Below are positions 1 to 64,000 of a DNA stretch of 64,000 nt, one piece after another. The DNA comes from Candidatus Obscuribacterales bacterium (GTDB taxonomy: Bacteria > Cyanobacteriota > Vampirovibrionia > Obscuribacterales > Obscuribacteraceae): NCBI GenBank assembly GCA_020050835.1, contig JAGVKB010000067.1, positions 1-64,000 of the forward strand. The letters are read 5' to 3'. Made by a program: the position numbers and the translations under genes. The notes below the pieces were generated by a model. The model searched no databases. It saw nothing but the letters and a program-made list of their open reading frames with translations, and was not told where the DNA came from. Position 1 is the first letter of the stretch, and every line of letters starts with the position of its first letter.

Positions 1-3000
1 CGTGATGTTCGCGGACATCGACTTGATAAAGAGCGAGGCTGAACTTGAAGTTGCATAGACACCCAGAGCCTGCACGTTCGCGTTGACAGTTATTGCAGCT
101 GCAAGCTCTGCTGCAATAGAGCTAAGCGTGTCCCCCGATTGCACGGTATAGCTGACCGCTTCTTGCCCGCCGGATAACGCGCTGTCGTGTACGGTTATCG
201 TCAGAATGTCTCCTGCTGTAACGCTTCCACCCACACGTGCCGTCTGCGATGTGGTCTTCTGCACGGCTGCACGATTCGAGGCGACATCATAGTTGTAGTA
301 ATACTGGCTCCCAAAAGGTCGCTGAACAGACCCGGAGCCTACTTGATCGGCAATCAACTGGCCAGCCAGATCGTATCCGAGGTTGTGAAACTGATTGTCT
401 CCATTTTGTTGCTGTTGCCAATTCGTGATCTCTCCAGCCGGGTTGTAGGCATAGTTGAATTGAGATAAGACCGCACCACTGGGGTTGAGATTGCTTATCT
501 GCATGAGGCGTTGATCGCCCATGTTGGGATAGTAGCTGTAATTGGTAGTCTGGCTGTTGGGGTAGGCAATAGAGGCAAGCCTAGTCGTCCCCTTGGAAGA
601 GCCAGGAGTATCGTCAACATATGCGTAGTTGAAGGTTCCGAGCGAGTTCTGTTCGGAAGTGATCCGGCTCATGGCATCGAAAGTCCAGGCAATAGAATTA
701 TTGCCGCCGTTGATCATGCGCTTGCTCGTCCGTCCCAATGCATCGTAGCTGTAACAGATTGGCGAATTCGAAATGACCGAGTTTGTCACTTGTGCCAACC
801 GTCCGCCACCACCCGCAGTCGCTGTAGTACTGCCAGTGCCAGTTGGATTTACTGAGACTGTGCTTCCTGCTGAGACTGTTATCATCGTGCCATTAGCAGT
901 GGCAGAGATTCCAGCTGCGCTCAATGTTGAGTTGCTGGTTATCGCAGTGGCAAGATGAGTTGCTACAAGTGCAGGCTGTCCGGCATCGCCTGACAGAACC
1001 GAATATGTTGGCATCGTGTATTGCCCACCACTTAGCGAGGAGTTTGTAAAGGTAATGCTAATGGTGTCGGTGGCGTTGGGTGTTTGTGGATAACCGCCGA
1101 TCCAGATGTAGGCTTTGTTAGTAAGGGTGGTGGCATAAGGATTATAACTGTTCGCAATCAGTCCCCAGCCGTTTGTTGTGCGCTTAGTCCTCGGGAATAG
1201 TGGATCATAGGCAATGGTTACCGGAGATGTAGCGTTCACGGCATTTGTGTAGCTTTTCTGCATCAATGTATCGTCGATGTTGTAAACAAAATGAGTTACC
1301 TGGCTCAACGCATCAGTCTCTGATTGCAGGCGTGGTGAATAGGGCACATAGACGTAGTTTATGCTGGTCTGATCGGCATAGACCTTTTCTATTATCCGAC
1401 CTTGAATGTCATGGTGCCATGATGTAGTCTGATTCTTCGGGTCGGTCAACGATGCCAGCGACCCGCAGCTGCACCAGCAATATTTTGTTTTCCTTCCTAA
1501 AGGGTCGGTTTCACAGACGAGTTGATCCATGGAGTTAAAGGAACGTTGCGTCCAACGACCGAGACGGTCTGAACTCATCACCGCATCTAGCCTTTCATAA
1601 ATCGTTTGCTCGGATGTGCCGTCCGGATAAGAGATCGAGGTACGTCGGTTGAGATCGTCGTAAGAATATGTCCGCGTGTATCCTTCCGAGTCAGTCTCTG
1701 TATTGACCAACCCGTAACCATAGAATGTAAAAGTGGTCACGTCCTGGCTGCCGGACAAAGGACCATCAACCTGAGTAAGATAGCCATTACTGTCATAGCT
1801 TCGGGTAGTTGTGTTGCCGTTGGCATCAGTTGTGGTTGTGAGCTCGGCGAATGGAGTGTTATATGCATACTGTGTTTGTTGCGCCGAGCCGTCGATGTAG
1901 AGAGTGACCCTATGCGGTGCCGAGGGATTGCCGTACTCCCAGTGACCGATCAAGAAATTGTCTGATACCTTTGTCTCGCGAACCTCCAACAGATCTATAT
2001 TGTTGGCAGCATATGTATAGGTGAACTGCCGGCCAATTGGGTCAATCGATTGCGTCATGTACCCCAATGTATTTCGCTGATAGTTCCAGGCTTGAACGAT
2101 GCCGTTTGTTGTGACGGCCAGGGTGATAGTTGTCGTAGCACCCATACTGGTTGATTTGGTGTACGTTGTCGTGTTTGGCGAATCGGATTTGATACTTACT
2201 ATGGGGCCTATTATGCCGTTCGGTCCAGTCCAGACAGCGCTCACAGAGATGCCTTGCAGCTGGGTATTGGCATTAATGGCCATTGCCAGCTCTTGCGCAA
2301 TTGTGGAAAGCGTGTCGCCTGTCTGAACGGTGTAACTGATTGCCTGCTGTCCGCCGGAAAGGCCTGAGTCAATAACGGTGATGGTAAGGACATTGCCGGC
2401 AGTTACACTCCCGCCCAGAGTTGCAGTTTCTGCTGGATTAGGACCGGCTGCGATAGTGATGGTTGCCGTGGGGCTACCTACAGGAGCCGATGCATACGCA
2501 GTAGAATTGATAGACCAAGACGTCAAAGTGATGACATTTGAGGCAGCAGCCGCACTGATTCCGAATGTAGAGATATACACGTCGGCATTGATTTTTGCTG
2601 CCAGACCGGCTGCGATGCTGGCTAAGGTATCGCCAGTCTGTACTGTGTACTGCACGGTTTCAGGAGGACCGATGAGCGCATCTGTGACCCTAATGCCAAC
2701 GATATTTCCCGGTGTAGCTGTTCCAGTAATTGTGGCAGTTGAGCGAAAGCCGCACCACTGTCGAGCGACTTGAGTGGGCTTATTGCTCGTGCCTACGAAA
2801 TTCTGCACTGATTCGCCCGGATAAGTGGTAACTACCGGGGACTCCAGGGGATTCCTGGACCAATTACCGACAGGCGCCTCAGAGTTTGTGGCAGATGCAA
2901 AAAGCCACCTGGTTGTTTTGCAGTGCTGATAGTTGTGGCTCGCAGGATCTGTAGGGTAAAGAGCTGTCGCTTCACGGTCCCAATAATATGTCGCCTTCTG

Positions 3001-5118
3001 CTCGCCTATCCAATTCTCAATCACGGCACTGCTTCCATCGGGATAAGTCACTCTCAGCCCCACGGGTGGATTGGCGCCGCCGCCGGACGGTGTGTACTTA
3101 TAGAAAGATGTAGACCCGTAGGGCGTGGTTAGCATGCTGATGAAAGTAGAGCTTGTGTCGTAGAAGAATTGAGACACATTGCCGGCAGCATCCGTAGTGG
3201 AAATCAATTTTGTAGTTGTCGAATCGTATGCGAAAGAAGCCGAGCGGCTAAAACCATCAGTAATACTGGCAACTTTATAAAAACCCACATTCCCTGGCGT
3301 GTTGGAAACGTATGCAAATGTGGTCGGCGAGTTGCTGCAAGCGTCGGTGACACCTGTGATTCGGTAGTTTGCATCGTAGGAAATTGTAGCCGCATTTCCT
3401 TGCGGATCCACAACCGACGTTAGATAAGTGTTGGTGCCGTCTGACAACGTAAAGTTTTCCACAGTGCCGTCCGGCCATTTCCGCTGGTAGGCACCTCCAC
3501 CCAGGTTAGCCATCAGGCATTGGGATGTTAGATTTGGAGTGGTGGCATACGGAAAGTTATATTTCTCGTATCCACCACCACGGACCCTGACTGTGACATT
3601 GTTTGAGCCATCGACTGTTAAGTAAGAAACCCAGTTGATATTCCAGTCGTAGCCAATGTTTGTAAAGGTGAACGTACCCGGCTGATTCCCCTGATTGAAG
3701 TTGTACTTGATTTCGATCTGCATGTCTGGCCCTGCCGGAGGTGTGTATCCAACCGGGTTGTCGGAAATGCCAAGGGAAGCATTCATACTAAATGCGGAAG
3801 CGGTGGCCATGCCGCAGGTAGGCCCGTCACCACCACCACCACCACCACTGCCACCACCATTTCCTCCACCGCCACCACCGCCACCACCGCCAGAGAGCTG
3901 TTGTTGCGGGCATGAACTCGTCATTGTGGGGTCTCTGGTAGTTGCCATTCCTTTGCCCCAGACCTTCTCGGCTTCCTCCTGACTTACGCTTTTCCAGCCA
4001 GGGAGGTGCTTCCCAGCTGGGATGAGGAAGTATCCATCGGATTGAGATTCGACAGCTTTCTTACTAACCCATAGGCTACCGGCTTCGTCAAATGTCGGAT
4101 CCTCTATTCGGTAACGGCCACTTTCTTCTGCGGTAATCGCGCCGAAGTGCCCGACTTTCCAATGCATGACGGCTGGTACGATGATTGCAGCCCCTGGCGA
4201 GCGCTTTGCTATCTGCAGTTTAAGACCTACCTGTCGAGACCAGTCTTGCAGCTGAGCAAGATTAGTTCCATGATTTGTAGAGGCTGCTGTTCTGATTGTC
4301 TCCCATACTTCAATAGGATGTTGTGGTGAGCTGAGTTTGGCAAGTGTATTGACTGCAAACGGCCCGCACTTAAATGCTATCTCCGGATGGTGAGTCATCG
4401 ACCAGAGCCCATCACGGGCTATCTTGACTCTTGCGTCCACTGATCCTGTAAGAGTTCTCCGACCGAGTTCGGCAAGGTGCTTCTTGAGACTGTTCATGAG
4501 GCCAAGCCGTGCTTCCAACATGAGCAAATGAGAGACTGCCTGATCGGCTACAGCCTTTCTATCAGGGCGTGTCTGAAATCTTGAGCTTTCCCAGGCAGAC
4601 TGCCAATATTCGAGCGCATTGGTAAGGTAGCCGGTCTCGAAGCACTGCTGCCCTAGATTTGCTTCCAGAGCAAGGCGCCAGCGCGACTTCGGATGCGCGG
4701 ACAAGAATGAGGTCAAGGCGGAGAAATCCTCGGGATCTTTTCGATTCTTGAATGCAAGTAATGCTTGCGCTAGCGCTCGATTTTCCGCGGGCACGACTCT
4801 GTCGTCCATCGGGACGAGTGGCTCAAAGAAAATACGCGAGTTGAAGATTTCTAGATCGGTGGGATTGTTTGTAAAGACCGTTGCCCGAACGACTGGCTTT
4901 GTCAACTCCGTCGGGCTCGGCCTGGTAAACGGTTTTGCTGAGTGGCGCTTGGATGTACCGGCGGTCTTACCTGTCCGGGAATGGGGCTGATTATTGGTTG
5001 CCGGCGTTGCCGCCATTGCCATAGGAGCAGGACCGGCAGTTATGATGAGCGATAAAATGATCACCCACGTGAAGGCGCGGTACAAATTGATATAAGCCAG
5101 TCTCTGGAGATATGTCAT
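1..5118 (-). CDS. Giant YD/RHS-repeat protein with N-terminal C39-like peptidase domain (C-terminus off the window)
   Basis: The reading frame is open from an ATG at 5118 to base 1 (1706 codons, no stop), so the C-terminus lies outside the window. An N-terminal hydrophobic stretch suggests export. Residues about 245-365 look like a C39/papain-like peptidase domain: Cys251 in KCGPFA, His324 in VGHFGAI and Asp340 in EDPTF form a plausible triad. A glycine-rich linker follows (about residues 409-429). The rest consists of YD/RHS-type repeats (for example TRTYSYDDLNRRTS) interrupted by four related inserted modules containing a LysM-like phrase (YTVQTGDTL). RHS proteins usually form a shell around a C-terminal toxin or act as large surface polymers; the missing C-terminus would tell which. 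It starts 21 nt after the stop of the gene at 5140, so the two are probably co-transcribed. Confidence 0.85.
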   Translation of the reverse strand, partial: MTYLQRLAYINLYRAFTWVIILSLIITAGPAPMAMAATPATNNQPHSRTGKTAGTSKRHSAKPFTRPSPTELTKPVVRATVFTNNPTDLEIFNSRIFFEPLVPMDDRVVPAENRALAQALLAFKNRKDPEDFSALTSFLSAHPKSRWRLALEANLGQQCFETGYLTNALEYWQSAWESSRFQTRPDRKAVADQAVSHLLMLEARLGLMNSLKKHLAELGRRTLTGSVDARVKIARDGLWSMTHHPEIAFKCGPFAVNTLAKLSSPQHPIEVWETIRTAASTNHGTNLAQLQDWSRQVGLKLQIAKRSPGAAIIVPAVMHWKVGHFGAITAEESGRYRIEDPTFDEAGSLWVSKKAVESQSDGYFLIPAGKHLPGWKSVSQEEAEKVWGKGMATTRDPTMTSSCPQQQLSGGGGGGGGGGNGGGSGGGGGGDGPTCGMATASAFSMNASLGISDNPVGYTPPAGPDMQIEIKYNFNQGNQPGTFTFTNIGYDWNINWVSYLTVDGSNNVTVRVRGGGYEKYNFPYATTPNLTSQCLMANLGGGAYQRKWPDGTVENFTLSDGTNTYLTSVVDPQGNAATISYDANYRITGVTDACSNSPTTFAYVSNTPGNVGFYKVASITDGFSRSASFAYDSTTTKLISTTDAAGNVSQFFYDTSSTFISMLTTPYGSTSFYKYTPSGGGANPPVGLRVTYPDGSSAVIENWIGEQKATYYWDREATALYPTDPASHNYQHCKTTRWLFASATNSEAPVGNWSRNPLESPVVTTYPGESVQNFVGTSNKPTQVARQWCGFRSTATITGTATPGNIVGIRVTDALIGPPETVQYTVQTGDTLASIAAGLAAKINADVYISTFGISAAAASNVITLTSWSINSTAYASAPVGSPTATITIAAGPNPAETATLGGSVTAGNVLTITVIDSGLSGGQQAISYTVQTGDTLSTIAQELAMAINANTQLQGISVSAVWTGPNGIIGPIVSIKSDSPNTTTYTKSTSMGATTTITLAVTTNGIVQAWNYQRNTLGYMTQSIDPIGRQFTYTYAANNIDLLEVRETKVSDNFLIGHWEYGNPSAPHRVTLYIDGSAQQTQYAYNTPFAELTTTTDANGNTTTRSYDSNGYLTQVDGPLSGSQDVTTFTFYGYGLVNTETDSEGYTRTYSYDDLNRRTSISYPDGTSEQTIYERLDAVMSSDRLGRWTQRSFNSMDQLVCETDPLGRKTKYCWCSCGSLASLTDPKNQTTSWHHDIQGRIIEKVYADQTSINYVYVPYSPRLQSETDALSQVTHFVYNIDDTLMQKSYTNAVNATSPVTIAYDPLFPRTKRTTNGWGLIANSYNPYATTLTNKAYIWIGGYPQTPNATDTISITFTNSSLSGGQYTMPTYSVLSGDAGQPALVATHLATAITSNSTLSAAGISATANGTMITVSAGSTVSVNPTGTGSTTATAGGGGRLAQVTNSVISNSPICYSYDALGRTSKRMINGGNNSIAWTFDAMSRITSEQNSLGTFNYAYVDDTPGSSKGTTRLASIAYPNSQTTNYSYYPNMGDQRLMQISNLNPSGAVLSQFNYAYNPAGEITNWQQQQNGDNQFHNLGYDLAGQLIADQVGSGSVQRPFGSQYYYNYDVASNRAAVQKTTSQTARVGGSVTAGDILTITVHDSALSGGQEAVSYTVQSGDTLSSIAAELAAAITVNANVQALGVYATSSSASLFIKSMSANIT

Positions 5119-5139
5119 GGCTGTGTCCTATTTGCACGC

Positions 5140-6492
5140 TTACTGAGTGGGAGTGGGCAATTCTAGATTTATGCTTGGTGCGGTAGTATCACCAGGGTTA
5201 GGGGCCGGCCATTGACTAGAATCAAGGGTGTACGTTTCGCTGGTCACGCTGCTTTGAACTCCGTTCTTAATCGAAATGGCTTTTAGCGTCTGACTGTAAG
5301 TCACGTTCATTGGACAGCCCGTATACACCGGGGAGCTGCTCGACGGTGTCGTTCCGTCTCTGGTTATGAACGTTGTTGAGCCGGGTTGAGATGAGACTAC
5401 AACTTGCGTTGGTCCAGGCAAGGTTCCACCAGGGACGCTGATAATAGGTGCTGCAGGGCCTTGTTCCAACACTCGGTATTTCTGTAGGAAATAAGTTTCG
5501 ATGGCATTGCGCTGGCTTGCAGAAAGCGCAGACGAGTACACAAGTATCTCTGCGAGGTTGCCCTCATAGTAACTTCCTCCAGTCCCTGCCCTTCCAATCG
5601 AGTTGGTATAGCGTGTGAGATTTGGAATTGTAGGCATCGAGGAGTTTGCACTTCCCGGCAGTCCGTTCAAGTAGCATGTAGCAGTGTTGACCGATTGAAC
5701 CGCATCAAGTACTTGAATTGCACCAGCCGTCAAGGCGCTGGGTGATTGGGCGGAGCTGCTGGACGGGCCGTTGTAGGACCAGAATTCACCATATGAACCG
5801 GAGTTAGCCACCCGAAATAGTAGATTGATTGATAAGCCAGCGCTACCAATGTCTATCATTCTTGCGCCGCTGGTAACAGTTGTTGGCTTAGTTACTACAA
5901 ACATGCTACTGCCGTTAAGAATGGCGAAGTCCGACGCTAATGACAGAAATTGCGAGGTTCCGTTGAAGTTTATTGCCGGCATGCCGTTCATGCCCGAATT
6001 TAGGAAAGTCGGCCTGCTGTCCGCATCCGCTACAGCATTATTACTGTTGCCGGATAAGTCGTACCATTGCAGAACCTGCGAAGGTACTCCACCAGCAGTC
6101 TTTACTCCCAGACCAGCTCGTAATCTGAGACTCAATCCACTCTGAAGGACTGGTGTCAGTGCGGGGTCCACGTCCAGATAGACTGTTGTCACCGGGCTAT
6201 ATAGTCCGGACGAATAGGCTACGGCATTAACCTGCGTGGGGTCGTCCACGTAGAATGGTGCGACATATTGGGTAGACGCGGTGGTGGGTACCGTACCGTC
6301 TATTGTGTAGTATATGGTTCCAGAAGCTGCCGTAATTGTTACTTTCTGCTCGCTGGTGAAGGAACCAGTGGCAGGAGAAATGTTAGGTGCATTCACGGCA
6401 TGTGCTGGTGCTGCTACGACAAAGGCTAAAATTATCAGTCCCACCGTTTCCAGCCACAGTCGCTCTTTTGTTCTAGCCAAAGTTGATTGCAT
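5140..6492 (-). CDS. Secreted LamG-like lectin protein with two chitobiase-type C-terminal domains
   Basis: A 450-residue protein with a signal peptide (charged start, hydrophobic core at about 15-30, cleavage after AHA near 33). Residues about 36-105 and 350-425 carry the chitobiase/hexosaminidase C-terminal beta-sandwich signature (GTIYYTIDGTVPT; STTFITRDGTTPSSSSP). Between them, about 113-330, is a concanavalin/LamG-like fold with the typical phrases WYDLSGNSNNA and PAINFNGTSQFLSL and a final ILVYSSALSASQRNAIE helix. These domains bind glycans or mediate adhesion; no catalytic motif is visible. It is the middle gene of three minus-strand genes for exported proteins (51 nt after the propeller gene, 21 nt before the RHS gene). 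Confidence 0.8.
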   Translation of the reverse strand: MQSTLARTKERLWLETVGLIILAFVVAAPAHAVNAPNISPATGSFTSEQKVTITAASGTIYYTIDGTVPTTASTQYVAPFYVDDPTQVNAVAYSSGLYSPVTTVYLDVDPALTPVLQSGLSLRLRAGLGVKTAGGVPSQVLQWYDLSGNSNNAVADADSRPTFLNSGMNGMPAINFNGTSQFLSLASDFAILNGSSMFVVTKPTTVTSGARMIDIGSAGLSINLLFRVANSGSYGEFWSYNGPSSSSAQSPSALTAGAIQVLDAVQSVNTATCYLNGLPGSANSSMPTIPNLTRYTNSIGRAGTGGSYYEGNLAEILVYSSALSASQRNAIETYFLQKYRVLEQGPAAPIISVPGGTLPGPTQVVVSSQPGSTTFITRDGTTPSSSSPVYTGCPMNVTYSQTLKAISIKNGVQSSVTSETYTLDSSQWPAPNPGDTTAPSINLELPTPTQ

Positions 6493-6543
6493 TTCGAATT
6501 CTCTGTTGGGTGCAATTGCGCTTTTATGCCCGTAACTGCTCTT

Positions 6544-8700
6544 CTAGAAGTGAGTTAGGGTCATCACACCCATGTATGCGGACAATGCGCTGCCCGTGAG
6601 AGTGGTGATATGAATGTGTGGCTGGCAAGTGGCGGAGCCGCTTGGAAGGTTGGTTGTGCGAGTATCGACCAATTTGCCATTGATGTAGAATTTGACACTC
6701 GAAAGATTTGAGGCATCAATTGTTAAAACGTCCGGTTGACTCGCAGTGATGGACACGCCGGTATCAACAACTGTGTTGACACTGCTGGAGCTGGATGTGT
6801 AAGTATTCCAATGCGTGTCGGAAGCATTTGTCGAGTACCGAAATGCCAGAATATTAGGCGATGGCGTATCGGTAGTATGAACGGCAACGGAATTTGGAAT
6901 GAGTCCTACCCATACCCGGCAGTTTGTTGTACGGTTGACGGACATTACAGTTGTGAATACCGGCTGACAAGCATAGTTAGCGATATCGGCGTTGGTAGGT
7001 GCCTTCTGGGAATTTTCGCCTCCGCTCAATCCGGATGTCGTTACCGTGGACAGCGAGTACACGTTGCCGTCAGTGCCTGTCTGCGCGGCGTAAGTACCAC
7101 TTGTGAGCAAGGTATTTGCGAAGCCGACTGAGGAAATGTTGCCGTTAATCACGGCAGGGAACCACTGCCTCCTGGTCTGTGTATTAATACCGCCGCTGAT
7201 ATTGATACCTGTTGCTGCTCTGGTAACGGTTATGAAATTACCGGCGGTGATTGAATTCAGAATTGGTGTCGTGCCACCTGTTGTATAGCGCCAGGAGCCC
7301 ACCTTGTTGGTGCTCTGCTCCGTGAGCCACAAGTTGCCGTCGGGTCCGATGCAAATGAGGCTGGCTCCGGCCCCGCCCGATGGGAGTGTGTACTCGCTGA
7401 CGGTGCCGGTGGTTGTTACTGACGCTACGCGATCTGTAGCATTCTCGCAGACCCACAAGTTGCCGTCAGGTCCAGCACAGATTCCGTAAGGGGTACTACT
7501 TGCGGTAGGCACTGCGTACTCGACCATGGTACCGGATGTAGTCATCTTGCCTACATTGTTGGCTGCAGCTTCCGTAAACCACAGATTGCCATCCGGACCG
7601 GTGCAGATGTAGTAGGGGCTCGATGAGCTTGTCGTTACTGTGTATTCAGTAATAGTTCCTGTCAGCGTTATCTTGCCAATTTTGTTTCCATTCGTTTCAG
7701 TGAACCAAAGATTTCCATCTGGTCCAGCGCAAATTCCCCTCGGTTGCGAACTGGATGTGCTGATCGCATATTCAGTGAAAGTGCCGGATACCGTAACAAC
7801 ACCAATTTTGTTTCCACTACTTTCCGTAAACCACAAGTTACCGTCAGGACCAGTACAAATACCAAGAGGTGCAGAGCTACCCGTGGGCACCGTATACTCA
7901 GTGAAGCTACCACCAGTAGTGCATTTGGCAATTTTGTTTCCAGCCTGTTCGGTAAACCACAGATTACCGTCGGGTCCTGCACAGATTCCGCTAGGCGTAG
8001 AGCTACCTGTGGGCACCGTGTACTCAGTGAACGTACCAGTCGGTGTAAGTTTGCCTATTTTGTTTTGAGCGCTCTCTGTAAACCACACATTGCCGTCAGG
8101 TCCGGCGCAAGTGCCAAGCGGAGTGCTTGAACCAGTGGGAACTGTGTATTCCAGACCGCTGGTAGCTGGTACGAGGGTACGATCGAAGGGAAGCGGCTGC
8201 AATAATCCATTGGCTGGGACAATCACGTTCGGTACTGTCGCGGCTGTACTACCGGCTGTCTGTGCGTTTGGCGAACCACCACCTCCTCCGCCACCGTTCG
8301 ATGCCGAAGTGACTATTCCCTGGGCATTCACGCCTATGCTCGCGTTAGTGTATGTGCCGGGGGTGACCCCGGAGTTGGGCAGATTTACGTTTACCTTTAC
8401 TTGACCTGGCGTAGAGGTATCAACAACGGTGGCAGTGCCGTTGGTCAGCTGCCGGCTGTTGGGAACGCTCGATGTTTCGTCGGTCACCGTGACAGGGGTA
8501 CTGGCAGTTCCTGTACACTCTTGCGCGATTGCGTCGCAGACTGAGCTAGTGAACCAGAGAGTCATAACGAGTGTTGAAAATAGAGCACCATACATCAGTC
8601 TCTTCCGAATTCCTTCAGCAGTGTCTATCCTTTTTCTTGCTATATTACTGTTCCAGCTGTTTGTCACAATTGATAGACGAGCGCCTTTTATATACGCCAT
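6544..8700 (-). CDS. Secreted protein: tail-fibre-like N-terminus plus seven-bladed Vgb/NHL-type propeller
   Basis: A 718-residue protein. Residues about 36-60 form a signal/anchor helix. Residues 110-140 carry the phrase VTPGTYTNASIGVNAQGIV followed by a Gly run, typical of phage tail-fibre stalks. From about 181 to 475 there are seven near-identical repeats of about 42 residues, each with GPDGNLWFTE and NKIGK; this is the streptogramin-lyase (Vgb)/NHL propeller pattern, here used structurally because no lyase residues can be assigned with confidence. The C-terminal 190 residues look like a beta-rich receptor-binding or lectin module. An AGAGGTGGG ribosome site lies 8 nt before the ATG at 8700. 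It is first in the three-gene surface operon and divergent from the sigma-factor gene. Confidence 0.75.
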   Translation of the reverse strand: MAYIKGARLSIVTNSWNSNIARKRIDTAEGIRKRLMYGALFSTLVMTLWFTSSVCDAIAQECTGTASTPVTVTDETSSVPNSRQLTNGTATVVDTSTPGQVKVNVNLPNSGVTPGTYTNASIGVNAQGIVTSASNGGGGGGGSPNAQTAGSTAATVPNVIVPANGLLQPLPFDRTLVPATSGLEYTVPTGSSTPLGTCAGPDGNVWFTESAQNKIGKLTPTGTFTEYTVPTGSSTPSGICAGPDGNLWFTEQAGNKIAKCTTGGSFTEYTVPTGSSAPLGICTGPDGNLWFTESSGNKIGVVTVSGTFTEYAISTSSSQPRGICAGPDGNLWFTETNGNKIGKITLTGTITEYTVTTSSSSPYYICTGPDGNLWFTEAAANNVGKMTTSGTMVEYAVPTASSTPYGICAGPDGNLWVCENATDRVASVTTTGTVSEYTLPSGGAGASLICIGPDGNLWLTEQSTNKVGSWRYTTGGTTPILNSITAGNFITVTRAATGINISGGINTQTRRQWFPAVINGNISSVGFANTLLTSGTYAAQTGTDGNVYSLSTVTTSGLSGGENSQKAPTNADIANYACQPVFTTVMSVNRTTNCRVWVGLIPNSVAVHTTDTPSPNILAFRYSTNASDTHWNTYTSSSSSVNTVVDTGVSITASQPDVLTIDASNLSSVKFYINGKLVDTRTTNLPSGSATCQPHIHITTLTGSALSAYMGVMTLTHF

Positions 8701-9462
8701 GATTTAACCCACCTCTTGCCGGGTTCCAGACACGAAAAATTGTTTCTGCTGTCGCACCAGCAGTTGGGCTAGCAGGGAGACCAAAGGGGCATTACTGTGC
8801 TTATTCTTGCAGTTGTTTTGTCCGACAAACTTGTTATGTTTGCTACGGTTTCCAGTCACCTAATCGCGCACACAAGGGAAATTACCAATCTAGAGATAAC
8901 GGGTTACCGTAGCAATGTCACAGCAAAAGTTCGTGCATTTTAGCGAACACGCATAAGTCCATCGAAGCAGAACAGCGTGTTACTGTAAACCAGCAAAGTG
9001 TAGTCCAAACTACCTTATTTAGCTTAGCTTGAAAATTGCAGCCGATAGTGTTAACAAACTTGAACGGAATTGCACCTGATCAGAACTCTATATAACATCA
9101 ATCGTGTCCTTTACTCTCCTCCGGCTAAGCGCCCAGAATCGTTAAATGCGTTCGCAAGGACATTCATAGCTTTCTTTACTCGCGTCCGATTGAAGTTTCA
9201 TCGCTTGTGCGCCAACTCTCTCTAGTCCAATCGCTATGCATTTTTTCGCTCCTACCATATGTGGAGCGCAATGTTTTTAGCTTTTCCGCAAAGCAGGTCA
9301 CTTGAGTCCGCCTCCTTTTCTACTGTCGCATGCGCGGCGCCACCGCCTCCAGCCTCTGGATTTGACAGCTCGTTGACTCAATTTTTAGTCGGCGGAGCCA
9401 CGCATGCATGCCTCTCTTTCGAAGGCGAACACGAGATCGCTCGTTATCGGAGGTATTAACTT
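8701..9462. other. Divergent intergenic region between surface operon and sigma factor
   Basis: No credible gene on either strand. The region must hold the promoters for the surface operon (minus) and the sigma-factor gene (plus). I could not identify a clear -35/-10 pair. Open frames inside it lack a ribosome site and have no recognisable domain. Confidence 0.5.
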
Positions 9463-9978
9463 ATGGATGGAACCCTACAGTCAAACAGAGTTATATTGAT
9501 GCTGGCTCCTCGGATTATCAGGTTGACCAAGCGGCTTATGCTCAATCATTTAGACGCAGAGGATGTCGCTCAAAATGCGCTGCTAAAGCTTCTAAACAAT
9601 CCGCAGAGCATTCCTGCCAGGGTTAAATCCGCATGGATATGGTCAGTTGTTCGCAATGCAATCTCTGATTTCTATCGGCAAGTTGCAACTGAGAGAAAGT
9701 ATTTGGATAGCAGCGTCTGTGAATTTCACGAAGGTATATACATAGCTCCTGCTAAATCTCCATTACAAAGAATGGAGTCCGATCCATTTCTGTCTCAACA
9801 GATCGAAAATGCTATCAATTCACTCTCGGATTTGCTTCGAGAATCCCTCGTCATGCATCTCGGTGGGTACAATTATTGTGAGATTGCGGACAGGACAAAC
9901 GTCTCGATTGGCACTGTGAAATCACGGCTTCACCACGCGAAGAGGAAGGCGCAAGCCTCTCTGATAGCCTATCGCTGA
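9463..9978 (+). CDS. ECF-type RNA polymerase sigma factor
   Basis: A 171-residue protein. Region 2 is visible at about residues 15-55 (LDAEDVAQNALLKLL; WIWSVVRNAISDFYR), and region 4 at about 120-165 with the helix-turn-helix YCEIADRTNVSIGTVKSRLHHAKRKA. Length and layout fit the sigma-70 family ECF group, which directs RNA polymerase to a small regulon. GGAGGT lies 8 nt before the ATG. No anti-sigma gene follows. It faces the exported RHS/propeller operon across 760 bp, so control of that operon is plausible, but no promoter motif supports it yet. Confidence 0.85.
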   Translation: MDGTLQSNRVILMLAPRIIRLTKRLMLNHLDAEDVAQNALLKLLNNPQSIPARVKSAWIWSVVRNAISDFYRQVATERKYLDSSVCEFHEGIYIAPAKSPLQRMESDPFLSQQIENAINSLSDLLRESLVMHLGGYNYCEIADRTNVSIGTVKSRLHHAKRKAQASLIAYR

Positions 9979-10518
9979 ATCTTCTGAGCTTGGAGTCCGG
10001 CCCACCTGGATAGCAAATTGTTGTTCTGGTGGGTCTGCTTCACAGACGGTTTGCGACGCGACCGCGGTCATTTAACTTCTCGGGATAACTTGCTTCGATT
10101 GCTAGAGCGGTGCTAAGAAGATAGTTTTTGCTCCTGTTCTCTACCCTTGTCAGCTCAGATTTTGGTCCAGCGGTCCATGTTTCATGCACCACTCTCCTAA
10201 GCTTCTCGGCTTGAACCTCAGCTTCCGATGTCCTCATTTTACTGATTGGCGCGCCTCTTTTCGCTCTTCATCTCGATAAATACTATGCCGCCGACCATTT
10301 CTACCCGTCCCTCACGTGACTTATTCACCCGCTGTTCACCCTGCCAATCATCTCAAGCCAGCATCGATATGTCCCTTCAATTCATTACCTTTGTCCGCCC
10401 CTAGGACACCAAGCCTTTCCGCGAAATAGTTGACCCAGTGCTGTCCGACTCGTTCGACTTTGGCAATTTCGTGTTCATTAAGCCCCTCCATTAGGGAGAC
10501 TTGAGGGATGCGAATCTG
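9979..10518. other. Intergenic stretch after sigma factor
   Basis: No convincing gene. A weak hairpin (CCCACC at 10001-10006 with GGTGGG at 10028-10033) may end the sigma-factor transcript. Two short minus-strand frames (65 and 66 codons, the second with a TTG start) have no good ribosome site and no known domain, so I do not call them. Confidence 0.45.
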
Positions 10519-10616
10519 ACCACAACTCTTTCTGGACTGCGAAATCAACCTCTAACGAGGCGCGCGAGCGCGAATTTCTTGCCAGAAAGAGCGCTTCGCG
10601 GTCTGCGACTTGTGGT
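10519..10616 (+). ncRNA. Candidate structured leader of the accessory ssb gene
   Basis: A nested inverted repeat: ACCACAA (10519-10525) with TTGTGGT (10610-10616), and inside it TCTTTCTGG (10527-10535) with CCAGAAAGA (10582-10590). Enclosed are two tight hairpins, CCTC-TAAC-GAGG (10549-10560) and CGCG-CGAG-CGCG (10561-10572). This gives a branched fold that ends about 43 nt before the ssb start codon. It could be an autoregulatory leader or an independent small RNA. Confidence 0.5.
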
Positions 10617-10659
10617 TTCTGGGCGGCATCCCAGTACACCCTAATGGAGGACCGAGAAA

Positions 10660-11007
10660 ATGAACAATCAACTTACGGTAGTCGGACATGTAGGACAAGC
10701 GCCAAAGGTCATCTCTTTCCCAAGCGGAAAGTCTCTGGTGAAGTTTTCAGTGGCGGTGAAGGAGTATGCTAGTGCAAACGAAGAGCCAACGACACAATGG
10801 TTTGATGTCGATGCCTGGAGTGGGATCGGCGAGCGGGTGCTCAAGACAATCACTAGAGGACGCGAGGTATTGGTTACCGGACGCTGTATCCTCGAGACCT
10901 ATACAAGTAAGGAGGACTCTAATCACACCGTAACCAAGCCGGTCATTAGGTTGTTGAGTTTCCATCTCGTAGGCAAAAAGCCGCAGGATTCTAACAGGGA
11001 GTCTTAG
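10660..11007 (+). CDS. Accessory single-stranded DNA-binding protein (element-encoded)
   Basis: A 115-residue OB-fold SSB. The N-terminus (NQLTVVGHVGQAPKV), the strand KSLVKFSVAVKEY, and the core WFDVDAWSGIGERVLKTI with REVLVTGR match the SSB family. It lacks the acidic tail ending in a proline-phenylalanine pair that recruits replication partners; the housekeeping copy at 52741 has that tail. GGAGG is well placed before the ATG. Such accessory SSBs are common on conjugative and mobilisable elements, where they protect transferred single strands, and the nearby relaxase supports this. A very strong hairpin follows. Confidence 0.85.
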   Translation: MNNQLTVVGHVGQAPKVISFPSGKSLVKFSVAVKEYASANEEPTTQWFDVDAWSGIGERVLKTITRGREVLVTGRCILETYTSKEDSNHTVTKPVIRLLSFHLVGKKPQDSNRES

Positions 11008-11044
11008 ACTCAGCAGTCCTGAACTTCTGAGTGACATCCAGACT

Positions 11045-11078
11045 AGAGAAAGACAGGAGTTGCCTCCTGTCTTTCTCT
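11045..11078 (+). terminator. Perfect 15-bp hairpin after accessory ssb
   Basis: AGAGAAAGACAGGAG pairs perfectly with CTCCTGTCTTTCTCT around a TTGC loop, 38 nt after the ssb stop. The 3' arm is pyrimidine-rich but there is no long U tract, so it may act as a terminator or as a 3' stabiliser. Confidence 0.7.
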
Positions 11079-11080
11079 CC

Positions 11081-11734
11081 CTTACGTTTTCCAGCCTTTC
11101 CGCATTTCAAGGTATTCGCCAATTGTTGAGAGCGGTTGCATCCATGTGCGTGACATCGTATGTGGTGCGCGATATCCTATAGTAACTGCTGACTCGACTT
11201 GAACGATTAACCCAAATTGACTTTTGTGCTGCTAGATAATCCCAAGGCTCTTCTCTTGTTAGTGACTACTGTGTTCTGTTGCGATGGTTTCTCTGATTGC
11301 CGCATAATTGGTGCGTGACTTTCTATAGTAGCCGCTCGTCGCGTTAATCCGAGGGACAGTTAGTTGTTCCTCGGAGCGCATAACTGTTCAACGCTCGAAA
11401 TCTTTCGATGTTCCGGTCAGCTGATTCTCCCCAGCCTTCTTAAGTTTAGGACTTACGCTCCAACTTTTGTCGATAAACTTGGGCTCTGTAACTCGCCGCC
11501 ACTAACACTTCAAGCCAGTACTCGGTAACTCTAACTTATACCAACTTATGTCATCCTGGTTCTAGAATTTCCTGCCCCCTTTGAACTCGTGCTCCAGTTC
11601 GATTCATCAGTTCAATTGCTGCTCCGTTGTTTATGAGCTTACTTTACTGTTGGACAGCAGCACCTCATGCAGTGGCATTGATCAGACGGAGAGCTAATCA
11701 GGGATCGATGCAGAACAAGTCTCCCTCTATTTGC
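11081..11734. other. Gene-free stretch with a 28-nt imperfect direct repeat
   Basis: No credible gene. Two 28-nt copies of a related sequence lie at 11163-11190 and 11309-11336 (22 of 28 positions identical, differences mostly transitions, shared core CTATAGTA). Their role is unknown. Confidence 0.5.
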
Positions 11735-12002
11735 AGGTGTGGAGGCGCAAGCGCAGGACATTTCTTTCAACCTGCGCCTATTTACCACCATTGTTAATTT
11801 CCGTAGCTCGACAGTTCGAGGCATTTGTATACGTTCGCCAGCCATGCCTGTTGCTAAGTCCGCCGCCGGTAGTCACCACCTTAGCAACTGGGCGCCCACC
11901 GGTGTCAACCCACGCTGCGCTCTTCGGGGTTGACACCGGAGCCCAGTCGCTGGGGTGTGGTGACCGGACGGTAACGTAGCCGCTGACACGGAGGTGCTCG
12001 CC
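11735..12002 (+). ncRNA. Structured RNA element, copy 1 (leader of gene at 12003)
   Basis: Conserved with 12475-12730. Stems: S1 11751-11757 with 11771-11777 around a loop beginning ACATTTC; S2 11872-11879 with 11957-11964, extended by CCG/CGG; S3 11899-11911 with 11927-11939 (13 perfect pairs), closed below by GGGC (11890-11893) and GCCC (11941-11944). A further 9-bp match (11850-11858 with 11880-11888) would make a pseudoknot with S2. The apical loop of S3 (ACGCTGCGCTCTTC) is nearly invariant between copies. The element ends at the GGAGG ribosome site of the next gene. I do not recognise it as a known riboswitch or RNA family. Confidence 0.7.
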
Positions 12003-12341
12003 ATGACAATTACTTTCTATGCCGCTAAAGACGAAGCTTTGGATTTATCGCTAACTCTCAGGGATGCAGCCGATTTGATGGCACTTCTACAGATTCCCTT
12101 CGATTACGACGGAAGCGTCAATAACCAAGCGATTCGTGGAAGCATAGCGGAGGCACGCAAGATCTTGAAAGTCCGTGGCTGCGAGTTTACTCGCTCTTCG
12201 ACAACTTACAAGAGCTACATGGGCGAACCAGTCATTGACAAAGGATTGACTTTGCCTAGATTGGAATCATATCTGGACCAACTCGACAAGATTGTCATTG
12301 AGTCGATGAAAGCCAACCGGCGATTCGTTCCTTGGGGATAG
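12003..12341 (+). CDS. Hypothetical 112-residue protein behind structured RNA copy 1
   Basis: I do not recognise a family. The start ATG at 12003 is chosen because GGAGG lies 8 nt upstream; a longer in-frame start at 11994 overlaps that site. The protein is mixed alpha/beta with a compact C-terminus (LESYLDQLDKIVIESMKANRR); it has no signal peptide, membrane segment or cysteine pair. It is followed by an intrinsic terminator, so it forms a single-gene unit with its RNA leader. It sits between an element-type ssb and the mobilisation genes, which suggests an element function. Confidence 0.7.
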   Translation: MTITFYAAKDEALDLSLTLRDAADLMALLQIPFDYDGSVNNQAIRGSIAEARKILKVRGCEFTRSSTTYKSYMGEPVIDKGLTLPRLESYLDQLDKIVIESMKANRRFVPWG

Positions 12342-12349
12342 CCTGCAAG

Positions 12350-12370
12350 CCTGGGGCTAAAAGCCCCAGG
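12350..12370 (+). terminator. Intrinsic terminator after gene at 12003
   Basis: CCTGGGGCT and AGCCCCAGG pair perfectly around an AAA loop, followed by TTTCTCTACTCTT. Confidence 0.85.
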
Positions 12371-12474
12371 TTTCTCTACTCTTCTCCCGGAATCTACCGC
12401 CGCAAGTGGCTTTATTCAAAGTTGACGGCAAGCCACTCATGGGTCGGCGCGGATTGAATCTCCTTGCACTCGCA

Positions 12475-12730
12475 AGCATGGAGACGCAAGTGAAGGACAT
12501 TTCAATCCGCACCTTCCTTGTGATAAGTGTTGCTTCTGTACTTCGACACTGCGTGGTACCTATACATGGTCATTGGCCATGCCTGCTGAAGCGTCCGCCG
12601 TTAGTCCTTATCGTAGCAACCGGGCGCCCACCGGAGTCAACCCACGCTTCGCTCTTCGGGGTTGACTCCGGAGCCCAGTCGCTCTGGGTGTGCAGGACGG
12701 CGACGAAGCCGCATACCGGAGGGACTAACG
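12475..12730 (+). ncRNA. Structured RNA element, copy 2 (leader of small gene at 12731)
   Basis: Second copy of the element at 11735. S1 is 12492-12496 with 12512-12516 (GAAGG/CCTTC instead of GCAGG/CCTGC, same conserved loop start ACATTTC). S2 is 12604-12608 with 12694-12698 plus GCC/GGC. S3 is 12631-12643 with 12659-12671; here an A-T pair (12635/12667) replaces the T-A pair of copy 1 (11903/11935). The S3 loop ACGCTTCGCTCTTC and the segment CAGTCGCT after it are shared. It ends with GGAGGG 7 nt before the ATG at 12731. Confidence 0.7.
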
Positions 12731-12886
12731 ATGAATTTTCTTGAATTGCTCATTGAACAAAGAGACCAATCCAGAGATCTTGCCGAAATCCAAAGACTGA
12801 ATGAACAGATTGCGAAAGTGCTTCTTCGGTGGGAGAACTATGACGAAGAAGAGATCTATCGCGAGACACATGGTTATTACGACTAG
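12731..12886 (+). CDS. Small acidic helical protein (51 residues) behind structured RNA copy 2
   Basis: ATG at 12731 with GGAGGG upstream. The product is short, acidic and almost wholly helical (LLIEQRDQSRDLAEIQRLNE), ending in HGYYD. No family is recognised and it has no similarity to the 112-residue protein behind RNA copy 1, so the RNA leader is what the two genes share. An intrinsic terminator follows directly. Confidence 0.65.
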   Translation: MNFLELLIEQRDQSRDLAEIQRLNEQIAKVLLRWENYDEEEIYRETHGYYD

Positions 12887-12895
12887 GTTGATGAG

Positions 12896-12927
12896 CCGGG
12901 GTGGTGCCAAGCCACTCCGGTTTTTTT
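12896..12927 (+). terminator. Intrinsic terminator after gene at 12731
   Basis: CCGGGGTGG (12896-12904) pairs with CCACTCCGG (12912-12920), followed directly by seven T residues. Starts 9 nt after the stop codon. Confidence 0.92.
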
Positions 12928-13461
12928 GTGCGGCTCCGCAAAAAGATAGAACCTCTCGACGCGATCAGTGATGTTCTCTTCCACCGCCGAACTGGCAGTG
13001 AGGCGGAAGCGGGGCCCGGAACGAAGTGGAGGCAGGATAAAGAGGAGAAATATGATGCCTGGAAAGTGGCGCTGGTGGCGGGATACAGGGAATACTATTT
13101 CTCTGAAAGTAATATGTTGGATGCGGTACACAACACAGTGATTTGCAGGAAGACAGTATGAACCCTGTATGCAGCGCGGCAGGCGGATATTGCACGGCAT
13201 TTCGTCGCAAATAGCAGCAACTGATTGGATAGAATCGCTGCGAAATAGTAGCTGGTGCCTTGGGAGCTGCTGTGGAAATGCGGAGTCCGTAAGCGGGCAC
13301 TATATACGGTATCTAGGAAATAGCAGTCTACCGCACTCGATATCTTAACTCCGGGATGGGAAGCTCTGATTTTGTCATAGCAAATATGCTTCGACATTCA
13401 ATGGGAACCTGACAATTTAGGTGTACGTCAATCTTCGAATCATCACGCGAAGGAGGGCTCT
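12928..13461. other. Possible oriT/regulatory region upstream of mobilisation genes
   Basis: The region carries three direct copies of AAATAGYAG (13209, 13243, 13318) and a short hairpin (CTTCG/CGAAG, about 13433-13451) covering the ribosome site of the next gene. Origins of transfer usually lie just upstream of the relaxosome accessory gene, so this is the natural place for oriT. No nick site can be assigned from sequence alone. Confidence 0.4.
13052..13141 (+). CDS. Possible 29-residue Trp/Arg-rich peptide
   Basis: An excellent ribosome site (AGAGGAGAAA) precedes tandem ATG codons and a 29-codon frame ending in TGA at 13139-13141. The peptide begins MMPGKWRWWRD and is basic and tryptophan-rich. 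It could be a real small protein or a leader peptide; there is no other support than the start site. Confidence 0.35.
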   Translation: MMPGKWRWWRDTGNTISLKVICWMRYTTQ

Positions 13462-13887
13462 ATGCCTAGGAAGAAGGACAAGTTGCTGTTGCCGGTGAGC
13501 ACCGCAATAACCATGGAAGAACGTATATCTATAGATTACTTGGCGAAGGTAAAGAAAACAACGCGAGGCGCGTTGGTAAGAGAAGCAGTCAGATATTACA
13601 TCAAGCATCATCGTAAGTTAGAGGCTGATCTCATTCAGTCACCAATGGAAGAAAAGCTGGACAAGATTGAGGAACGTATCAGGAGCCTCATTGCCAAGCT
13701 TGTTTTGGTCTCTGGGCAGACTCTATATGTCTCTCTTCTTCCTTACCTGAAGGGTGGTCTGCCTACCGGTCCGTTAACCAAGCAGGCATACTCCGGGCTT
13801 TGGGACCAAAGCGAGAGGTTCGCAGTCGAGGTGCTGAAGCGGCCGCGTCGAACGCTGAGCGCGGAGGAATCTCGTAAGGTTGACTAG
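13462..13887 (+). CDS. Ribbon-helix-helix relaxosome accessory protein (MobC-like)
   Basis: A 141-residue protein. Residues about 8-50 fit a ribbon-helix-helix DNA-binding fold: strand LLLPVSTAI, helix EERISIDYLAKV, then TTRGALVREAVRYYIKHH. The rest is helical and basic and may contact the relaxase. Small RHH proteins encoded directly before a relaxase bind oriT and help nicking, and this gene is 12 nt before the relaxase gene. AAGGAGGG precedes the ATG. A plasmid-type antitoxin is the alternative, but no toxin gene is adjacent. Confidence 0.7.
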   Translation: MPRKKDKLLLPVSTAITMEERISIDYLAKVKKTTRGALVREAVRYYIKHHRKLEADLIQSPMEEKLDKIEERIRSLIAKLVLVSGQTLYVSLLPYLKGGLPTGPLTKQAYSGLWDQSERFAVEVLKRPRRTLSAEESRKVD

Positions 13888-13899
13888 AGACCCAGCTCC

Positions 13900-15018
13900 A
13901 TGAACATGATTTTTGAGTTCCTTCGAGAACGGGATGAAGAAGCAAAACGCGGCGGTGGTGAATCTGCTAGTCCCAGGACTGGCCGTGGAAGGCAACAGAA
14001 GCTTACTGGCGGCAAAGGGAAATCTGGCAGCTCCGGTAGGAAGAGATATCAGACCGACTCCAGAATCAACACTGTAGTTAAGTCCTCGTATGTTCGGCGA
14101 TCTAAGTATTCTGATCGCAAGCTACGACGACAAGTAATTTATCTAGAACATCGGGAGCGTGCTGAAGGCGAATCTCCTAGAGTCTTCTTTGACAGGGAGC
14201 ACAATGCGGTTGATTCGCAGAAGGTGCTTGACAGACTCATGGAACATCAAGGAGAAGAGGTTGCGTTTCACAAGCTCATCTTGTCGCCTGGTGACAATGA
14301 CACTAACCTCAAGAACTATACTCGCGATGTTATGAACAGTCTGGAGAAGTCTCTCCGCTGTGATCTTGTTTGGGTTGGTGAGGAGCACCGGCATACTGAT
14401 CACTATCATGTACATGTTTTGCTGGCCGGAAAGATTCCAGAACAAGAACGACATTTACTTTCTTCGTATCTAGAAGGACGTGATGTCCATCTTGAGAAGG
14501 AGGATTTTGATATCGCTCGGCAAGCCGGCAATGAGTTCCTTGCACGCGAGCGCGGACTTCAGCGCGATTTGGACCGATTGGCTGAAAGGGTCTTAGATCA
14601 TCCAGAGTTATACGATCGCTTGCTGGAAGACTATCTCGGATTACCCAGCAAGTGGGAAGACTACAAGCGCGCTGAGGAAATTGGTCTGGGAACCAGCAAA
14701 GCTGATCGGGAGCTCATCAAAGAGTTCCAGACGGAACGAGACTGGGGACTTGATGCTATCGTTCGAGAAATACGCGAACGCTTCTATCGGGAGTCAAGTG
14801 GGAGCCAGGGCTCGAAGAGTCTGGAGTCTGATTCCTGGCCCGGGTCTGAACCTCAACACGAACATGAACGCGAGCAGCGACGGGAACACGATGACCTTAG
14901 TGACGTCATGTTCGACATGGCCCATGAACAGGCCGACAGTCCCAAGAATGAGCGGACAGATTCCTCCCGCGATGAGCGGTCAAAGAGAAGAGACGACAAT
15001 GAGAGAGGCGAACAGTAG
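13900..15018 (+). CDS. Relaxase, VirD2/DUF3363-like (MOBP-type)
   Basis: A 372-residue protein. The metal-binding histidine motif is clear at residues 163-172 (HRHTDHYHVHV followed by LLAG), preceded by FHKLILSPGD and TRDVMNSLEKSLRCDLVWV. This order matches the VirD2/DUF3363 relaxases, which cleave oriT and stay covalently bound to the DNA end. By alignment in memory, Tyr81 (VIYLEHRE) is the likely catalytic tyrosine. The N-terminal 60 residues are basic and low-complexity; the C-terminus is charged and likely disordered. It is shorter than typical DUF3363 proteins. Its TAG stop overlaps the GTG start of the next gene by one base. Confidence 0.8.
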   Translation: MNMIFEFLRERDEEAKRGGGESASPRTGRGRQQKLTGGKGKSGSSGRKRYQTDSRINTVVKSSYVRRSKYSDRKLRRQVIYLEHRERAEGESPRVFFDREHNAVDSQKVLDRLMEHQGEEVAFHKLILSPGDNDTNLKNYTRDVMNSLEKSLRCDLVWVGEEHRHTDHYHVHVLLAGKIPEQERHLLSSYLEGRDVHLEKEDFDIARQAGNEFLARERGLQRDLDRLAERVLDHPELYDRLLEDYLGLPSKWEDYKRAEEIGLGTSKADRELIKEFQTERDWGLDAIVREIRERFYRESSGSQGSKSLESDSWPGSEPQHEHEREQRREHDDLSDVMFDMAHEQADSPKNERTDSSRDERSKRRDDNERGEQ

Positions 15019-15578
15019 TGCCGACATCATTAGGAATAATTGCGTTCTTCGCAATCGAAGGACTTTACCTCTGCTTTATCAATAATCTCGAGGCGGGATT
15101 TTTTCCTGCCTTACTTGGTTCAATAGTTATCTTTATTCTCACGCATCTTATAGCAAGAAATTGGGCGAAGCAAGCTAATGCACCTGCAAGTCGTGTGTAT
15201 AGCTTGCCGCTTCCCATGGTGTTCGCTGCAATTAAGGGCACATTGAGACGGTATCGAAAGCAATCTACGAGTTGGAGAGTCGATGACGACAGTCCAATGA
15301 CCGGAGATATTCGCGCTTCGTTTCAGTTCTTCGATAACAGTTGGCGTGACATGCGATCTCTAATTCCAGAAGGAAGGCTTGAGAGGTTAATAACTCTCGA
15401 TGTGTATCTAACAGCAAATGCTGATGGAACAACAACTGTTCTTCTCCGCTGGAATGTGTACTCGCCCGTGTGTGCCGGCGAGTGCTATGCAATTGTCGAT
15501 GAAACCTCAAGGGAGATACACAACTCCTTGAGAGAACGAGAGGTCATTGAAAGCGATGAAGGAATCGGATGCAAGTAG
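15018..15578 (+). CDS. Membrane protein of the mobilisation operon (two TM helices, beta-rich C-terminus)
   Basis: A 186-residue protein starting with GTG inside the relaxase stop (TAGTG), so translation is coupled. Two hydrophobic helices occupy residues about 5-20 and 28-45; the remaining 130 residues are a soluble, beta-rich domain (RLITLDVYLTANADGTTTVLLRWNV split over two strands). No family is recognised. Placement between relaxase and coupling protein suggests a membrane tether or docking factor for the relaxosome. Confidence 0.7.
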   Translation: MPTSLGIIAFFAIEGLYLCFINNLEAGFFPALLGSIVIFILTHLIARNWAKQANAPASRVYSLPLPMVFAAIKGTLRRYRKQSTSWRVDDDSPMTGDIRASFQFFDNSWRDMRSLIPEGRLERLITLDVYLTANADGTTTVLLRWNVYSPVCAGECYAIVDETSREIHNSLREREVIESDEGIGCK

Positions 15579-16335
15579 TCGGAAGAAACACCTCCGCGAT
15601 TTAGGGTTAGAGGAAGACGCAACTGACGATCAGATCGAGGAGAGATTTATTGAGCTATGTCGGCAATGGCAGCAAAGTGGATTTAGCTCGGACCGTTTGA
15701 AGAAGCTAGCGCAAGAAAAGATCGATTCTGTGACTCAGGCGTATAGAGCATTGTTAGCTAAGGGTGAAACCGAAGCCGAACCGGAGATGCCGCAGGACCC
15801 GGACGAAGAAGGTGAAAATGGTGAACCGAGTTCAGCCGAGAGTTCGACGGGCAATGAGGGCTCGAAGCAATCCGGCGAATCAAGACCTAGTGATGTGGAT
15901 CTAGCAGAGATAAGCAGGCAACTTGCAGACGCTATCGCTGCCAGAGATGAGGCAGTTCGAAAGATGACAGAGCTTGAGAACTCCGCAAATAAATACCTTG
16001 AGCTTTGGCAGCATGCCTTGGAACAGATAGGGCAGTTTCAAAAGAGTGCGCCACTTGTTATTGCCGCCTTCGCCGTTGCACTTGGACTCGCTTGTTATGA
16101 AGGCTGCAAGAGTCGTGCTGATTGGCAGAGGTTGTCTAGGGACTATGACGAGCTGCACCAGAGATTCGAGGAACAGGAGCAGCGCAACAGTGCGGAGAAG
16201 TCTAAGCAATCTCTGACCAACTCTGAGATTGCAGATGGCCGCTCCTCATATTTTGCAAGTAGAGATGCCGGCTATACGTACAGACCAGGCGTTCCGATGG
16301 ATGCCTATGCACCGGGAGTAAGCCCACCGTACTGA
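15556..16335 (+). CDS. J-domain-like membrane protein without the HPD motif
   Basis: A 259-residue protein (a TTG three codons upstream is an alternative start). Residues about 10-65 resemble a J-domain: LGLEEDATDDQIEERFIELC and later KIDSVTQAYRALL. The His-Pro-Asp needed to stimulate Hsp70 is replaced by QQS. An acidic disordered stretch, a coiled coil (about 120-155), one membrane helix (PLVIAAFAVALGLACYEG) and a second coiled coil follow. It overlaps the previous gene. A scaffold role in bringing the relaxosome to the membrane is an inference from context. Confidence 0.65.
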   Translation: MKESDASSRKKHLRDLGLEEDATDDQIEERFIELCRQWQQSGFSSDRLKKLAQEKIDSVTQAYRALLAKGETEAEPEMPQDPDEEGENGEPSSAESSTGNEGSKQSGESRPSDVDLAEISRQLADAIAARDEAVRKMTELENSANKYLELWQHALEQIGQFQKSAPLVIAAFAVALGLACYEGCKSRADWQRLSRDYDELHQRFEEQEQRNSAEKSKQSLTNSEIADGRSSYFASRDAGYTYRPGVPMDAYAPGVSPPY

Positions 16336-16427
16336 ACGTTTATTTCAATCGCTCGTCGACTCCCTAAGCCGGCAACAAGTAAGCCCAGTTTCCCTAACCT
16401 GGTCCTAGCTGGACCTTGGAGGTATAT

Positions 16428-16661
16428 ATGCAACATGATTTACTGTCTCAAATTCTAGGTGCCATTACGCTTCCGGCATTTCTGTTAATCATCTTCGCCA
16501 AGCTACTTGACGTTAGACCTGACTTCCTTTTGAAACCGTTCTTCGACTTGATTGGATGCTTGCTCCAAGGGGTGATGCAGCTGGTCATTGCTCTTGTAAG
16601 AGCTTTGTTTGGCGCATTAGATCGCTTTCTGCAATCTAGCGCCGACGGAACCAGGAGATAG
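16428..16661 (+). CDS. Small two-helix membrane protein next to the coupling ATPase
   Basis: A 77-residue protein. ATG at 16428 is chosen because GGAGG lies 7 nt upstream; a TTG at 16416 overlaps this site. Two hydrophobic helices (about 5-25 and 38-62) with a short polar linker make up nearly the whole protein. It ends 3 nt before the coupling ATPase gene. Because that ATPase has no membrane segment, this protein may supply its membrane anchor. Confidence 0.7.
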   Translation: MQHDLLSQILGAITLPAFLLIIFAKLLDVRPDFLLKPFFDLIGCLLQGVMQLVIALVRALFGALDRFLQSSADGTRR

Positions 16662-16664
16662 GTT

Positions 16665-18719
16665 ATGGCTAGAAGCGCTGCAAGTGTAAGCAGAGTCTTG
16701 CCGGTAACGGAAGAGGCATTTCTTGAAATCGGAGTTGTTGTTCTAAGAGGACTCCAGTATGTAATCGATGACAGCAATGACAGGCTCCAGCAAATCTCAG
16801 CCAACTGTTCTCATTCAGAGCAGCACGGGCGGGACATGTGGCGATATCGATTTAATGCTCAAATGAGCTGGAGACGAGTCGACCAAGGCTTAGAGATTAC
16901 TGTGTCGATAACAGAGTCGCAATCACCCACGCAAATCAACGAGTGTAAAAGGAGATGTGAAGAGATTTGTTCTGCCTTAGAGGCTGCAGTAGAGCAAGTG
17001 AATCAGCGGAGCCAAAGTGAGTGTCCCAGGACAACAAATGGCAGTGCAGCTTGGGCAACGAGAGACGAGCTAATTGCCGCTGGTTATCTTCCCGATGTCA
17101 CTGCCGACTTTGCCGATCGATCTGGTCGCTTCCTGGTTGGACGGGTCGGTGATACTGACCTGCTGATTACTGAAGAGCACACGCACCGCCATGTCCTCAT
17201 CTGTGGTCCGACCGGCTGCGGGAAATCCAGTGGGATTTTCATTCCCAATCTAATTGAAAGGCTTGGAACTTCCGCGATTGTTACTGAAGCTACAGCAGGG
17301 AGTGTTATTCCAAATTTGTACAAGAACACTGCCGGATGGCGAGCGCTATCCGGCCAGGAGATCTTCTACTTCAATCAAAATGACCCGGCTAGCACCAGAA
17401 TGAATCCGCTAGATATGGTTCAGTCTTTCGATGATGCCATTCACATTGCCAATCTCATTGTCTTGAACAGCACGTTACCGAACAATGTGGCAGATCAAAT
17501 CTGGCAACAATCAGAGACGCATCTGCTTACAGCACTTATCTGGCATACCTGTGGAGAACGACGAGGCAAGGACCTGGCCTGCGAAGGAGACAACGCCAAT
17601 CTTGGATTCATTAGGCGACTTCTAAGACTAGGCCCGCAAGGAATCGGCGCTCAGTTGACTTCAAGTAAGCGCGAACTGGCAAGACTTGAGTACTTTGCTT
17701 TCCTGAAGAACACGAGTCCTAATTTCCGATTTGGAGTTGTCTCTGGTCTAATGCAGCGATTGAATCTCTGGACAAGTCCAAAGGTTCAAGCTCTTACTGC
17801 AGTAACAGATTTCTGTCCCAGCGATTTGGGAAGGAAATTGTTCACCTTCTATCTTGCAACTTCAATTCACCGCCCGGAGGACAAGCCGCTGGCTGCCTTA
17901 ATGTTCAATTTCGTGCTGGATCTAGTTCTCCAGCAGGAGTTCGAGCATCCGTTGACCTTATTGCTCGATGAGTTCGCAAACTACGGCTATATCCCCGCAT
18001 TCCCTGACAAGTTGACTGTAATTCGAAATCGAAAGATTGGAGTTGTTCTGGGAATTCAGGATTTTGTGCAGCTAAAGAAAGTTTATCGGGAGGACGATGC
18101 AAAGCTATTGTTTACGCAGCCTGGCACAAGGATCTTCTTTAGACCGCAGGATAGCTTTACTGCTCAGAGAATCAGTCTCGATCTCGGCTACTCCACTCTC
18201 TACACGCGTAAGGTAAACAGTCGGGGACATGTCGATGAACGAGAACAGCCAAGACTGCTCTTAGATTCTTCGGAGGTCATCCGGCTGCCTCAAGACAAGA
18301 TCATCGTCTTTCTTCCGGCTACGAACCCGGTAGTAGCAACGAAGTTCCACTGGAAAGATCATCTGGAGGCAACGCAAGTCAGTCCTCCCGATCGACCCGA
18401 ACAGCCGACTGAGGCTGTTGGCGACTCATTCGTTGAGCCCGAGAGCTTCCAAAGTCCTGACCAGAAGCCCGAAACAGAAATGGAGGTCCCAGACAATGGT
18501 ACTTCACCAGATTCTGGAGACAAGAAGACGGCATCCGACAAGACCGTTCGCAGCAAAGCACCGCCAACACCTGAGTCTCCATGGCATGACCAGCAAGATG
18601 ACTCTGGTGTCGATGGCTCTTCTGACTGGACAGATGACGAATTAGTCCAGTACGAATCTGAAATCAGCCACTCTTGGACTTCTGACGATTGGCCCGAAGG
18701 TCATCCGAGTAGCCAATAA
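16665..18719 (+). CDS. Type IV coupling protein (VirD4/TraG family)
   Basis: A 684-residue ATPase. Walker A is GPTGCGKSS at residues 181-189, Walker B is LTLLLDEFANYG near 430, and downstream TQPGTRIFFRPQDSFTAQRIS and the QPRLLLDSSEVIRLP region match the TraM-recognition part of TraG/VirD4 proteins. These hexameric motors pass relaxase-DNA to a type IV secretion pore. The usual N-terminal membrane helices are absent; instead there is a 120-residue soluble N-domain. The last 120 residues are acidic and disordered. No VirB4 or other pore gene is present in the window, so the element is mobilisable rather than self-transmissible on this evidence. Confidence 0.88.
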   Translation: MARSAASVSRVLPVTEEAFLEIGVVVLRGLQYVIDDSNDRLQQISANCSHSEQHGRDMWRYRFNAQMSWRRVDQGLEITVSITESQSPTQINECKRRCEEICSALEAAVEQVNQRSQSECPRTTNGSAAWATRDELIAAGYLPDVTADFADRSGRFLVGRVGDTDLLITEEHTHRHVLICGPTGCGKSSGIFIPNLIERLGTSAIVTEATAGSVIPNLYKNTAGWRALSGQEIFYFNQNDPASTRMNPLDMVQSFDDAIHIANLIVLNSTLPNNVADQIWQQSETHLLTALIWHTCGERRGKDLACEGDNANLGFIRRLLRLGPQGIGAQLTSSKRELARLEYFAFLKNTSPNFRFGVVSGLMQRLNLWTSPKVQALTAVTDFCPSDLGRKLFTFYLATSIHRPEDKPLAALMFNFVLDLVLQQEFEHPLTLLLDEFANYGYIPAFPDKLTVIRNRKIGVVLGIQDFVQLKKVYREDDAKLLFTQPGTRIFFRPQDSFTAQRISLDLGYSTLYTRKVNSRGHVDEREQPRLLLDSSEVIRLPQDKIIVFLPATNPVVATKFHWKDHLEATQVSPPDRPEQPTEAVGDSFVEPESFQSPDQKPETEMEVPDNGTSPDSGDKKTASDKTVRSKAPPTPESPWHDQQDDSGVDGSSDWTDDELVQYESEISHSWTSDDWPEGHPSSQ

Positions 18720-18779
18720 CTACAAACTGTTTGTTCAAAAAAACCAAAATTCACACAATGCAAATTGGAAGGAGAGAAT

Positions 18780-19400
18780 ATGTCCAAACGAATACGAGCG
18801 CCGAAACCGGAATGGAAAATCGCATATATGCAGGGTTTAAGGTTTGTCGCCAAAGGAAAACGGCACTATCCTTCGGCCGAAGAATCATTTATCTCAGCGC
18901 TAAAACTAATGGCACAAGCACCAGAATCAGTTTATCCTGGTGACGAATGCGATTTGTTGCTCAAGCTCGATTTCATCTACGAAAGGCTCGGCTATCTAGA
19001 GTTATGTCACTTCCTTCTAGCGGCAATCCTCCAACTGCTAGACCTTGAACCAATGACCTTTTCCATAATGTCAACGTACTTGGCTGTTTCTGACAGATAT
19101 AGCGAATTAGGCAATAGCACAAAGGCATTGCTGATTTGCGATCAGGTTCTGGCCCGGCTCAAAATTGGAAATCGCCTATTCAATGACCTTATGATTGCCG
19201 AAGTAGTTCAGTGGAAGGAAATAGTGACAAAATGCTATGAACCAACGGCTTGCAAGCTCCAAGAGTACCGACAACTTATGCCGGCGCTTGTAAATCGAGT
19301 TTCGGGCCCTTCGTCGGCTACTTCTAAACTAGCTCCGGGAACAGCAGTCGTCGTTACGACGTCACAATCAATCAAGCCATTAAATTTAAACGACCGCTGA
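18780..19400 (+). CDS. TPR-like helical protein of the mobilisation operon
   Basis: A 206-residue protein; ATG 18780 follows AAGGAGAG. The alternation of helices with phrases such as AEESFISALKLM, LLLKLDFIYERLGYLELCHFLLAAIL and STKALLICDQVLARL suggests three or four degenerate tetratricopeptide repeats. The C-terminus is Ser/Thr-rich and unstructured. It is the last gene of the run after the coupling protein; a partner-binding role is inferred only from the fold. Confidence 0.6.
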   Translation: MSKRIRAPKPEWKIAYMQGLRFVAKGKRHYPSAEESFISALKLMAQAPESVYPGDECDLLLKLDFIYERLGYLELCHFLLAAILQLLDLEPMTFSIMSTYLAVSDRYSELGNSTKALLICDQVLARLKIGNRLFNDLMIAEVVQWKEIVTKCYEPTACKLQEYRQLMPALVNRVSGPSSATSKLAPGTAVVVTTSQSIKPLNLNDR

Positions 19401-19582
19401 TTTGCGGATGTTTTCTCGGCATGATGTTGAATAGATTCCATCATGCACTCTAGATGTCTATTGTGAGTTGGTTCGTAACCAATCACAAATTCAACTCAAA
19501 CCAGTGCTGCGCCTGAGCCGGAACTATGTTGCCGCGCAATTGGCCAGTACTGAAACAAATGATTCAAAACAAGGACACTATC

Positions 19583-19804
19583 ATGTCAGAGCATATTCAA
19601 AACGCAGGATTTTTCAACATGTTTCAATCTGATCTCTTATCTCGCCGCCAAGCCGCCGCTTATCTCGGTGTCTCTGAGCAGACTCTCGCAATATGGAAGT
19701 GCTGCGGGCGGTATCAGTTGCCTCTTGTGAAGATTGGGCGGTTGGTGAAGTACAAGAAGGCGGACTTGGATGCCTTCATTTCACGTAGGACTATAGCTGG
19801 ATAA
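19583..19804 (+). CDS. Excisionase-like helix-turn-helix protein
   Basis: A 73-residue protein. ATG 19583 is chosen over an upstream in-frame ATG at 19526 because of the AAGGA nearby and because the domain needs nothing before it. Residues 18-68 fit the MerR/Xis-type winged helix (HTH_17): LSRRQAAAYLGVSEQTLAIW, KIGRLVKYKKADLDAFI. Such proteins act as recombination directionality factors or plasmid regulators. An attachment-site-like region lies 1 kb downstream, but no integrase is visible. A clear terminator follows. Confidence 0.75.
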   Translation: MSEHIQNAGFFNMFQSDLLSRRQAAAYLGVSEQTLAIWKCCGRYQLPLVKIGRLVKYKKADLDAFISRRTIAG

Positions 19805-19829
19805 CGTCCAAGCAATTCCAAACTCGAAG

Positions 19830-19864
19830 CGATAGGGCACTGGTTTCTGGATGGTGCCCTATCG
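19830..19864 (+). terminator. Terminator after excisionase-like gene
   Basis: CGATAGGGCAC (19830-19840) pairs perfectly with GTGCCCTATCG (19854-19864), followed by TCACTTTTG. It begins 25 nt after the stop codon. Confidence 0.75.
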
Positions 19865-20286
19865 TCACTTTTGACGATCAGCTCGGACTCCACTCGGGAT
19901 AGTGCCAATATTAGCAATTCGAGAATCATCAGAATGCGCCGGCAAATGGTTCGTGCTAATGTCAGGTCCAATACGTCTTGAAACCACAGTGGAAACAATT
20001 GAGATAGGACGCGCGCCGGTACTCTCAAGTTGAATTGTTCCGGTCCAACATCTCTGTTCGCTGGACTAGGCAAAATGGCTCTTTTGTCTAACTGTTGACA
20101 GCTTAGAAGAGAGATGCAGCATGGCTGCCGTTAAAGCGTAAAGCCAACGTCGTCGCGTTGCGTGCTTGATCTCTCTCCCGTAGTGGGCGGACTTCTTTCT
20201 CCACGCATACAGATCATCTTTAATCTCTCACCGCGAATGAATCTGACTTTGGTGCAACGCGCGATTTTCAGACCTCGTTAAGGCTG
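19865..20286. other. Gene-free stretch
   Basis: I see no supported gene or RNA here. Minus-strand frames run through it but overlap the excisionase-like gene and its terminator. Confidence 0.4.
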
Positions 20287-20586
20287 ATGGAATGTCGAAA
20301 GGCTCCGGTGGAAGTCGCAGATTATCTTAACAAGCTCTATCTTAAGACCTGTAGGCGTTACATTTACAGTAATGCAGGTGCATTTGACTGGGCAAAGAAG
20401 TTACTTAGCGAGAACCCAGACTGGGCGCGTCCGTCTAAGTCTGGTTTGGAGTGCTCGGGCCCGTTCACGCAGGGAGTTCAAGAAATGCTAAATGAGTCTT
20501 TGCCGAACCCAGAGCATGTACTTTACGGGGGCTGTCCAGACGAAAACCACAGTTGGAAAATTCGGGAAATGATCGGTCAGCCATAA
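20287..20586 (+). CDS. Possible hypothetical protein (99 residues)
   Basis: An open frame from ATG 20287 with only a weak AAGG upstream. The sequence is protein-like (LYLKTCRRYIYSNAGAFDW, NPDWARPSKSG) with a Cys/Trp-rich C-terminus, but no family is recognised. It could be a remnant of a longer gene. Confidence 0.4.
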   Translation: MECRKAPVEVADYLNKLYLKTCRRYIYSNAGAFDWAKKLLSENPDWARPSKSGLECSGPFTQGVQEMLNESLPNPEHVLYGGCPDENHSWKIREMIGQP

Positions 20587-20827
20587 CTCTGAGTTATTGA
20601 TTGCCAGCTCGTTAATCGCTCTGCTGTCCTGGATTTAATCGGAGAAAGCTATCGCGCTGAAAGCGTCAAACAACGAAACAAAATTCGAATGGCGAGTATA
20701 TTCATTGTGCGCACCGCATATGGTGCTTGCCTGGGGAAAGGAATGAATCTGCTGCTTCTTCTTAAAAGAATGCTGCATCAGGAGCCATTGTTGGACATTT
20801 CTTATCATTACTCGAAGTTTCTCTATA

Positions 20828-20848
20828 ATGGGCCGCCGATGGGCCGCC
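20828..20848. repeat. 11-bp tandem repeat, left arm of attP-like site
   Basis: ATGGGCCGCC occurs twice with an 11-bp period. Together with the similar pair at 21111-21132 it flanks the tRNA-Arg fragment, as arm-type integrase sites flank a core site. Confidence 0.55.
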
Positions 20849-20880
20849 AACCCAATTTTACTCTCTCCAAAAATCAAAAA

Positions 20881-20916
20881 CCATCGGCTGAAATGCCGAT
20901 GGTCTAAGGGTTTTTT
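20881..20916 (+). terminator. Intrinsic terminator next to the tRNA fragment
   Basis: CCATCGGC (20881-20888) pairs with GCCGATGG (20895-20902); six T residues follow at 20911-20916 after an 8-nt spacer. Confidence 0.7.
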
Positions 20917-20920
20917 CATT

Positions 20921-20962
20921 CCTGCCCGGCAAGACTCGAACTTGCGACCTCATGGTTCGTAG
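20921..20962 (-). other. tRNA-Arg(ACG) 3'-half fragment (attachment-site core)
   Basis: Read on the minus strand, the sequence starts at the anticodon loop (CTACGAA), continues with the 3' side of the anticodon stem (CCATG), the variable loop, a complete T arm (GCAAG-TTCGAGT-CTTGC) and the 3' acceptor strand CGGGCAG plus discriminator. The 5' half is absent: the bases before the loop do not pair with CCATG and no D arm follows. Similarity stopping exactly at the anticodon loop is the usual signature of a tyrosine-integrase core site. Confidence 0.75.
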
Positions 20963-21110
20963 CGCAATCATCGTCCGTATCCTTCCATATGTCCAATATT
21001 TACCGAACATAGGTTGACATTGCCAGCAACCCATCTATGTCAAACACGATACCAGCAATGGTGCCGGTCCTTGTCTATTTGTTTTTGAAACTTCCCGGAA
21101 ATTCCTGCCT

Positions 21111-21132
21111 ATTAGGCCACCATTAGGCCACC
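21111..21132. repeat. 11-bp tandem repeat, right arm of attP-like site
   Basis: ATTAGGCCACC occurs twice back to back. It resembles the left pair (GGCCGCC versus GGCCACC) and has the same 11-bp period and orientation. Confidence 0.55.
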
Positions 21133-21159
21133 GGACGAAGTCTTGTTCTCTGAAAACCT

Positions 21160-21232
21160 AGCGGGCGAGGAGTCTCGAACTCCCGACCTACAGCTTGGGA
21201 AGCTGTCGCTCTACCAACTGAGCTACACCCGC
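21160..21232 (-). tRNA. tRNA-Gly (anticodon CCC)
   Basis: On the minus strand the cloverleaf is complete: acceptor GCGGGTG with CGCCCGC, D arm GTAGCTCAGTTGGTAGAGC, anticodon stem ACAGC/GCTGT around loop TTCCCAA, and T arm GGGAG-TTCGAGA-CTCCT (one mismatch at the last position). The 3' CCA is not encoded. It marks the border between the accessory left part and the core genes to the right. Confidence 0.95.
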
Positions 21233-21348
21233 ATGTGTATATCCATTCTAACAAAACCACTACAAGACAACAATAATGCAGCCCCAAATCTCTTGAAAAC
21301 CAAACGGCAAACTAGAGCCCAATTAGATTGAACAATTCAAGGGAGCGG

Positions 21349-21966
21349 TTAGCTCGCACTCGCCCTCTTTTTCTCGGCAACCAGTGAGTTCATCTTGGTG
21401 GACCAGGCCTCGACGTTTTCAAAGTTCTTGGCGTAATCGAAAACGACATTTGTCGAAATCGAACTACTCGTACAACGCAGTTTCCACTGGTTTTCCGCCA
21501 CCGGATTGATTTCGACTTCCATATTCTCGCCCGGCGACTTCCAGGTAATTCCGGTCGAAGCCCTGATCAACAAGTGCTCCAGATCTTCATTTACTCGCTT
21601 TACGGCAGGCACCGCCAGTAGTGCCTGCCTGCAAACACCGGTCAACTCTTTAAGAGTCCCGTCAAATAACAATTCTCTGGTCTGTTCGAGATCCCAAATC
21701 TCTCTGTACTTTCCTTTGGCAAGAAACAGGTGCGCAGTAAGATCGAGCGGCAAGAACACGCAAACCAGTAAGATACCAAAGACCATACCGAGTCCGAAGC
21801 CGGTTTTGATGGCGGTAACGAAGGGATGCGGATCATGATAAATAACGACAGCCGCAATGAAGGCCAACAAACCAACGCCACCGCCGAATCCAAATAGGCT
21901 GACTATTACTGCTCGAACAATTCTGCCGAAATAGCGCTGCATAAACTCAGCTGCTTCGCCCTCCAA
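21349..21966 (-). CDS. Hypothetical membrane protein with soluble C-terminal domain
   Basis: A 205-residue protein with two membrane helices (about 18-42 and 52-75) and a 120-residue cytoplasmic or periplasmic domain that looks like an alpha/beta lipid- or ligand-binding fold (ITWKSPGENMEVEINPVAENQ). No family is recognised. It is the last gene of a minus-strand group that begins at the TPR gene (24272). Confidence 0.65.
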   Translation of the reverse strand: MEGEAAEFMQRYFGRIVRAVIVSLFGFGGGVGLLAFIAAVVIYHDPHPFVTAIKTGFGLGMVFGILLVCVFLPLDLTAHLFLAKGKYREIWDLEQTRELLFDGTLKELTGVCRQALLAVPAVKRVNEDLEHLLIRASTGITWKSPGENMEVEINPVAENQWKLRCTSSSISTNVVFDYAKNFENVEAWSTKMNSLVAEKKRASAS

Positions 21967-22032
21967 AGCCCCACCGTACTGCTACAACGGCATAAGCTCC
22001 ACCGGGCGAAGCGGGCAACCAGGCCCAAGTGT

Positions 22033-22158
22033 TCATACAGATTCTTCCGGCTCACGCTGTTTCAGGTACCAGCGGACAAAGCGGTACACCATATACAGCG
22101 GCGGTCCTACGACCAGCAGGGCAAACAACTTATCAATCAAACCAAAAATGTTTCTCAT
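22033..22158 (-). CDS. Small membrane protein (41 residues)
   Basis: ATG at 22158 lies 2 nt after the stop of the gene at 22161, so translation is probably coupled. The product has one hydrophobic helix (LIDKLFALLVVGPPLYMVY) followed by a basic and then acidic tail (FVRWYLKQREPEESV). No family is known to me; the topology suggests a single-pass inner-membrane protein. Confidence 0.55.
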   Translation of the reverse strand: MRNIFGLIDKLFALLVVGPPLYMVYRFVRWYLKQREPEESV

Positions 22159-22160
22159 AA

Positions 22161-22577
22161 CTACTCGTCATCCGACAACTGACACGACTCATCATCCTCA
22201 GCTAATTTAACACCTTCAGCCTCGATATCCTGAACATCTACCGTCTCCAGTTCAAGTTCCTCAACATCGATAGCCTGTGTAGTCTCCCGCTCTTCCGGCA
22301 CGAATTCACCGGCTATAAGCGCAGCTTCTTGCTGAGCTTTTTCCGTGGCCAGCGCCAAGCGCGCTGCTGCCTTCTCTGCCGTAGTTCTGCGGGGATACAG
22401 CCGAGCGCGACATTTGGAGCAGAAACAATAGCTACCTTCACTTAAGTGTCCGAGATCAGCGGTTTTGAATCCAATCGGGAGATAGGCCTTTGTCGCGACT
22501 AAACGGCGCTCAAGCCCTTTCAGCTTCCGCTGATAGATTTTGATGAATTCGTGACGGCAAGGCGTTTCTGCGCTCAT
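22161..22577 (-). CDS. Hypothetical protein with CxxC zinc-finger-like motif
   Basis: A 138-residue protein; ATG 22577 is preferred over a TTG at 22595. The N-terminal half has basic helices and a knuckle YCFCSKCRARLYPRR, which with Cys7/His8 near the N-terminus could bind zinc. The C-terminal half is a helix followed by a very acidic tail ending SDDE. This layout, basic/zinc head and acidic tail, suggests nucleic-acid or ribosome binding, but the function is unknown. Confidence 0.6.
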   Translation of the reverse strand: MSAETPCRHEFIKIYQRKLKGLERRLVATKAYLPIGFKTADLGHLSEGSYCFCSKCRARLYPRRTTAEKAAARLALATEKAQQEAALIAGEFVPEERETTQAIDVEELELETVDVQDIEAEGVKLAEDDESCQLSDDE

Positions 22578-22721
22578 GGTTAGTAAAGGAGGCAAGGGAA
22601 AGGGATGCGCAGATTGGTAGCGCGCCTATAAGTCTAACATTTATAGTGCTCACATCGACCGCTCACGCGCACGCCGACCGGAGCGGCAAACAGAGGACCA
22701 GAGAACGCCTGGCGGCGCGGC

Positions 22722-24272
22722 TTATCGCTGCTTGACCACCGGCAGCTCTTTGAGCAGACGACCGCGCCAGAAGATGATTACAGCCAGCTGGTGATCTGCC
22801 TTTACAGTGTTAGGACAGGAGAAGTAAAGCGAGCGAGTCGTCCCCGGTTGGAACGGCGGCGATGAGGGCCCGCAAACCGGCAGCGTAATCGAGCCGTTTC
22901 GGGTCTTTCTCGTGTTGTCGTAGAAGACGGCGGTCAAGGACAGATCGGTAACCGGCAACCCGCATATATTCTTGATTGCAATCTCGCCTTCCGGGGTCAG
23001 GCTGCCCTTGGCCAACCAGATTTTAGAAGAAGTCAGCGCAATCGGCGGCACGCGCGGGTCCCATTTCGGCACCTGACTCTTTCCTTGGTCCGAGGCGGTT
23101 TCATCAACCTGTCCGTTCTTCTCCTCCTCCTCCTTCATCTCCTCTTTCTTGTCGAGCAGCGCGATCATCTCCGTTATCCTTGCGCCATGGCCGCGCGCTG
23201 AGATTGATTCCTGCACGCGACCTTGCTTGGCCAGGAGCACCGCCCAGTTCAATAAGATTCGCTCTAAGTCTTTCAACAAGACAAGATCCTTTGGACGGAG
23301 CTTGCGAGCGTCCTCGAGCGCTTTCACAGCGCCTGCCTGGTTGTTCAGCTTCTCATCGACCGAAGCTAAGAGCTGATAGTTTTCGACGCTGCGTTCCTTG
23401 TCGGTCAACTCGAGCAATGCTTCCTGCGCCGAGACGAAATCTTTCTTTTGGAGCAATAGATCAACCAGGCGATGGCGTGACTCCAAGTTATTAGGGTCGC
23501 TGTCTTTGACTTTCTTGTAACAGTCGATCGCTTGGTCAATCTGCCCTTGCCGGGAATAAATGTTAGCCAGGGACATTCGGGTAACCGGCTCGTCCGACGC
23601 GCTCAAACTCTTCTTCAACAAGTCGATTGCTTCCTGGTCATTCTTTCGCTTCGTTTCAGCGACTGCAGCCAATTCTCGATAGGTCTCAGCCAATTTGTGT
23701 GGAACCATGCTCTTGAGCGGTTCTGAAAGACCGGGTGTCAGTTCGAGCGCCGGTGCCAAATGCTTGACCGCTTCCTCCTGGCGCCCCTCCTTGCTGTCCG
23801 CATCAGCCCAAGCAAGGTAAAGTTTTGCCCGCCCCTCCATTAAATCTTGAGCCGGCAATGCGGCTTGAGCGGAATTGAACAACCCCTCGGCCTCCTCGAA
23901 ATCGCCTTTGGATTCGTAGAAATTGGCATACGCCAAAACAACCGGCACGACCGCATCGCCAGAAAGCTTCAACCGCAATGCAGTGTCGAGCGCCGTCCGG
24001 CCTTCCCCGAGCCGCTCACAGTTTAAATAGCCTTGAGCCAACCAGGGAAAGACAGCGGAATTGTCCGGATGCTGAATAGAGAATTGCTCGAGCAGTGGTA
24101 AAGCCGCCGCCGCCTTGCCGGCACGAATCAGAGCCTGAGCGCGCGTCAATGGCGTCTCTACCGGTCGGGTGAACCAATAGATCGCCGCCAGAATAGCCGC
24201 CAGAACGAGCAGAATGCCGAGCAAATGCTTGGCACTGAAACCAGGTTTGGTGGCAAGCGGGTACTGAGTCAA
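22722..24272 (-). CDS. Membrane-anchored TPR-repeat protein
   Basis: A 516-residue protein. TTG at 24272 is the likely start: GGGAG lies 10 nt upstream, and the frame upstream of it has no other ribosome site and overlaps the divergent gene's promoter. One membrane helix lies near residues 15-34 (LLGILLVLAAILAAIYW). About eight TPR units fill residues 45-370 (for example ANIYSRQGQIDQAIDCYKK). The last 110 residues form a beta-sandwich-like domain (LTPEGEIAIKNICGLPVTDL). It is probably a periplasm-facing scaffold. Confidence 0.75.
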   Translation of the reverse strand: MTQYPLATKPGFSAKHLLGILLVLAAILAAIYWFTRPVETPLTRAQALIRAGKAAAALPLLEQFSIQHPDNSAVFPWLAQGYLNCERLGEGRTALDTALRLKLSGDAVVPVVLAYANFYESKGDFEEAEGLFNSAQAALPAQDLMEGRAKLYLAWADADSKEGRQEEAVKHLAPALELTPGLSEPLKSMVPHKLAETYRELAAVAETKRKNDQEAIDLLKKSLSASDEPVTRMSLANIYSRQGQIDQAIDCYKKVKDSDPNNLESRHRLVDLLLQKKDFVSAQEALLELTDKERSVENYQLLASVDEKLNNQAGAVKALEDARKLRPKDLVLLKDLERILLNWAVLLAKQGRVQESISARGHGARITEMIALLDKKEEMKEEEEKNGQVDETASDQGKSQVPKWDPRVPPIALTSSKIWLAKGSLTPEGEIAIKNICGLPVTDLSLTAVFYDNTRKTRNGSITLPVCGPSSPPFQPGTTRSLYFSCPNTVKADHQLAVIIFWRGRLLKELPVVKQR

Positions 24273-24341
24273 TCCTATTTTGCTCCCATCTGCCGCTAAA
24301 GAAACTGCAACAACAGTTATTTTAAATCGCCCGTTGGCAGC

Positions 24342-24347
24342 TATAAT
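24342..24347 (+). promoter_or_regulatory. -10 element of the hydrolase gene (near-leaderless transcript)
   Basis: A perfect TATAAT lies 10 nt before the ATG at 24358, so transcription would start only a few bases before the start codon. No ribosome site is visible, consistent with leaderless or nearly leaderless translation. The -35 region is weak. Confidence 0.5.
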
Positions 24348-24357
24348 GCTAACCGTT

Positions 24358-25224
24358 ATGCCAGCAGAAATAAATCTCACTCCTACCGGCGCGCAATTCG
24401 AGATTCCCTCTCAGGGAACAACCATCTCCGCCAAGTCCTGGGGTACAGCCAGCGCCTGCCGTGCGGCGGCTCTGCTCGTTCACGGTATCGGCGCACATAG
24501 CGGCTGGTTTGAAGCCTTAGCTCGCCGACTCAAAGTCAAACAGATATACACTGTAGCCTATGACCAGGTAGGGTTCGGCAAACGTCGCCAGGAAGAGCTC
24601 ACCACTTACCAGCAATGGCTGGATGACTTGAAGCTTGTTTACCAGAACTTGCAGGAGCATGTCGGCGACAAACCAATCTTTATTATGGGCAACAGCATGG
24701 GCGGGGTCGTTTCGCTCTGCGGGACGCCGTCAATCTGTCCAGCTGGATTAGTACTGTTCTCTCCTGGTTTCGAGGGGAACCCGAGTACTTTTACGCTGCC
24801 GTTTCGCCTGAAGGGCATTGCTCAAGCATTGTTAAGTCCGGATTCTGAGATTTGCCTGCCTTATAGCTGCGAAGCCTTTGTGCGAGACGAGGCGACTAGA
24901 AACTGGGTAGCAAATGATCCGGAGAGCCGGTTGCGAGTCCCAGCTAAAATGCTGCTTCAGCTGCTCAAGCTGACAAAACAAGTTGCCCCACAGGCGAAAT
25001 TGATCAAGTGCCCGGTCCTGATCGCCACGGCCGGTCGGGACAAGATTGTGGACAATCAAGCCATATCCACAGTGTTTGACATGCTCTCCGTACCGCACAA
25101 AAAAAGAAGGCATTTCGTCGATGCCTATCACGACATGATGTTCGATCCTGTCATTGACGATCTTACAAATGAAGTTGTGAACTGGATTTCAGAGTGCACT
25201 CGCAAGCTGAGCGTTGAGGTTTAA
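24358..25224 (+). CDS. Alpha/beta hydrolase (monoacylglycerol lipase-like)
   Basis: A 288-residue protein starting at ATG 24358. The oxyanion segment LLVHGIGAHSGWFEAL, the nucleophile elbow GNSMGG (Ser113), the acid in AGRDKIVD (Asp228) and the histidine in DAYHDMMFD (His258) make a complete catalytic triad of the serine-aminopeptidase/lysophospholipase type. These enzymes hydrolyse acylglycerols or lysophospholipids in the cytoplasm. The long-chain acyl-CoA ligase gene downstream would activate the freed fatty acid, which makes a small lipid-recycling module plausible. Confidence 0.82.
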   Translation: MPAEINLTPTGAQFEIPSQGTTISAKSWGTASACRAAALLVHGIGAHSGWFEALARRLKVKQIYTVAYDQVGFGKRRQEELTTYQQWLDDLKLVYQNLQEHVGDKPIFIMGNSMGGVVSLCGTPSICPAGLVLFSPGFEGNPSTFTLPFRLKGIAQALLSPDSEICLPYSCEAFVRDEATRNWVANDPESRLRVPAKMLLQLLKLTKQVAPQAKLIKCPVLIATAGRDKIVDNQAISTVFDMLSVPHKKRRHFVDAYHDMMFDPVIDDLTNEVVNWISECTRKLSVEV

Positions 25225-25540
25225 TCCAGCTGACTGATTCGCGTCGGCTGGATTGCGTTGCCACCAAATGAACAAGGTATCTCCCGCTCCAGCAGCTACC
25301 CTTGTCTACAATTTGAATCGGTCGGACGGCATGGCTACGGCAATGTTTAACGAATCTTCATCTCCCAACAGTCTGCCCCGATCCGGCAAAGGCTTAATAC
25401 GAAACTCTTTTGTAGAGAGTCGCGCCGCTTTAGCGGAAACTAAGCTGCTTCCAGAACTTCTTGATCGCTCGTTATAATATGGACAATCTCCCGTATTTCA
25501 TGCCTGTTCAGAGAATTACTCGCCCCTGTGAGGCTGCAAC
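25225..25540. other. Intergenic region with promoter of the acyl-CoA ligase
   Basis: An inverted repeat (CCAGC/GCTGG near 25225-25250) follows the hydrolase stop. TTATAATAT near 25473-25481 is a good -10 for the next gene. A 69-codon frame from ATG 25268 lacks a ribosome site and is not called. Confidence 0.45.
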
Positions 25541-27388
25541 GTGCAACAGACTCTCGCTACTATATTTTTCAAACGCGTGTCTTCGGTTCCTCATCTAGAA
25601 GCGGTGCGCTTCAAGGAAGGGCGCGGAGCTTACCGCAGCCAGAGTTGGGCTGAGTACGGACAGATGATAAGAGAGATGGCTGCGGGGCTGGCTTCAATGG
25701 GATTTGAGCCAGGGCAAAGAGCGGCCATCCTCTCCAACACCTCTCATCTCTGGGTTGCTTCAGACCTGGCAATCATGGCAAATGGTGCGGTCTCAGTGCC
25801 AATCTATCCGACCAGCTCCCAATCAGACATTCAGTACATTATCGACAACTCGGACGCACAGTTTGTTTTCGTTCAGAACGAGAGCCTGCTGAACAAAGTG
25901 CTGGCGGTAAAAGGCCAGCTGCCCGGTCTGAAGAAAGTTGTCTTGTTGTCCGCTCTTCCGGGCGGCAAGTCCTTGAGCGAGCTGAAAGTGGAAGACGGGC
26001 TCGTGCTCGGGCTCGAAGAGTTGCAAGAGTGCGGACGGCAGTACATGGCCGACAATGATGCAGTCTTGGATCAGCGGATGCAAGCGACGGAAAGCGCGGC
26101 CGTGGCTACGATTATTTATACGTCCGGCACGACAGGAACACCAAAGGGCGTGATGCTCACCTACGACAACATCTTTGGTGTGCTCAATGACCTGCCGGCC
26201 GTGATTCCGATTACACCGCAAGATGTCTACCTTTCTTTCTTGCCGTTATCCCACGTGTTCGAGCGGATTTGCGGCGAGTTTTACTGGCTGGCGCAAGGCG
26301 ATGTTTGTGCTTTTGCTGAAGGGATCGAACATGTGTCTAAGAACATGTCCGAAGTCGAGCCGTCGATGATTTTGGTTGTGCCGCGAGTGCTGGATCGTAT
26401 TTATGCAAAGGTGCGTGCCGGCATTATGGGTGCGTCGGGGAGATCTCGCAGCCTGATCGAATGGTCGCTAGAAGTTGGCAAGGATGCATTCCGGCACAAG
26501 GCGGAGGGCAAAATGCCAGGACCGTTTTTGAATGCTAAGGTCTGGCTAGCCGAACGGCTTGTCTTTGCGAAGTTGAGAGCCAGGATCGGTCGCAACCTGA
26601 GACTGGTAGTAAGCGGTGGCGCTCCGGCGACGAAAGAGGTGATCGAGTTTTTCAACGCGATTGGTATCACTACGCTGGAAGGCTACGGTCTGACCGAAAC
26701 CACCGCGCCGGTCAGCGTGAATGTTCCCAGCAAAGTCAAAGCTGGAACCGTCGGAAAGGCATTGCGGTCGACGCAGATAATGACCGCTGAAGACGGTGAG
26801 ATAATGATCAAAGGTCCCGGCGTGTTTAAAGGATACTTCAAGGCTGACGAGCAAACAGCAGAGTCCTTCGATGAAAACGGCTGGTTCCACACTGGCGACA
26901 TTGGTATCATCGACGGTGACGGCTACGTAAAAATCACCGATCGCAAAAAGGATCTAATCATCAACTCGGCCGGTAAAAACATAGCACCGCAGCGAATCGA
27001 AGCGGCTCTGAAGCAGGTTCCAATCGTCTCGCAAGCCATCGTATTTGGTGACAAGAAAAAACACACGGTTGCGATCCTGACACTCGACGAGCATGGTGCA
27101 ACGGAATTGGCACACGAGAAGGGTTGGCACTTCAATTCTTACGCAGAGCTGTCCGCATTGCCGGAACTCAAGCAGCACCTGCGTAGAGAGATCAACGAAT
27201 GCTCCAAACAGCTCGCCGACTATGAGCGCGTTCGCAATATTGCGGTGCTGTCGCACGATCTCTCGGTCGAGCACGGTGAGTTGACCGCTACTCTCAAGGT
27301 AAAGCGCAACGTTGTCCTGAAGAAGTACAAGGACCTGGTCGACAAGCTGTACAAAGAAGACGAATCTCTGGTTGGCTCCGCACGGTAA
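25541..27388 (+). CDS. Long-chain acyl-CoA synthetase
   Basis: A 615-residue member of the AMP-forming ligase family, long-chain (FadD15/FAA1-like) branch. The P-loop YTSGTTGTPKG lies near residues 194-204, followed by LPLSHVFERI (typical of long-chain enzymes), GYGLTETTAPVS near 385, WFHTGDIG near 447 and the hinge/lysine region DRKKDLIINSAGKNIAP. It activates fatty acids to acyl-CoA using ATP. The start is GTG with GTGAGG upstream. It follows the hydrolase gene in the same direction. Confidence 0.9.
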   Translation: MQQTLATIFFKRVSSVPHLEAVRFKEGRGAYRSQSWAEYGQMIREMAAGLASMGFEPGQRAAILSNTSHLWVASDLAIMANGAVSVPIYPTSSQSDIQYIIDNSDAQFVFVQNESLLNKVLAVKGQLPGLKKVVLLSALPGGKSLSELKVEDGLVLGLEELQECGRQYMADNDAVLDQRMQATESAAVATIIYTSGTTGTPKGVMLTYDNIFGVLNDLPAVIPITPQDVYLSFLPLSHVFERICGEFYWLAQGDVCAFAEGIEHVSKNMSEVEPSMILVVPRVLDRIYAKVRAGIMGASGRSRSLIEWSLEVGKDAFRHKAEGKMPGPFLNAKVWLAERLVFAKLRARIGRNLRLVVSGGAPATKEVIEFFNAIGITTLEGYGLTETTAPVSVNVPSKVKAGTVGKALRSTQIMTAEDGEIMIKGPGVFKGYFKADEQTAESFDENGWFHTGDIGIIDGDGYVKITDRKKDLIINSAGKNIAPQRIEAALKQVPIVSQAIVFGDKKKHTVAILTLDEHGATELAHEKGWHFNSYAELSALPELKQHLRREINECSKQLADYERVRNIAVLSHDLSVEHGELTATLKVKRNVVLKKYKDLVDKLYKEDESLVGSAR

Positions 27389-27446
27389 AGACCAAGAGCG
27401 GGTATCGCCCCAGTAGGCTGCCCGGATCGAAAGTCTACTTTCGCAA

Positions 27447-28601
27447 CTAGCTCAGCGCAGTAGCCGACGCGGTGCGGTCAGCTTTGTCCAGAGCGGCAAC
27501 TCTTAGCACTCTTGAGCGACCGGCCTCCAGCACAAAAAGAGTGCCATCGGGAGAGAATGTGATGCCGGTTGGATTAATCAATCCGGACAGGAACAGTTCG
27601 GTGCGACCGTCGCGACCAACTCTAAGAACATAGCCGGCTCGACCGGCGGTCACATAAAGCCGGCCGAGCGAATCAATCGCCAGATTGCCGTCGTAGCCAT
27701 CGGCGAAATTGAAACTCTCCGGTTCGGCGACCACAACGCGAGCCATCTCCCTGCCATCGAGCGTTCGCTTAACGACCGAACCGGTGGCATGCTCCAAGCA
27801 CCACAAGAAACCATCCTGGTCGAGCAACAGACCTTGCGTACCGTGACCAGGACCGCCAACCAGAACCTCGTATTCGCCGAGGCGATCTATTTTGAAAATT
27901 CCGCCTGTATTAGACGGGAAATTCGAGATATAAACTTCATCGCGCATGCCTACGACTACGTCCGCCAGGAAGGTGCCGCCGCCGGTGAGGCTGCCGTCCA
28001 GCTGCGCGAGCACGCGGCCGCTCTTGTTGGGGTCTATCTTGTAGACCGTCCCTTGAATCGTAGAGACATAGAGAATGCCTTTGCGATCGAAGCTCAGCCC
28101 GGAGATGGTACTGTTGCCGCGAATGCGAGCGTACTCGGTGAGCTGGCCTGAGCCATCGACAAACCAGACGCTGCCGTCCACCGCGAAATACATACCGCCC
28201 GGACCGGAGCACATTCGGGAGAACCGATTCGAATATGAGGCATTCAGTTGAGACAGAATGCGCACGGCGTATCCACGCGGGGCATCAGGCAGATCGATTA
28301 CCGAGAGCGGGGGCGGCGAGTTTTTGTCCAGTTTCCTGTCCGGCGACAGGACGATGTCTTCGTCCAGCTCTTCAGTCTCGGCGCTAGTTATGTCGATGTG
28401 CAGGATCAAGTGCAGAGGTACCAATATGCGACGGATATGAATCTGACCGTCGCTCTCATGGGTGTAAGCTTCAACATCAATGTGATCGTGGTCGACAGTC
28501 AAAACGCGGCCGGTCACCGTATTGTGACAGCCCATGCCATACCAGATTTGAATCTTCTGGCGACTATCAACAAAAGCCTGTAGTCTCGTCCTGAAGCTCA
28601 T
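27447..28601 (-). CDS. NHL/SMP-30-type propeller protein with Sm-like N-terminal domain
   Basis: A 384-residue protein without a signal peptide; AGGGG precedes ATG 28601. Residues 1-75 resemble a small Sm/Hfq-like barrel (TGRVLTVDHDHIDVEAY; RRILVPLHLILHIDI). Residues 110-375 form a six-bladed propeller with repeats such as GLSFDRKGILYVST, LLLDQDGFLWCLE and GITFSPDGTLFVLEAG. Cytoplasmic propellers of this type are often lactonase-like or scaffolds; no metal ligands can be assigned. The combination of an Sm-like domain with a propeller is unusual. Confidence 0.65.
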   Translation of the reverse strand: MSFRTRLQAFVDSRQKIQIWYGMGCHNTVTGRVLTVDHDHIDVEAYTHESDGQIHIRRILVPLHLILHIDITSAETEELDEDIVLSPDRKLDKNSPPPLSVIDLPDAPRGYAVRILSQLNASYSNRFSRMCSGPGGMYFAVDGSVWFVDGSGQLTEYARIRGNSTISGLSFDRKGILYVSTIQGTVYKIDPNKSGRVLAQLDGSLTGGGTFLADVVVGMRDEVYISNFPSNTGGIFKIDRLGEYEVLVGGPGHGTQGLLLDQDGFLWCLEHATGSVVKRTLDGREMARVVVAEPESFNFADGYDGNLAIDSLGRLYVTAGRAGYVLRVGRDGRTELFLSGLINPTGITFSPDGTLFVLEAGRSRVLRVAALDKADRTASATALS

Positions 28602-28682
28602 ACTTAACCCCTATCCAACCCATTATATTATGCAGGGAACAACTAATCCTCTAACCTTTGGCGGACATAAAATGCTTGCCGC

Positions 28683-29069
28683 TCACTCCTTAATCCATTC
28701 CTTGCGATCAACTATCAGCGCGTGATTCCAAAACTGCTCCAAGCGGTAATAGTTTCGCTCTCGGTCTTGCAACACGTGGACAATTACATCACCAAAATCC
28801 AATAAGACCCACCGTCCGTCCTTCATACCTTCCACGGATTTTGGAGGATATCCAAGCTCGGACAATCCATCATTCACCGCGTCCACCACTGCCTTAATCT
28901 GAGCTGTCGAATCGCCTCCTACTATCACGAAGAAATCGGCCAGATGAGTGACTTTTCGGACATCGAGTACAATCGTTCCAATTCCCTTCTTCGTCTCCGC
29001 GATATTGGCCATAATGAAGGCCGCGCTTCGCGAATCGATGCTGGTAATTGCTTTTGCTCTCGCTTCCAA
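28683..29069 (-). CDS. rsfS: Ribosomal silencing factor RsfS (Iojap)
   Basis: A 128-residue protein matching the RsfS/Iojap family: DVRKVTHLADFFVIVGGDST, KSVEGMKDGRWVLLDFGDVIVHV and RNYYRLEQFW are the hallmark blocks. RsfS binds L14 on the large subunit and blocks subunit joining in starvation. The start is TTG at 29069 with GGAGG 6 nt upstream; the first 15 residues are less conserved. Confidence 0.93.
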   Translation of the reverse strand: MEARAKAITSIDSRSAAFIMANIAETKKGIGTIVLDVRKVTHLADFFVIVGGDSTAQIKAVVDAVNDGLSELGYPPKSVEGMKDGRWVLLDFGDVIVHVLQDRERNYYRLEQFWNHALIVDRKEWIKE

Positions 29070-29521
29070 TCAAGTCCTCCATTGGAATTTGGGTACTATA
29101 TTTGTTCCCAATTTGGCTCAGTTTTCACCTATCTATTTGGAAAGAATTTTCCCTGCTGATAACCCCTGAAACGATCAAAGATTACAGGAGCGGCTGGCCA
29201 AAGTCATCTCGATTTCATTCCATTTTAGGATAAGCCGCCGGTCTTGAAACAATGAGAATCGAACCGGAGCAGCTGCATATAACTGAAGTCCTCACGTAAT
29301 CAGCCCCTCAACAACCGTTGCCTTCGACAAAAAGGTAGAAAATATGCAAAATCATTATCAAGAGCCACATTTTTATGCTCACTCTCTTGTTTCAAGTCCT
29401 GAAGTGCTGTATCCTAGCCGGTTACAGAAGTTGCCAACCAACAGACGGTGTGACCGTCACACGGGAAGCATCTAGATGCTCATGTTTTTACCAATCCCTA
29501 TGGGGCACAGGAGGAATCTCA
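29070..29521. other. Intergenic region upstream of HU gene
   Basis: Divergent promoters for rsfS (minus) and the HU gene (plus) should lie here. An in-frame extension upstream of HU from ATG 29375 lacks a ribosome site and family similarity. No RNA gene is seen. Confidence 0.45.
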
Positions 29522-29803
29522 GTGAACAAAGCAGAACTCGCTGCCGAAATAGCCGCACGCACTAACAACACAAAGAAAGCCGTTGAGGAAATGCTGGCTG
29601 CGTTCACCGACGTCGTTACAGAAATTGTGGCCAAGGGTGATCGCGTCACTTTGGTCGGCTTTGGAACTTTCGAGCGTCGCGAAAGACAAGCACGCGAAAC
29701 CAACAATCCGCAAAAACCAGGACAGAAGATCAAAGTTCCTGCCAAGAAAGTACCCGCTTTCTCTGCTGGTAAGGAATTCAAAGAGAGAGTTGCTCACAAG
29801 TAA
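29522..29803 (+). CDS. hup: HU family DNA-binding protein
   Basis: A 93-residue protein of the normal HU length. GTG at 29522 with GGAGG 8 nt upstream is the true start. Visible signatures: NKAELAAEIAARTNNTKKAVEE (read in two helices), the saddle VTLVGFGTFERRER, the arm segment NPQKPGQKIKVPAKKVPAF and the final FSAGKEFKERV. HU bends and compacts DNA. It is a single-gene unit bounded by a strong palindromic terminator. Confidence 0.95.
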   Translation: MNKAELAAEIAARTNNTKKAVEEMLAAFTDVVTEIVAKGDRVTLVGFGTFERRERQARETNNPQKPGQKIKVPAKKVPAFSAGKEFKERVAHK

Positions 29804-29834
29804 ACCGCCTCTCGATATTGCGGAAATGAAGCTA

Positions 29835-29862
29835 AAAAGGGTGCAGCATGCTGCACCCTTTT
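29835..29862. terminator. Bidirectional terminator between HU and TPR gene
   Basis: A perfect 28-bp palindrome (AAAAGGGTGCAGCA and its complement). It has A residues on one side and T residues on the other, so it can stop transcription from both convergent genes. Confidence 0.88.
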
Positions 29863-29900
29863 GGCATCAATTGACGGTCGAACCACCCGGGCTGGCAGTC

Positions 29901-30884
29901 TTAAGGTAAGCCACGCGGTTGATCCGGCGCTTGATTGTCGCCTTCCTTCGGTTGCTCTTCTTCCGATTTCTCCACCGAGTCGGCTGGCTCGGTGGGCTGA
30001 ATAGGCTCGGCTGCTTTGACCCGACAAGGCTCAGGCTTGGGCACCGGTTTGGCAAATAAAAGCGCCTTGGCTCTAGCTCTTTCAGTGGCCGCTTCCTCAA
30101 AATCCCCCTTATGCTCAAGCAAGAGACTCAACAAGTTGTGCGGTCTGGGATCGGCCTGATCCGCGCCAGAGGCCAGTCGAGCCTCGGCGATCGCTTTCTC
30201 CAAGTTGCCTAGTTTGGCAGTCAGGGTGGCAGAACGAAGGCGTGGTTCGGTCGCCTTGGGATTCCGCTTTATACTTTCGCCATAAGACTTGTCGGCAAGA
30301 ATGTTTTGACCGGCTGCTTCCGCTGCCACCGCCAACTCGAAATACAGCTGCGACTCGGCTGGATTCGGTTCGCCTTGATAATACTCGTTGGAGATCTCAG
30401 TCGCTTCGCTTAGATGCTTGACGGCATCGCCGAGATCGCCGCGCATCTGCTCGTTGAGCGCTTGATCCCTTAGCTGATAAGCTTTGGCGAGCAGTCTCGT
30501 CTCCGCTTCGTAATTGGGCGGCATCGCCTTGGGCTCGCCGCTATCTTGATCGCTGACTTTTCCGGACTGCTTCGCGCCTTGCCTGGAGGCGGTGTTAGCC
30601 TTCGATTTACTAAGCGCTTTTGTGGATGCCCTCGACCGCCTGGACTTTTCCTTTCGACTGCTTGTAGCCGCCGAATGGGAAGAGACATCGCTTGAATAAC
30701 GGTGCCGGCCCTGCTTCTTAGCGCTGGCGCCGCTGGCATGATTTTGAGAAGCTCGAGCATGAGATTTCTGGCCGGCCCAGACCGCAAATGACCAGGCTTG
30801 CAAGACGAGCAAGCAAGCAGTTGCTAACAGCGGTAGCGCTGCTTTCGACTGCAAGGATACGAGTCGCCTCTCTTGCCTGGTCAT
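29901..30884 (-). CDS. Exported TPR protein with Ser/Lys-rich linker
   Basis: A 327-residue protein with an N-terminal export helix (about 15-38), a 90-residue Ser/Lys/Arg/Gln-rich low-complexity linker, and three or four TPR units at about 125-275 (NEQMRGDLGDAVKHLSEA, AKLGNLEKAIAEARLA). The tail is acidic and proline-rich. The linker resembles cell-wall-spanning regions. It lies 18 nt after pnp and may be co-transcribed with it. Function unknown. Confidence 0.7.
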   Translation of the reverse strand: MTRQERRLVSLQSKAALPLLATACLLVLQAWSFAVWAGQKSHARASQNHASGASAKKQGRHRYSSDVSSHSAATSSRKEKSRRSRASTKALSKSKANTASRQGAKQSGKVSDQDSGEPKAMPPNYEAETRLLAKAYQLRDQALNEQMRGDLGDAVKHLSEATEISNEYYQGEPNPAESQLYFELAVAAEAAGQNILADKSYGESIKRNPKATEPRLRSATLTAKLGNLEKAIAEARLASGADQADPRPHNLLSLLLEHKGDFEEAATERARAKALLFAKPVPKPEPCRVKAAEPIQPTEPADSVEKSEEEQPKEGDNQAPDQPRGLP

Positions 30885-30902
30885 GTAAGGACCTTTGGAC
30901 TG

Positions 30903-33047
30903 TTATGCCGGCGGGTTAGCGGCCTCAATTACCGCCCGCTCTTCAGCGCTGACACCTTTTATAGTCAGATTAACACGACCACGATCGTCCACCTCTTTTA
31001 CCTTGACAACCACGGATTGTCCAATCGAGACGGCATCTTCTACCTTCTCGACGCGGCGGTTTTCGAGCTGCGAGATATGAACCATTCCTTCCTTACCGGG
31101 AAGTACCTCGACGAAGGCTCCCATCGGAATGATGCGTGTCACTCGGCCGAGATAAACTCCCCCTACTTCAATCCTTTTGACCAAACGCACGATCCAATCA
31201 CGGGCAGCTTCGCCGCCGACCGCATCGACCGAACCGATCAAGACAGTGCCATCATCCTCGATGTCAATCGTCGCTCCCGTCTCTTCGATGATTCGACGAA
31301 TCATCTTGCCACCGGGACCGATTACGGTGCCGATATCTTCCGGATTGATGTGCAAGGTGATGATGCGCGGAGCCCATCTTGAAAGGTCTTGGCGCGGTTG
31401 CGGCAGCACTTCCTCCATCTTATCGATGATGTGCATCCGGCCACGCCTTGCTTGTTCGAGAGCAACTCGCATAACTTCAAGCGATATGCCTTCGATCTTG
31501 ATATCCATCTGGAGCGCGGTCACTCCATCTCTGGTGCCGGTGACTTTGAAGTCCATGTCGCCGAGAAAGTCTTCGAGCCCTTGAATGTCGGAGAGAATGG
31601 CAAACCGATCGCCTTCCAGAATTAGACCCATTGCGATTCCGCCGACGGTCTGCTTAATCGGCACACCGGCATCGGCGAGCGCCAAGCTGGAGCCGCAGGT
31701 GGAAGCCATGCTGGTTGACCCGTTTGACTCGAGCACTTCCGAGACAACTCGAATCACGTAAGGAAACTCTTCCTGCGACGGCAGCACAGCCAGGAGCGCT
31801 CGCTCGGCCAGGGCACCGTGCCCGATCTCTCGGCGGCCGGGGCCGCGGTTCGGTTTCACTTCACCGACCGAGAAGCCCGGGAAGTTGTAATGGTGCATGT
31901 ATCGACGCTCGGTTTGCGGATCGATCGAGTCGAGGCGTTGAGCGTCGCCGGTAGTTCCCAGCGTAGCGATCGAAAGCACTTGGGTTGTGCCGCGAGTGAA
32001 CAAGCCGGTACCATGAGCTCGGGGCACAATTCCGGTTTCGACTGTAATCGGTCGAATCTCATCGCATTTGCGGCCGTCCGCTCTCTTACCGGTATCCAGC
32101 ACCTGCTCTCTCATCAGCTTCGCTTCGTGCAGCTCGAGATATTCAGCCAGCTTGGATGAGGAGATCTGCTTGAGCTCATGCCCTTCAGGCAAAGCTTCGA
32201 TCGCCGCCTTGACCGACGCCATCGCCTCGTCGACCCGGGCCTGCCTGACAAGCTTCTCTGTAACACCGTTCATTGAATCTTTGAGCTTTTCAGTGGCATT
32301 GGTCGCAATAATGTCGACCAACCCTTGATTCGTTTCCGGCGCTACAAATTCCTTCTTCTTGACGCCCAGTTGTTGCAAGAACTGGCGCTGAGCTTCAATC
32401 TGACGCTTGATATTTTGATGTGCGTAGTCGATTGCAGCCAGAACATCCTTTTCTGGGACGATCTTCATGCCAGCTTCGACCATCATGATTGAAGATTCGG
32501 TTCCAGCTACAACCAGGTCGATGTCCGACTCTTCAATCTGCTCGAAGGTTGGGTTGGCAACAAGCTTACCTTTGACGCGTCCGACTCTCACAGCGCCTAC
32601 CGGTCCACTAAACGGCAATCCGGCCAGCTCAATTGCCAGGGACGCGCCAAGCATCGCCAGGGTATCGGGCGGATTCTCTTGATCGGCGCTCATGCAGATG
32701 GCATGTACCATGACATCCTGCCGGTAGCCTTCCTGAAACAACGGTCGAATCGGGCGGTCGATCAAACGGCTGGTCAAAATAGCCTTGTCGGTTGGCTTGC
32801 TCTCCCGGCGAGTAAAGCTTCCCGGCACCCGGCCGACAGCATAGAGCTTCTCTTCATAATCGACTAAGAGCGGGAAGTAATCTATCCCTTCCCGCACATT
32901 CTTACTGGCTACACAAGTAACCAGAATCATGGTGTCGCCGCATTTTACCTCGCAGGCTCCGCCAGCTTGCTTGGCCAGGCGGCCGGTTCGCAAGAAGACA
33001 GTCTTGCCGTCAATCTGAATTGATACTTCGTTAACACTGGTCGTCAT
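30903..33047 (-). CDS. pnp: Polynucleotide phosphorylase
   Basis: A 714-residue protein of normal length. Two RNase PH domains are visible (CGDTMILVTCVASK, YEEKLYAVGRVPGSF, TSRLIDRPIRPLF; then GLFTRGTTQVLSIATLG, YNFPGFSVGE, GHGALAERALLAVLP), then the KH domain (TVIGPGGKMIRRIIEETGA) and the S1 domain (GAFVEVLPGKEGMVHISQL). It degrades RNA 3' to 5' with phosphate. ATG 33047 is preferred; an upstream TTG at 33074 adds nine residues. It follows rpsO, a classic arrangement, with a hairpin between them. Confidence 0.96.
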   Translation of the reverse strand: MTTSVNEVSIQIDGKTVFLRTGRLAKQAGGACEVKCGDTMILVTCVASKNVREGIDYFPLLVDYEEKLYAVGRVPGSFTRRESKPTDKAILTSRLIDRPIRPLFQEGYRQDVMVHAICMSADQENPPDTLAMLGASLAIELAGLPFSGPVGAVRVGRVKGKLVANPTFEQIEESDIDLVVAGTESSIMMVEAGMKIVPEKDVLAAIDYAHQNIKRQIEAQRQFLQQLGVKKKEFVAPETNQGLVDIIATNATEKLKDSMNGVTEKLVRQARVDEAMASVKAAIEALPEGHELKQISSSKLAEYLELHEAKLMREQVLDTGKRADGRKCDEIRPITVETGIVPRAHGTGLFTRGTTQVLSIATLGTTGDAQRLDSIDPQTERRYMHHYNFPGFSVGEVKPNRGPGRREIGHGALAERALLAVLPSQEEFPYVIRVVSEVLESNGSTSMASTCGSSLALADAGVPIKQTVGGIAMGLILEGDRFAILSDIQGLEDFLGDMDFKVTGTRDGVTALQMDIKIEGISLEVMRVALEQARRGRMHIIDKMEEVLPQPRQDLSRWAPRIITLHINPEDIGTVIGPGGKMIRRIIEETGATIDIEDDGTVLIGSVDAVGGEAARDWIVRLVKRIEVGGVYLGRVTRIIPMGAFVEVLPGKEGMVHISQLENRRVEKVEDAVSIGQSVVVKVKEVDDRGRVNLTIKGVSAEERAVIEAANPPA

Positions 33048-33189
33048 TTCCGCTTGCACTTCTTTTATCCTCAAAATCTGTGTATGGCATCAGTCCTTGC
33101 GATTCCGGCGTTCGCTCATAGACGCCGCGGCTGCCGAGCCAATCCAAATGCCTACTTGGCAAACCCGGATGGCAGTCGACAGCGCAAAA

Positions 33190-33214
33190 CAGGCGGACCT
33201 AAGCAGTCCGCCTG
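33190..33214 (-). terminator. Hairpin between rpsO and pnp
   Basis: On the minus strand CAGGCGGAC pairs with GTCCGCCTG, followed by TTTTGCGC. The position just after rpsO matches the rpsO attenuator known in other bacteria, which limits read-through into pnp. Confidence 0.75.
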
Positions 33215-33223
33215 AGCAATTCC

Positions 33224-33493
33224 CTATCTCCTGAGTCCGAGCTTTTCAATTAGCGTCCGGTACCGGTCCGGGTTCTCCCGGTTCAAATATTGGAGCAGCC
33301 TGCGCCTCTTGCCTACCATCATCAAGAGTCCGCGCCGACTGTGAAAGTCTTTTGTGTGACTGCGCAGATGGTCGGTCAACTGATTGATCCGTTCTGTGAG
33401 CATCGCAACTTGCACTTCTGGCGAGCCGGTATCCTTCGTATGAACCCGGTTGCCCTCAATTACTGTCTTCTTCGTCTCTGCTACTAGTGCCAT
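33224..33493 (-). CDS. rpsO: 30S ribosomal protein S15
   Basis: An 89-residue protein of exact family length with [43 protein letters not shown] and the end [13 protein letters not shown]15 binds 16S rRNA helix 22. Start ATG 33493; pnp follows. Confidence 0.97.
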
Positions 33494-33798
33494 TTCTTAG
33501 TATCCATCTCAGTTATAGTCGGTATTCAGCAACAGCAAATGATAACACAGAGCGGCGGCGGCAATGCAGCCGCTCAAGAGGTTATACGGCTTTTAGGGCG
33601 GTAACCTCCCGGGAGATTGAGACTACAAAGCACTGCCCAAGCCGGTTTGAGCCGGGCGGAGCGCTCCGGTCACGAGGTCGGGCTTAAGGCTCCAAGCGTG
33701 AATTTGCGTTACAAAGCCTCTTTGCTCGGCAGCAGTAGACAATCAGTCCACCCGCTAAAAGCCCAGCGGACCGGAAAGTCTCGGCCATCACAGCAAAA
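33494..33798. other. Intergenic region upstream of rpsO
   Basis: It should carry the rpsO promoter on the minus strand. The palindrome CTCCCGGGAG near 33607 and several GC-rich inverted repeats are seen, but none can be assigned. No gene is supported. Confidence 0.4.
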
Positions 33799-33885
33799 AT
33801 GAGAAAACATTTCATATCCTTTTCGGCGATTGATTGCATATTTCGAAAAGCTAAATCTTTGTCCTCATGCTATATCCTCTTGTCT

Positions 33886-34599
33886 ATGTCCAGATTGACT
33901 GTTCTAGGCAAGCTCACGAAGTGGATGATGCACATCCCGGCGCTCGACACGGTGCGCCTGGACGCGCTTACGTGGTTTTCCCGCCACGGCACCGACATGA
34001 TGGATCAAAGCTACAAGATAACCAGGGTGATTGCGCCAGGCGCCCAGGACTACGTATCCAGCACCACGCTCAAGCGGCCGGCGATTTATGCGGTGTTTCA
34101 CGGCCGGATGGTCGGCCTGCTCGGGCTCAATCCCCGCCATAAATTGACTATTTTGATCAGCGACAGCCGCGATGGTGAAATCATTACCCGCTCTTGCCTG
34201 GCGATCGGATTCTCGGTGGTGCGTGGGTCGATCAAGCGCAAAGCGGTGCAGGGGGCAAAAGCATTAGTGGATGCTGCCAAGGCCGGCCAGAGCATTGCGT
34301 TCATGGTAGATGGCCCGCGTGGTCCAATCTATGAGATTAAGCCGGGTATCATTCGACTGGCCGAGCTTACTAAATTGCCGATCATCCCTTTTGTCTGCCG
34401 CTCGAGATCCCACTGGTGGTTTCCATCCTGGGACAAATTCATGGGGCCGCTCTGGGGAACTCCGATGCTCTATGTATTTGGAGATCCGCTGTTCGTGCCG
34501 CCGGGATCAAGCGAGGCGGAGCGTACGGAGTTGCACTCGCAGCTGCAAGCGAAAATGAATAGTTTGAGAGAGCATGCCGAATCCTTTTGGAACGGTTAG
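33886..34599 (+). CDS. DUF374 lysophospholipid acyltransferase-like protein
   Basis: A 237-residue protein from ATG 33886; an in-frame ATG at 33799 would add 29 residues, and neither has a good ribosome site. Family blocks: the acceptor motif AVFHGRMVGLL (histidine in place of the usual HQ), ISDSRDGEIITRSCLAIGFSVVRGS and AFMVDGPRGP, which are typical of DUF374. These proteins acylate lipid A precursors or lysophospholipids at the inner membrane. It is a single gene. Confidence 0.8.
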   Translation: MSRLTVLGKLTKWMMHIPALDTVRLDALTWFSRHGTDMMDQSYKITRVIAPGAQDYVSSTTLKRPAIYAVFHGRMVGLLGLNPRHKLTILISDSRDGEIITRSCLAIGFSVVRGSIKRKAVQGAKALVDAAKAGQSIAFMVDGPRGPIYEIKPGIIRLAELTKLPIIPFVCRSRSHWWFPSWDKFMGPLWGTPMLYVFGDPLFVPPGSSEAERTELHSQLQAKMNSLREHAESFWNG

Positions 34600-34756
34600 C
34601 TTCGAATCTGATCACAGAGGGAGCAGAACACAGATCTGCTGCATACAAAAGCCAACTGAACGAGCAAGCGAACAGTTGGCTTATCGGTACCAAGAACCTT
34701 CGCCGGTTGGCATCAGATACGGTATCAGCGCTGACGCGCCGAGCCGGTCTTACCAA

Positions 34757-34981
34757 CTAGGGCTTTTGAAGCTCCGGCTTCCACTCATCGAGAATTGCTC
34801 CTTCAATCGGGCAGACCGAAAGGCAAGCTCCGCAATCAATGCAAGTAGCATCATCAATGTACGTGTACTTCGTACCTTTGGTATTCGTCTTGCCTTCTGC
34901 CCAGTGTATGCATTCGACTGGACAGACTGGAATACAATCCGCTATACCCTCGCAAACGTCTGCAACTATGGTATAGGCCAT
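34757..34981 (-). CDS. Ferredoxin with two iron-sulfur clusters
   Basis: A 74-residue bacterial-type ferredoxin. The first cluster motif is CEGIADCIPVCPVEC, the second CIDCGACLSVCP. The spacing of the first motif (five residues between the first two cysteines) is that of seven-iron ferredoxins, where this site holds a 3Fe-4S cluster. AAAAGGAG precedes the ATG. It is a single-gene unit; its partner enzyme is not evident nearby. Confidence 0.92.
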   Translation of the reverse strand: MAYTIVADVCEGIADCIPVCPVECIHWAEGKTNTKGTKYTYIDDATCIDCGACLSVCPIEGAILDEWKPELQKP

Positions 34982-35177
34982 AACAAGCTCCTTTTAGGTT
35001 CTCTGGTGGTAATTACGTCAACATTATCGATACTAAACCACTAAGAAATAACGGTCGAGATCTACTTAGTTGTTCATGCTTATTCTTAACACATCTTACC
35101 CTGATCTACACTATTTCATCGCAGCTGTAATCACATTCTTTGACGCATTCGATTCTTGGCAACAAAGGAGTTAAATC

Positions 35178-35459
35178 ATGCCCGAAGTGATTGTCGAAGT
35201 GTTCACACCCGGTGGCATCAGGATCGGCAAGTTTATCGATCCAAAAGTCGAGCTGGTATCTCATCACAACTACAGTATTACCGGACGATTCGTCGATGCG
35301 GATGGACAGGTCCCGGACAAGATTGAGTACAACCCGGAGATTTTGCCTTATAGCGCCGATCTATCAACGACCACGTACTGCGCGCACAAGGAAATCGTCA
35401 AAGTGTATGTACACCGAGGCCGGCAGCCGGTCCAGATGATCGGCGTCTGCAAGCAGTAG
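35178..35459 (+). CDS. Hypothetical 93-residue protein
   Basis: ATG 35178 has an excellent AAAGGAG site. The product is beta-rich, with no signal peptide (EVIVEVFTPGGIRIGKFID; EIVKVYVHRGRQPVQM). No family is recognised. It ends 18 nt before the convergent trmFO stop. Confidence 0.7.
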   Translation: MPEVIVEVFTPGGIRIGKFIDPKVELVSHHNYSITGRFVDADGQVPDKIEYNPEILPYSADLSTTTYCAHKEIVKVYVHRGRQPVQMIGVCKQ

Positions 35460-35477
35460 CCAGTGATCAAAACTTTT

Positions 35478-36827
35478 TTAAATGCTCGCTTCGGAAAGGT
35501 AACTTTGAAACTCGTCTCGGTCGGCGGCAATGGTTTCCAAGGCCAGCACGGACAAACTTTCTTTCCGTTCGGACTTGGAGAGTTTCTTGAATTCGACCGG
35601 CAGCTCGAAGAGACCCCAGTTAGAGTTGATCGGTTGAAAGTTTTTAGGATCGGCCGAAGTTATGTAGCGCAAGAGTGCGCCGATCATGGTTTTAGGTGAT
35701 ACTACGGCCGGTTCCATCCCGGCAACGAGTCTGGCCGCATTGCGGGCTGCAATCAACCCGGTGGCGATCGACTCCGTATAGCCTTCGGTACCGGTTAGCT
35801 GCCCGGCAAACAACAGATTCGACTGCGCCCTGGATTGCAGCGTCGCATTAAGGACGACCGGGCTGTTCAAGAAGGTATTGCGGTGCATGACTCCCAGCCG
35901 GACGAACTCGACCTTTTCCAGCCCTGGAATAAGCTTGAAGACGCGTTGCTGCTCGCCCCACTTGAGATTAGTTTGGAACCCAACCATATTGTAGAGGTCG
36001 GCAGCAGCATTGTCTTGCCTGAGCTGGACAACCGCATATGGGCGCTTCCCGCTTTCCGGCTCGACCAGTCCAACCGGCTTCATCGGACCGAACCGCAAAG
36101 TGTCTATGCCGCGAGAAGCGATTACTTCAACCGGCAGGCAGGACTCAAAGTAGCAAGTATCCTTTTCGAATTCCTTGAGTTGCACACGTTCAGCTGAAAC
36201 AAGCGCGTTCCAGAATGCCTCATATTCCTGCTTGTTCATCGGACAGTTCAAGTATTCGCCTTCGCCTTTATCGTATCGACTCTGCGCGAAGACCTTACTG
36301 CTGTCCACCGAGTCGGCGACTAGGATCGGAGCAGCCGCATCGAAAAAATGCAGATTTTGCTGGCCGGTTATCTGTACGATTGAAGCGATTAATCCTTCGG
36401 AAGTAAGCGGCCCGGTCGCCACGATTGTGACGCCTTCTTTTGGAATTTCATTCAACTCTTGGCGGTGGACCGTGATCAAAGGATGCCCGAGGACAGAGCG
36501 CGTCACCGCCTGGGCAAAGGACTCCCGGTCGACAGCCAGCGCCGCACCGGCCGGTACGGCGCAGTCGTATGCAATCGACAGCAGGTGAGAGCCGAGCACT
36601 TTGAGCTCCTCTTTGAGCAGGGCCGACGCGCTGGCTGTCTGATGACTGCCCAGGCTGTTCGAACAAACTAGCTCCGCGAGAAACTCCGTATGGTGTGCGG
36701 GTGAGGGTTTGACCGGCCGCATCTCGTAAAGATCGACCTCAATCCCCCTTTGAGCCAGCTGCCAAGCTGCTTCGCAACCTGCCAGTCCGCCGCCGACAAC
36801 TGTTACTGACCGATTATTGCGCCGCAT
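35478..36827 (-). CDS. trmFO: Folate/FAD-dependent tRNA U54 methyltransferase TrmFO
   Basis: A 449-residue protein. The FAD motif VTVVGGGLAGCEAAWQLA lies at the N-terminus, followed by VDLYEMRP, LVCSNSLGS, VPAGAALAVDRESF and GTEGYTESIATGLIAARNA, all typical of TrmFO (Gid). It makes ribothymidine at position 54 of tRNA using methylene-tetrahydrofolate. ATG 36827 overlaps the end of the upstream gene by 14 nt, so the two are probably co-translated. Confidence 0.95.
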   Translation of the reverse strand: MRRNNRSVTVVGGGLAGCEAAWQLAQRGIEVDLYEMRPVKPSPAHHTEFLAELVCSNSLGSHQTASASALLKEELKVLGSHLLSIAYDCAVPAGAALAVDRESFAQAVTRSVLGHPLITVHRQELNEIPKEGVTIVATGPLTSEGLIASIVQITGQQNLHFFDAAAPILVADSVDSSKVFAQSRYDKGEGEYLNCPMNKQEYEAFWNALVSAERVQLKEFEKDTCYFESCLPVEVIASRGIDTLRFGPMKPVGLVEPESGKRPYAVVQLRQDNAAADLYNMVGFQTNLKWGEQQRVFKLIPGLEKVEFVRLGVMHRNTFLNSPVVLNATLQSRAQSNLLFAGQLTGTEGYTESIATGLIAARNAARLVAGMEPAVVSPKTMIGALLRYITSADPKNFQPINSNWGLFELPVEFKKLSKSERKESLSVLALETIAADRDEFQSYLSEASI

Positions 36828-37863
36828 GATGCCACTGCCAGCCCCGTACGTTCTTGACCGGAGCAATCACTTTGGCTTTGCCGGTCAATCCCTGCCAGTA
36901 GAGATTACCGTTTTGAGCATAGACGGCAGCGGAGCGATCGGGAGCAATCGTATAGAAACCGACCTTATCCCAGGGAACCAAGCCTTTATGCGCGGCCACG
37001 AAGGAATGTCTCAGCTGCTCGTACTCCTCATTGGGCGCGGTTGGGCGTTCGACCCGCACGACGCGTGCTTGCTTACGCACGGTCTCGCCGGTGCCAGGAA
37101 CCCCGAACTCAACAGCCACTCCACCGCCGGCCGGAACAAAGACAAAATGGCTGAAATCGCCCGGACTGAATGGGTCGCGCTCGCCGGCAGGCAATTTGAG
37201 GAACTTAGATGTCGCTTCGGTGGCGGCGCCGGCCGGCAGATATCTCTTGGTCTGCTCGGAGATCGGATCTTTATCTAATCGGTAAGCGCTCCAATCATTT
37301 GAAATCATCGAAACCGGGCGGCCGTAGGCAAACGATTCGTTGACAGACTCTAAACCCAGACTGCCGTTCCAGTTAGACAAGAGACGCAAGCGGCTCCGCT
37401 CGTAAGATTCAGTTGAATCTGGCTGCCCAGGTAATGCTTTGATGCCTTCGCAAGATGCTTGATGATCGCGCATGACCGCCTTAGCCGAATCGAGGGCGAT
37501 GTCGCCGAGCAGCACTTTGGAAGCCTTGGGATCACTCAGCTTGGTAGCGACTAACTGATCGACACGATAGCTGAAGGGGAACTTGCCGTCCTTGCAGCTG
37601 CATTGGCCTTCCGCAGCGACCACTTTTAGATTCCAGAGCTGTTGGTCTTTCGAGATGGCGAATCCATCGACTATCTTGGTGAGGCGTCCATCGCTCCAGG
37701 CGGTGTTCCACTTAGCTGGGAAGGAAGCGCTGCCAGCAGTAGCTTCGTTTTCGACGAGCACCTGCCACTGGCCAGTGGGATCACCGGGAGCAGCCGCCGC
37801 CGAGAGCATGAGACCGGAGATGACCGTAAGCACCAGGGCCTTGATTGCGACAAAATTTTTCAT
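36814..37863 (-). CDS. Exported hypothetical protein
   Basis: A 349-residue protein with a signal peptide (KNFVAIKALVLTVISGLML, cleavage after AAAA near 25). It is rich in short beta-strands and contains two cysteine pairs (QCSCKDG). No family is recognised. ATG 37863 is preferred over a TTG two codons upstream. It overlaps trmFO at its 3' end. Confidence 0.65.
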   Translation of the reverse strand: MKNFVAIKALVLTVISGLMLSAAAAPGDPTGQWQVLVENEATAGSASFPAKWNTAWSDGRLTKIVDGFAISKDQQLWNLKVVAAEGQCSCKDGKFPFSYRVDQLVATKLSDPKASKVLLGDIALDSAKAVMRDHQASCEGIKALPGQPDSTESYERSRLRLLSNWNGSLGLESVNESFAYGRPVSMISNDWSAYRLDKDPISEQTKRYLPAGAATEATSKFLKLPAGERDPFSPGDFSHFVFVPAGGGVAVEFGVPGTGETVRKQARVVRVERPTAPNEEYEQLRHSFVAAHKGLVPWDKVGFYTIAPDRSAAVYAQNGNLYWQGLTGKAKVIAPVKNVRGWQWHHAAQ

Positions 37864-38002
37864 GGGCAATATCTTAGCTCATCCCTAGAGCTCTTTGGCA
37901 ATCGCGCTCAGATTCGCTGTTTTCAGATTCGCTGTTTGCTGAAAGCGCTGGGCTGACTCAACCCGACCGGAGCCGGGATGTTACTGGCAACCCGCACGAA
38001 AT

Positions 38003-38033
38003 GAAGAGCAGCCAGGGGGGTTGGCTGCTCTTC
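38003..38033. terminator. Strong hairpin in the 37.9-38.3 kb intergenic region
   Basis: GAAGAGCAGCCA (38003-38014) pairs with TGGCTGCTCTTC (38022-38033) around a G-rich loop. No gene on the plus strand ends here; it may close a small RNA or serve as an upstream-reading terminator. Confidence 0.55.
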
Positions 38034-38038
38034 TCAAT

Positions 38039-38127
38039 CCTCGTAGGCGTACCTATCCTCACAAGGGGGGTTTAGGTTGGTGGTGGGCCTATGTAAGGGT
38101 ATCGTTGGGTTGATTGCTCCTACGAGG
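38039..38127. ncRNA. Candidate structured RNA between two genes
   Basis: CCTCGTAGG (38039-38047) and CCTACGAGG (38119-38127) form a perfect 9-bp stem enclosing about 70 nt with a nested hairpin (CCTA/TAGG with CCTC/GGGG). Preceded directly by the hairpin at 38003-38033. I do not recognise a known RNA family. Confidence 0.4.
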
Positions 38128-38336
38128 TGCGAGGGATTGCCTCATCTGGGGGATTGAGAATTTTGGGTCGTTCAAGCGGTCGCTTGCTCGCTCCCCACAA
38201 TTCATTTATACCAATCGGCTCGACCTAGCCGCCTATAGGCTGCCTCATATTCTTGTATCCCCCAGCTTATGTTCGCAAAATGCATAATAGGGTTTAATGG
38301 GAGCAGGATGCAGACTTACGGAAATTTCAGACATTG

Positions 38337-39605
38337 ATGGGCGAGCCGGCACGAACCCCGATTAGAAAGTCCGAAAAGCGGAAGGTGCTGCTCGTCGAGG
38401 ACAGCCCTGCGCATTTGGCCGTGTGCGAAGAGGCGATTCGCTCTCTGGCTCCCGACTACGAAGTTGAGGCGACACAGACCGCCGGCGAAGCTCTTAGCAA
38501 ACTCGAAGTGGAGGTCTTCGATGTCGTAGTAATGGATTACAACCTGCCGGACATGAAAGGCAGCGATGCAGTCAAAACCATTCACGAGCGCGCCCCCGAC
38601 TGCCCGATTATCGTCATTACTGGAGTAGACAGCCAGGAGTTGGCGCTGGCCGTATTGCGTAACGGAGCCAGCGACTATCTGCCCAAGCTTGGCGAGTATT
38701 ACCGTTTCCTGCCACGCACCATCTCCACCAACCTGGAGCGCGCGCGCCTGCAAGAGCAATTGCGTGAGATGTACAAGCGGATTGAAGCCTCCTCGCAGGA
38801 AGAAGCACTTCTCAATCGGTTGATTGTAGCGATTCACAGCTCGCTCGAGCTGGATGATGTCGTTGACAAAGCGGCCCAGAGCTTATCAGACGAGCTGAGG
38901 GTCTCGCGCACGATTATCTGCTTATTGAGAGATGGTGGCGAGCACATGCGCATAGCGCGTCAGGTGACCAGGCCTCAGCTTGAACCGATCTCGGAGCGCA
39001 GTGAGATTTTCTCGAGCTATCACGACTTGCTGCTGGACGTCGGGGAGAGGCGGCCATTGATCATTATGCGCGAAGACACCTTCGCATTGGCTCAAGATGT
39101 GAGAGCGGACATGCTTGCGTACGGAATCATGTCGATGGTGATGGTGCCTTTGGTGTATCAAGGGCGATTGCTGGGGCTGCTCCACCTGGATCAATGCGAC
39201 CATGTGCGGCTCTGGACATCAGGAGAGATCAATCTCTTAGTCAGAATCGCCAATCAGCTTTCGATCGCGGTGAGCCAGGCACGATTGTATAAGATCGTCG
39301 AAACACAAAGTAAAAACATCGATAAGCTCACTGAACTGTGTACGCAGTTGAACACGGTCGTTAGCTCGACGCGGGAGCTCACCGAGCGCCAGGAAAGTCA
39401 GGAGAAGGTGCGCGTCAAATTGAGCACGCGTGAAATTGAGGTGCTCAGAAAGGTCGCCCGTGGGCTGTCAAACCGCGAGATCGCCGAGACTCTGCACATC
39501 ACGGAAGGCACCACCGAGGTGCACGTCTCTCGGCTGCGCAAGAAGTTGAGTTTGAGCAGTCGCGCTGCGCTGGTTCGATATGCTTTCGAGAATCATTTGT
39601 CCTAA
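38337..39605 (+). CDS. Response regulator: REC-GAF-LuxR HTH
   Basis: A 422-residue protein. The receiver domain (about 15-130) has the acidic pair at 21-22 (LLVEDS), the phosphoacceptor Asp67 (VVVMDYNLPD) and Thr in VITG. A GAF domain spans about 155-300 (HSSLELDDVVDKAAQSL; MVPLVYQGRLLGLLHLD). A coiled coil precedes the LuxR/FixJ helix-turn-helix (LSTREIEVLRKVARGLSNREIAETL). It therefore joins phosphorylation and ligand or redox sensing to DNA binding. No histidine kinase is adjacent. Confidence 0.9.
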   Translation: MGEPARTPIRKSEKRKVLLVEDSPAHLAVCEEAIRSLAPDYEVEATQTAGEALSKLEVEVFDVVVMDYNLPDMKGSDAVKTIHERAPDCPIIVITGVDSQELALAVLRNGASDYLPKLGEYYRFLPRTISTNLERARLQEQLREMYKRIEASSQEEALLNRLIVAIHSSLELDDVVDKAAQSLSDELRVSRTIICLLRDGGEHMRIARQVTRPQLEPISERSEIFSSYHDLLLDVGERRPLIIMREDTFALAQDVRADMLAYGIMSMVMVPLVYQGRLLGLLHLDQCDHVRLWTSGEINLLVRIANQLSIAVSQARLYKIVETQSKNIDKLTELCTQLNTVVSSTRELTERQESQEKVRVKLSTREIEVLRKVARGLSNREIAETLHITEGTTEVHVSRLRKKLSLSSRAALVRYAFENHLS

Positions 39606-39708
39606 GCAATCAGCGGGTTGTAGCGGATTTACTTACCGGCCAGAGCTTCGCCTGCTGCGGCAAGCTCCGGGCGATTGACGGCAGCGTTATCGCGTATATT
39701 TCTGGCAT

Positions 39709-40080
39709 CTATTCAAGGACGACTTGGCCGTTAGCGAAATCTACTTTCAGTTTACGGCCGGACATCAGCCGCTGCCCGATGATGGCGATTTTGCTGATGC
39801 CGCCCAACACTACGACATTTTGGGGCTGGTGACCGACCAGGACGGTGCCGATGTAGTGATCAACTGCTCTGGTCTCAAAGCCTACCACTACCCGGCGAGC
39901 ACCGAGACAGCGCCAGCCCATGCTGCGCGCCAGTTCGTCATTGACTGCCAGCGATCCGTCGAATTCCAGACTGACGGACGCTTCCACTTCCACTTCCACG
40001 CCATCCGAAGCAATAATAATCACCGGCAGCAAGACCCTGCCCAGGTCATCTATTCGCCCATGAATTGTGGGAATCCGCAC
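39709..40080 (-). CDS. Degenerate retropepsin-like (clan AA) protein
   Basis: A 123-residue protein of the length and layout of the small bacterial clan AA aspartic proteases: first strand GRIDDLGRVLLPVII, then the segment SLEFDGSLAV where the catalytic D-T/S-G should be, and the C-terminal block IIGQRLMSGRKLKVDFANGQVVLE. The Asp of the DTG triplet appears to be replaced (SLE), so catalysis is doubtful. GTG start with AAGGA upstream. It follows the DUF5678-like gene by 31 nt, an arrangement often seen with active members. Confidence 0.65.
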   Translation of the reverse strand: MRIPTIHGRIDDLGRVLLPVIIIASDGVEVEVEASVSLEFDGSLAVNDELARSMGWRCLGARRVVVGFETRAVDHYIGTVLVGHQPQNVVVLGGISKIAIIGQRLMSGRKLKVDFANGQVVLE

Positions 40081-40111
40081 TGTGAGACGTTCCTTTTCAA
40101 GAGAGGCTCTG

Positions 40112-40354
40112 TCAACAGAGAAAATCGACCGCCGGATTGTCGCTCAGGCGATAAGTAAAAAAGACGGCCTTGGGATGCTTCTTGCGTGCTCGAGCGAGGA
40201 TCTCATAATCATCCTGACCGAGGAAATAATCCTGGCTTTCCGGCTCAACGACTACCAGCCAGTTGTGATAACGATCGCCGAGCTCCTCCAGCAAGCGTTC
40301 GAAAATGGGCCGGCATCTTCGGTCCAGCTCGTCCCTCGAAAGTCTGTCGCTCAC
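40112..40354 (-). CDS. DUF5678-like small protein
   Basis: An 80-residue protein with NWLVVVEPESQDYFLGQDDYEIL and a following helix-strand unit (ARKKHPKAVFFTYRL), the layout of the DUF5678 family. GTG start with AGGGA upstream. Such proteins are commonly encoded next to retropepsin-like proteins, as here. Their function is not established. Confidence 0.65.
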   Translation of the reverse strand: MSDRLSRDELDRRCRPIFERLLEELGDRYHNWLVVVEPESQDYFLGQDDYEILARARKKHPKAVFFTYRLSDNPAVDFLC

Positions 40355-40416
40355 GGTTGATCCCTAAGTCTTTTTCAGCAATAGCTTGGCAGCGTCTCAG
40401 CTGCATCTGTCGCGGA

Positions 40417-40815
40417 TTATAGCGGATCGCGGGCCCAGCCGAGTCGAAATTGTCGCTGATAGCGGTACCAGCTTTCGGCATTTAGCTGTCGGCGCACAAG
40501 GGCCAAGAGCTGGGCGAATCGCGGCTCTTCCGGTGCAAGTCGGATGAGCTGTTCAAGCAGATCGCTTGCGGCCGGCAGATTGCCTGATTTCATCTCCTTA
40601 AGACTGGCTTTAAGCAGCTCAGCTCGCCGGTCGTTACCCTCAAGGGTCAGATCAACATCCGTCACAACAACACTTGGCTTCGACGGATCAGTGTGGTAGC
40701 CTGAGCCTTGCTGCAACTGTGGGGAACAGAAAGCGCTGTCAGCGAGTCCAGAGAGATAGCCGGTCAACAGCAGAGCTGACAAAAGACTCTTGGATTCCTC
40801 TGAGTAAACTTTCAT
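40417..40815 (-). CDS. Exported hypothetical protein (132 residues)
   Basis: The N-terminus has a weak export signal (LLSALLLTGYLSGLADSAFC). The rest is a TPR-like helical pair (LLKASLKEMKSGNLPAASDLLEQLI). It is 62 nt upstream of the DUF5678-like gene and may head that small operon. Confidence 0.55.
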   Translation of the reverse strand: MKVYSEESKSLLSALLLTGYLSGLADSAFCSPQLQQGSGYHTDPSKPSVVVTDVDLTLEGNDRRAELLKASLKEMKSGNLPAASDLLEQLIRLAPEEPRFAQLLALVRRQLNAESWYRYQRQFRLGWARDPL

Positions 40816-41054
40816 GGAGTAGGAACTCTTACATACAACTGCTGGGAAGCAGTTGTCAGGATATTCTAAAAATCAGCTTATCACGCATGCGTCGTCGGTT
40901 CGTTGATATTTCTACTAATCTTCCCACTGCCGACTGGCAGAAAACCTAGCGGGGCGAACAGAAGCTGAACATCCAGGTCAAGGAACGAGAGATTGTCGAA
41001 ACTACGACGGGCACAGGCTATCGGCTTCTGGTCGTCAAGTTTCTTGCGACCTGG

Positions 41055-44000
41055 GTGTTCTTTGTTCTATTAATTGCCGGCACAATCTTGCTTACCAATA
41101 TCGATTGGTCCAGACCGCAAGTCGAAGAGATGCTCTCGCGCTCTCTCAACCGGAATATCCGGCTGGGTCGATTGACCTGGAGTCTGGGACTGAATGGTCT
41201 GGCGATCGCAGCGGAAAGCGTTCAAGTCAAGGAGCTGGACGATTCACCGTTCCTGGCATCAGGAGCCAGCGAAATGGGCGTGGCATTTCTTCCACTCTTG
41301 GAAAGGAAGCTGATCATTCGTCACATACGGATGCAGCATCCTAACGTATGGGCGATTCGCCTCGACAAAAACCGCTGGAATTTCAGCGATCTCTTACAGC
41401 CTGGATTGGAGATCCGTTTTGTAGAGGTAGATGACGGCACGCTCCATATTCGCGATCGAGCGGAAGGTTTGAAAGCGCTTGCTCCAGATGATTTAAGCGA
41501 CCTGCGATTGAAACTGGTAATTCCGAAAGAGAAGCGACGCTGGCCATTCTTTCTCGACTTTCGGATGCCGAAATCTGGGTATTCAACGAGCGTTCGCCTA
41601 ACCGGATTCGGCAACGGGCTGCTAAAGAATTGGGGGAGAGAAAATTACAAATTCGATCTGACTGCAACCAACCTGAACCCCAGAGATCTCGGACCGTTCT
41701 ATTCCGTCTTTCCTGATATCGATGGACTCTACAAACTGAAAGTAGCCGGAGAGGGGCGACTGGAAAATGGAATTCGAGCCGTGGCCCAAGCCGATATTCG
41801 TCATATGCAGATCAAAACGCAGCAACTAGGAACGCTTAAGGCAGCAAACGCCACAAGCAGTGCCAAGCTGTTGTTGGACCCGGCGAAGCTGGAATGGCAA
41901 GATTTATCGCTTTCCTTCGGCAATGTCGAGATTCACTCAAAAGGCAAGCTTTCGGGCTGGCAACATTCCAAGCCGGTTTATGAAGCAGCGCTTGCCGGCA
42001 AAGTGACGGACCTGAGCAAGATCTCGACCTACCTGCCAGGCTCGACCCGAAACTCCGCCGGCAACAGGTCCAGCCGGGCTGAGTCGCAGCTATCGCTGGC
42101 TGAAATGCTTGAGCAGAGGAAGCTTACTGGCGAAGCTGAATTCACCGTCACACTGATAGGCGATGAAAGGCATCCCCAGCTTTCCACGGCCATCAAAGCA
42201 AGAGGCTTGTCGGCCTCCGATCTCTTTGCCGACCGTCCGTTCAAGAACATTCCCTGGCTGGCAGCGCTGTTCGGACGACCATCATCAAAAGTCAATGGCG
42301 AAGTGAAGATCGGTCTCGATGAGCGGATCGATCTCCCGAGCGCTGATATCTCTTCTGATGGACAGGACATCCACGTCTCTGGATTCTGGGACAAGCGCAA
42401 AGCTGCCACCAGATTCAAGTTCTCCGGACAAAATGTCGACCTTAATGCGCTCGTCGCCAACTTGAAGACGACGCGCGAATTCTGCCAGTTCTTGACCAAA
42501 AGCACCGGGCTCGGTTCAGCCAATAATCTCATGATCGCCGGTCGTGTTGCTGTCAGCGGCACCGTGGAAGGCAATGGCAAGAGTAATGACTTGAACGCCG
42601 ACATCGAGCTCAAGGACGTCTCATTAAATATCAAAGGACGCAATCTCTCCGCCAATCACATTAACGGCCGGCTGCAATGGTATCGGAACAGCTTGAAGTT
42701 CAATCAGGTGACCGGTGTCTTGGGCAAAGGGCGATTTCAGCTGAGCGGCAGCATTAACGGCCTCGACAAGCCGCGCTGCGACATCTCCTTTCAAGGGCAG
42801 GACATGGACCTCGATCACCTGAATACCGCGTTGCAGATGTTGAAGGTTCAGATTCCGCTTCTGGTTAAGCATCAACTTTATGGACAGATCAAACAGCTGG
42901 CAATGAAGATGTCCGGGTCGCCGGACAATCCGACCTTAAGCTTGAATCTTATACCCCAAGATCTCTACTATGTCGCGGCTGGTGTCAACCGACCGATGCA
43001 TTGCACCGCTGGTAATATCACTTACGAACACGACGAACTGATATTAAGAGATGTCGCGCTTGTAACTCACAACAATCAGATCATTACCAACCTCGATATC
43101 GCCAATCTCTCTTCGACCGCGGACTTGAGGCGGGTGCGACTAAGAACCTCCGGCATCGACCTGGCCGACGTTCATTTCTATTTATCGTCCGCCTTGATGC
43201 CGGCAGCGCTTCGCAAGCTGTATTTGAATTTCGTCGACACCTATCACGTCGCTTACGCACGCGGCAAAGTGTACGGCAATCTATGGTGGCAGGCAAAACC
43301 GCAAAATGAATTTGACCTCGACGGCGTAGTAGGGTTGTACAACACGGCGATCAAGGTCGGCAGTGCGGGCTGGCCGCTCGAGCATCTCTCCGGTCTCTTT
43401 GCCGCCTCCGGCGAAGAGTTGCTGGTCCAGGATTTTGCCGGCTCGGTCGGCGGCAACAGTTTCGCTCTCGATGGACACATTATCAATTACAGACGCGCCG
43501 ATGCTCGCTGGCAGACTGAGCTGAAAGCACAAGTGACGCCGGAACGCGCGCTCAAACTGATGCCGGCTCTAGCGAGCCAATTTGGCTCAAAGGTCTCGAC
43601 TTCGGGACCGCTCGCCCTGCGCGCAATCCTTACCGGCGATTCAAAAACGAGCACAATGGTTATCTCTCTGCGCTCAGACCCAAGTGACCGCTTGCGCATC
43701 GTCACACCGTTTGGAGTAGTCGCACAGCCTGCCAATCAAACGATCACCCTCGATGGTTCGTTGACGGTCGAATCAGGCAAGGCCGGCTCCATTCAACTCA
43801 ACAACGCCAATTTGATCGTCGGCTCCTCCCTGCTGCAGGCAAGCGGCAAGTACTGCTGGGCCGATGCCAAGTCGAGCCAGCAACCGACACTTGATTGCGC
43901 GCTCAAGGCACCGAATCCGGTCCTGGCCCAGACCGTACTAGATATTCTCTATCCAACTGAAAAGCTGACCGGTGTTGCCGGTACGCTGACCGGCGAGCTC

Positions 44001-45104
44001 TCGACCGCCGGACCGATCAACCACCTAACTTCGCGCGGGCACCTCCAATTCGACAAATTGACCCTGCCCCAATTCAACATGCACGAAGTGACCGGCAAAG
44101 TGGAGACGCCGGGCTGGTCATTCGACGGCTCCGACCTGAGAAAGTCTGCCGAATCCGGCTCAAAGACCGAGCTGCACATAGACTCAGCCAAATTTGGTTT
44201 GCTCGAGACGAAAGATCTCGATGCCAGCCTCGTTTTCGAAACCACCAATTCAGATAATCGGCCGAGCCAAAGAGTCGTGTTACATGACGGACGAGCACAG
44301 GTTGCCGGCGGCGAAATCAAGCTCGGCGGCTGGGCTGACCTGAACCATCACCGTTTCCATCTGCAATCGGATGTCAGAAAAGTGCAGGCTAATCAGGTCG
44401 TCGGCCAGTTGCTCGGATATCCAGGAGAGATCAGCGGTTGGGCCGATGCAAGCTTACTGTTAGACAGCGAAGGCATCGATTACAAACAGATGATGAGCAA
44501 TTTGGACGGCGAAGCTCGCCTTTCGATTACCAGCGGTAAAGTAGCTCGAGTCGGTCAATTGCAAGAGAAAATCACGCAGGCCAATCTTTTGCAGAGCGGT
44601 CTGCTCGGCTTCAATTTCAACAACCTGGTGCAGAGCGTGATGCCTGTCCGCACCGGAGAATTCAAAGATCTCGAAGCGCTGATCGACATCAAGAAGGGCG
44701 CGCTCAAGATTCAGCAGCTTAAATTCAATGGAGACGATATGCGCTTGCGCGCTGCCGGGGAAATTAATCCCGAAGCCCGCACGATCAAGCTCAATGTAGC
44801 CGGAAACATTCCGCGGGTCGCGACCAGCGTGCTTGGCGGAGCAGTAGGCGAAGTCTCAAGAGGATTCACTATTCAAAAAATGATGAGCCTACTTACGATG
44901 CACAAACTGGAAAGTCTACCGTCGCTGCCGATCTTAGGCGAGATCGCTGACGACCGGCCACGCGCGTTTACATTTCACGTCGCAGCGGAGCTGGATAAAC
45001 CCAATCTGATTGCCCAATCAATTCAAAAATCGTTTCACTGGCTGCCTTCACAACCCAATGCTTCGGCTCATCCGCTGCTCGGAGATAGCTCGAGTATCAG
45101 ATAA
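41055..45104 (+). CDS. Large AsmA/TamB-like envelope protein
   Basis: A 1349-residue protein from GTG 41055. A membrane helix at the very N-terminus is followed by the AsmA start (SRPQVEEMLSRSLNRNIRLGRLTW) and a very long beta-rich groove with repeats of the AsmA/DUF3971 type, ending in a conserved AsmA_2 C-terminus (GEFKDLEALIDIKKGALKI, DMRLRAAGEINPEARTI). Family members bridge inner and outer membranes and carry phospholipids. The frame is open upstream to a stop at 40947; a non-canonical ATT at 40992 with AAGGA upstream would give a more complete membrane helix, so the start is uncertain. Confidence 0.85.
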   Translation: MFFVLLIAGTILLTNIDWSRPQVEEMLSRSLNRNIRLGRLTWSLGLNGLAIAAESVQVKELDDSPFLASGASEMGVAFLPLLERKLIIRHIRMQHPNVWAIRLDKNRWNFSDLLQPGLEIRFVEVDDGTLHIRDRAEGLKALAPDDLSDLRLKLVIPKEKRRWPFFLDFRMPKSGYSTSVRLTGFGNGLLKNWGRENYKFDLTATNLNPRDLGPFYSVFPDIDGLYKLKVAGEGRLENGIRAVAQADIRHMQIKTQQLGTLKAANATSSAKLLLDPAKLEWQDLSLSFGNVEIHSKGKLSGWQHSKPVYEAALAGKVTDLSKISTYLPGSTRNSAGNRSSRAESQLSLAEMLEQRKLTGEAEFTVTLIGDERHPQLSTAIKARGLSASDLFADRPFKNIPWLAALFGRPSSKVNGEVKIGLDERIDLPSADISSDGQDIHVSGFWDKRKAATRFKFSGQNVDLNALVANLKTTREFCQFLTKSTGLGSANNLMIAGRVAVSGTVEGNGKSNDLNADIELKDVSLNIKGRNLSANHINGRLQWYRNSLKFNQVTGVLGKGRFQLSGSINGLDKPRCDISFQGQDMDLDHLNTALQMLKVQIPLLVKHQLYGQIKQLAMKMSGSPDNPTLSLNLIPQDLYYVAAGVNRPMHCTAGNITYEHDELILRDVALVTHNNQIITNLDIANLSSTADLRRVRLRTSGIDLADVHFYLSSALMPAALRKLYLNFVDTYHVAYARGKVYGNLWWQAKPQNEFDLDGVVGLYNTAIKVGSAGWPLEHLSGLFAASGEELLVQDFAGSVGGNSFALDGHIINYRRADARWQTELKAQVTPERALKLMPALASQFGSKVSTSGPLALRAILTGDSKTSTMVISLRSDPSDRLRIVTPFGVVAQPANQTITLDGSLTVESGKAGSIQLNNANLIVGSSLLQASGKYCWADAKSSQQPTLDCALKAPNPVLAQTVLDILYPTEKLTGVAGTLTGELSTAGPINHLTSRGHLQFDKLTLPQFNMHEVTGKVETPGWSFDGSDLRKSAESGSKTELHIDSAKFGLLETKDLDASLVFETTNSDNRPSQRVVLHDGRAQVAGGEIKLGGWADLNHHRFHLQSDVRKVQANQVVGQLLGYPGEISGWADASLLLDSEGIDYKQMMSNLDGEARLSITSGKVARVGQLQEKITQANLLQSGLLGFNFNNLVQSVMPVRTGEFKDLEALIDIKKGALKIQQLKFNGDDMRLRAAGEINPEARTIKLNVAGNIPRVATSVLGGAVGEVSRGFTIQKMMSLLTMHKLESLPSLPILGEIADDRPRAFTFHVAAELDKPNLIAQSIQKSFHWLPSQPNASAHPLLGDSSSIR

Positions 45105-45255
45105 ACGAGCGAGAAAATGCGCTTGCACCGGACTGGCTTTCAGACACGCTTGCTAAACCGGACCTCTACAGGCACTGCATTTACAACCACCTGGCTTATC
45201 TCGAAGTTGACGACGAGCAAAGACGGCTGTTTATGCTCGGTGTAAGATATTTGGC

Positions 45256-46272
45256 ATGCGCGAGTCAAAGACAACTGATAAAACTCCTTCTGCCAATGAT
45301 GCCCTGGTCAGAAAGAGTGCCGAACGAAAGAGTAATCCGAAGCCCCCCGGCCAACGCCGAAGGAATCTCATTCTGCGGCAAACAATGGAGGCTTATCTCG
45401 AGCATGTGACCAAAGAGCGCGGACTCTCCGAAAACACAATCACGGCATATGCCACCGACATTCGTGGATTTGTGGACTGGCTACCGGCGGAAACGATTGA
45501 GCCGGCTCGTCATCAAATTGTGCTCTATCTGGCTCACTTGAAAAGCCGGGGTCAGAAAGCGAGTTCGGTGGCTCGTACACTGTCTAGCCTGCGCGGCTGG
45601 TTTGTCTGGCAAAAGGAGAGCCGGCGCCTGGCAAGCGACCCCTGCGAGACAATGCAGAACCCTCAGACTCAAAAGCGCCTGCCACAAGTCCTGACAGTCA
45701 GCGAAGTAACGGCGATTCTGACGGCAGCCAGCAAGAAACGGGACCGAGCGATCGTCGAGCTTCTTTATGGCTCCGGGCTGAGAGTTTCAGAACTGGCCGG
45801 TCTCAATCGATTCGACATCAACTTCTCACAAGGACAATTACGATGCACCGGCAAGGGTTCCAAGGAACGGATCGTACCGGTCGGACGGCATGCGATCCAA
45901 GCCTTGAATGAGTATTTAGGGCAGTTGCCAGCCGAGCAATCCAACCGTTTACCACAAGACGGTTTTAGCAGACGGCGCACTCGCAGGGTAGACCCATTGT
46001 TCGTTGACCGCCAGGGTAAACGTTTGAGTCGACTGGTAATCTGGCAGATAGTCAAAAGATTGGCTCGCCAAGCAAGTATTAGCAAGAAGTTGTCACCACA
46101 CACATTGAGACATAGCTTTGCCACGCATTTGCTGGAAAATGGCGCAGATCTTAGAACAGTCCAAGAGCTGCTCGGACATTCCAATGTTGTGACGACTCAG
46201 TTGTACACTCATCTCAGCCGGCAGCACCTGCGTTCAGCCTATCAACGAGCTCAAGAAAAATTCAATCGATAG
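45256..46272 (+). CDS. xerC: Tyrosine recombinase, XerC/XerD type
   Basis: A 338-residue protein with a 40-residue basic N-terminal extension, the SAM-like core-binding domain (EAYLEHVTKERGLSENTITAYATDI in two helices) and the catalytic domain. Active residues: Arg176 (GLRVSEL), Lys203 (GKGSKER), His282 and Arg285 (PHTLRHSFATH), His308 (LLGHS) and Tyr317 (QLYTH). Length and core context favour a housekeeping chromosome-dimer recombinase rather than an element integrase. I cannot decide between XerC and XerD. Confidence 0.88.
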   Translation: MRESKTTDKTPSANDALVRKSAERKSNPKPPGQRRRNLILRQTMEAYLEHVTKERGLSENTITAYATDIRGFVDWLPAETIEPARHQIVLYLAHLKSRGQKASSVARTLSSLRGWFVWQKESRRLASDPCETMQNPQTQKRLPQVLTVSEVTAILTAASKKRDRAIVELLYGSGLRVSELAGLNRFDINFSQGQLRCTGKGSKERIVPVGRHAIQALNEYLGQLPAEQSNRLPQDGFSRRRTRRVDPLFVDRQGKRLSRLVIWQIVKRLARQASISKKLSPHTLRHSFATHLLENGADLRTVQELLGHSNVVTTQLYTHLSRQHLRSAYQRAQEKFNR

Positions 46273-46561
46273 CGCTTTCCGGGGAAGATTTGACCAGTCA
46301 AAATTGAATATCACAAGAGCAGCCTGACGAAGATTTAACATATTCCTAACCTTGAAAAGCTCTGAGATAGGTTACTTTTATGGGAGGACTTGATGTCTTA
46401 TGAATCATTAGTCCGTCTTGTGCCTACCTGATACCATTTATTGCTTGGATCACCTGGTGGCAGTCGGGAACTCCGTCTCGCAGCCAGACAGTCAAGGAAA
46501 CGGCTTCCGGTAACGCTTAAAGTCAATTATTAGTCAAAACCGATCAGGATCAAGGAACTGA

Positions 46562-47551
46562 ATGAGTAAAACATCTCAGAGCGAGGGCACCAAGATTGCT
46601 CAAGCCGCAAAAGAGCTCAATGTCACGAGCGTCACAATCCGTCGTTATCTCAGTGAATTTAACATCGAGGCAACCACCGACGACAACGGTGTAAAAGTTC
46701 TACCGCAAGCAGCAATGGATGAGCTTCAGCTGATCAGGCAACTTAAGGAAGACGGACTTACCAATCCGAAAGTGCTCGAAGAGCTGGAAGAGCGCCGAGC
46801 CAAACAATCGGCCCCTAAGAGCAGGGGGAAAGAAAGACCGAAAGCCACGAAAGCAGCGCCCAAAGTAGTAGAAGTCCAACGGGAGCAGGAAGAAGAGCAA
46901 GAAGAAGAAGCTCCTGTGCAGCCACCAAAGCGCGGCAGCAAGCAAGCATCCAAAGTTACAGTCACGAAAGAGCAGCCCGAGCCGATTGAAGAGCCCGAAG
47001 AGGAGGAATCGACCGAGCCTACAGGCGATCTGTCTGCTGCCGGCGGACGATCCAAGCACTCACTGACGTGCCAAACTTGCGGCAAGGTATTCGAACACAT
47101 CAATCCGCGTCTACGTGACTGCTTAGATTGCTATCGCACCAAGCGCAAGGAGCGCCGCCGTGGTGGCTCAGATAAGCACAAGAACGTAATCCAGCATCCA
47201 GTCGTTCAACAAGTGATTGCCAAGTCTTCGCAATCTCAGCTGCAAGCTCACTCGCAGGCAGCAGAGCCCTCGCAACCGTTACAGCAACCCCAACCGCGCG
47301 AAAGCTACGCCCCGCCGCCAGCGCAACCGACTGTTCCACGGCAGTCGACGGTTCGAAACTATCGCAAAGCGATCGAAGATACCAGAGGGATAACGGCCAG
47401 CCTCAAAAGACGGCTTGAGCGGCCCGACCTTCCAGAGGGTGAACGCCGCTGGCTGGAACAGATTTATGCATATCAATTGATCTTGCACCAAGGCTGGCGC
47501 CATCTTTCCGAGTACAGAGCCGGCACAAAAGAACAGCACCGCAGCGAGTAG
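46562..47551 (+). CDS. MerR-like HTH protein with zinc ribbon and disordered linkers
   Basis: A 329-residue protein. Residues about 8-75 resemble a MerR-type winged helix (IAQAAKELNVTSVTIRRYL, LQLIRQLKEDGLTNPKV). A long Glu/Pro-rich disordered stretch follows, then a CxxC-x12-CxxC zinc ribbon (TCQTCGKVFEHINPRLRDCLDC), a Gln-rich linker and a helical C-terminus (LEQIYAYQLILHQGW). AAGGA precedes the ATG. The function is unknown; a DNA- or chromosome-binding role is likely. Confidence 0.65.
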   Translation: MSKTSQSEGTKIAQAAKELNVTSVTIRRYLSEFNIEATTDDNGVKVLPQAAMDELQLIRQLKEDGLTNPKVLEELEERRAKQSAPKSRGKERPKATKAAPKVVEVQREQEEEQEEEAPVQPPKRGSKQASKVTVTKEQPEPIEEPEEEESTEPTGDLSAAGGRSKHSLTCQTCGKVFEHINPRLRDCLDCYRTKRKERRRGGSDKHKNVIQHPVVQQVIAKSSQSQLQAHSQAAEPSQPLQQPQPRESYAPPPAQPTVPRQSTVRNYRKAIEDTRGITASLKRRLERPDLPEGERRWLEQIYAYQLILHQGWRHLSEYRAGTKEQHRSE

Positions 47552-47676
47552 GTCTTCAACATTCCCGAAAAGGAGAGAAAGGCCTGCTCTGAGCTGGATA
47601 CATTATATTGATCTAGCACAAGCGCCCAGGACCTGGTGTGCGAGCATTTGCGCCGGACGACAAGCCTGTCATCGAA

Positions 47677-48282
47677 TTAGCTGCGAAAAGCCGTGGCTGG
47701 AAGATGCCAATGTAGAAACCTTGACGCCAACCACCCCGGCACTAAATGCAGTGATATACGAATCTCCTTCCTCTGCCTTCGACCTAACCAGCCAAAAACA
47801 TCAGAATCAAATTTCTGCATACCAAATTGCGCTCGGCCCAAACCCCAAAGAGCGCATAAAAACTGGCCGGTCAGAGTAGAAGCAAGTGCTAACTTTCGTG
47901 CGCATACACGCCGTAACACAACCGCTACGCCGCCAAATCGAAATGAGCTAGTACTACCATCTACTGCAAACTGGATCTTGCCGAAATTTATGCCAGCAAC
48001 GCTTGCAATGTTCGGGTTTCGGCATTCCAGAACCGAAAAGCGTTTGCAGAACGACTCGGCCTTAGTTCTTGCGACATCTGCAACGCTAATGCACTTCAGG
48101 TCAGAACCTTCACGAACAAAAACTCCCCGAGCCAACCTGACTATTACTCCTCTCTTTACTAGCATCCAGACAGTTTGATCGACAGAAGTGCGAGAACCAT
48201 AGTTAATGAGCTCTCTTGTTGTAAAGATTCGGCCAAGAGGCAGCCCAAATATATGTCGCCTAATCAGACTACTTGTGCTCAT
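47677..48282 (-). CDS. AbiEi/DUF6088-type transcriptional regulator (orphan antitoxin-like)
   Basis: A 201-residue protein. The N-terminal winged helix has the DUF6088/AbiEi pattern: FTTRELINYGSRTSVDQTVWMLVKRGVIVRLARGVFV. The C-terminal domain is basic and aromatic. AbiEi proteins repress their own operon and counteract an AbiEii nucleotidyltransferase; no such toxin gene is adjacent, so this is an orphan. GGAGG precedes ATG 48282, and a perfect inverted repeat lies 20 nt upstream. Confidence 0.75.
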   Translation of the reverse strand: MSTSSLIRRHIFGLPLGRIFTTRELINYGSRTSVDQTVWMLVKRGVIVRLARGVFVREGSDLKCISVADVARTKAESFCKRFSVLECRNPNIASVAGINFGKIQFAVDGSTSSFRFGGVAVVLRRVCARKLALASTLTGQFLCALWGLGRAQFGMQKFDSDVFGWLGRRQRKEIRISLHLVPGWLASRFLHWHLPATAFRS

Positions 48283-48301
48283 ACTTTTTCCTCCTGATGG
48301 T

Positions 48302-48333
48302 GTATAGAGAAAATTTGTTGTATTTCTCTATAC
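48302..48333 (-). promoter_or_regulatory. Probable operator of the AbiEi-like gene
   Basis: GTATAGAGAAA (48302-48312) and TTTCTCTATAC (48323-48333) form a perfect 11-bp inverted repeat with a 10-bp AT-rich centre, located 20 nt upstream of the start codon. AbiEi proteins bind inverted repeats in their own promoter. Confidence 0.7.
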
Positions 48334-48517
48334 GAGCAAACAAGAAAAATAGTTCATTGCCACCCTAAGGACAGCGGTTCGAATGACAACCAAAACTCAC
48401 CATCGAACCACTCTGCTGCTCAAACGTAGCCCGGTGAATTCTTTCGATCGTCTAGTAGTGAATCAGTTATGATTTGGGGATTTGTCGAAAAATCGTTTTA
48501 GAGGAGCGCAATTGATC

Positions 48518-49654
48518 ATGCAAGGCTCTACTGAAAAGAGAATCTTACTTTTGATCGGGACGCGTAAAGGTGCCTTTACTCTTTCCAGCACGGGTTTGCG
48601 CCAGCGATGGACTTTGTCAGGCCCTCTCTATCTTGGGCACATCGTCTATCATTTCGTGCCCGACCCCCGCGATCAAAGAACGATGTTGATGGCAACAAAG
48701 ACTGGTCATCTCGGTCCTACTATCTTTCGCTCCAATGACCGCGGGGGAAATTGGACAGAAATCAAGACTCCACCAGCATTTCCCAAGGTAGCAAACGAGG
48801 CTGATGCACGTGCGGTCGAGTCTGTCTTTTGGCTCACACCAGGTCACTGGAGCGAACCGGAAGTTTGGTATGCAGGCACGTCTCCGGCTGGATTGTTTCG
48901 GTCAGAAGATGGCGGCGACACTTGGGAATCAGTTAGCGGTTTTAACGCTCATCCCAACTATGTTGACTGGACAAAGAACGGTGCAACCCCCGGTGGACAA
49001 CTGCTGCATTCAATTTTGATCGACCCAAGCGCGCACGAACAGATGTATTTGAGCATCTCAGTTGGAGGAGTGTTCGAAAGTTCCGACCAGGGAAAAAGTT
49101 GGACCCCACTCAACAAAGGCTGTGCAGCTGATTTCATGCCTGACCCTAATGTCGAGTACGGGCACGACCCGCATTGTGTAGTTCTTCATCCGCTCAAGCC
49201 AAATCGACTCTATCAACAGAATCATTGTGGAATCTACCGGCTCGATCTTCCGTCAAAAGACTGGGTGCGAATTGGCCTAAACATGCCGGAAGCAGTCGGC
49301 GACATCGGGTTTCCGATCGTCCTGCACCCTCGAAATCCTGATTGCGCCTGGGTCTTTCCGATGGACGGGTCGACAGTGTGGCCGCGCACCAGCCCTGAGG
49401 GCAAGCCATCAACCTATGTAACGCATGATGCCGGGCAAAGTTGGAAAAGACAGGACAAAGGTCTGCCTGCTGGCAATGCATACTTCACAGTTAAACGTCA
49501 GGCCATGACCGCCGATACGAGCGAAAGCGTCGGGCTTTACTTCGGAACATCGCAGGGAGAAGTTTGGGCGAGCTTCGACGAAGGCGAATCATGGGGCTGC
49601 TTAGCACAATATCTTCCCGAGATTTACACATTAGCGATTGCGGAATATGCGTAA
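48518..49654 (+). CDS. BNR/sortilin-type beta-propeller protein
   Basis: A 378-residue cytoplasmic protein (no signal peptide). ATG 48518 follows GAGGAG; a TTG two codons upstream is possible. It carries BNR Asp-box repeats: SNDRGGNWTEI, SEDGGDTWESV, SSDQGKSWTPL, THDAGQSWKR, SFDEGESW. This is the WD40/YVTN/BNR family found beside small MoaD/ThiS-like proteins in many bacteria. Its TAA stop overlaps the ATG of the ubiquitin-like gene by one base (TAATG), so the two are translationally coupled. No sialidase catalytic residues are apparent. Confidence 0.8.
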   Translation: MQGSTEKRILLLIGTRKGAFTLSSTGLRQRWTLSGPLYLGHIVYHFVPDPRDQRTMLMATKTGHLGPTIFRSNDRGGNWTEIKTPPAFPKVANEADARAVESVFWLTPGHWSEPEVWYAGTSPAGLFRSEDGGDTWESVSGFNAHPNYVDWTKNGATPGGQLLHSILIDPSAHEQMYLSISVGGVFESSDQGKSWTPLNKGCAADFMPDPNVEYGHDPHCVVLHPLKPNRLYQQNHCGIYRLDLPSKDWVRIGLNMPEAVGDIGFPIVLHPRNPDCAWVFPMDGSTVWPRTSPEGKPSTYVTHDAGQSWKRQDKGLPAGNAYFTVKRQAMTADTSESVGLYFGTSQGEVWASFDEGESWGCLAQYLPEIYTLAIAEYA

Positions 49655-49914
49655 TGAGGGTCTTGATACCAAGCCCATTGCAATCATATACTTGCAACCA
49701 AGGTCAAGTTGAGGCGACCGGAGTTAAGCTATACGATCTCCTCTGCAATCTCGACTCTCAGTATCCAGGGATCAAGTTTCGCATGATTGATGAGCAGGAT
49801 CGAATTCGCCAACATATCAAATTGTTTGTCGACGGGCAGCAAGCGAGCGACCTTAACTGTGTGCTTAAGCCGGCATCGGAAGTACATATCATCTGCGCAT
49901 TGAGCGGAGGCTAA
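49654..49914 (+). CDS. Ubiquitin-like sulfur carrier protein (MoaD/ThiS family)
   Basis: An 86-residue beta-grasp protein ending in the required Gly-Gly (IICALSGG), which is adenylated and thiocarboxylated by E1-like enzymes. Visible pattern: MRVLIPSPLQSYTCNQGQVE, VKLYDLLCNLDSQYPG, IKLFVDGQQ. Coupled to the BNR propeller gene by a TAATG overlap. An E1-like MoeB/ThiF gene lies directly downstream on the other strand with its stop codon adjoining this one. Confidence 0.9.
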   Translation: MRVLIPSPLQSYTCNQGQVEATGVKLYDLLCNLDSQYPGIKFRMIDEQDRIRQHIKLFVDGQQASDLNCVLKPASEVHIICALSGG

Positions 49915-51060
49915 TTAATAGCTGGGCAATGACGGGTCAACGTCCCGAATCCAGGAAAGAATGCCACCACTGAGATTGCGAAGACGATTAAATCCCCGAG
50001 CAGCCAATACTTCGATTGCTTTGCTGCTTCTCGTTCCAGCTTTGCAGTAGACGACAATTTCTGCCTCCTTGTCGACCTCATTGGCTCGTGAAACCAACTC
50101 AGCAAGCGGTATATGAACAGCTCCTTTGATATGACACAACTCGAACTCATGCTGATTGCGAACATCTAGTAAAATCAAGAATTTGCCGTTGGAAAGCTCG
50201 CTTTGAAGCTGGTTCGCGGAAAGGTCACTGGTACTTCCGCAGGGGCGTTCCGGCTCAGCACAGCTTACTGCCGACTGCTCAACAGTCTTTATGCTTGGAG
50301 CATCTCCACAGACGGGACAAGCCGGGTCTCGAGAGAGTTGGAGCGTATCGAAGCGCATTGACATTGCATCGTAGAGCAAGAGCCGGCCAGACAGCGCACT
50401 GCCGATACCTAACAAGAGCTTGAGCGCTTCGGTAGCTTGAATGACTCCAATTAGTCCAGCCATTACACCGAGCACTCCCCCTTCAGCACAATTCGGCACT
50501 GCCTCATTTGCCGGTGGTTGCGGGAACAAGCATCGATAGCATGGTCGATTGCCGCCGGCAAATACACTAGCTTGACCTTCAAATCGGTAGATCGAACCAT
50601 AAACATTCGGCTTGCCAGCAAACACACACGCATCATTAATCAAGTACCGTGTGGCGAAATTGTCAGTACCATCAATTACCAGATCGTATGCAGCAACGAG
50701 GGACGACACGCTAGTAGCGTCAACTTGCTGTGAATGAGCAAGCAGGCGTACTTCAGGATTGAGCTCTGCTCCTCGCTTCACAGCAAGCTCGACTTTCCAC
50801 TTCCCGACGTCATTCGTGCTGTAGAGAATCTGTCTTTGAAGGTTCGATAGTTCGACGCGATCGAAATCTGCCACGCCGATAGTACCGACTCCGGCTGCGG
50901 CCAGATAGAGAATCGCCGGAGAGCCTAATCCGCCGGCTCCGACCACCAAGACTCGAGAGCGTTTCAAGCGTTGTTGGCCGGCTATTGCAACTTCCGGCAA
51001 GATGAGATGACGGCTGTAACGCTGCCGCTCTTCCTGTGTAAGCTCCGGTAACAGATCCAT
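49915..51060 (-). CDS. moeB: E1-like adenylyltransferase/sulfurtransferase (MoeZ/MoeB-rhodanese)
   Basis: A 381-residue protein from ATG 51060. The ATP loop GAGGLGS lies at 41-47, Arg/Asp residues at 70-76 and 130, zinc cysteines CYRC (174/177) and CPVC (248/251), and a conserved Cys191. A rhodanese domain (about 275-381) has active Cys339 in YCKAGTRS. Such enzymes adenylate the C-terminal Gly of MoaD/ThiS-like proteins and pass sulfur to it. The convergent MoaD-like gene is the obvious partner. Confidence 0.93.
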   Translation of the reverse strand: MDLLPELTQEERQRYSRHLILPEVAIAGQQRLKRSRVLVVGAGGLGSPAILYLAAAGVGTIGVADFDRVELSNLQRQILYSTNDVGKWKVELAVKRGAELNPEVRLLAHSQQVDATSVSSLVAAYDLVIDGTDNFATRYLINDACVFAGKPNVYGSIYRFEGQASVFAGGNRPCYRCLFPQPPANEAVPNCAEGGVLGVMAGLIGVIQATEALKLLLGIGSALSGRLLLYDAMSMRFDTLQLSRDPACPVCGDAPSIKTVEQSAVSCAEPERPCGSTSDLSANQLQSELSNGKFLILLDVRNQHEFELCHIKGAVHIPLAELVSRANEVDKEAEIVVYCKAGTRSSKAIEVLAARGFNRLRNLSGGILSWIRDVDPSLPSY

Positions 51061-51205
51061 GGCAAAAGTATAACGGAACCCGGCTTGTAAGAGCTTCGAC
51101 GCATAATTACGGGCAGCTCTACAATCGCGCCGTGCAAACTTTCCTGGTTGCCGCTGAGTGCACCTTGTCAATGAAACCGCTGCACCGAGCTGGCGCAAAT
51201 AAGCC

Positions 51206-52168
51206 TTAAAAAGGATCCGGCATCTGGGTAAGCGGTAAAGAATGAGCAGGAGCAGTGGCGTAACCACCGCCAACTGCGGGACTCTGTGGCACTGTCAGAA
51301 GCCCCGGACTCATGCTGCCCCCTGCGGACGGAACCACCGGCTGTCCTTGCTTCACCGGCAATCTATCAGGATCCGGTCCGACCAATCCGGGTACCGCCGC
51401 CTGTCCGTATGGCAAAGGCGCCTGGTGCTGATTCCAAACTGGAGATTGCATTTCGGGAATCTGCAAACTACGTGTCAATCTGACCGGCACCGGTGTTCCT
51501 TGCTTGATAGTAAAGTCGGCTCCCCGATTGGCAGCGCGATTCCAAACACCGACGCCACGCGTGAATGAACCAAGGAAGGAGCCAAACATCATGCCGTAGT
51601 CCTTGAAACTAGCGCCGGCATAGTGAACTTTCTGCGCCGCCTGCGGATCTTTGGGATCGAGAGCCGGGTTGCGGTCAATCAAGGCGGAGACAGGCAAACT
51701 TCTACCGTCAGGAAAGGTTAAGGACTGCAAGCTCACTTCGACCTTTCCCGGCTGCCCGTGGTCGAGCATAGCCGCCGGTACACCGGTGTGAATGGAGCCT
51801 TGAATAACGGAGCCAGGCGGAATTAGTACCATGCCGTTTTGAACGTGCCCGTTTGGAAGGAGCAGCGTGAAGCTCTCCCCGGACATAGCCTTTTTCGAGG
51901 AGATGTCTTGTTGAAGGACGGTATTCAGCAAAGTGCCATAAGCAAGCACGCTCTTCTGTCTCGTCCAGAAGTCCGGCCCGATCCTGGGCACCATCCCAAG
52001 CGGAACCGGCGCCCCACCACCACCAGGCATTACAGGGCCGGAAGGTGGTCCACCAGCCGGCTGAGTCATCTGCCAAGGCTCACGAGCGACCCCCTTGTTG
52101 ACGCCGCAACAGCCAAGCACAATCAGTATTGCAATCAAGAAATGGATTATACGTATGTGGAAGATCAT
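51206..52168 (-). CDS. TrbI/VirB10-like exported protein
   Basis: A 320-residue probable lipoprotein (IAILIVLGC lipobox near 20). After a Pro/Gly-rich linker, residues 70-215 match the TrbI/VirB10 barrel: YGTLLNTVLQQDISSKKAMSG, VLIPPGSVIQGSI, PVSALIDRNPALDP. In conjugation systems this protein spans the envelope, but here no other secretion gene is near, so it may be a stand-alone envelope protein. The C-terminus is Pro/Gly/Gln-rich. Confidence 0.7.
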   Translation of the reverse strand: MIFHIRIIHFLIAILIVLGCCGVNKGVAREPWQMTQPAGGPPSGPVMPGGGGAPVPLGMVPRIGPDFWTRQKSVLAYGTLLNTVLQQDISSKKAMSGESFTLLLPNGHVQNGMVLIPPGSVIQGSIHTGVPAAMLDHGQPGKVEVSLQSLTFPDGRSLPVSALIDRNPALDPKDPQAAQKVHYAGASFKDYGMMFGSFLGSFTRGVGVWNRAANRGADFTIKQGTPVPVRLTRSLQIPEMQSPVWNQHQAPLPYGQAAVPGLVGPDPDRLPVKQGQPVVPSAGGSMSPGLLTVPQSPAVGGGYATAPAHSLPLTQMPDPF

Positions 52169-52319
52169 GGTCTTAAGCCTTTCGTTTCAGCTGTATCCTT
52201 TATGCCGCCATATCCTTGAGGCTGAACAATTTTATGGCAGCGCCAGCCGAGCGCCTATGTGAATAATACGCATATGTGTTAAGATCACTTCCCTGCCTTT
52301 TGTGGGCAGCTTAGCTCGT

Positions 52320-52335
52320 GCCGGCATACCGGCAG
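52320..52335 (+). promoter_or_regulatory. Leader hairpin upstream of rpsF
   Basis: TGCCGG-CATA-CCGGCA lies about 55 nt before rpsF; a second small hairpin (CCTGC/GCAGG) follows. S6:S18 complexes bind a leader structure with a CCG element in many bacteria; whether this is that motif cannot be decided by eye. Confidence 0.4.
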
Positions 52336-52391
52336 AAGTGTTCATCCCTTGCCTGCAATGCAGGACGTTAGGACCATAGGGGGTTTAAATC

Positions 52392-52712
52392 GTGCCGTCA
52401 GAAACCGCTGTTAGAACTTACGAAACTTTGTACATCATCCGCCCCAACCTGGACGAGGAGGCGGTCGACAGAACCGTAAATTCGGTCGAGGAATATATCA
52501 AAGGGCTTGGTGGACAGATCTTGTCGACCGATAAGAAAGGCCGCCGTCGTCTTGCCTACGAAGTGCAAAAGATGCGCGACGGTTATTACGTGTTGATCAT
52601 TTTTAAATCGAAATCCGAGTCAGTCGTTCAACTCAAGCGGATGATGACCTTGAACGAGGACATTATTCGCTCGTTGATTGTTCAGTACGAACAAGAAGCA
52701 GCCGTTCAGTGA
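52392..52712 (+). CDS. rpsF: 30S ribosomal protein S6
   Basis: A 106-residue protein: YETLYIIRPNLDEEAVDRTV, GGQILSTDKKGRRRLAYEVQK, DGYYVLIIFKSKSE. GTG start with a GGGGG-rich site upstream. First of the rpsF-ssb-rpsR cluster; S6 pairs with S18 in the 30S platform. Confidence 0.96.
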   Translation: MPSETAVRTYETLYIIRPNLDEEAVDRTVNSVEEYIKGLGGQILSTDKKGRRRLAYEVQKMRDGYYVLIIFKSKSESVVQLKRMMTLNEDIIRSLIVQYEQEAAVQ

Positions 52713-52740
52713 CCTCACCTCTAGACACAGGTAAATTGCT

Positions 52741-53199
52741 ATGAGTCTAAGCAAAATAGTCGTGTCCGGTCGGGTGGTTCGGGCCCCCGAAAAGCGGTTC
52801 ACGCCAAACAATAATACGGCCGTTACTGAATTCGCCATCGCCGTGGAATCACCGGCTCGGCAAGATGGTTCAGTGGAGTCCAGCGTTGTTAAGATTGTTA
52901 CCTGGGGCGATCTCGCCGAACGTACAGCCCAAGACGTCAAGAAAGGCGATCTGGTCGCCGTCGATGGTCGTTTGCAAATGAGCAACTACACCAACAACGA
53001 AGGCCAACGCCGACGGGATCCTGAAATCAGCGCGATCGCTGTTGACAATTTGAGCGTCGCCATCGCCGGCGGCGGGCAAACGCCCACAGCGGAAGCGGAC
53101 AGACCGGTGGCAAGAGCTGCCGCTGGCGCTCCAAAAGCAGCCGCTTCTTCATCTGATCTCGATGCGCTCTTCGCCAGCGAAGACGAGATACCGTTTTAA
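52741..53199 (+). CDS. ssb: Single-stranded DNA-binding protein (housekeeping)
   Basis: A 152-residue SSB with OB fold (SKIVVSGRVVRAPEKRF, TEFAIAVES, DLVAVDGRLQMSNYTNNEG) and the canonical acidic tail ending DEIPF, which recruits replication and repair proteins. It lies between rpsF and rpsR, the normal bacterial order. Compare the tail-less copy at 10660. Confidence 0.95.
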   Translation: MSLSKIVVSGRVVRAPEKRFTPNNNTAVTEFAIAVESPARQDGSVESSVVKIVTWGDLAERTAQDVKKGDLVAVDGRLQMSNYTNNEGQRRRDPEISAIAVDNLSVAIAGGGQTPTAEADRPVARAAAGAPKAAASSSDLDALFASEDEIPF

Positions 53200-53262
53200 G
53201 TTTTACTCTCATCTCCGGGGCGGCTCCAGTCCGCGCCCTCATTCGAAATAGGAGGATACGCA

Positions 53263-53502
53263 ATGTCCCGGCTTCAACAAGAGCCACCAGTCCGAAGAAG
53301 AAAAACCTGCGGTTTTTGCGCGGACAAAATCGATTTCGTCGATTATAAAGACCCAACCAAACTAAAGAAATTCGTCACGGAGCGCGGTAAGATTCTGCCC
53401 CGCCGCATCAGCGGCAATTGCGCCAAACATCAACGCACCCTGACATTAGCCATTAAGCGGGCGCGTGATATCGCTTTGCTTCCGTACACAGCCGACGGCT
53501 AA
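53263..53502 (+). CDS. rpsR: 30S ribosomal protein S18
   Basis: A 79-residue protein with [34 protein letters not shown] and [17 protein letters not shown]. The cysteines CxxC and C-x2-H suggest the zinc-binding form of S18. GGAGG precedes the ATG. Confidence 0.96.
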
Positions 53503-53760
53503 AGCGCTGCTCAGACAACTTCCAACGAGATTGTCGAAGGCAAAGGCAGATTTTACTGCCTGGTTTCAGAGCGCGCCTCCAGATTGACTTCAATCGGTTT
53601 ATTAGACCGAAACTCTCACTTTCAAGGTGGAGTTTCCACCTTAATTTGGGCACAACGTAGTAAGCCGACTGCCGATCATGCTGGCGCTGTTGCCAACAAC
53701 AGCTGACCGGAGAAATATAGACGTTAATTTAGATGCTGTTGTAAAATCATGACCAGTCGC

Positions 53761-53843
53761 GCCGAAGTGGTGAAATGGCAAACACGCTACGTTCAGGGCG
53801 TAGTGAGCATTAGCTCTTGTGGGTTCAAGTCCCACCTTCGGCA
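53761..53843 (+). tRNA. tRNA-Leu (anticodon CAG)
   Basis: A class II tRNA: acceptor GCCGAAG with CTTCGGC, D arm, anticodon stem CTACG/CGTAG around TTCAGGG, long variable arm, T arm GTGGG-TTCAAGT-CCCAC, discriminator A. CCA is not encoded. The 3' end lies only about 35 nt before the infC start, and seven T residues follow it. Confidence 0.95.
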
Positions 53844-53878
53844 GTTTTTTTCCGACACGAGGAGTTAACGAAGAAATA

Positions 53879-54472
53879 TTGAATACACCCAACAAAGGAG
53901 AGATTCGCCGTCCTGAGACAAAGCGCGAACTGCCGTTGCTCAATGAACGTATACGCGACCGCGAGGTACGCTTGATCGATGAGGACGGAGCACAGTTGGG
54001 GATTATCCCAACGAGGGAAGCCTTGTCTACCGCCAAAGAAAAGGGCTTGGATTTGTTCCTGGTTCAGCCGGATGCCAGCCCGCCAGTAGCCCGAATAATG
54101 GACTACGGGCGTTACAAGTTTGAACAAGAAAAGCGCGCCCGCGAAGCCAAGAAGAAGCATCACATTGCTGATGTCAAAGAACTGAAGATGCGCTACAAGA
54201 TTGAGGATCATGACTATCAAGTCAAGCTCCGCAGCGCCCAGAAGTTCCTGCATGACGGCGATAAGATCAAAGTGTTGATCATGCTCAGAGGACGTGAAGT
54301 TCAGCATGCCAACATGGCGCTCTCCTTGATGAACCGTTTTTCAGATCAGCTAAAAGATTTAGCAATGATTGACAGGGAGCCGAAGTTGGAGGGGAAGACT
54401 GTTATAATGATCCTCTCGCCTTTACCACAGAAAGGTAAGCTGGCTGCCCCGGAGGCTAAATCCTCCGAATAA
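53879..54472 (+). CDS. infC: Translation initiation factor IF-3
   Basis: About 197 residues. The family start RRPETKRELPLLNERIRD and the blocks VRLIDEDGAQLGIIPTREAL, LFLVQPDASPPVARIMDYG and KTVIMILSPLP are clear. No ATG or GTG is available after the tRNA: the codons behind GAGGAG are ATA (53876) and TTG (53879). This fits the known use of rare start codons in infC, which lets IF-3 control its own synthesis. Followed by rpmI and rplT in the usual order. Confidence 0.93.
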   Translation: MNTPNKGEIRRPETKRELPLLNERIRDREVRLIDEDGAQLGIIPTREALSTAKEKGLDLFLVQPDASPPVARIMDYGRYKFEQEKRAREAKKKHHIADVKELKMRYKIEDHDYQVKLRSAQKFLHDGDKIKVLIMLRGREVQHANMALSLMNRFSDQLKDLAMIDREPKLEGKTVIMILSPLPQKGKLAAPEAKSSE

Positions 54473-54538
54473 TTACAGGGCACCGGTTTTGAATTCGATG
54501 AAGGCGCGGTATTCCGCGCCGCTATGGAGCAGCCCATT

Positions 54539-54748
54539 ATGCCCAAGATGAAGACCAATAAAGCCGCGGCTCGGCGATTCAAAATCACCGGAACCGGCAA
54601 GATTCTTCGGAAGCAAGCAGGAACACGTCACATCAACGAGTGGATGTCCGCCAACGTCAAGCGCAAATTGCGCGGATGGGCAGCGGTAGCCCCCGAGATG
54701 AAAAAGCATGTTCTGGAAAACTTCCCCTACCGGAAGTACCTTCGCTAG
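54539..54748 (+). CDS. rpmI: 50S ribosomal protein L35
   Basis: A 69-residue protein: [20 protein letters not shown], then [11 protein letters not shown] and ending PYRKYLR. ATG 54539 is the family start; an ATG five codons upstream is also in frame. It lies 66 nt after infC. Confidence 0.96.
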
Positions 54749-54908
54749 AAGCTGACCGCCCGGTCAGAACTTCCAAATCGCCATGCCTAAGGGACTCTCC
54801 TCTCCGATGGCCGGCACACGGATGCAACCTGAAGGCATCCGTACCAGGCAAAACTTGCCTGAATCAGTAATACAACTTCAAACCAATCAAGGAAGAAGGA
54901 GAAATTAG

Positions 54909-55268
54909 ATGTCCAGAGTAAAACGCGGTAACGTACTGCAAAAACGCCACAAGAAGATCCTTAAATACGCAAAGGGTTTCCGTGGCTCGCTTTCAACTTT
55001 ATTCATCGCCGCCAACCAGTCTGTCATGCAGGCCTGGAAGAACGCCTTTCGCGATCGCCGCAAACGCAAACGCGACTTTCGTTCTTTGTGGATCACTCGT
55101 ATCAATGCCGCCTGCAGAATGAACGGCATCAGCTATAGCCGCTTTATCAACGGGCTGCTCAAGGCTAACGTTGAAGTCAATCGCAAGATGCTGTCAGAAC
55201 TGGCAGTCAGCGATCAAGAAGCGTTCGCTAAATTAGCCGAGATCGCCAAGAAAAAAGTAGCCGTCTAG
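54909..55268 (+). CDS. rplT: 50S ribosomal protein L20
   Basis: A 119-residue protein: [61 protein letters not shown] precedes the ATG. The 160-nt gap after rpmI has two small hairpins, which could be the L20 control region known from other bacteria. A strong hairpin follows at 55388. Confidence 0.96.
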
Positions 55269-55387
55269 CCGGCGCCGGCAGCGCCACCACCTACGATACC
55301 GCTCCGCATTAGGCGGACTGGTCGATTCGAGTTATTCGGCTTGAATTGTGCTTTCTGGCGGCGGCCATTACTGGTTAATTCACTAGG

Positions 55388-55423
55388 TGCAAAGTAGTCC
55401 GGGCTAACCCGGACTACTTTGCA
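55388..55423 (+). terminator. Strong hairpin after rplT
   Basis: TGCAAAGTAGTCCGGG and CCCGGACTACTTTGCA pair over 16 bp with a CTAA loop. There is no long U tract, but position and strength suggest that it ends the infC-rpmI-rplT transcript. Confidence 0.8.
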
Positions 55424-55471
55424 GTATTGACTTTCATGTAAAATGTTACCCGTTTACGAGGGACAGTATCG

Positions 55472-56761
55472 ATGAGCTCAACCATTCGCCGGCTGGTTAT
55501 CCTATTAGTATTCATCCAGATAACCGCTTGCAGCGCTGCCTACAGCGCTGATCTAGCCCCAGCCTCAGAAGCCACCGCGCAATCCGCTGCCGGCGGACTG
55601 TTTCCCCAAGCCAGCACTGACTTTGGACTCAACCTGCTCCGCGAGCTTGTGGATAAGCCAAAAAACGTGTTCATCTGCCCACTCAGCGTCCATACTGCCC
55701 TGGATATGGTCGTCACCGGTGCAGACGGTAGCACAGCTGAAGAGATGGCGCGAACGCTGGCGGTGAATAAGGACTGGTCAGCGGTTGAGCCTAGCTTCAA
55801 AAACTACCTGAACGCACTTAAAAGCGCTCCCAGCAAAGCCGTGCTCGCTCGTGGCGCCAGTGCCTCACTAAAGCTGGAGCTGGCCAACTCATTTTGGGGA
55901 CGCCAGGACATGAAGTTCCAACCAGACTTTGTGCAGCGACTGAAGAACACATTCAATGCGAGCTGCGAAGCAGTTGATTTCAAGAATCCGGAGACCATCA
56001 AACGGGTGAATTCCTGGGTCAAGGCGAAAACACAAGGCAAAATCGACTCGATCATCAAAAAGTTTCCGGACAGATGCACGTCAGTGCTGGCCAATGCAGC
56101 GTACTTCAAGGGAGCATGGGATCAGCAGTTCAAAAAGTACCTGACAAGACCCCAGAACTTTCGCCTTACCGAAACAGGCTCGCCAGTGCAAGTACCGATG
56201 ATGCACGGCGACGGCAGATACCCATATTACGAAGACTCAGAAGTTCAATCTGTCGCATTGCCTTACACTGACAGCCGCTTTTGTATGTTCGTTGTCCTGC
56301 CCAAGCCTGGCATTACATTGAATCAATTTCGTGGACTCTTGACCGGAGAAAAGTGGAGAAAGTGGACGGCAGTTGAATCACAGAAAGTCAATCTGTCATT
56401 ACCGAAATTCAAAATCAACTATGAAGTGAAGTTGAAACCTATCCTCGAGAAACTCGGCATGTCATCAGCCTTCTCAGATCTAGCCAACTTCAACAAGATG
56501 ATCATTCCCACCCCGGAAGTCGAGGGGGTCAAAATTGACGAAGTTGTCCACAAGACTTTTGTAGATGTAAATGAAGAAGGTACGGAAGCAGCAGCCGTAA
56601 CGGCAGTAATGATGGCAGAGGTTGCTTCTGCCGGTCCGGAACCGAAAGAGATGGTAGTGGACCGCCCCTTCTTCTGTGCGGTCGCCTATCACAACGAAGA
56701 AAAGAACGACAAGCCATTCCACTCAATTATCTTTGCAGGACTCGTCACCGATCCCAGGTAG
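55472..56761 (+). CDS. Serpin-family protease inhibitor, probable lipoprotein
   Basis: A 429-residue serpin. The N-terminus RLVILLVFIQITAC has a lipobox-like end (ITAC), so the mature protein may be lipid-anchored. Serpin blocks: NVFICPLSVHTALDMVVTGADG, ANAAYFKGAWDQQF, MHGDGRYPYYED and the C-terminal DRPFFCAVAYHNEE. The hinge NEEGTEAAAVTAV has the small residues of an inhibitory serpin. Counting from the hinge, the scissile bond lies near VMMAEVASAG, in a loop about four residues longer than that of alpha-1-antitrypsin. It could protect the cell against serine or cysteine proteases outside. Confidence 0.9.
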   Translation: MSSTIRRLVILLVFIQITACSAAYSADLAPASEATAQSAAGGLFPQASTDFGLNLLRELVDKPKNVFICPLSVHTALDMVVTGADGSTAEEMARTLAVNKDWSAVEPSFKNYLNALKSAPSKAVLARGASASLKLELANSFWGRQDMKFQPDFVQRLKNTFNASCEAVDFKNPETIKRVNSWVKAKTQGKIDSIIKKFPDRCTSVLANAAYFKGAWDQQFKKYLTRPQNFRLTETGSPVQVPMMHGDGRYPYYEDSEVQSVALPYTDSRFCMFVVLPKPGITLNQFRGLLTGEKWRKWTAVESQKVNLSLPKFKINYEVKLKPILEKLGMSSAFSDLANFNKMIIPTPEVEGVKIDEVVHKTFVDVNEEGTEAAAVTAVMMAEVASAGPEPKEMVVDRPFFCAVAYHNEEKNDKPFHSIIFAGLVTDPR

Positions 56762-56849
56762 CGCCAGAGGCACTCCCCGACTCGATCAACCGATTGAGGC
56801 TCGCTTCGACCAGCTGTGCTGGATCGCGTGAGACACAGCGATAAGAGGT

Positions 56850-58445
56850 CTAACTCTCCGCCCCCTTATCGCTGGCGTCTTCTTCCAGCTGATGCATTTC
56901 TCTAAGAGCCTTCTTGACTATTTTGCCGCTCCCAGTCTTTGGAAGCTCACCGACGAAGTACACTTGCTTGGGTGATTTGTAGGCCGCCAGCCGGCTGCGC
57001 ACGAAAGTCAGCAGCTCAGACTCGGTCACTTCATGCTGATCGCGCCTCACCACAGCCGCCGTTACTGCTTCACCCCACTGTGTACTTGGCACTCCGAACA
57101 CTGCGCATTCCAGAACGGCTGGATGCTCGTAAATGACATGCTCCACCTCTGTCGAGTAAACATTTTCACCGCCGGTGATGATCATGTCTTTCTTCCGGTC
57201 TACGATATTTACGTAGCCTTCCGAGTCAATCACCGCCAGATCACCGGTGTGCAACCAGCCATTCTTGATGGTCTCGGCCGTGACCGCCGGCTTTCGCCAG
57301 TAGCCGGCAGTTACGGTCGGACCTTTCACTATGATTTCGCCCACTTCTCGATCGTCGGCTTTGACCGGGCTGCCGTCCTCGCGCACCACTTTCAATTCGA
57401 CGGCGATAAACGGTCGCCCGGTACGGCTCTTGATCGCCAGTTGCTGGTCGGCAGGCAACTGCTTCAGATGCGACTTCAAACAGCTGAGAGTTAGATAGGG
57501 ACTCGTTTCGGTCATACCATAAGTCTGGGTGTAGTCGCAGTCGAATCTGGCGACGATTCGTCTGACCGTCTCCGGAGCAATCGGAGCGCCACCAGATAGA
57601 ATCATCCGCAAACTCGAATAATCATAATCGCCTGCCTTTTGATCACTAACCAAGGCTGTCAACATGGTAGGAACGAGATTGCTTACCGTTATCCTTTCTC
57701 GCTCCAGACATTCCAGCACATAGTCAGCCCGGAAATAAGGTACGAACACATGCTTGGCGCCAACCCAGGTCATGGCGAAAGTTGCCCAGGCATCGGCGAG
57801 ATGAAACATCGGCGCTGCATGCAACCAGGTATCGGTATCCGACAAACCCAGCTCAGCGACAGCGCTCAGAGCATGAAACGAGACATTGCCGTGGGTCAGC
57901 ATCACCCCTTTGGCATTGCCGGTAGTGCCGCTTGTATAGTAGAGCTGCGCGAGATCAGCCTCAGAGAGGCAAGGCAGCTCCGGCTCTCCGTCTGCCTGAT
58001 TCGCCAACTCCATTTCATACCTGAGCGACCCCAGATTCAATTCCGGACAAGCGCCGGAACCGGTCCAGAAAACAGATTTTACCTTGGTACCGCTTGCCAG
58101 CGCCGCTTCGACCTGACCGGCAAAATCGGTGTGCGCAATCAGCACCATCGCTTCAGAATCGTTCAAAATGGCCGACACTTCCAAGGCGGCCAACCGAAAG
58201 TTGATCGGCACTAGCACCGCACCGGACAAAGCGCAAGCATAATACGCTTCCATGAACTGGTGCCCGTTCGGCGCAAGGATTGCCACCCGGTCACCTTTGC
58301 CGACTCCCCTTATGGTCAGCAGCTTGATCGCCCGAAAGACTCGCTGCCCGAATTGCCTGTACGTAAACCGCTTCTGCGACTCGACTAATGCTTCGCGGTC
58401 AGGCCAGAGCGTAAGCGCCTTGTGAAACGACAGAGAAAGAGACAT
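56850..58445 (-). CDS. Acyl-CoA ligase (AMP-forming, FadD-like)
   Basis: A 531-residue protein. The P-loop YYTSGTTGNAKGVMLTH, the block QTYGMTETSP, NGWLHTGDLAVID and the C-terminal lysine in LPKTGSGKIVKKALR are the AMP-forming ligase hallmarks. The length and motifs fit the medium/long-chain fatty acid or aryl-acid subgroup; the substrate cannot be read. ATG 58445 lies 3 nt after the stop of the small membrane protein, so translation is coupled. Confidence 0.9.
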   Translation of the reverse strand: MSLSLSFHKALTLWPDREALVESQKRFTYRQFGQRVFRAIKLLTIRGVGKGDRVAILAPNGHQFMEAYYACALSGAVLVPINFRLAALEVSAILNDSEAMVLIAHTDFAGQVEAALASGTKVKSVFWTGSGACPELNLGSLRYEMELANQADGEPELPCLSEADLAQLYYTSGTTGNAKGVMLTHGNVSFHALSAVAELGLSDTDTWLHAAPMFHLADAWATFAMTWVGAKHVFVPYFRADYVLECLERERITVSNLVPTMLTALVSDQKAGDYDYSSLRMILSGGAPIAPETVRRIVARFDCDYTQTYGMTETSPYLTLSCLKSHLKQLPADQQLAIKSRTGRPFIAVELKVVREDGSPVKADDREVGEIIVKGPTVTAGYWRKPAVTAETIKNGWLHTGDLAVIDSEGYVNIVDRKKDMIITGGENVYSTEVEHVIYEHPAVLECAVFGVPSTQWGEAVTAAVVRRDQHEVTESELLTFVRSRLAAYKSPKQVYFVGELPKTGSGKIVKKALREMHQLEEDASDKGAES

Positions 58446-58448
58446 CAG

Positions 58449-58712
58449 CTACCTTGCTCCTGCGGGTACGAATATAGAGACAACCGCATGCAACAGACGG
58501 CCACCGTCTAGCAATGCCATAAATGCCGCAATCAGCCCCAATGTGAGATACAATCCGAAAACGCCCAATTTGACGTTGGCAAACTGAATGAACCGGTGGA
58601 ACAGATCTCCGGCATAGCAGAACGCCACAAACACCAGAAACCACAGAAGCACAGAGCCGATATAGGCAAAGAGCGCTTCCCTGAAATTGTGAACGAAATG
58701 AACCGCCGTCAT
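58449..58712 (-). CDS. Small membrane protein coupled to acyl-CoA ligase
   Basis: An 87-residue protein with two hydrophobic helices (about 15-38 and 48-70). AGAGAGG precedes ATG 58712. No family is recognised; coupling to the ligase gene suggests that it may position the enzyme or fatty acid at the membrane. Confidence 0.65.
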   Translation of the reverse strand: MTAVHFVHNFREALFAYIGSVLLWFLVFVAFCYAGDLFHRFIQFANVKLGVFGLYLTLGLIAAFMALLDGGRLLHAVVSIFVPAGAR

Positions 58713-58879
58713 TCGGACCTCTCTAGATGGTGCTTAGCGTTAGGCACTCAGACAGATTGGATTTGCTGCATCTAGTTTTACCTGGTGTAAGCAACATTCT
58801 TCAAGCCGGGCGCAATCATCCTTGATGCAAAAGTCTCACCGCTTTGACTTTGCTGCCCTATCAAGATAAAGTTTCGGTC

Positions 58880-59698
58880 ATGAAAATCACAACGATTATC
58901 AGCGATTCCAATCCGCTCTTAAAAATGGTGCGCGGACTTCAAAGCAGAAGTCAACGAGAAAAGTCGGGCTTGTTCTTGATCGAAGGCACAAAGCTAGTCG
59001 CCGAGGCATTATCAAAGAGCATCCGAATCAAGGATGTGCTGGTCAGTCAAACTTTCCTGCAGGAAAGGCTGAAAGAGCTGCAAGCCGCAAGCATAACGGA
59101 ACTTTCAGTGGTGGACGATCAGCGCTTTAGCCAGCTGGTAACAACCGAAGGACCTTGCGGGATTGTAGCAATCGCCCGCATTCCGCGCTGCAACGAAGGC
59201 GACCTCTTCGCCTGCCAGGCACCACTGGTGGTAATCGCCGAAGCGATTCAGGACCCGGGGAACCTAGGAACAATGATCAGAACAGCACTGGCTGCCAACG
59301 CAAGCGGCATGATCCTTACCAAAGGCACCGTCGACAGATTCAACCCGAAGGTGGTCAGAGCAGCAGCCGGAGCACTCTTTGTGATGCCGATTGTGGCCGA
59401 GATCGCCTCGGCTCAAGCATTGGATTTAGTCAACAAGCATGGATTGACTGTGATCGCCTGCGAACCGACAGCCCAGACTCTCTACTGGGAAACAGATATG
59501 ACCGGACCGACCGCGCTCGTATTCGGCAACGAAGGACAAGGATTTTCCCAGCCAATTCTAACGCAGAGCGCGCAAACAGTGGCGATTCCAATGAATGATT
59601 GCAGCGAGTCGCTGAATGTTGCGATCGCCGCCGGAGTAATATTGTTTGGTGCCGCCGAGCAGCGATTTAAGGCAGCATTTTCAACGGGCAGGCGGTGA
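58880..59698 (+). CDS. SpoU/TrmH-family RNA 2'-O-methyltransferase
   Basis: A 272-residue protein from ATG 58880. The N-terminal substrate-binding part (SGLFLIEGTKLVAEAL) is followed by the SPOUT knot: VIAEAIQDPGNLGTMIRTALA, ALVFGNEGQGFSQ and IPMNDCSESLNVAIAAGVILF. It methylates a ribose in rRNA or tRNA using SAM; the target cannot be read. tatC starts 13 nt after its stop. Confidence 0.9.
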   Translation: MKITTIISDSNPLLKMVRGLQSRSQREKSGLFLIEGTKLVAEALSKSIRIKDVLVSQTFLQERLKELQAASITELSVVDDQRFSQLVTTEGPCGIVAIARIPRCNEGDLFACQAPLVVIAEAIQDPGNLGTMIRTALAANASGMILTKGTVDRFNPKVVRAAAGALFVMPIVAEIASAQALDLVNKHGLTVIACEPTAQTLYWETDMTGPTALVFGNEGQGFSQPILTQSAQTVAIPMNDCSESLNVAIAAGVILFGAAEQRFKAAFSTGRR

Positions 59699-59711
59699 TG
59701 ACGCTGATAAA

Positions 59712-60557
59712 ATGACAGCAAGTGAAAGCGTGAATAGATTGGAATCCGAGCCCTTGTCGCAAGTAGAAGAGTCCACGCATACGGACAGTCAGGTCAATCA
59801 ACCTGCAACTCCGGAACATCGGCTTGAGCCAGCCGGAAAGCCACCAGAGACCGAGTCGGAAGGCTCGGTGATGACGGTTGTCGAGCACCTCGACGAACTG
59901 CGCATTCGCTTGATTCGCTCCTTGGTCGCGATTTTAATCGGCTTCGGCATCGGGCTGCTCGTCGCCAAGGAGATCGTTCGCTGGCTGGAATTGCCGGCCG
60001 GCAATATTCAATTCCAAGCGCTTTCGCTCGAAGAGCCTCTTCTGGTTTACTTCAAGGTCGCCTTTTATAGCGGCTTGGTGATCGCCAGCCCCTACCTCCT
60101 GTTGGAGGTGAGCCGGTTCATCTCACCTGGCCTCAACAAGCGCGAGCGGCAGGTGCTCGCCCCGATCGTCATCGGCGGTCCGGTCCTGTTTGTCGCCGGC
60201 GCAGCGTTCGCCTACTACTGCGTTCTGCCCCCGATGCTGCATTTCTTCGGCTCATTCGGGCAAGGAATGACGATGCTCAATCAACGGCTGGACTTCTATA
60301 TCTCCTTAGTGTCGACTGTCCTTCTATACATGGGGCTTTGCTTCCAACTGCCGATCATCATCTTTGCTCTCTCATTTACCGGGCTTGTCAACTCGAGAAT
60401 GCTCCTCAAGATCTGGCGTTATGCAGTTTTTGGAGCAACCGTGCTGGCGGCGGTGATCACACCCGATCCAACCGCGTTCTCGATGTTAATAGTGATGTCA
60501 GCGCTGGTCGGGCTCTATTTCTTGTCGATCTTACTATTGAAGCTTTTCGGACGTTAA
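59712..60557 (+). CDS. tatC: Sec-independent translocase TatC
   Basis: A 281-residue protein from ATG 59712. A 55-residue acidic N-terminal extension precedes the family start (MTVVEHLDELRIRLIRSL). The six membrane helices and the loops EPLLVYFKVAFYSGL, SRFISPGLNKRERQ and ITPDPTAFSML are typical. TatC recognises twin-arginine signal peptides. No tatA or tatB gene is adjacent. Confidence 0.94.
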   Translation: MTASESVNRLESEPLSQVEESTHTDSQVNQPATPEHRLEPAGKPPETESEGSVMTVVEHLDELRIRLIRSLVAILIGFGIGLLVAKEIVRWLELPAGNIQFQALSLEEPLLVYFKVAFYSGLVIASPYLLLEVSRFISPGLNKRERQVLAPIVIGGPVLFVAGAAFAYYCVLPPMLHFFGSFGQGMTMLNQRLDFYISLVSTVLLYMGLCFQLPIIIFALSFTGLVNSRMLLKIWRYAVFGATVLAAVITPDPTAFSMLIVMSALVGLYFLSILLLKLFGR

Positions 60558-60799
60558 GAAGGCCGGCTATTGCTTTAAAACTTGCCGGTTAACTTTCATC
60601 TTCACCGCCTGCGACCGGCGAAGAACCTAAAACAGCCCGCAAAATATAGATAACCCATACAAATTTATAGGGATAGCTAGCATTAGACCGAAGTAGTCAA
60701 GAATATGATGAATAATATCGGGCTAATCTCCTTGTCGCTGTGCGCGAATCAGAGATTAAGTTGCGCTTGTGCGGCGGTTCAAGAATTTCCAGGTGAGTT

Positions 60800-61198
60800 A
60801 TGTTTGCTGAAACACATTCCCATTTTTTGGGTCAGATTCTCTGTTGCGATCCCGAACCTGACTCTCGAAACAAGACGACCGAGAAGCTAATCGGCTTCGG
60901 ATACGACGTACTGGCCACTGGCAATCCGAAAATCGCCTCGGCAATGGCTCAGGAAAAGCCATTTTCAGCCCTGGTGATCGCTGTTCAAGAGATCAATCTC
61001 GGACTGCTGTCAGTTATGGTGGAAGCTCGCCGTCATAATTCGCGATTGCCGATCTTGGTGCTCTTGTCCGAGGGTGTGCGAGGCAATATCCCAACTGGAC
61101 TGGCTGACGTCGTCCTGGTTAACCCGAGCGACAGAGCTGTGGCAGAATCATTGCGAGCACTGACTGAAGTCTGGCAACTTGCCAGCCTGGCTAGTTGA
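60800..61198 (+). CDS. Receiver-like domain protein lacking the phosphoacceptor
   Basis: A 132-residue stand-alone protein with a receiver-like fold: first strand ILCCDPEPDS, then helices and the strand ALVIAVQEIN where the phosphoacceptor Asp should be; it is Ala/Val here. The conserved lysine near the end is also replaced (VLVNPSD). It probably acts by binding rather than by phosphorylation. A ribosome site AGGTGAG precedes the ATG. Confidence 0.65.
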   Translation: MFAETHSHFLGQILCCDPEPDSRNKTTEKLIGFGYDVLATGNPKIASAMAQEKPFSALVIAVQEINLGLLSVMVEARRHNSRLPILVLLSEGVRGNIPTGLADVVLVNPSDRAVAESLRALTEVWQLASLAS

Positions 61199-61348
61199 GA
61201 TTTGGTAAAAGAAAGCAACGGCAAGGGTTCCAGACAAGGGATCCTTGCTTGACATTTTCTCCAGTAACGAACGTCACCGAAAGGCAGTCAACTAACAGCT
61301 GCCAGCCAAGCGGGCAAAGCCACAGCCAAACTGTGCTAGGCTTGCCCC

Positions 61349-62509
61349 ATGTCACCGAACTGGGCACCACTGGACGCTTTGAACCTTCTTTTCCTGCCCT
61401 TGATGGTGGTAACGGCCGGGCAGTGTTACAAGCATTGGGGTTCGCTCTGGGATGCGGAGTTGACCGCCGCCGACCGCCAACTCCTGCAGCAAGCGGTGAT
61501 CTTTGTCTTGCTGCCGGTCGTAGTGCTCTGCCACGAACTCGGTCATGTTGCAGCGATTAAATTTTTTGGCGGCACCATAAAGGAGTTTCATTACGCCTTC
61601 CAGTCCGGCTACGTCGTTCCCGGGCAAAGCTTTCCGCCCGATCAAACCATCTGGCTCTACTTTTCCGGAAATCTTGTCCAGATCCTGATGGGAGTGGCGG
61701 CCGGGCTTTTAGCATTGCTAAGCAATTCACCGCCGATAGTGGCAATGCTGGTCTATCTGGCACTGTGGTCCGTCGGCGGCACTGTTATCGTTTATGCACT
61801 GCTTTCCTTGACCGGACTCTACGGCGACTGGATCAATATCTATTCTTATGGGCTCTCCCCACTGGTCTTAGCGATCGGCGCTTTTCAATTGACCATGGCG
61901 GCTTTGGTTTTCTGGTGCCTATACGGCGAGTTGCCAAAATTCTGGTTTATCGGCAAGGTCAACCACAGTTGGAGAGATGAAGTAACACAACTAAAGGAGC
62001 AGGTGACTCGCTATCCGTCCGCCGAGAACTGGCTTCATCTGGCCTGGTCCTGCTTCGGACAGGGACTCTTTCGTACTAGCGAGCGCTTTCTTAGCAAAGC
62101 CGGACAATTGGCCCCGGAATCACCGGCAGTAAAAATTCTGGAGGCGACCACGGCGGACCGCAAGGGAAACCTCGATTACGCAATTGAATGTTACGAAAGA
62201 TTGGCAGAGCTGAACTCGCTGCCTGCGCGACAGCGCGAGGTTATATTGCTGGAGCTGGCCAACTGCCAATCCAAACAAGGAAACGCCATCGCAGCATTGA
62301 AAACCTATAATCAAGCTGTCGTGGAATCGCCACACTTAGCCGATCCCCATTACTACCGCGGAGTCCTGCTTGGCAACGCCGGTCAATTTCACGAAGCCGA
62401 AGCAGAGCTTAAAATGTCCCTGCTCCTGGAGTGGCTTGACAAGTCGCTGCCAAGCACCGTTCCGGCACGGCTGCTATCCATCAAAACGAAACAATTACCG
62501 AAGCAATAA
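61349..62509 (+). CDS. M50-like membrane metalloprotease fused to TPR domain
   Basis: A 386-residue protein. A membrane helix carries the zinc motif HELGH at residues 62-66. Further helices follow, and a possible third ligand is Asp160 in YGDWINIY, in place of the usual NxxPxxDG. Residues about 215-370 hold four TPR units (FGQGLFRTSERFLSKAG, GNLDYAIECYERLAEL, GNAIAALKTYNQAV, GQFHEAEAELKMSL). Site-2-type proteases cleave membrane proteins; the TPR part may bind partners in the cytoplasm. Confidence 0.75.
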   Translation: MSPNWAPLDALNLLFLPLMVVTAGQCYKHWGSLWDAELTAADRQLLQQAVIFVLLPVVVLCHELGHVAAIKFFGGTIKEFHYAFQSGYVVPGQSFPPDQTIWLYFSGNLVQILMGVAAGLLALLSNSPPIVAMLVYLALWSVGGTVIVYALLSLTGLYGDWINIYSYGLSPLVLAIGAFQLTMAALVFWCLYGELPKFWFIGKVNHSWRDEVTQLKEQVTRYPSAENWLHLAWSCFGQGLFRTSERFLSKAGQLAPESPAVKILEATTADRKGNLDYAIECYERLAELNSLPARQREVILLELANCQSKQGNAIAALKTYNQAVVESPHLADPHYYRGVLLGNAGQFHEAEAELKMSLLLEWLDKSLPSTVPARLLSIKTKQLPKQ

Positions 62510-62518
62510 TTTTCTTTC

Positions 62519-62556
62519 AGGCTTGTCAGTATTGACCACACTATAATGACAAGCCT
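62519..62556 (+). promoter_or_regulatory. Inverted repeat spanning a TATAAT box upstream of the gene at 62721
   Basis: AGGCTTGTCA (62519-62528) and TGACAAGCCT (62547-62556) are perfect inverted repeats flanking 18 nt that include TATAAT (62542-62547). It may be an operator on the promoter of the next gene, or the terminator of the previous one; it lies just after the stop at 62509. Confidence 0.5.
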
Positions 62557-62720
62557 TCCTGGGTAGTCTCTGGAAATTGGAAGAGCCGCTCCTGAGATAA
62601 TGGACGCCGAACTGAAAACGGTGGACATTGAAAAAATCGAGCCCGTTGCGCTCGAACAGATAAAATGATGCCGACCAGCAGCCTGGAATCAGATTGCAAT
62701 CGAATGGAAGCTTTCAAGTT

Positions 62721-63944
62721 ATGAACGACATCTATCTCTGGTGCGTTACTGGCATGACAGCACTGGTGGCGCTCAACACCCTCTGGCGGCTGTGGACCGA
62801 GCGCGACCGCCTCACCCGCGAAGATCTCACCGACGAGGACCGGGCTTACGCCTGGCGAATCGTCATCTTTCTGGTGTTTCCGCTGCTCAACTTTCTTGAT
62901 CTGCGCTCGACTATCGTCGCTTGCGATTTATTGGGAGGTTATGTAAAGAGCTGGTCCTACGGGCTGATGTGGTTCCAGGTCGAACCGGCCGGGCTACCGT
63001 CGCCACAGCTGTTGATTCCAGTGTTTTTTGCCGGAGCAGCCTTTCAAATGGTTCTGGCCGTCTCGGTTATGCCAGCCCTCCTCTTTCGCCCCCACCCATT
63101 CCTGGCCACACTGGTTGGTTACACAGTGGCATTTGTATTCGGGCTGAATCTCCTGATCGACCCCGCGCTCTCGGCGGTAGGGCTTGGCAGCCCTCGCTGG
63201 CAGATTCTCTACACGATGCTCCCGACCGAGCAGCGCGCCACTTGCGTCGCGATTCATCTTTTGGCCGCCGCCCTGTATCTGTGTGTAATGCTCAGCCAGC
63301 GCATCCGAATGTTGTTTGCCAAATTATCACGCCCGACGGCATCCGACGAACTGAAAGAAGCGTTGCGCGACTACCGTTTGCGACCGGACAGCGCTCGCTT
63401 GGCCTGCCGTGTCGGTCTGCTTTACGACCGGGCCGGCTTACGCAGAAGAGCACGAACACAGCTCAGGAAACTGAAAGTCGCTTACCCCAATGCGCTTTAT
63501 ACAGCGTTTTTGGAAGCGCTTTTGAGCTACAAGCGCCGGGAGTACACCCCTGCGCGCAAAGCCTTCCTGCTGAGCTCAGACTTCCCCGGGGTCGACGGTG
63601 AGCTAAAAGCCAGCTTGCTTGCGGCAGCCGCCTGCTCGGCCTTTGCTGAAGAAGACATCATCGGAGCTCTCAACTTGTCAGAACGAGCGCTTGAGTTCGA
63701 CGATTATTGTTTGGTGGCGCGGATGGTGAAAGTGGACGTCTTTTTGCGCCAGGGCAAAAAGGAAGAAGCCGGCGAAGAGATCTTGCTTGCCATGCGTGAA
63801 GGGCTTTCGCTCGACCTCGAACGGAAAGTGCCTCTGGACATCGACCTGGCCTTCGACACGATCGCGAAACTGGAGGAGCGATTAGGTGTTAAGATTCGCT
63901 CGCCGCAACGCGAAATGCAGCATCAATCAAGCGATCAAAGATAA
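62721..63944 (+). CDS. Polytopic membrane protein with TPR-like C-terminus
   Basis: A 407-residue protein from ATG 62721 with GGAAG upstream. About five hydrophobic helices fill residues 1-205; the C-terminal 190 residues are helical repeats (YDRAGLRRRARTQLRKLK, RREYTPARKAFLLSS, FAEEDIIGALNLSERALE) like degenerate TPRs. The layout parallels the M50-TPR protein upstream, but no HExxH motif is present. The two may be distant relatives. Confidence 0.65.
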   Translation: MNDIYLWCVTGMTALVALNTLWRLWTERDRLTREDLTDEDRAYAWRIVIFLVFPLLNFLDLRSTIVACDLLGGYVKSWSYGLMWFQVEPAGLPSPQLLIPVFFAGAAFQMVLAVSVMPALLFRPHPFLATLVGYTVAFVFGLNLLIDPALSAVGLGSPRWQILYTMLPTEQRATCVAIHLLAAALYLCVMLSQRIRMLFAKLSRPTASDELKEALRDYRLRPDSARLACRVGLLYDRAGLRRRARTQLRKLKVAYPNALYTAFLEALLSYKRREYTPARKAFLLSSDFPGVDGELKASLLAAAACSAFAEEDIIGALNLSERALEFDDYCLVARMVKVDVFLRQGKKEEAGEEILLAMREGLSLDLERKVPLDIDLAFDTIAKLEERLGVKIRSPQREMQHQSSDQR

Positions 63945-64000
63945 GAAGCATCCGCAAAGGAATTGTGTTCCGGTCACAATTGCATCCCGCCCGAGCAGCC

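Follow-up and report, generated by a model that had tools for sequence, protein, structure and literature searches.

Back-to-back tRNA-Gly and tRNA-Arg half-sites in an integrated element of a Candidatus Obscuribacterales bacterium: a probable record of a change of target gene

In the 7.0-Mb genome (154 contigs) of a Candidatus Obscuribacterales bacterium, the 3′ half of a tRNA-Arg gene lies close to an intact tRNA-Gly gene, with a pair of short tandem repeats on either side of the fragment. The stretch of DNA analysed here, referred to as the window, comprises the first 64 kb (64,000 nucleotides) of contig C87 (94,920 bp). The original prediction regarded the fragment and its flanking repeats as a core with both arms, and hence as the layout of one attP. 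The locus therefore raises the question of whether the two repeat pairs serve one attachment site or two and, if two, how a tRNA-Arg half-site came to lie just inside the end of an element integrated in a different tRNA gene. Below, relatives are given by genome handle (G) and contigs by C; contigs cited alone belong to the genome of the window (G000). The features of the site are as follows.

21160-21232, minus strand: tRNA-Gly(CCC), intact, the current target (ARAGORN and Rfam)
21111-21132, minus strand: P′ arm of the tRNA-Gly element, GGTGGCCTAAT twice, 27 nt beyond tRNA-Gly (motif match to the P arm on C64)
20963-21110, no strand: spacer of 148 bp, in which a dozen or so arm-side bases resemble tRNA-Gly-type sites
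20921-20962, minus strand: tRNA-Arg(ACG) 3′ half, the putative fossil core and right half of an old attachment site (genome comparison)
20865-20902, minus strand: predicted intrinsic terminator 3′ of the Arg half, between the core and the left arms (fold -22.2 kcal/mol, z -4.0)
20828-20848, minus strand: P′ arm of the old tRNA-Arg site, GGCGGCCCAT twice at a period of 11 (spacing and arm matches in relatives)

Much of the original local reading has held up. On the minus strand, from 20962 to 20921, the Arg 3′ half reads CTACGAACCATGAGGTCGCAAGTTCGAGTCTTGCCGGGCAGG; it opens with the first base of the anticodon loop (7 nt) and closes with the discriminator, and comparison within the genome confirms these predicted limits. 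Further copies of the core, which the prediction had proposed to look for, are present at C101:21576-21618 and C19:34212-34255 (100% identity over 43-44 bp), as is an intact tRNA-Arg(ACG) at C4:89922-89995 (88% identity). The P′ arm beside this intact gene belongs to yet another element, which has its integrase and P arm on C101. The neighbouring tRNA-Gly is indeed intact, and the 11-bp-period repeats are found on either side of the core as described: on the forward strand, the left pair is ATGGGCCGCC at 20828-20837 and 20839-20848 (10 bp, period 11), and the right pair is ATTAGGCCACC at 21111-21121 and 21122-21132. A 10/10 tandem of period 11 within a search zone of 91 positions occurs at 0.3% of random window places, so that the two tandems are not attributable to chance. 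The view of the locus as attachment-site DNA with a tRNA-Arg core, equivalent to neither a plain attL nor a plain attR, also stands. The fragment had further been said to point the wrong way, which is correct for an attR, but its orientation is right for the element-side half of an attL or attP because the island lies 3′ of the fragment.

To assign the left arms, Arg(ACG) 3′ halves were sampled across the family Ca. Obscuribacteraceae. Wherever an integrase adjoins such a fragment on the 5′ side (15 of 15 cases), a P arm, in the form of an 11-bp tandem matching at 8-10/10 positions, lies on that side at 138-173 bp from the core; the P′ arms of Arg sites are 11-bp tandems placed mostly 71-76 bp beyond it. 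The left arms of the window lie 75 nt past the Arg core by the count used in the scan, within the P′ range, and near-identical P′ arms are present at the Arg cores of G002:C236 and G015:C126. The entire block of core, terminator and P′ arm is conserved, with copies in G015 and G020 aligning at 76-78%. The motif GGYGGCCCAT is found only as a P′ arm beside Arg cores, in three genomes, and no P arm with this motif was found in 50 genomes. Likewise, no Arg P arm, Arg integrase or Arg 5′ half was found at the site or in the element. On these spacings and matches, the inner half (Arg 3′ half, terminator and GGCGGCCCAT arms) is shown to be, at the level of sequence, the right half of a tRNA-Arg site without its partners.

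Several other properties of Arg sites emerged in the family. In 50 genomes, the T stem differs among Arg 3′ halves, with changes matched on both sides (GCAAG/CTTGC, TACG/CGTA, GGGAG/CTCTC and CATG/CATG), which suggests that the elements bring working tRNA ends and overwrite those of the host. Some Arg elements bring defence genes, situated directly inward of the P′ arm; these are BrxC and PglX (BREX) in G021:C74 (locus L181), and a DpdE/DrmD-like helicase with a type IIG-like methyltransferase in G024:C2 (L175). Orphan Arg(ACG) 3′ halves, mostly with a P′ arm and with neither P arm nor integrase, are present in G015 (C126, C222, C239, C43 and C60), G024 (C6 and C2), G014 (C91), G037 (C175), G021 (C74) and G000 (C22). 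Their frequent neighbours are toxin-antitoxin-like, nucleotidyltransferase or ATPase genes, and they resemble small units that lack an integrase and have tRNA fragments as their ends (spacings of about 1.0, 2.5 and 3.1 kb).

The right arms lead to a different system, and to a second contig. An RHS-repeat gene runs off the start of C87 and its 3′ part opens C64 in matching sense, with a short stretch missing as judged against the internal repeats of the gene; the split gene would place window position 1 next to C64, within one tRNA-Gly element of ~26 kb. C87 and C106 end in the same 99 bp (a k-mer branch), and this shared graph branch accounts for the contig break. We infer the join across a short gap that no contig spans, with the split RHS gene and the k-mer branch in support. 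The end of C106 (L256) carries a transposase-like gene, IS66-type by eye, which probably represents an insertion into the RHS gene that some members of the population carry. The main genes of the element are listed below.

19526-19804, plus strand: excisionase-like HTH protein (HTH_17; TIGR01764 just below cut-off)
16665-18719, plus strand: VirD4-type coupling protein (PF02534, E 2e-50)
13900-15018, plus strand: relaxase-like mobilisation protein (MobL below cut-off; RlxS N-terminal match, E 5e-13)
10660-11007, plus strand: single-strand binding protein (PF00436)
1-5118, minus strand: RHS-repeat gene, 5′ part, cut by the start of the contig (3′ part at the beginning of C64)
C64:3713-4981: tyrosine integrase with arm-binding domain, tRNA-Gly type (PF13356 and PF00589)

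With this join, the element reads, from end to end, tRNA-Gly, Arg half-site, excisionase-like gene, coupling protein, relaxase-like gene, single-strand binding protein, sigma factor and RHS gene, followed by a 363-aa gene, the tRNA-Gly integrase, a P arm and a tRNA-Gly fragment. Integrative and mobilisable elements (IMEs) have a relaxase and a coupling protein but no complete type IV secretion system; here the match to the coupling protein is clear and that to the relaxase is weak. From this gene content it is a putatively mobilisable element, integrated in tRNA-Gly(CCC). The integrase on C64:1-5178 is the only one in the element. The original prediction had named an intact tRNA-Arg with an integrase at this far end as the finding that would speak against it; the integrase that is there is of the tRNA-Gly type. 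Its statement that the window holds no integrase is right for element-type enzymes, though a XerC/XerD-type tyrosine recombinase, of housekeeping type and distant from the site, is encoded at 45256-46272. The excisionase-like gene was considered as a marker of Arg ancestry and dropped, as it has homologues in both Arg and Val elements; for this reason the body of the element is assignable to neither Arg nor Gly ancestry.

The second tRNA-Gly 3′ end, proposed as a check, is a 47-bp, 100% identical fragment at C64:5178-5224. About 120 bp 5′ of it lies GGTGGCCTAAC GGTGGCCTAAT, followed by the integrase gene; this P arm (C64:5032-5054) adjoins the integrase and has the same motif as the right arms of the window, so that the GGTGGCCTAA arm family is paired across C87 and C64. 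The same P/P′ pair is found in G002, with P on C157 beside a Gly fragment and P′ on C36. In G016 the right-arm motif occupies the same position relative to tRNA-Gly, and in G002 it is decayed there; an 11-bp tandem repeat ~22-30 nt past tRNA-Gly is present in G016, G002, G003, G010, G020 and G027. This pairing shows the outer half, tRNA-Gly with its GGTGGCCTAAT arms, to be the predicted working end of a tRNA-Gly(CCC) element. Farther out, on C64:5249-31056, a second element has its P′ arm (CTGGTACCACT twice) 25 bp beyond the Gly fragment, and this arm pair appears to mark another element in tandem accretion at tRNA-Gly.

Could the two repeat pairs nevertheless form a true attP, with ATTAGGCCACC as P arm and ATGGGCCGCC as P′ arm of one integrase around the Arg core, brought in by another route? 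The spacings would allow it: the Gly arms lie 170 bp from the Arg core, start to start, near the 138-173 bp of P arms and so open to being misread as an Arg P arm, and both pairs fall within the P and P′ ranges. The right and left motifs also agree at ~7/10 positions. However, in elements where both arms were seen, P and P′ agree closely, mostly at 9-10/10 positions, whereas the pairs of the window differ at ~3/10; this difference points to a junction of two P′ half-sites from two systems. Moreover, the right arms match the arm at the tRNA-Gly integrase end almost exactly, lie 27 nt past tRNA-Gly, where the P′ arm is also found in relatives, and have tRNA-Gly and host genes beside them rather than an integrase, and the element holds no Arg integrase. 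Because the repeat pairs come from different attachment systems, the reading of arms and core as one attP fails, and we regard it as very improbable; of the options in the original prediction, it is the composite that is borne out.

We consider it reasonably probable that the element swapped its tRNA target by exchange of its integration module, and that the old Arg half-site was kept as a fossil; the two half-sites, a live Gly and a leftover Arg one set back to back, would then record a change of target gene. Either the element itself or an ancestor from which its left end derives would formerly have used tRNA-Arg. A tRNA-Gly module, consisting of integrase and attP, would have been gained in place of the old integrase and P arm, while the old Arg core and P′ arm were retained. 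The junction itself may have been made by an Arg-type integrase that fused a circular Arg element with a Gly element, within the spacer of the latter, the Arg integrase being deleted thereafter. Such a fusion is suggested because the break falls exactly at the edge of the anticodon loop, which is the strand-exchange point in all Arg elements examined here. Fusion at similar arm repeats was rejected as a general account, a Val case in G015 being spaced differently (about 104 bp). The 148-bp spacer has no second copy in the genome and no homologue in the relatives, which are related at family level, so that an empty-site comparison failed. Within it, at ~21,005-21,025 on the minus strand, the sequence ATGTCAACCTATGTTC includes twelve bases, CAACCTATGTTC, that match a Val-type arm on C94, TGTTCAACCTATGTTCAAC; these may be the decayed arm of a further element, or a chance match. 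On C94, C71 and C90 of the same genome, three integrases each face an identical tRNA-Val(TAC) 3′ half, with tRNA-Val intact on C94 and with C94 and C71 beginning inside the repeat, and these contigs appear to form a tandem array at tRNA-Val.

The layout recurs. When tRNA loci, chosen non-randomly, were searched for the 3′ half of a different tRNA downstream, two complete cases were found on single contigs of G016, another species. C574 of that genome (9.1 kb) carries tRNA-Arg(CCT), its P′ arm, a Gly fragment that likewise has a P′ arm to itself, the element body, an integrase, the matching P arm and an Arg(CCT) fragment; C138 (3.8 kb) has the same complete layout with tRNA-Arg(TCG) and a Gly fragment. 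Both have one integrase, whose P arm matches the outer P′ arm, which shows that the inner half-site there has no integrase to itself. Other loci hold tRNA-Pro followed by a Val fragment (G039:C44), tRNA-Val followed by a truncated and decayed Arg fragment (G015:C222, found by eye) and, in the genome of the window, tRNA-Leu with an Arg fragment and no arm (C22). The boundaries of these fossils lie at the anticodon loop or within about 2 bp of it. A foreign tRNA half was present at 4/26 loci with arms vs 1/46 without (p 0.05, in a non-random sample); since the loci were chosen non-randomly, recurrence is supported and frequency is not, and the random-window control was contaminated because the loci had been picked for att sites. 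In the first 1.5 kb of G039:C44 (L161 / L288), which holds the tRNA-Pro with a P′ arm and the decayed Val fragment, another decayed tRNA-like fragment with arms GGAGGCCTAATGGCGGCCC is found ~0.9 kb beyond the Val fragment, and is a possible third layer.

The recurrence bears on the suggestion in the original prediction that the site is mis-joined, for instance by an assembly chimera at the 43-bp Arg repeat. This is a metagenome assembly, and contigs of the family often end at these cores. A mis-join at the repeat would, however, leave the odd left junction, where spacer meets core, unexplained, and the identical layout on single contigs of G016 makes mis-assembly unlikely as a general cause. 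A chimera is accordingly given very little credence.

A more serious alternative to the target switch is that an integrase-less Arg unit was inserted by an Arg integrase acting in trans, landing by chance 148 bp within the tRNA-Gly element and bearing no recognisable mark at the other end. Arg fragments without integrase or P arm exist elsewhere, and such a unit could give the same left junction with no change of target: ten orphan fragments lack a P arm and a 5′-side integrase, nearly all of them have a P′ arm, and in G024:C6 an integrase-less unit of ~1.0 kb lies directly at an intact tRNA-Arg. Against this, Gly and Val fossils hold the same position beside other tRNAs, the two complete fossil cases are elements with a single integrase, and 26 of the 28 integrase loci still face a tRNA fragment, from which ectopic insertion looks rare. 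We judge insertion of an Arg unit unlikely here, yet it and the target switch may both operate. Integration of a complete Arg element at a secondary site was rejected: it predicts an integrase and P arm facing non-tRNA DNA, in contrast to the 26 loci just mentioned, and neither an Arg integrase nor a GGYGGCCCAT P arm was found for the element. A CIME origin of the Arg half-site, which would call for an attL and an attR of one target with no integrase, was likewise rejected, as the element stretches of C87 and C64 contain a single Arg half-site and no further Arg core.

The Arg half-site might also still be usable, allowing the element to use, or be captured at, a second tRNA target whenever a co-resident element supplies an Arg integrase. 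Neither its core nor its P′ arm is damaged, and two other Arg sites in the genome have an identical core, so that it is possibly alive; we nonetheless hold this to be rather improbable. If it were true, layered half-sites would be a regular route between tRNA genes for these elements.

A target switch with a fossil half-site has partial parallels in known systems. Exchange of integration modules with changed specificity is established for ICEs and IMEs (PMC4701971, on streptococcal ICEs), including work on the ICESt1 family (Burrus et al., 2002, as cited in PMC4701971). As here, related elements have unrelated integrases and altered integration specificity; according to that paper, the data mostly leave the precise events unrevealed, whereas in the present element the old core and P′ arm still lie beside the new site and indicate which target came first. 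CIMEs and accretion leave att half-sites after loss of integrase genes, and tandem arrays at one target gene (PMC5704250). Half-sites remaining without integrase genes are common to both situations, but in accretion neighbouring half-sites share a target, and here there are two tRNA genes and one element. The tRNA islands mapped by Islander have a regenerated tRNA at one end and a displaced 3′ fragment at the other (PMC4383910); the tRNA-Gly element has both of these features and, unlike those islands, an additional fragment, from a foreign tRNA, immediately inward of the regenerated end. In mainly open-access literature, we found neither an account of a former tRNA target surviving as a fossil half-site beside the one now in use nor any paper dealing with the mobile elements of Obscuribacterales. 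Module exchange is thus known; what is unusual is that a fossil half-site has been kept, with exact boundaries.

Fossil half-sites may mislead island-mapping software by providing false ends. They are also searchable, as a tRNA followed by a P′ arm and then by the 3′ half of a different tRNA, and the position of the breakpoint at the edge of strand exchange makes the mechanism testable. Finally, a change of target in integrative elements is usually guessed from mismatched trees, and fossil half-sites such as the putative tRNA-Arg one described here show the order of targets directly.
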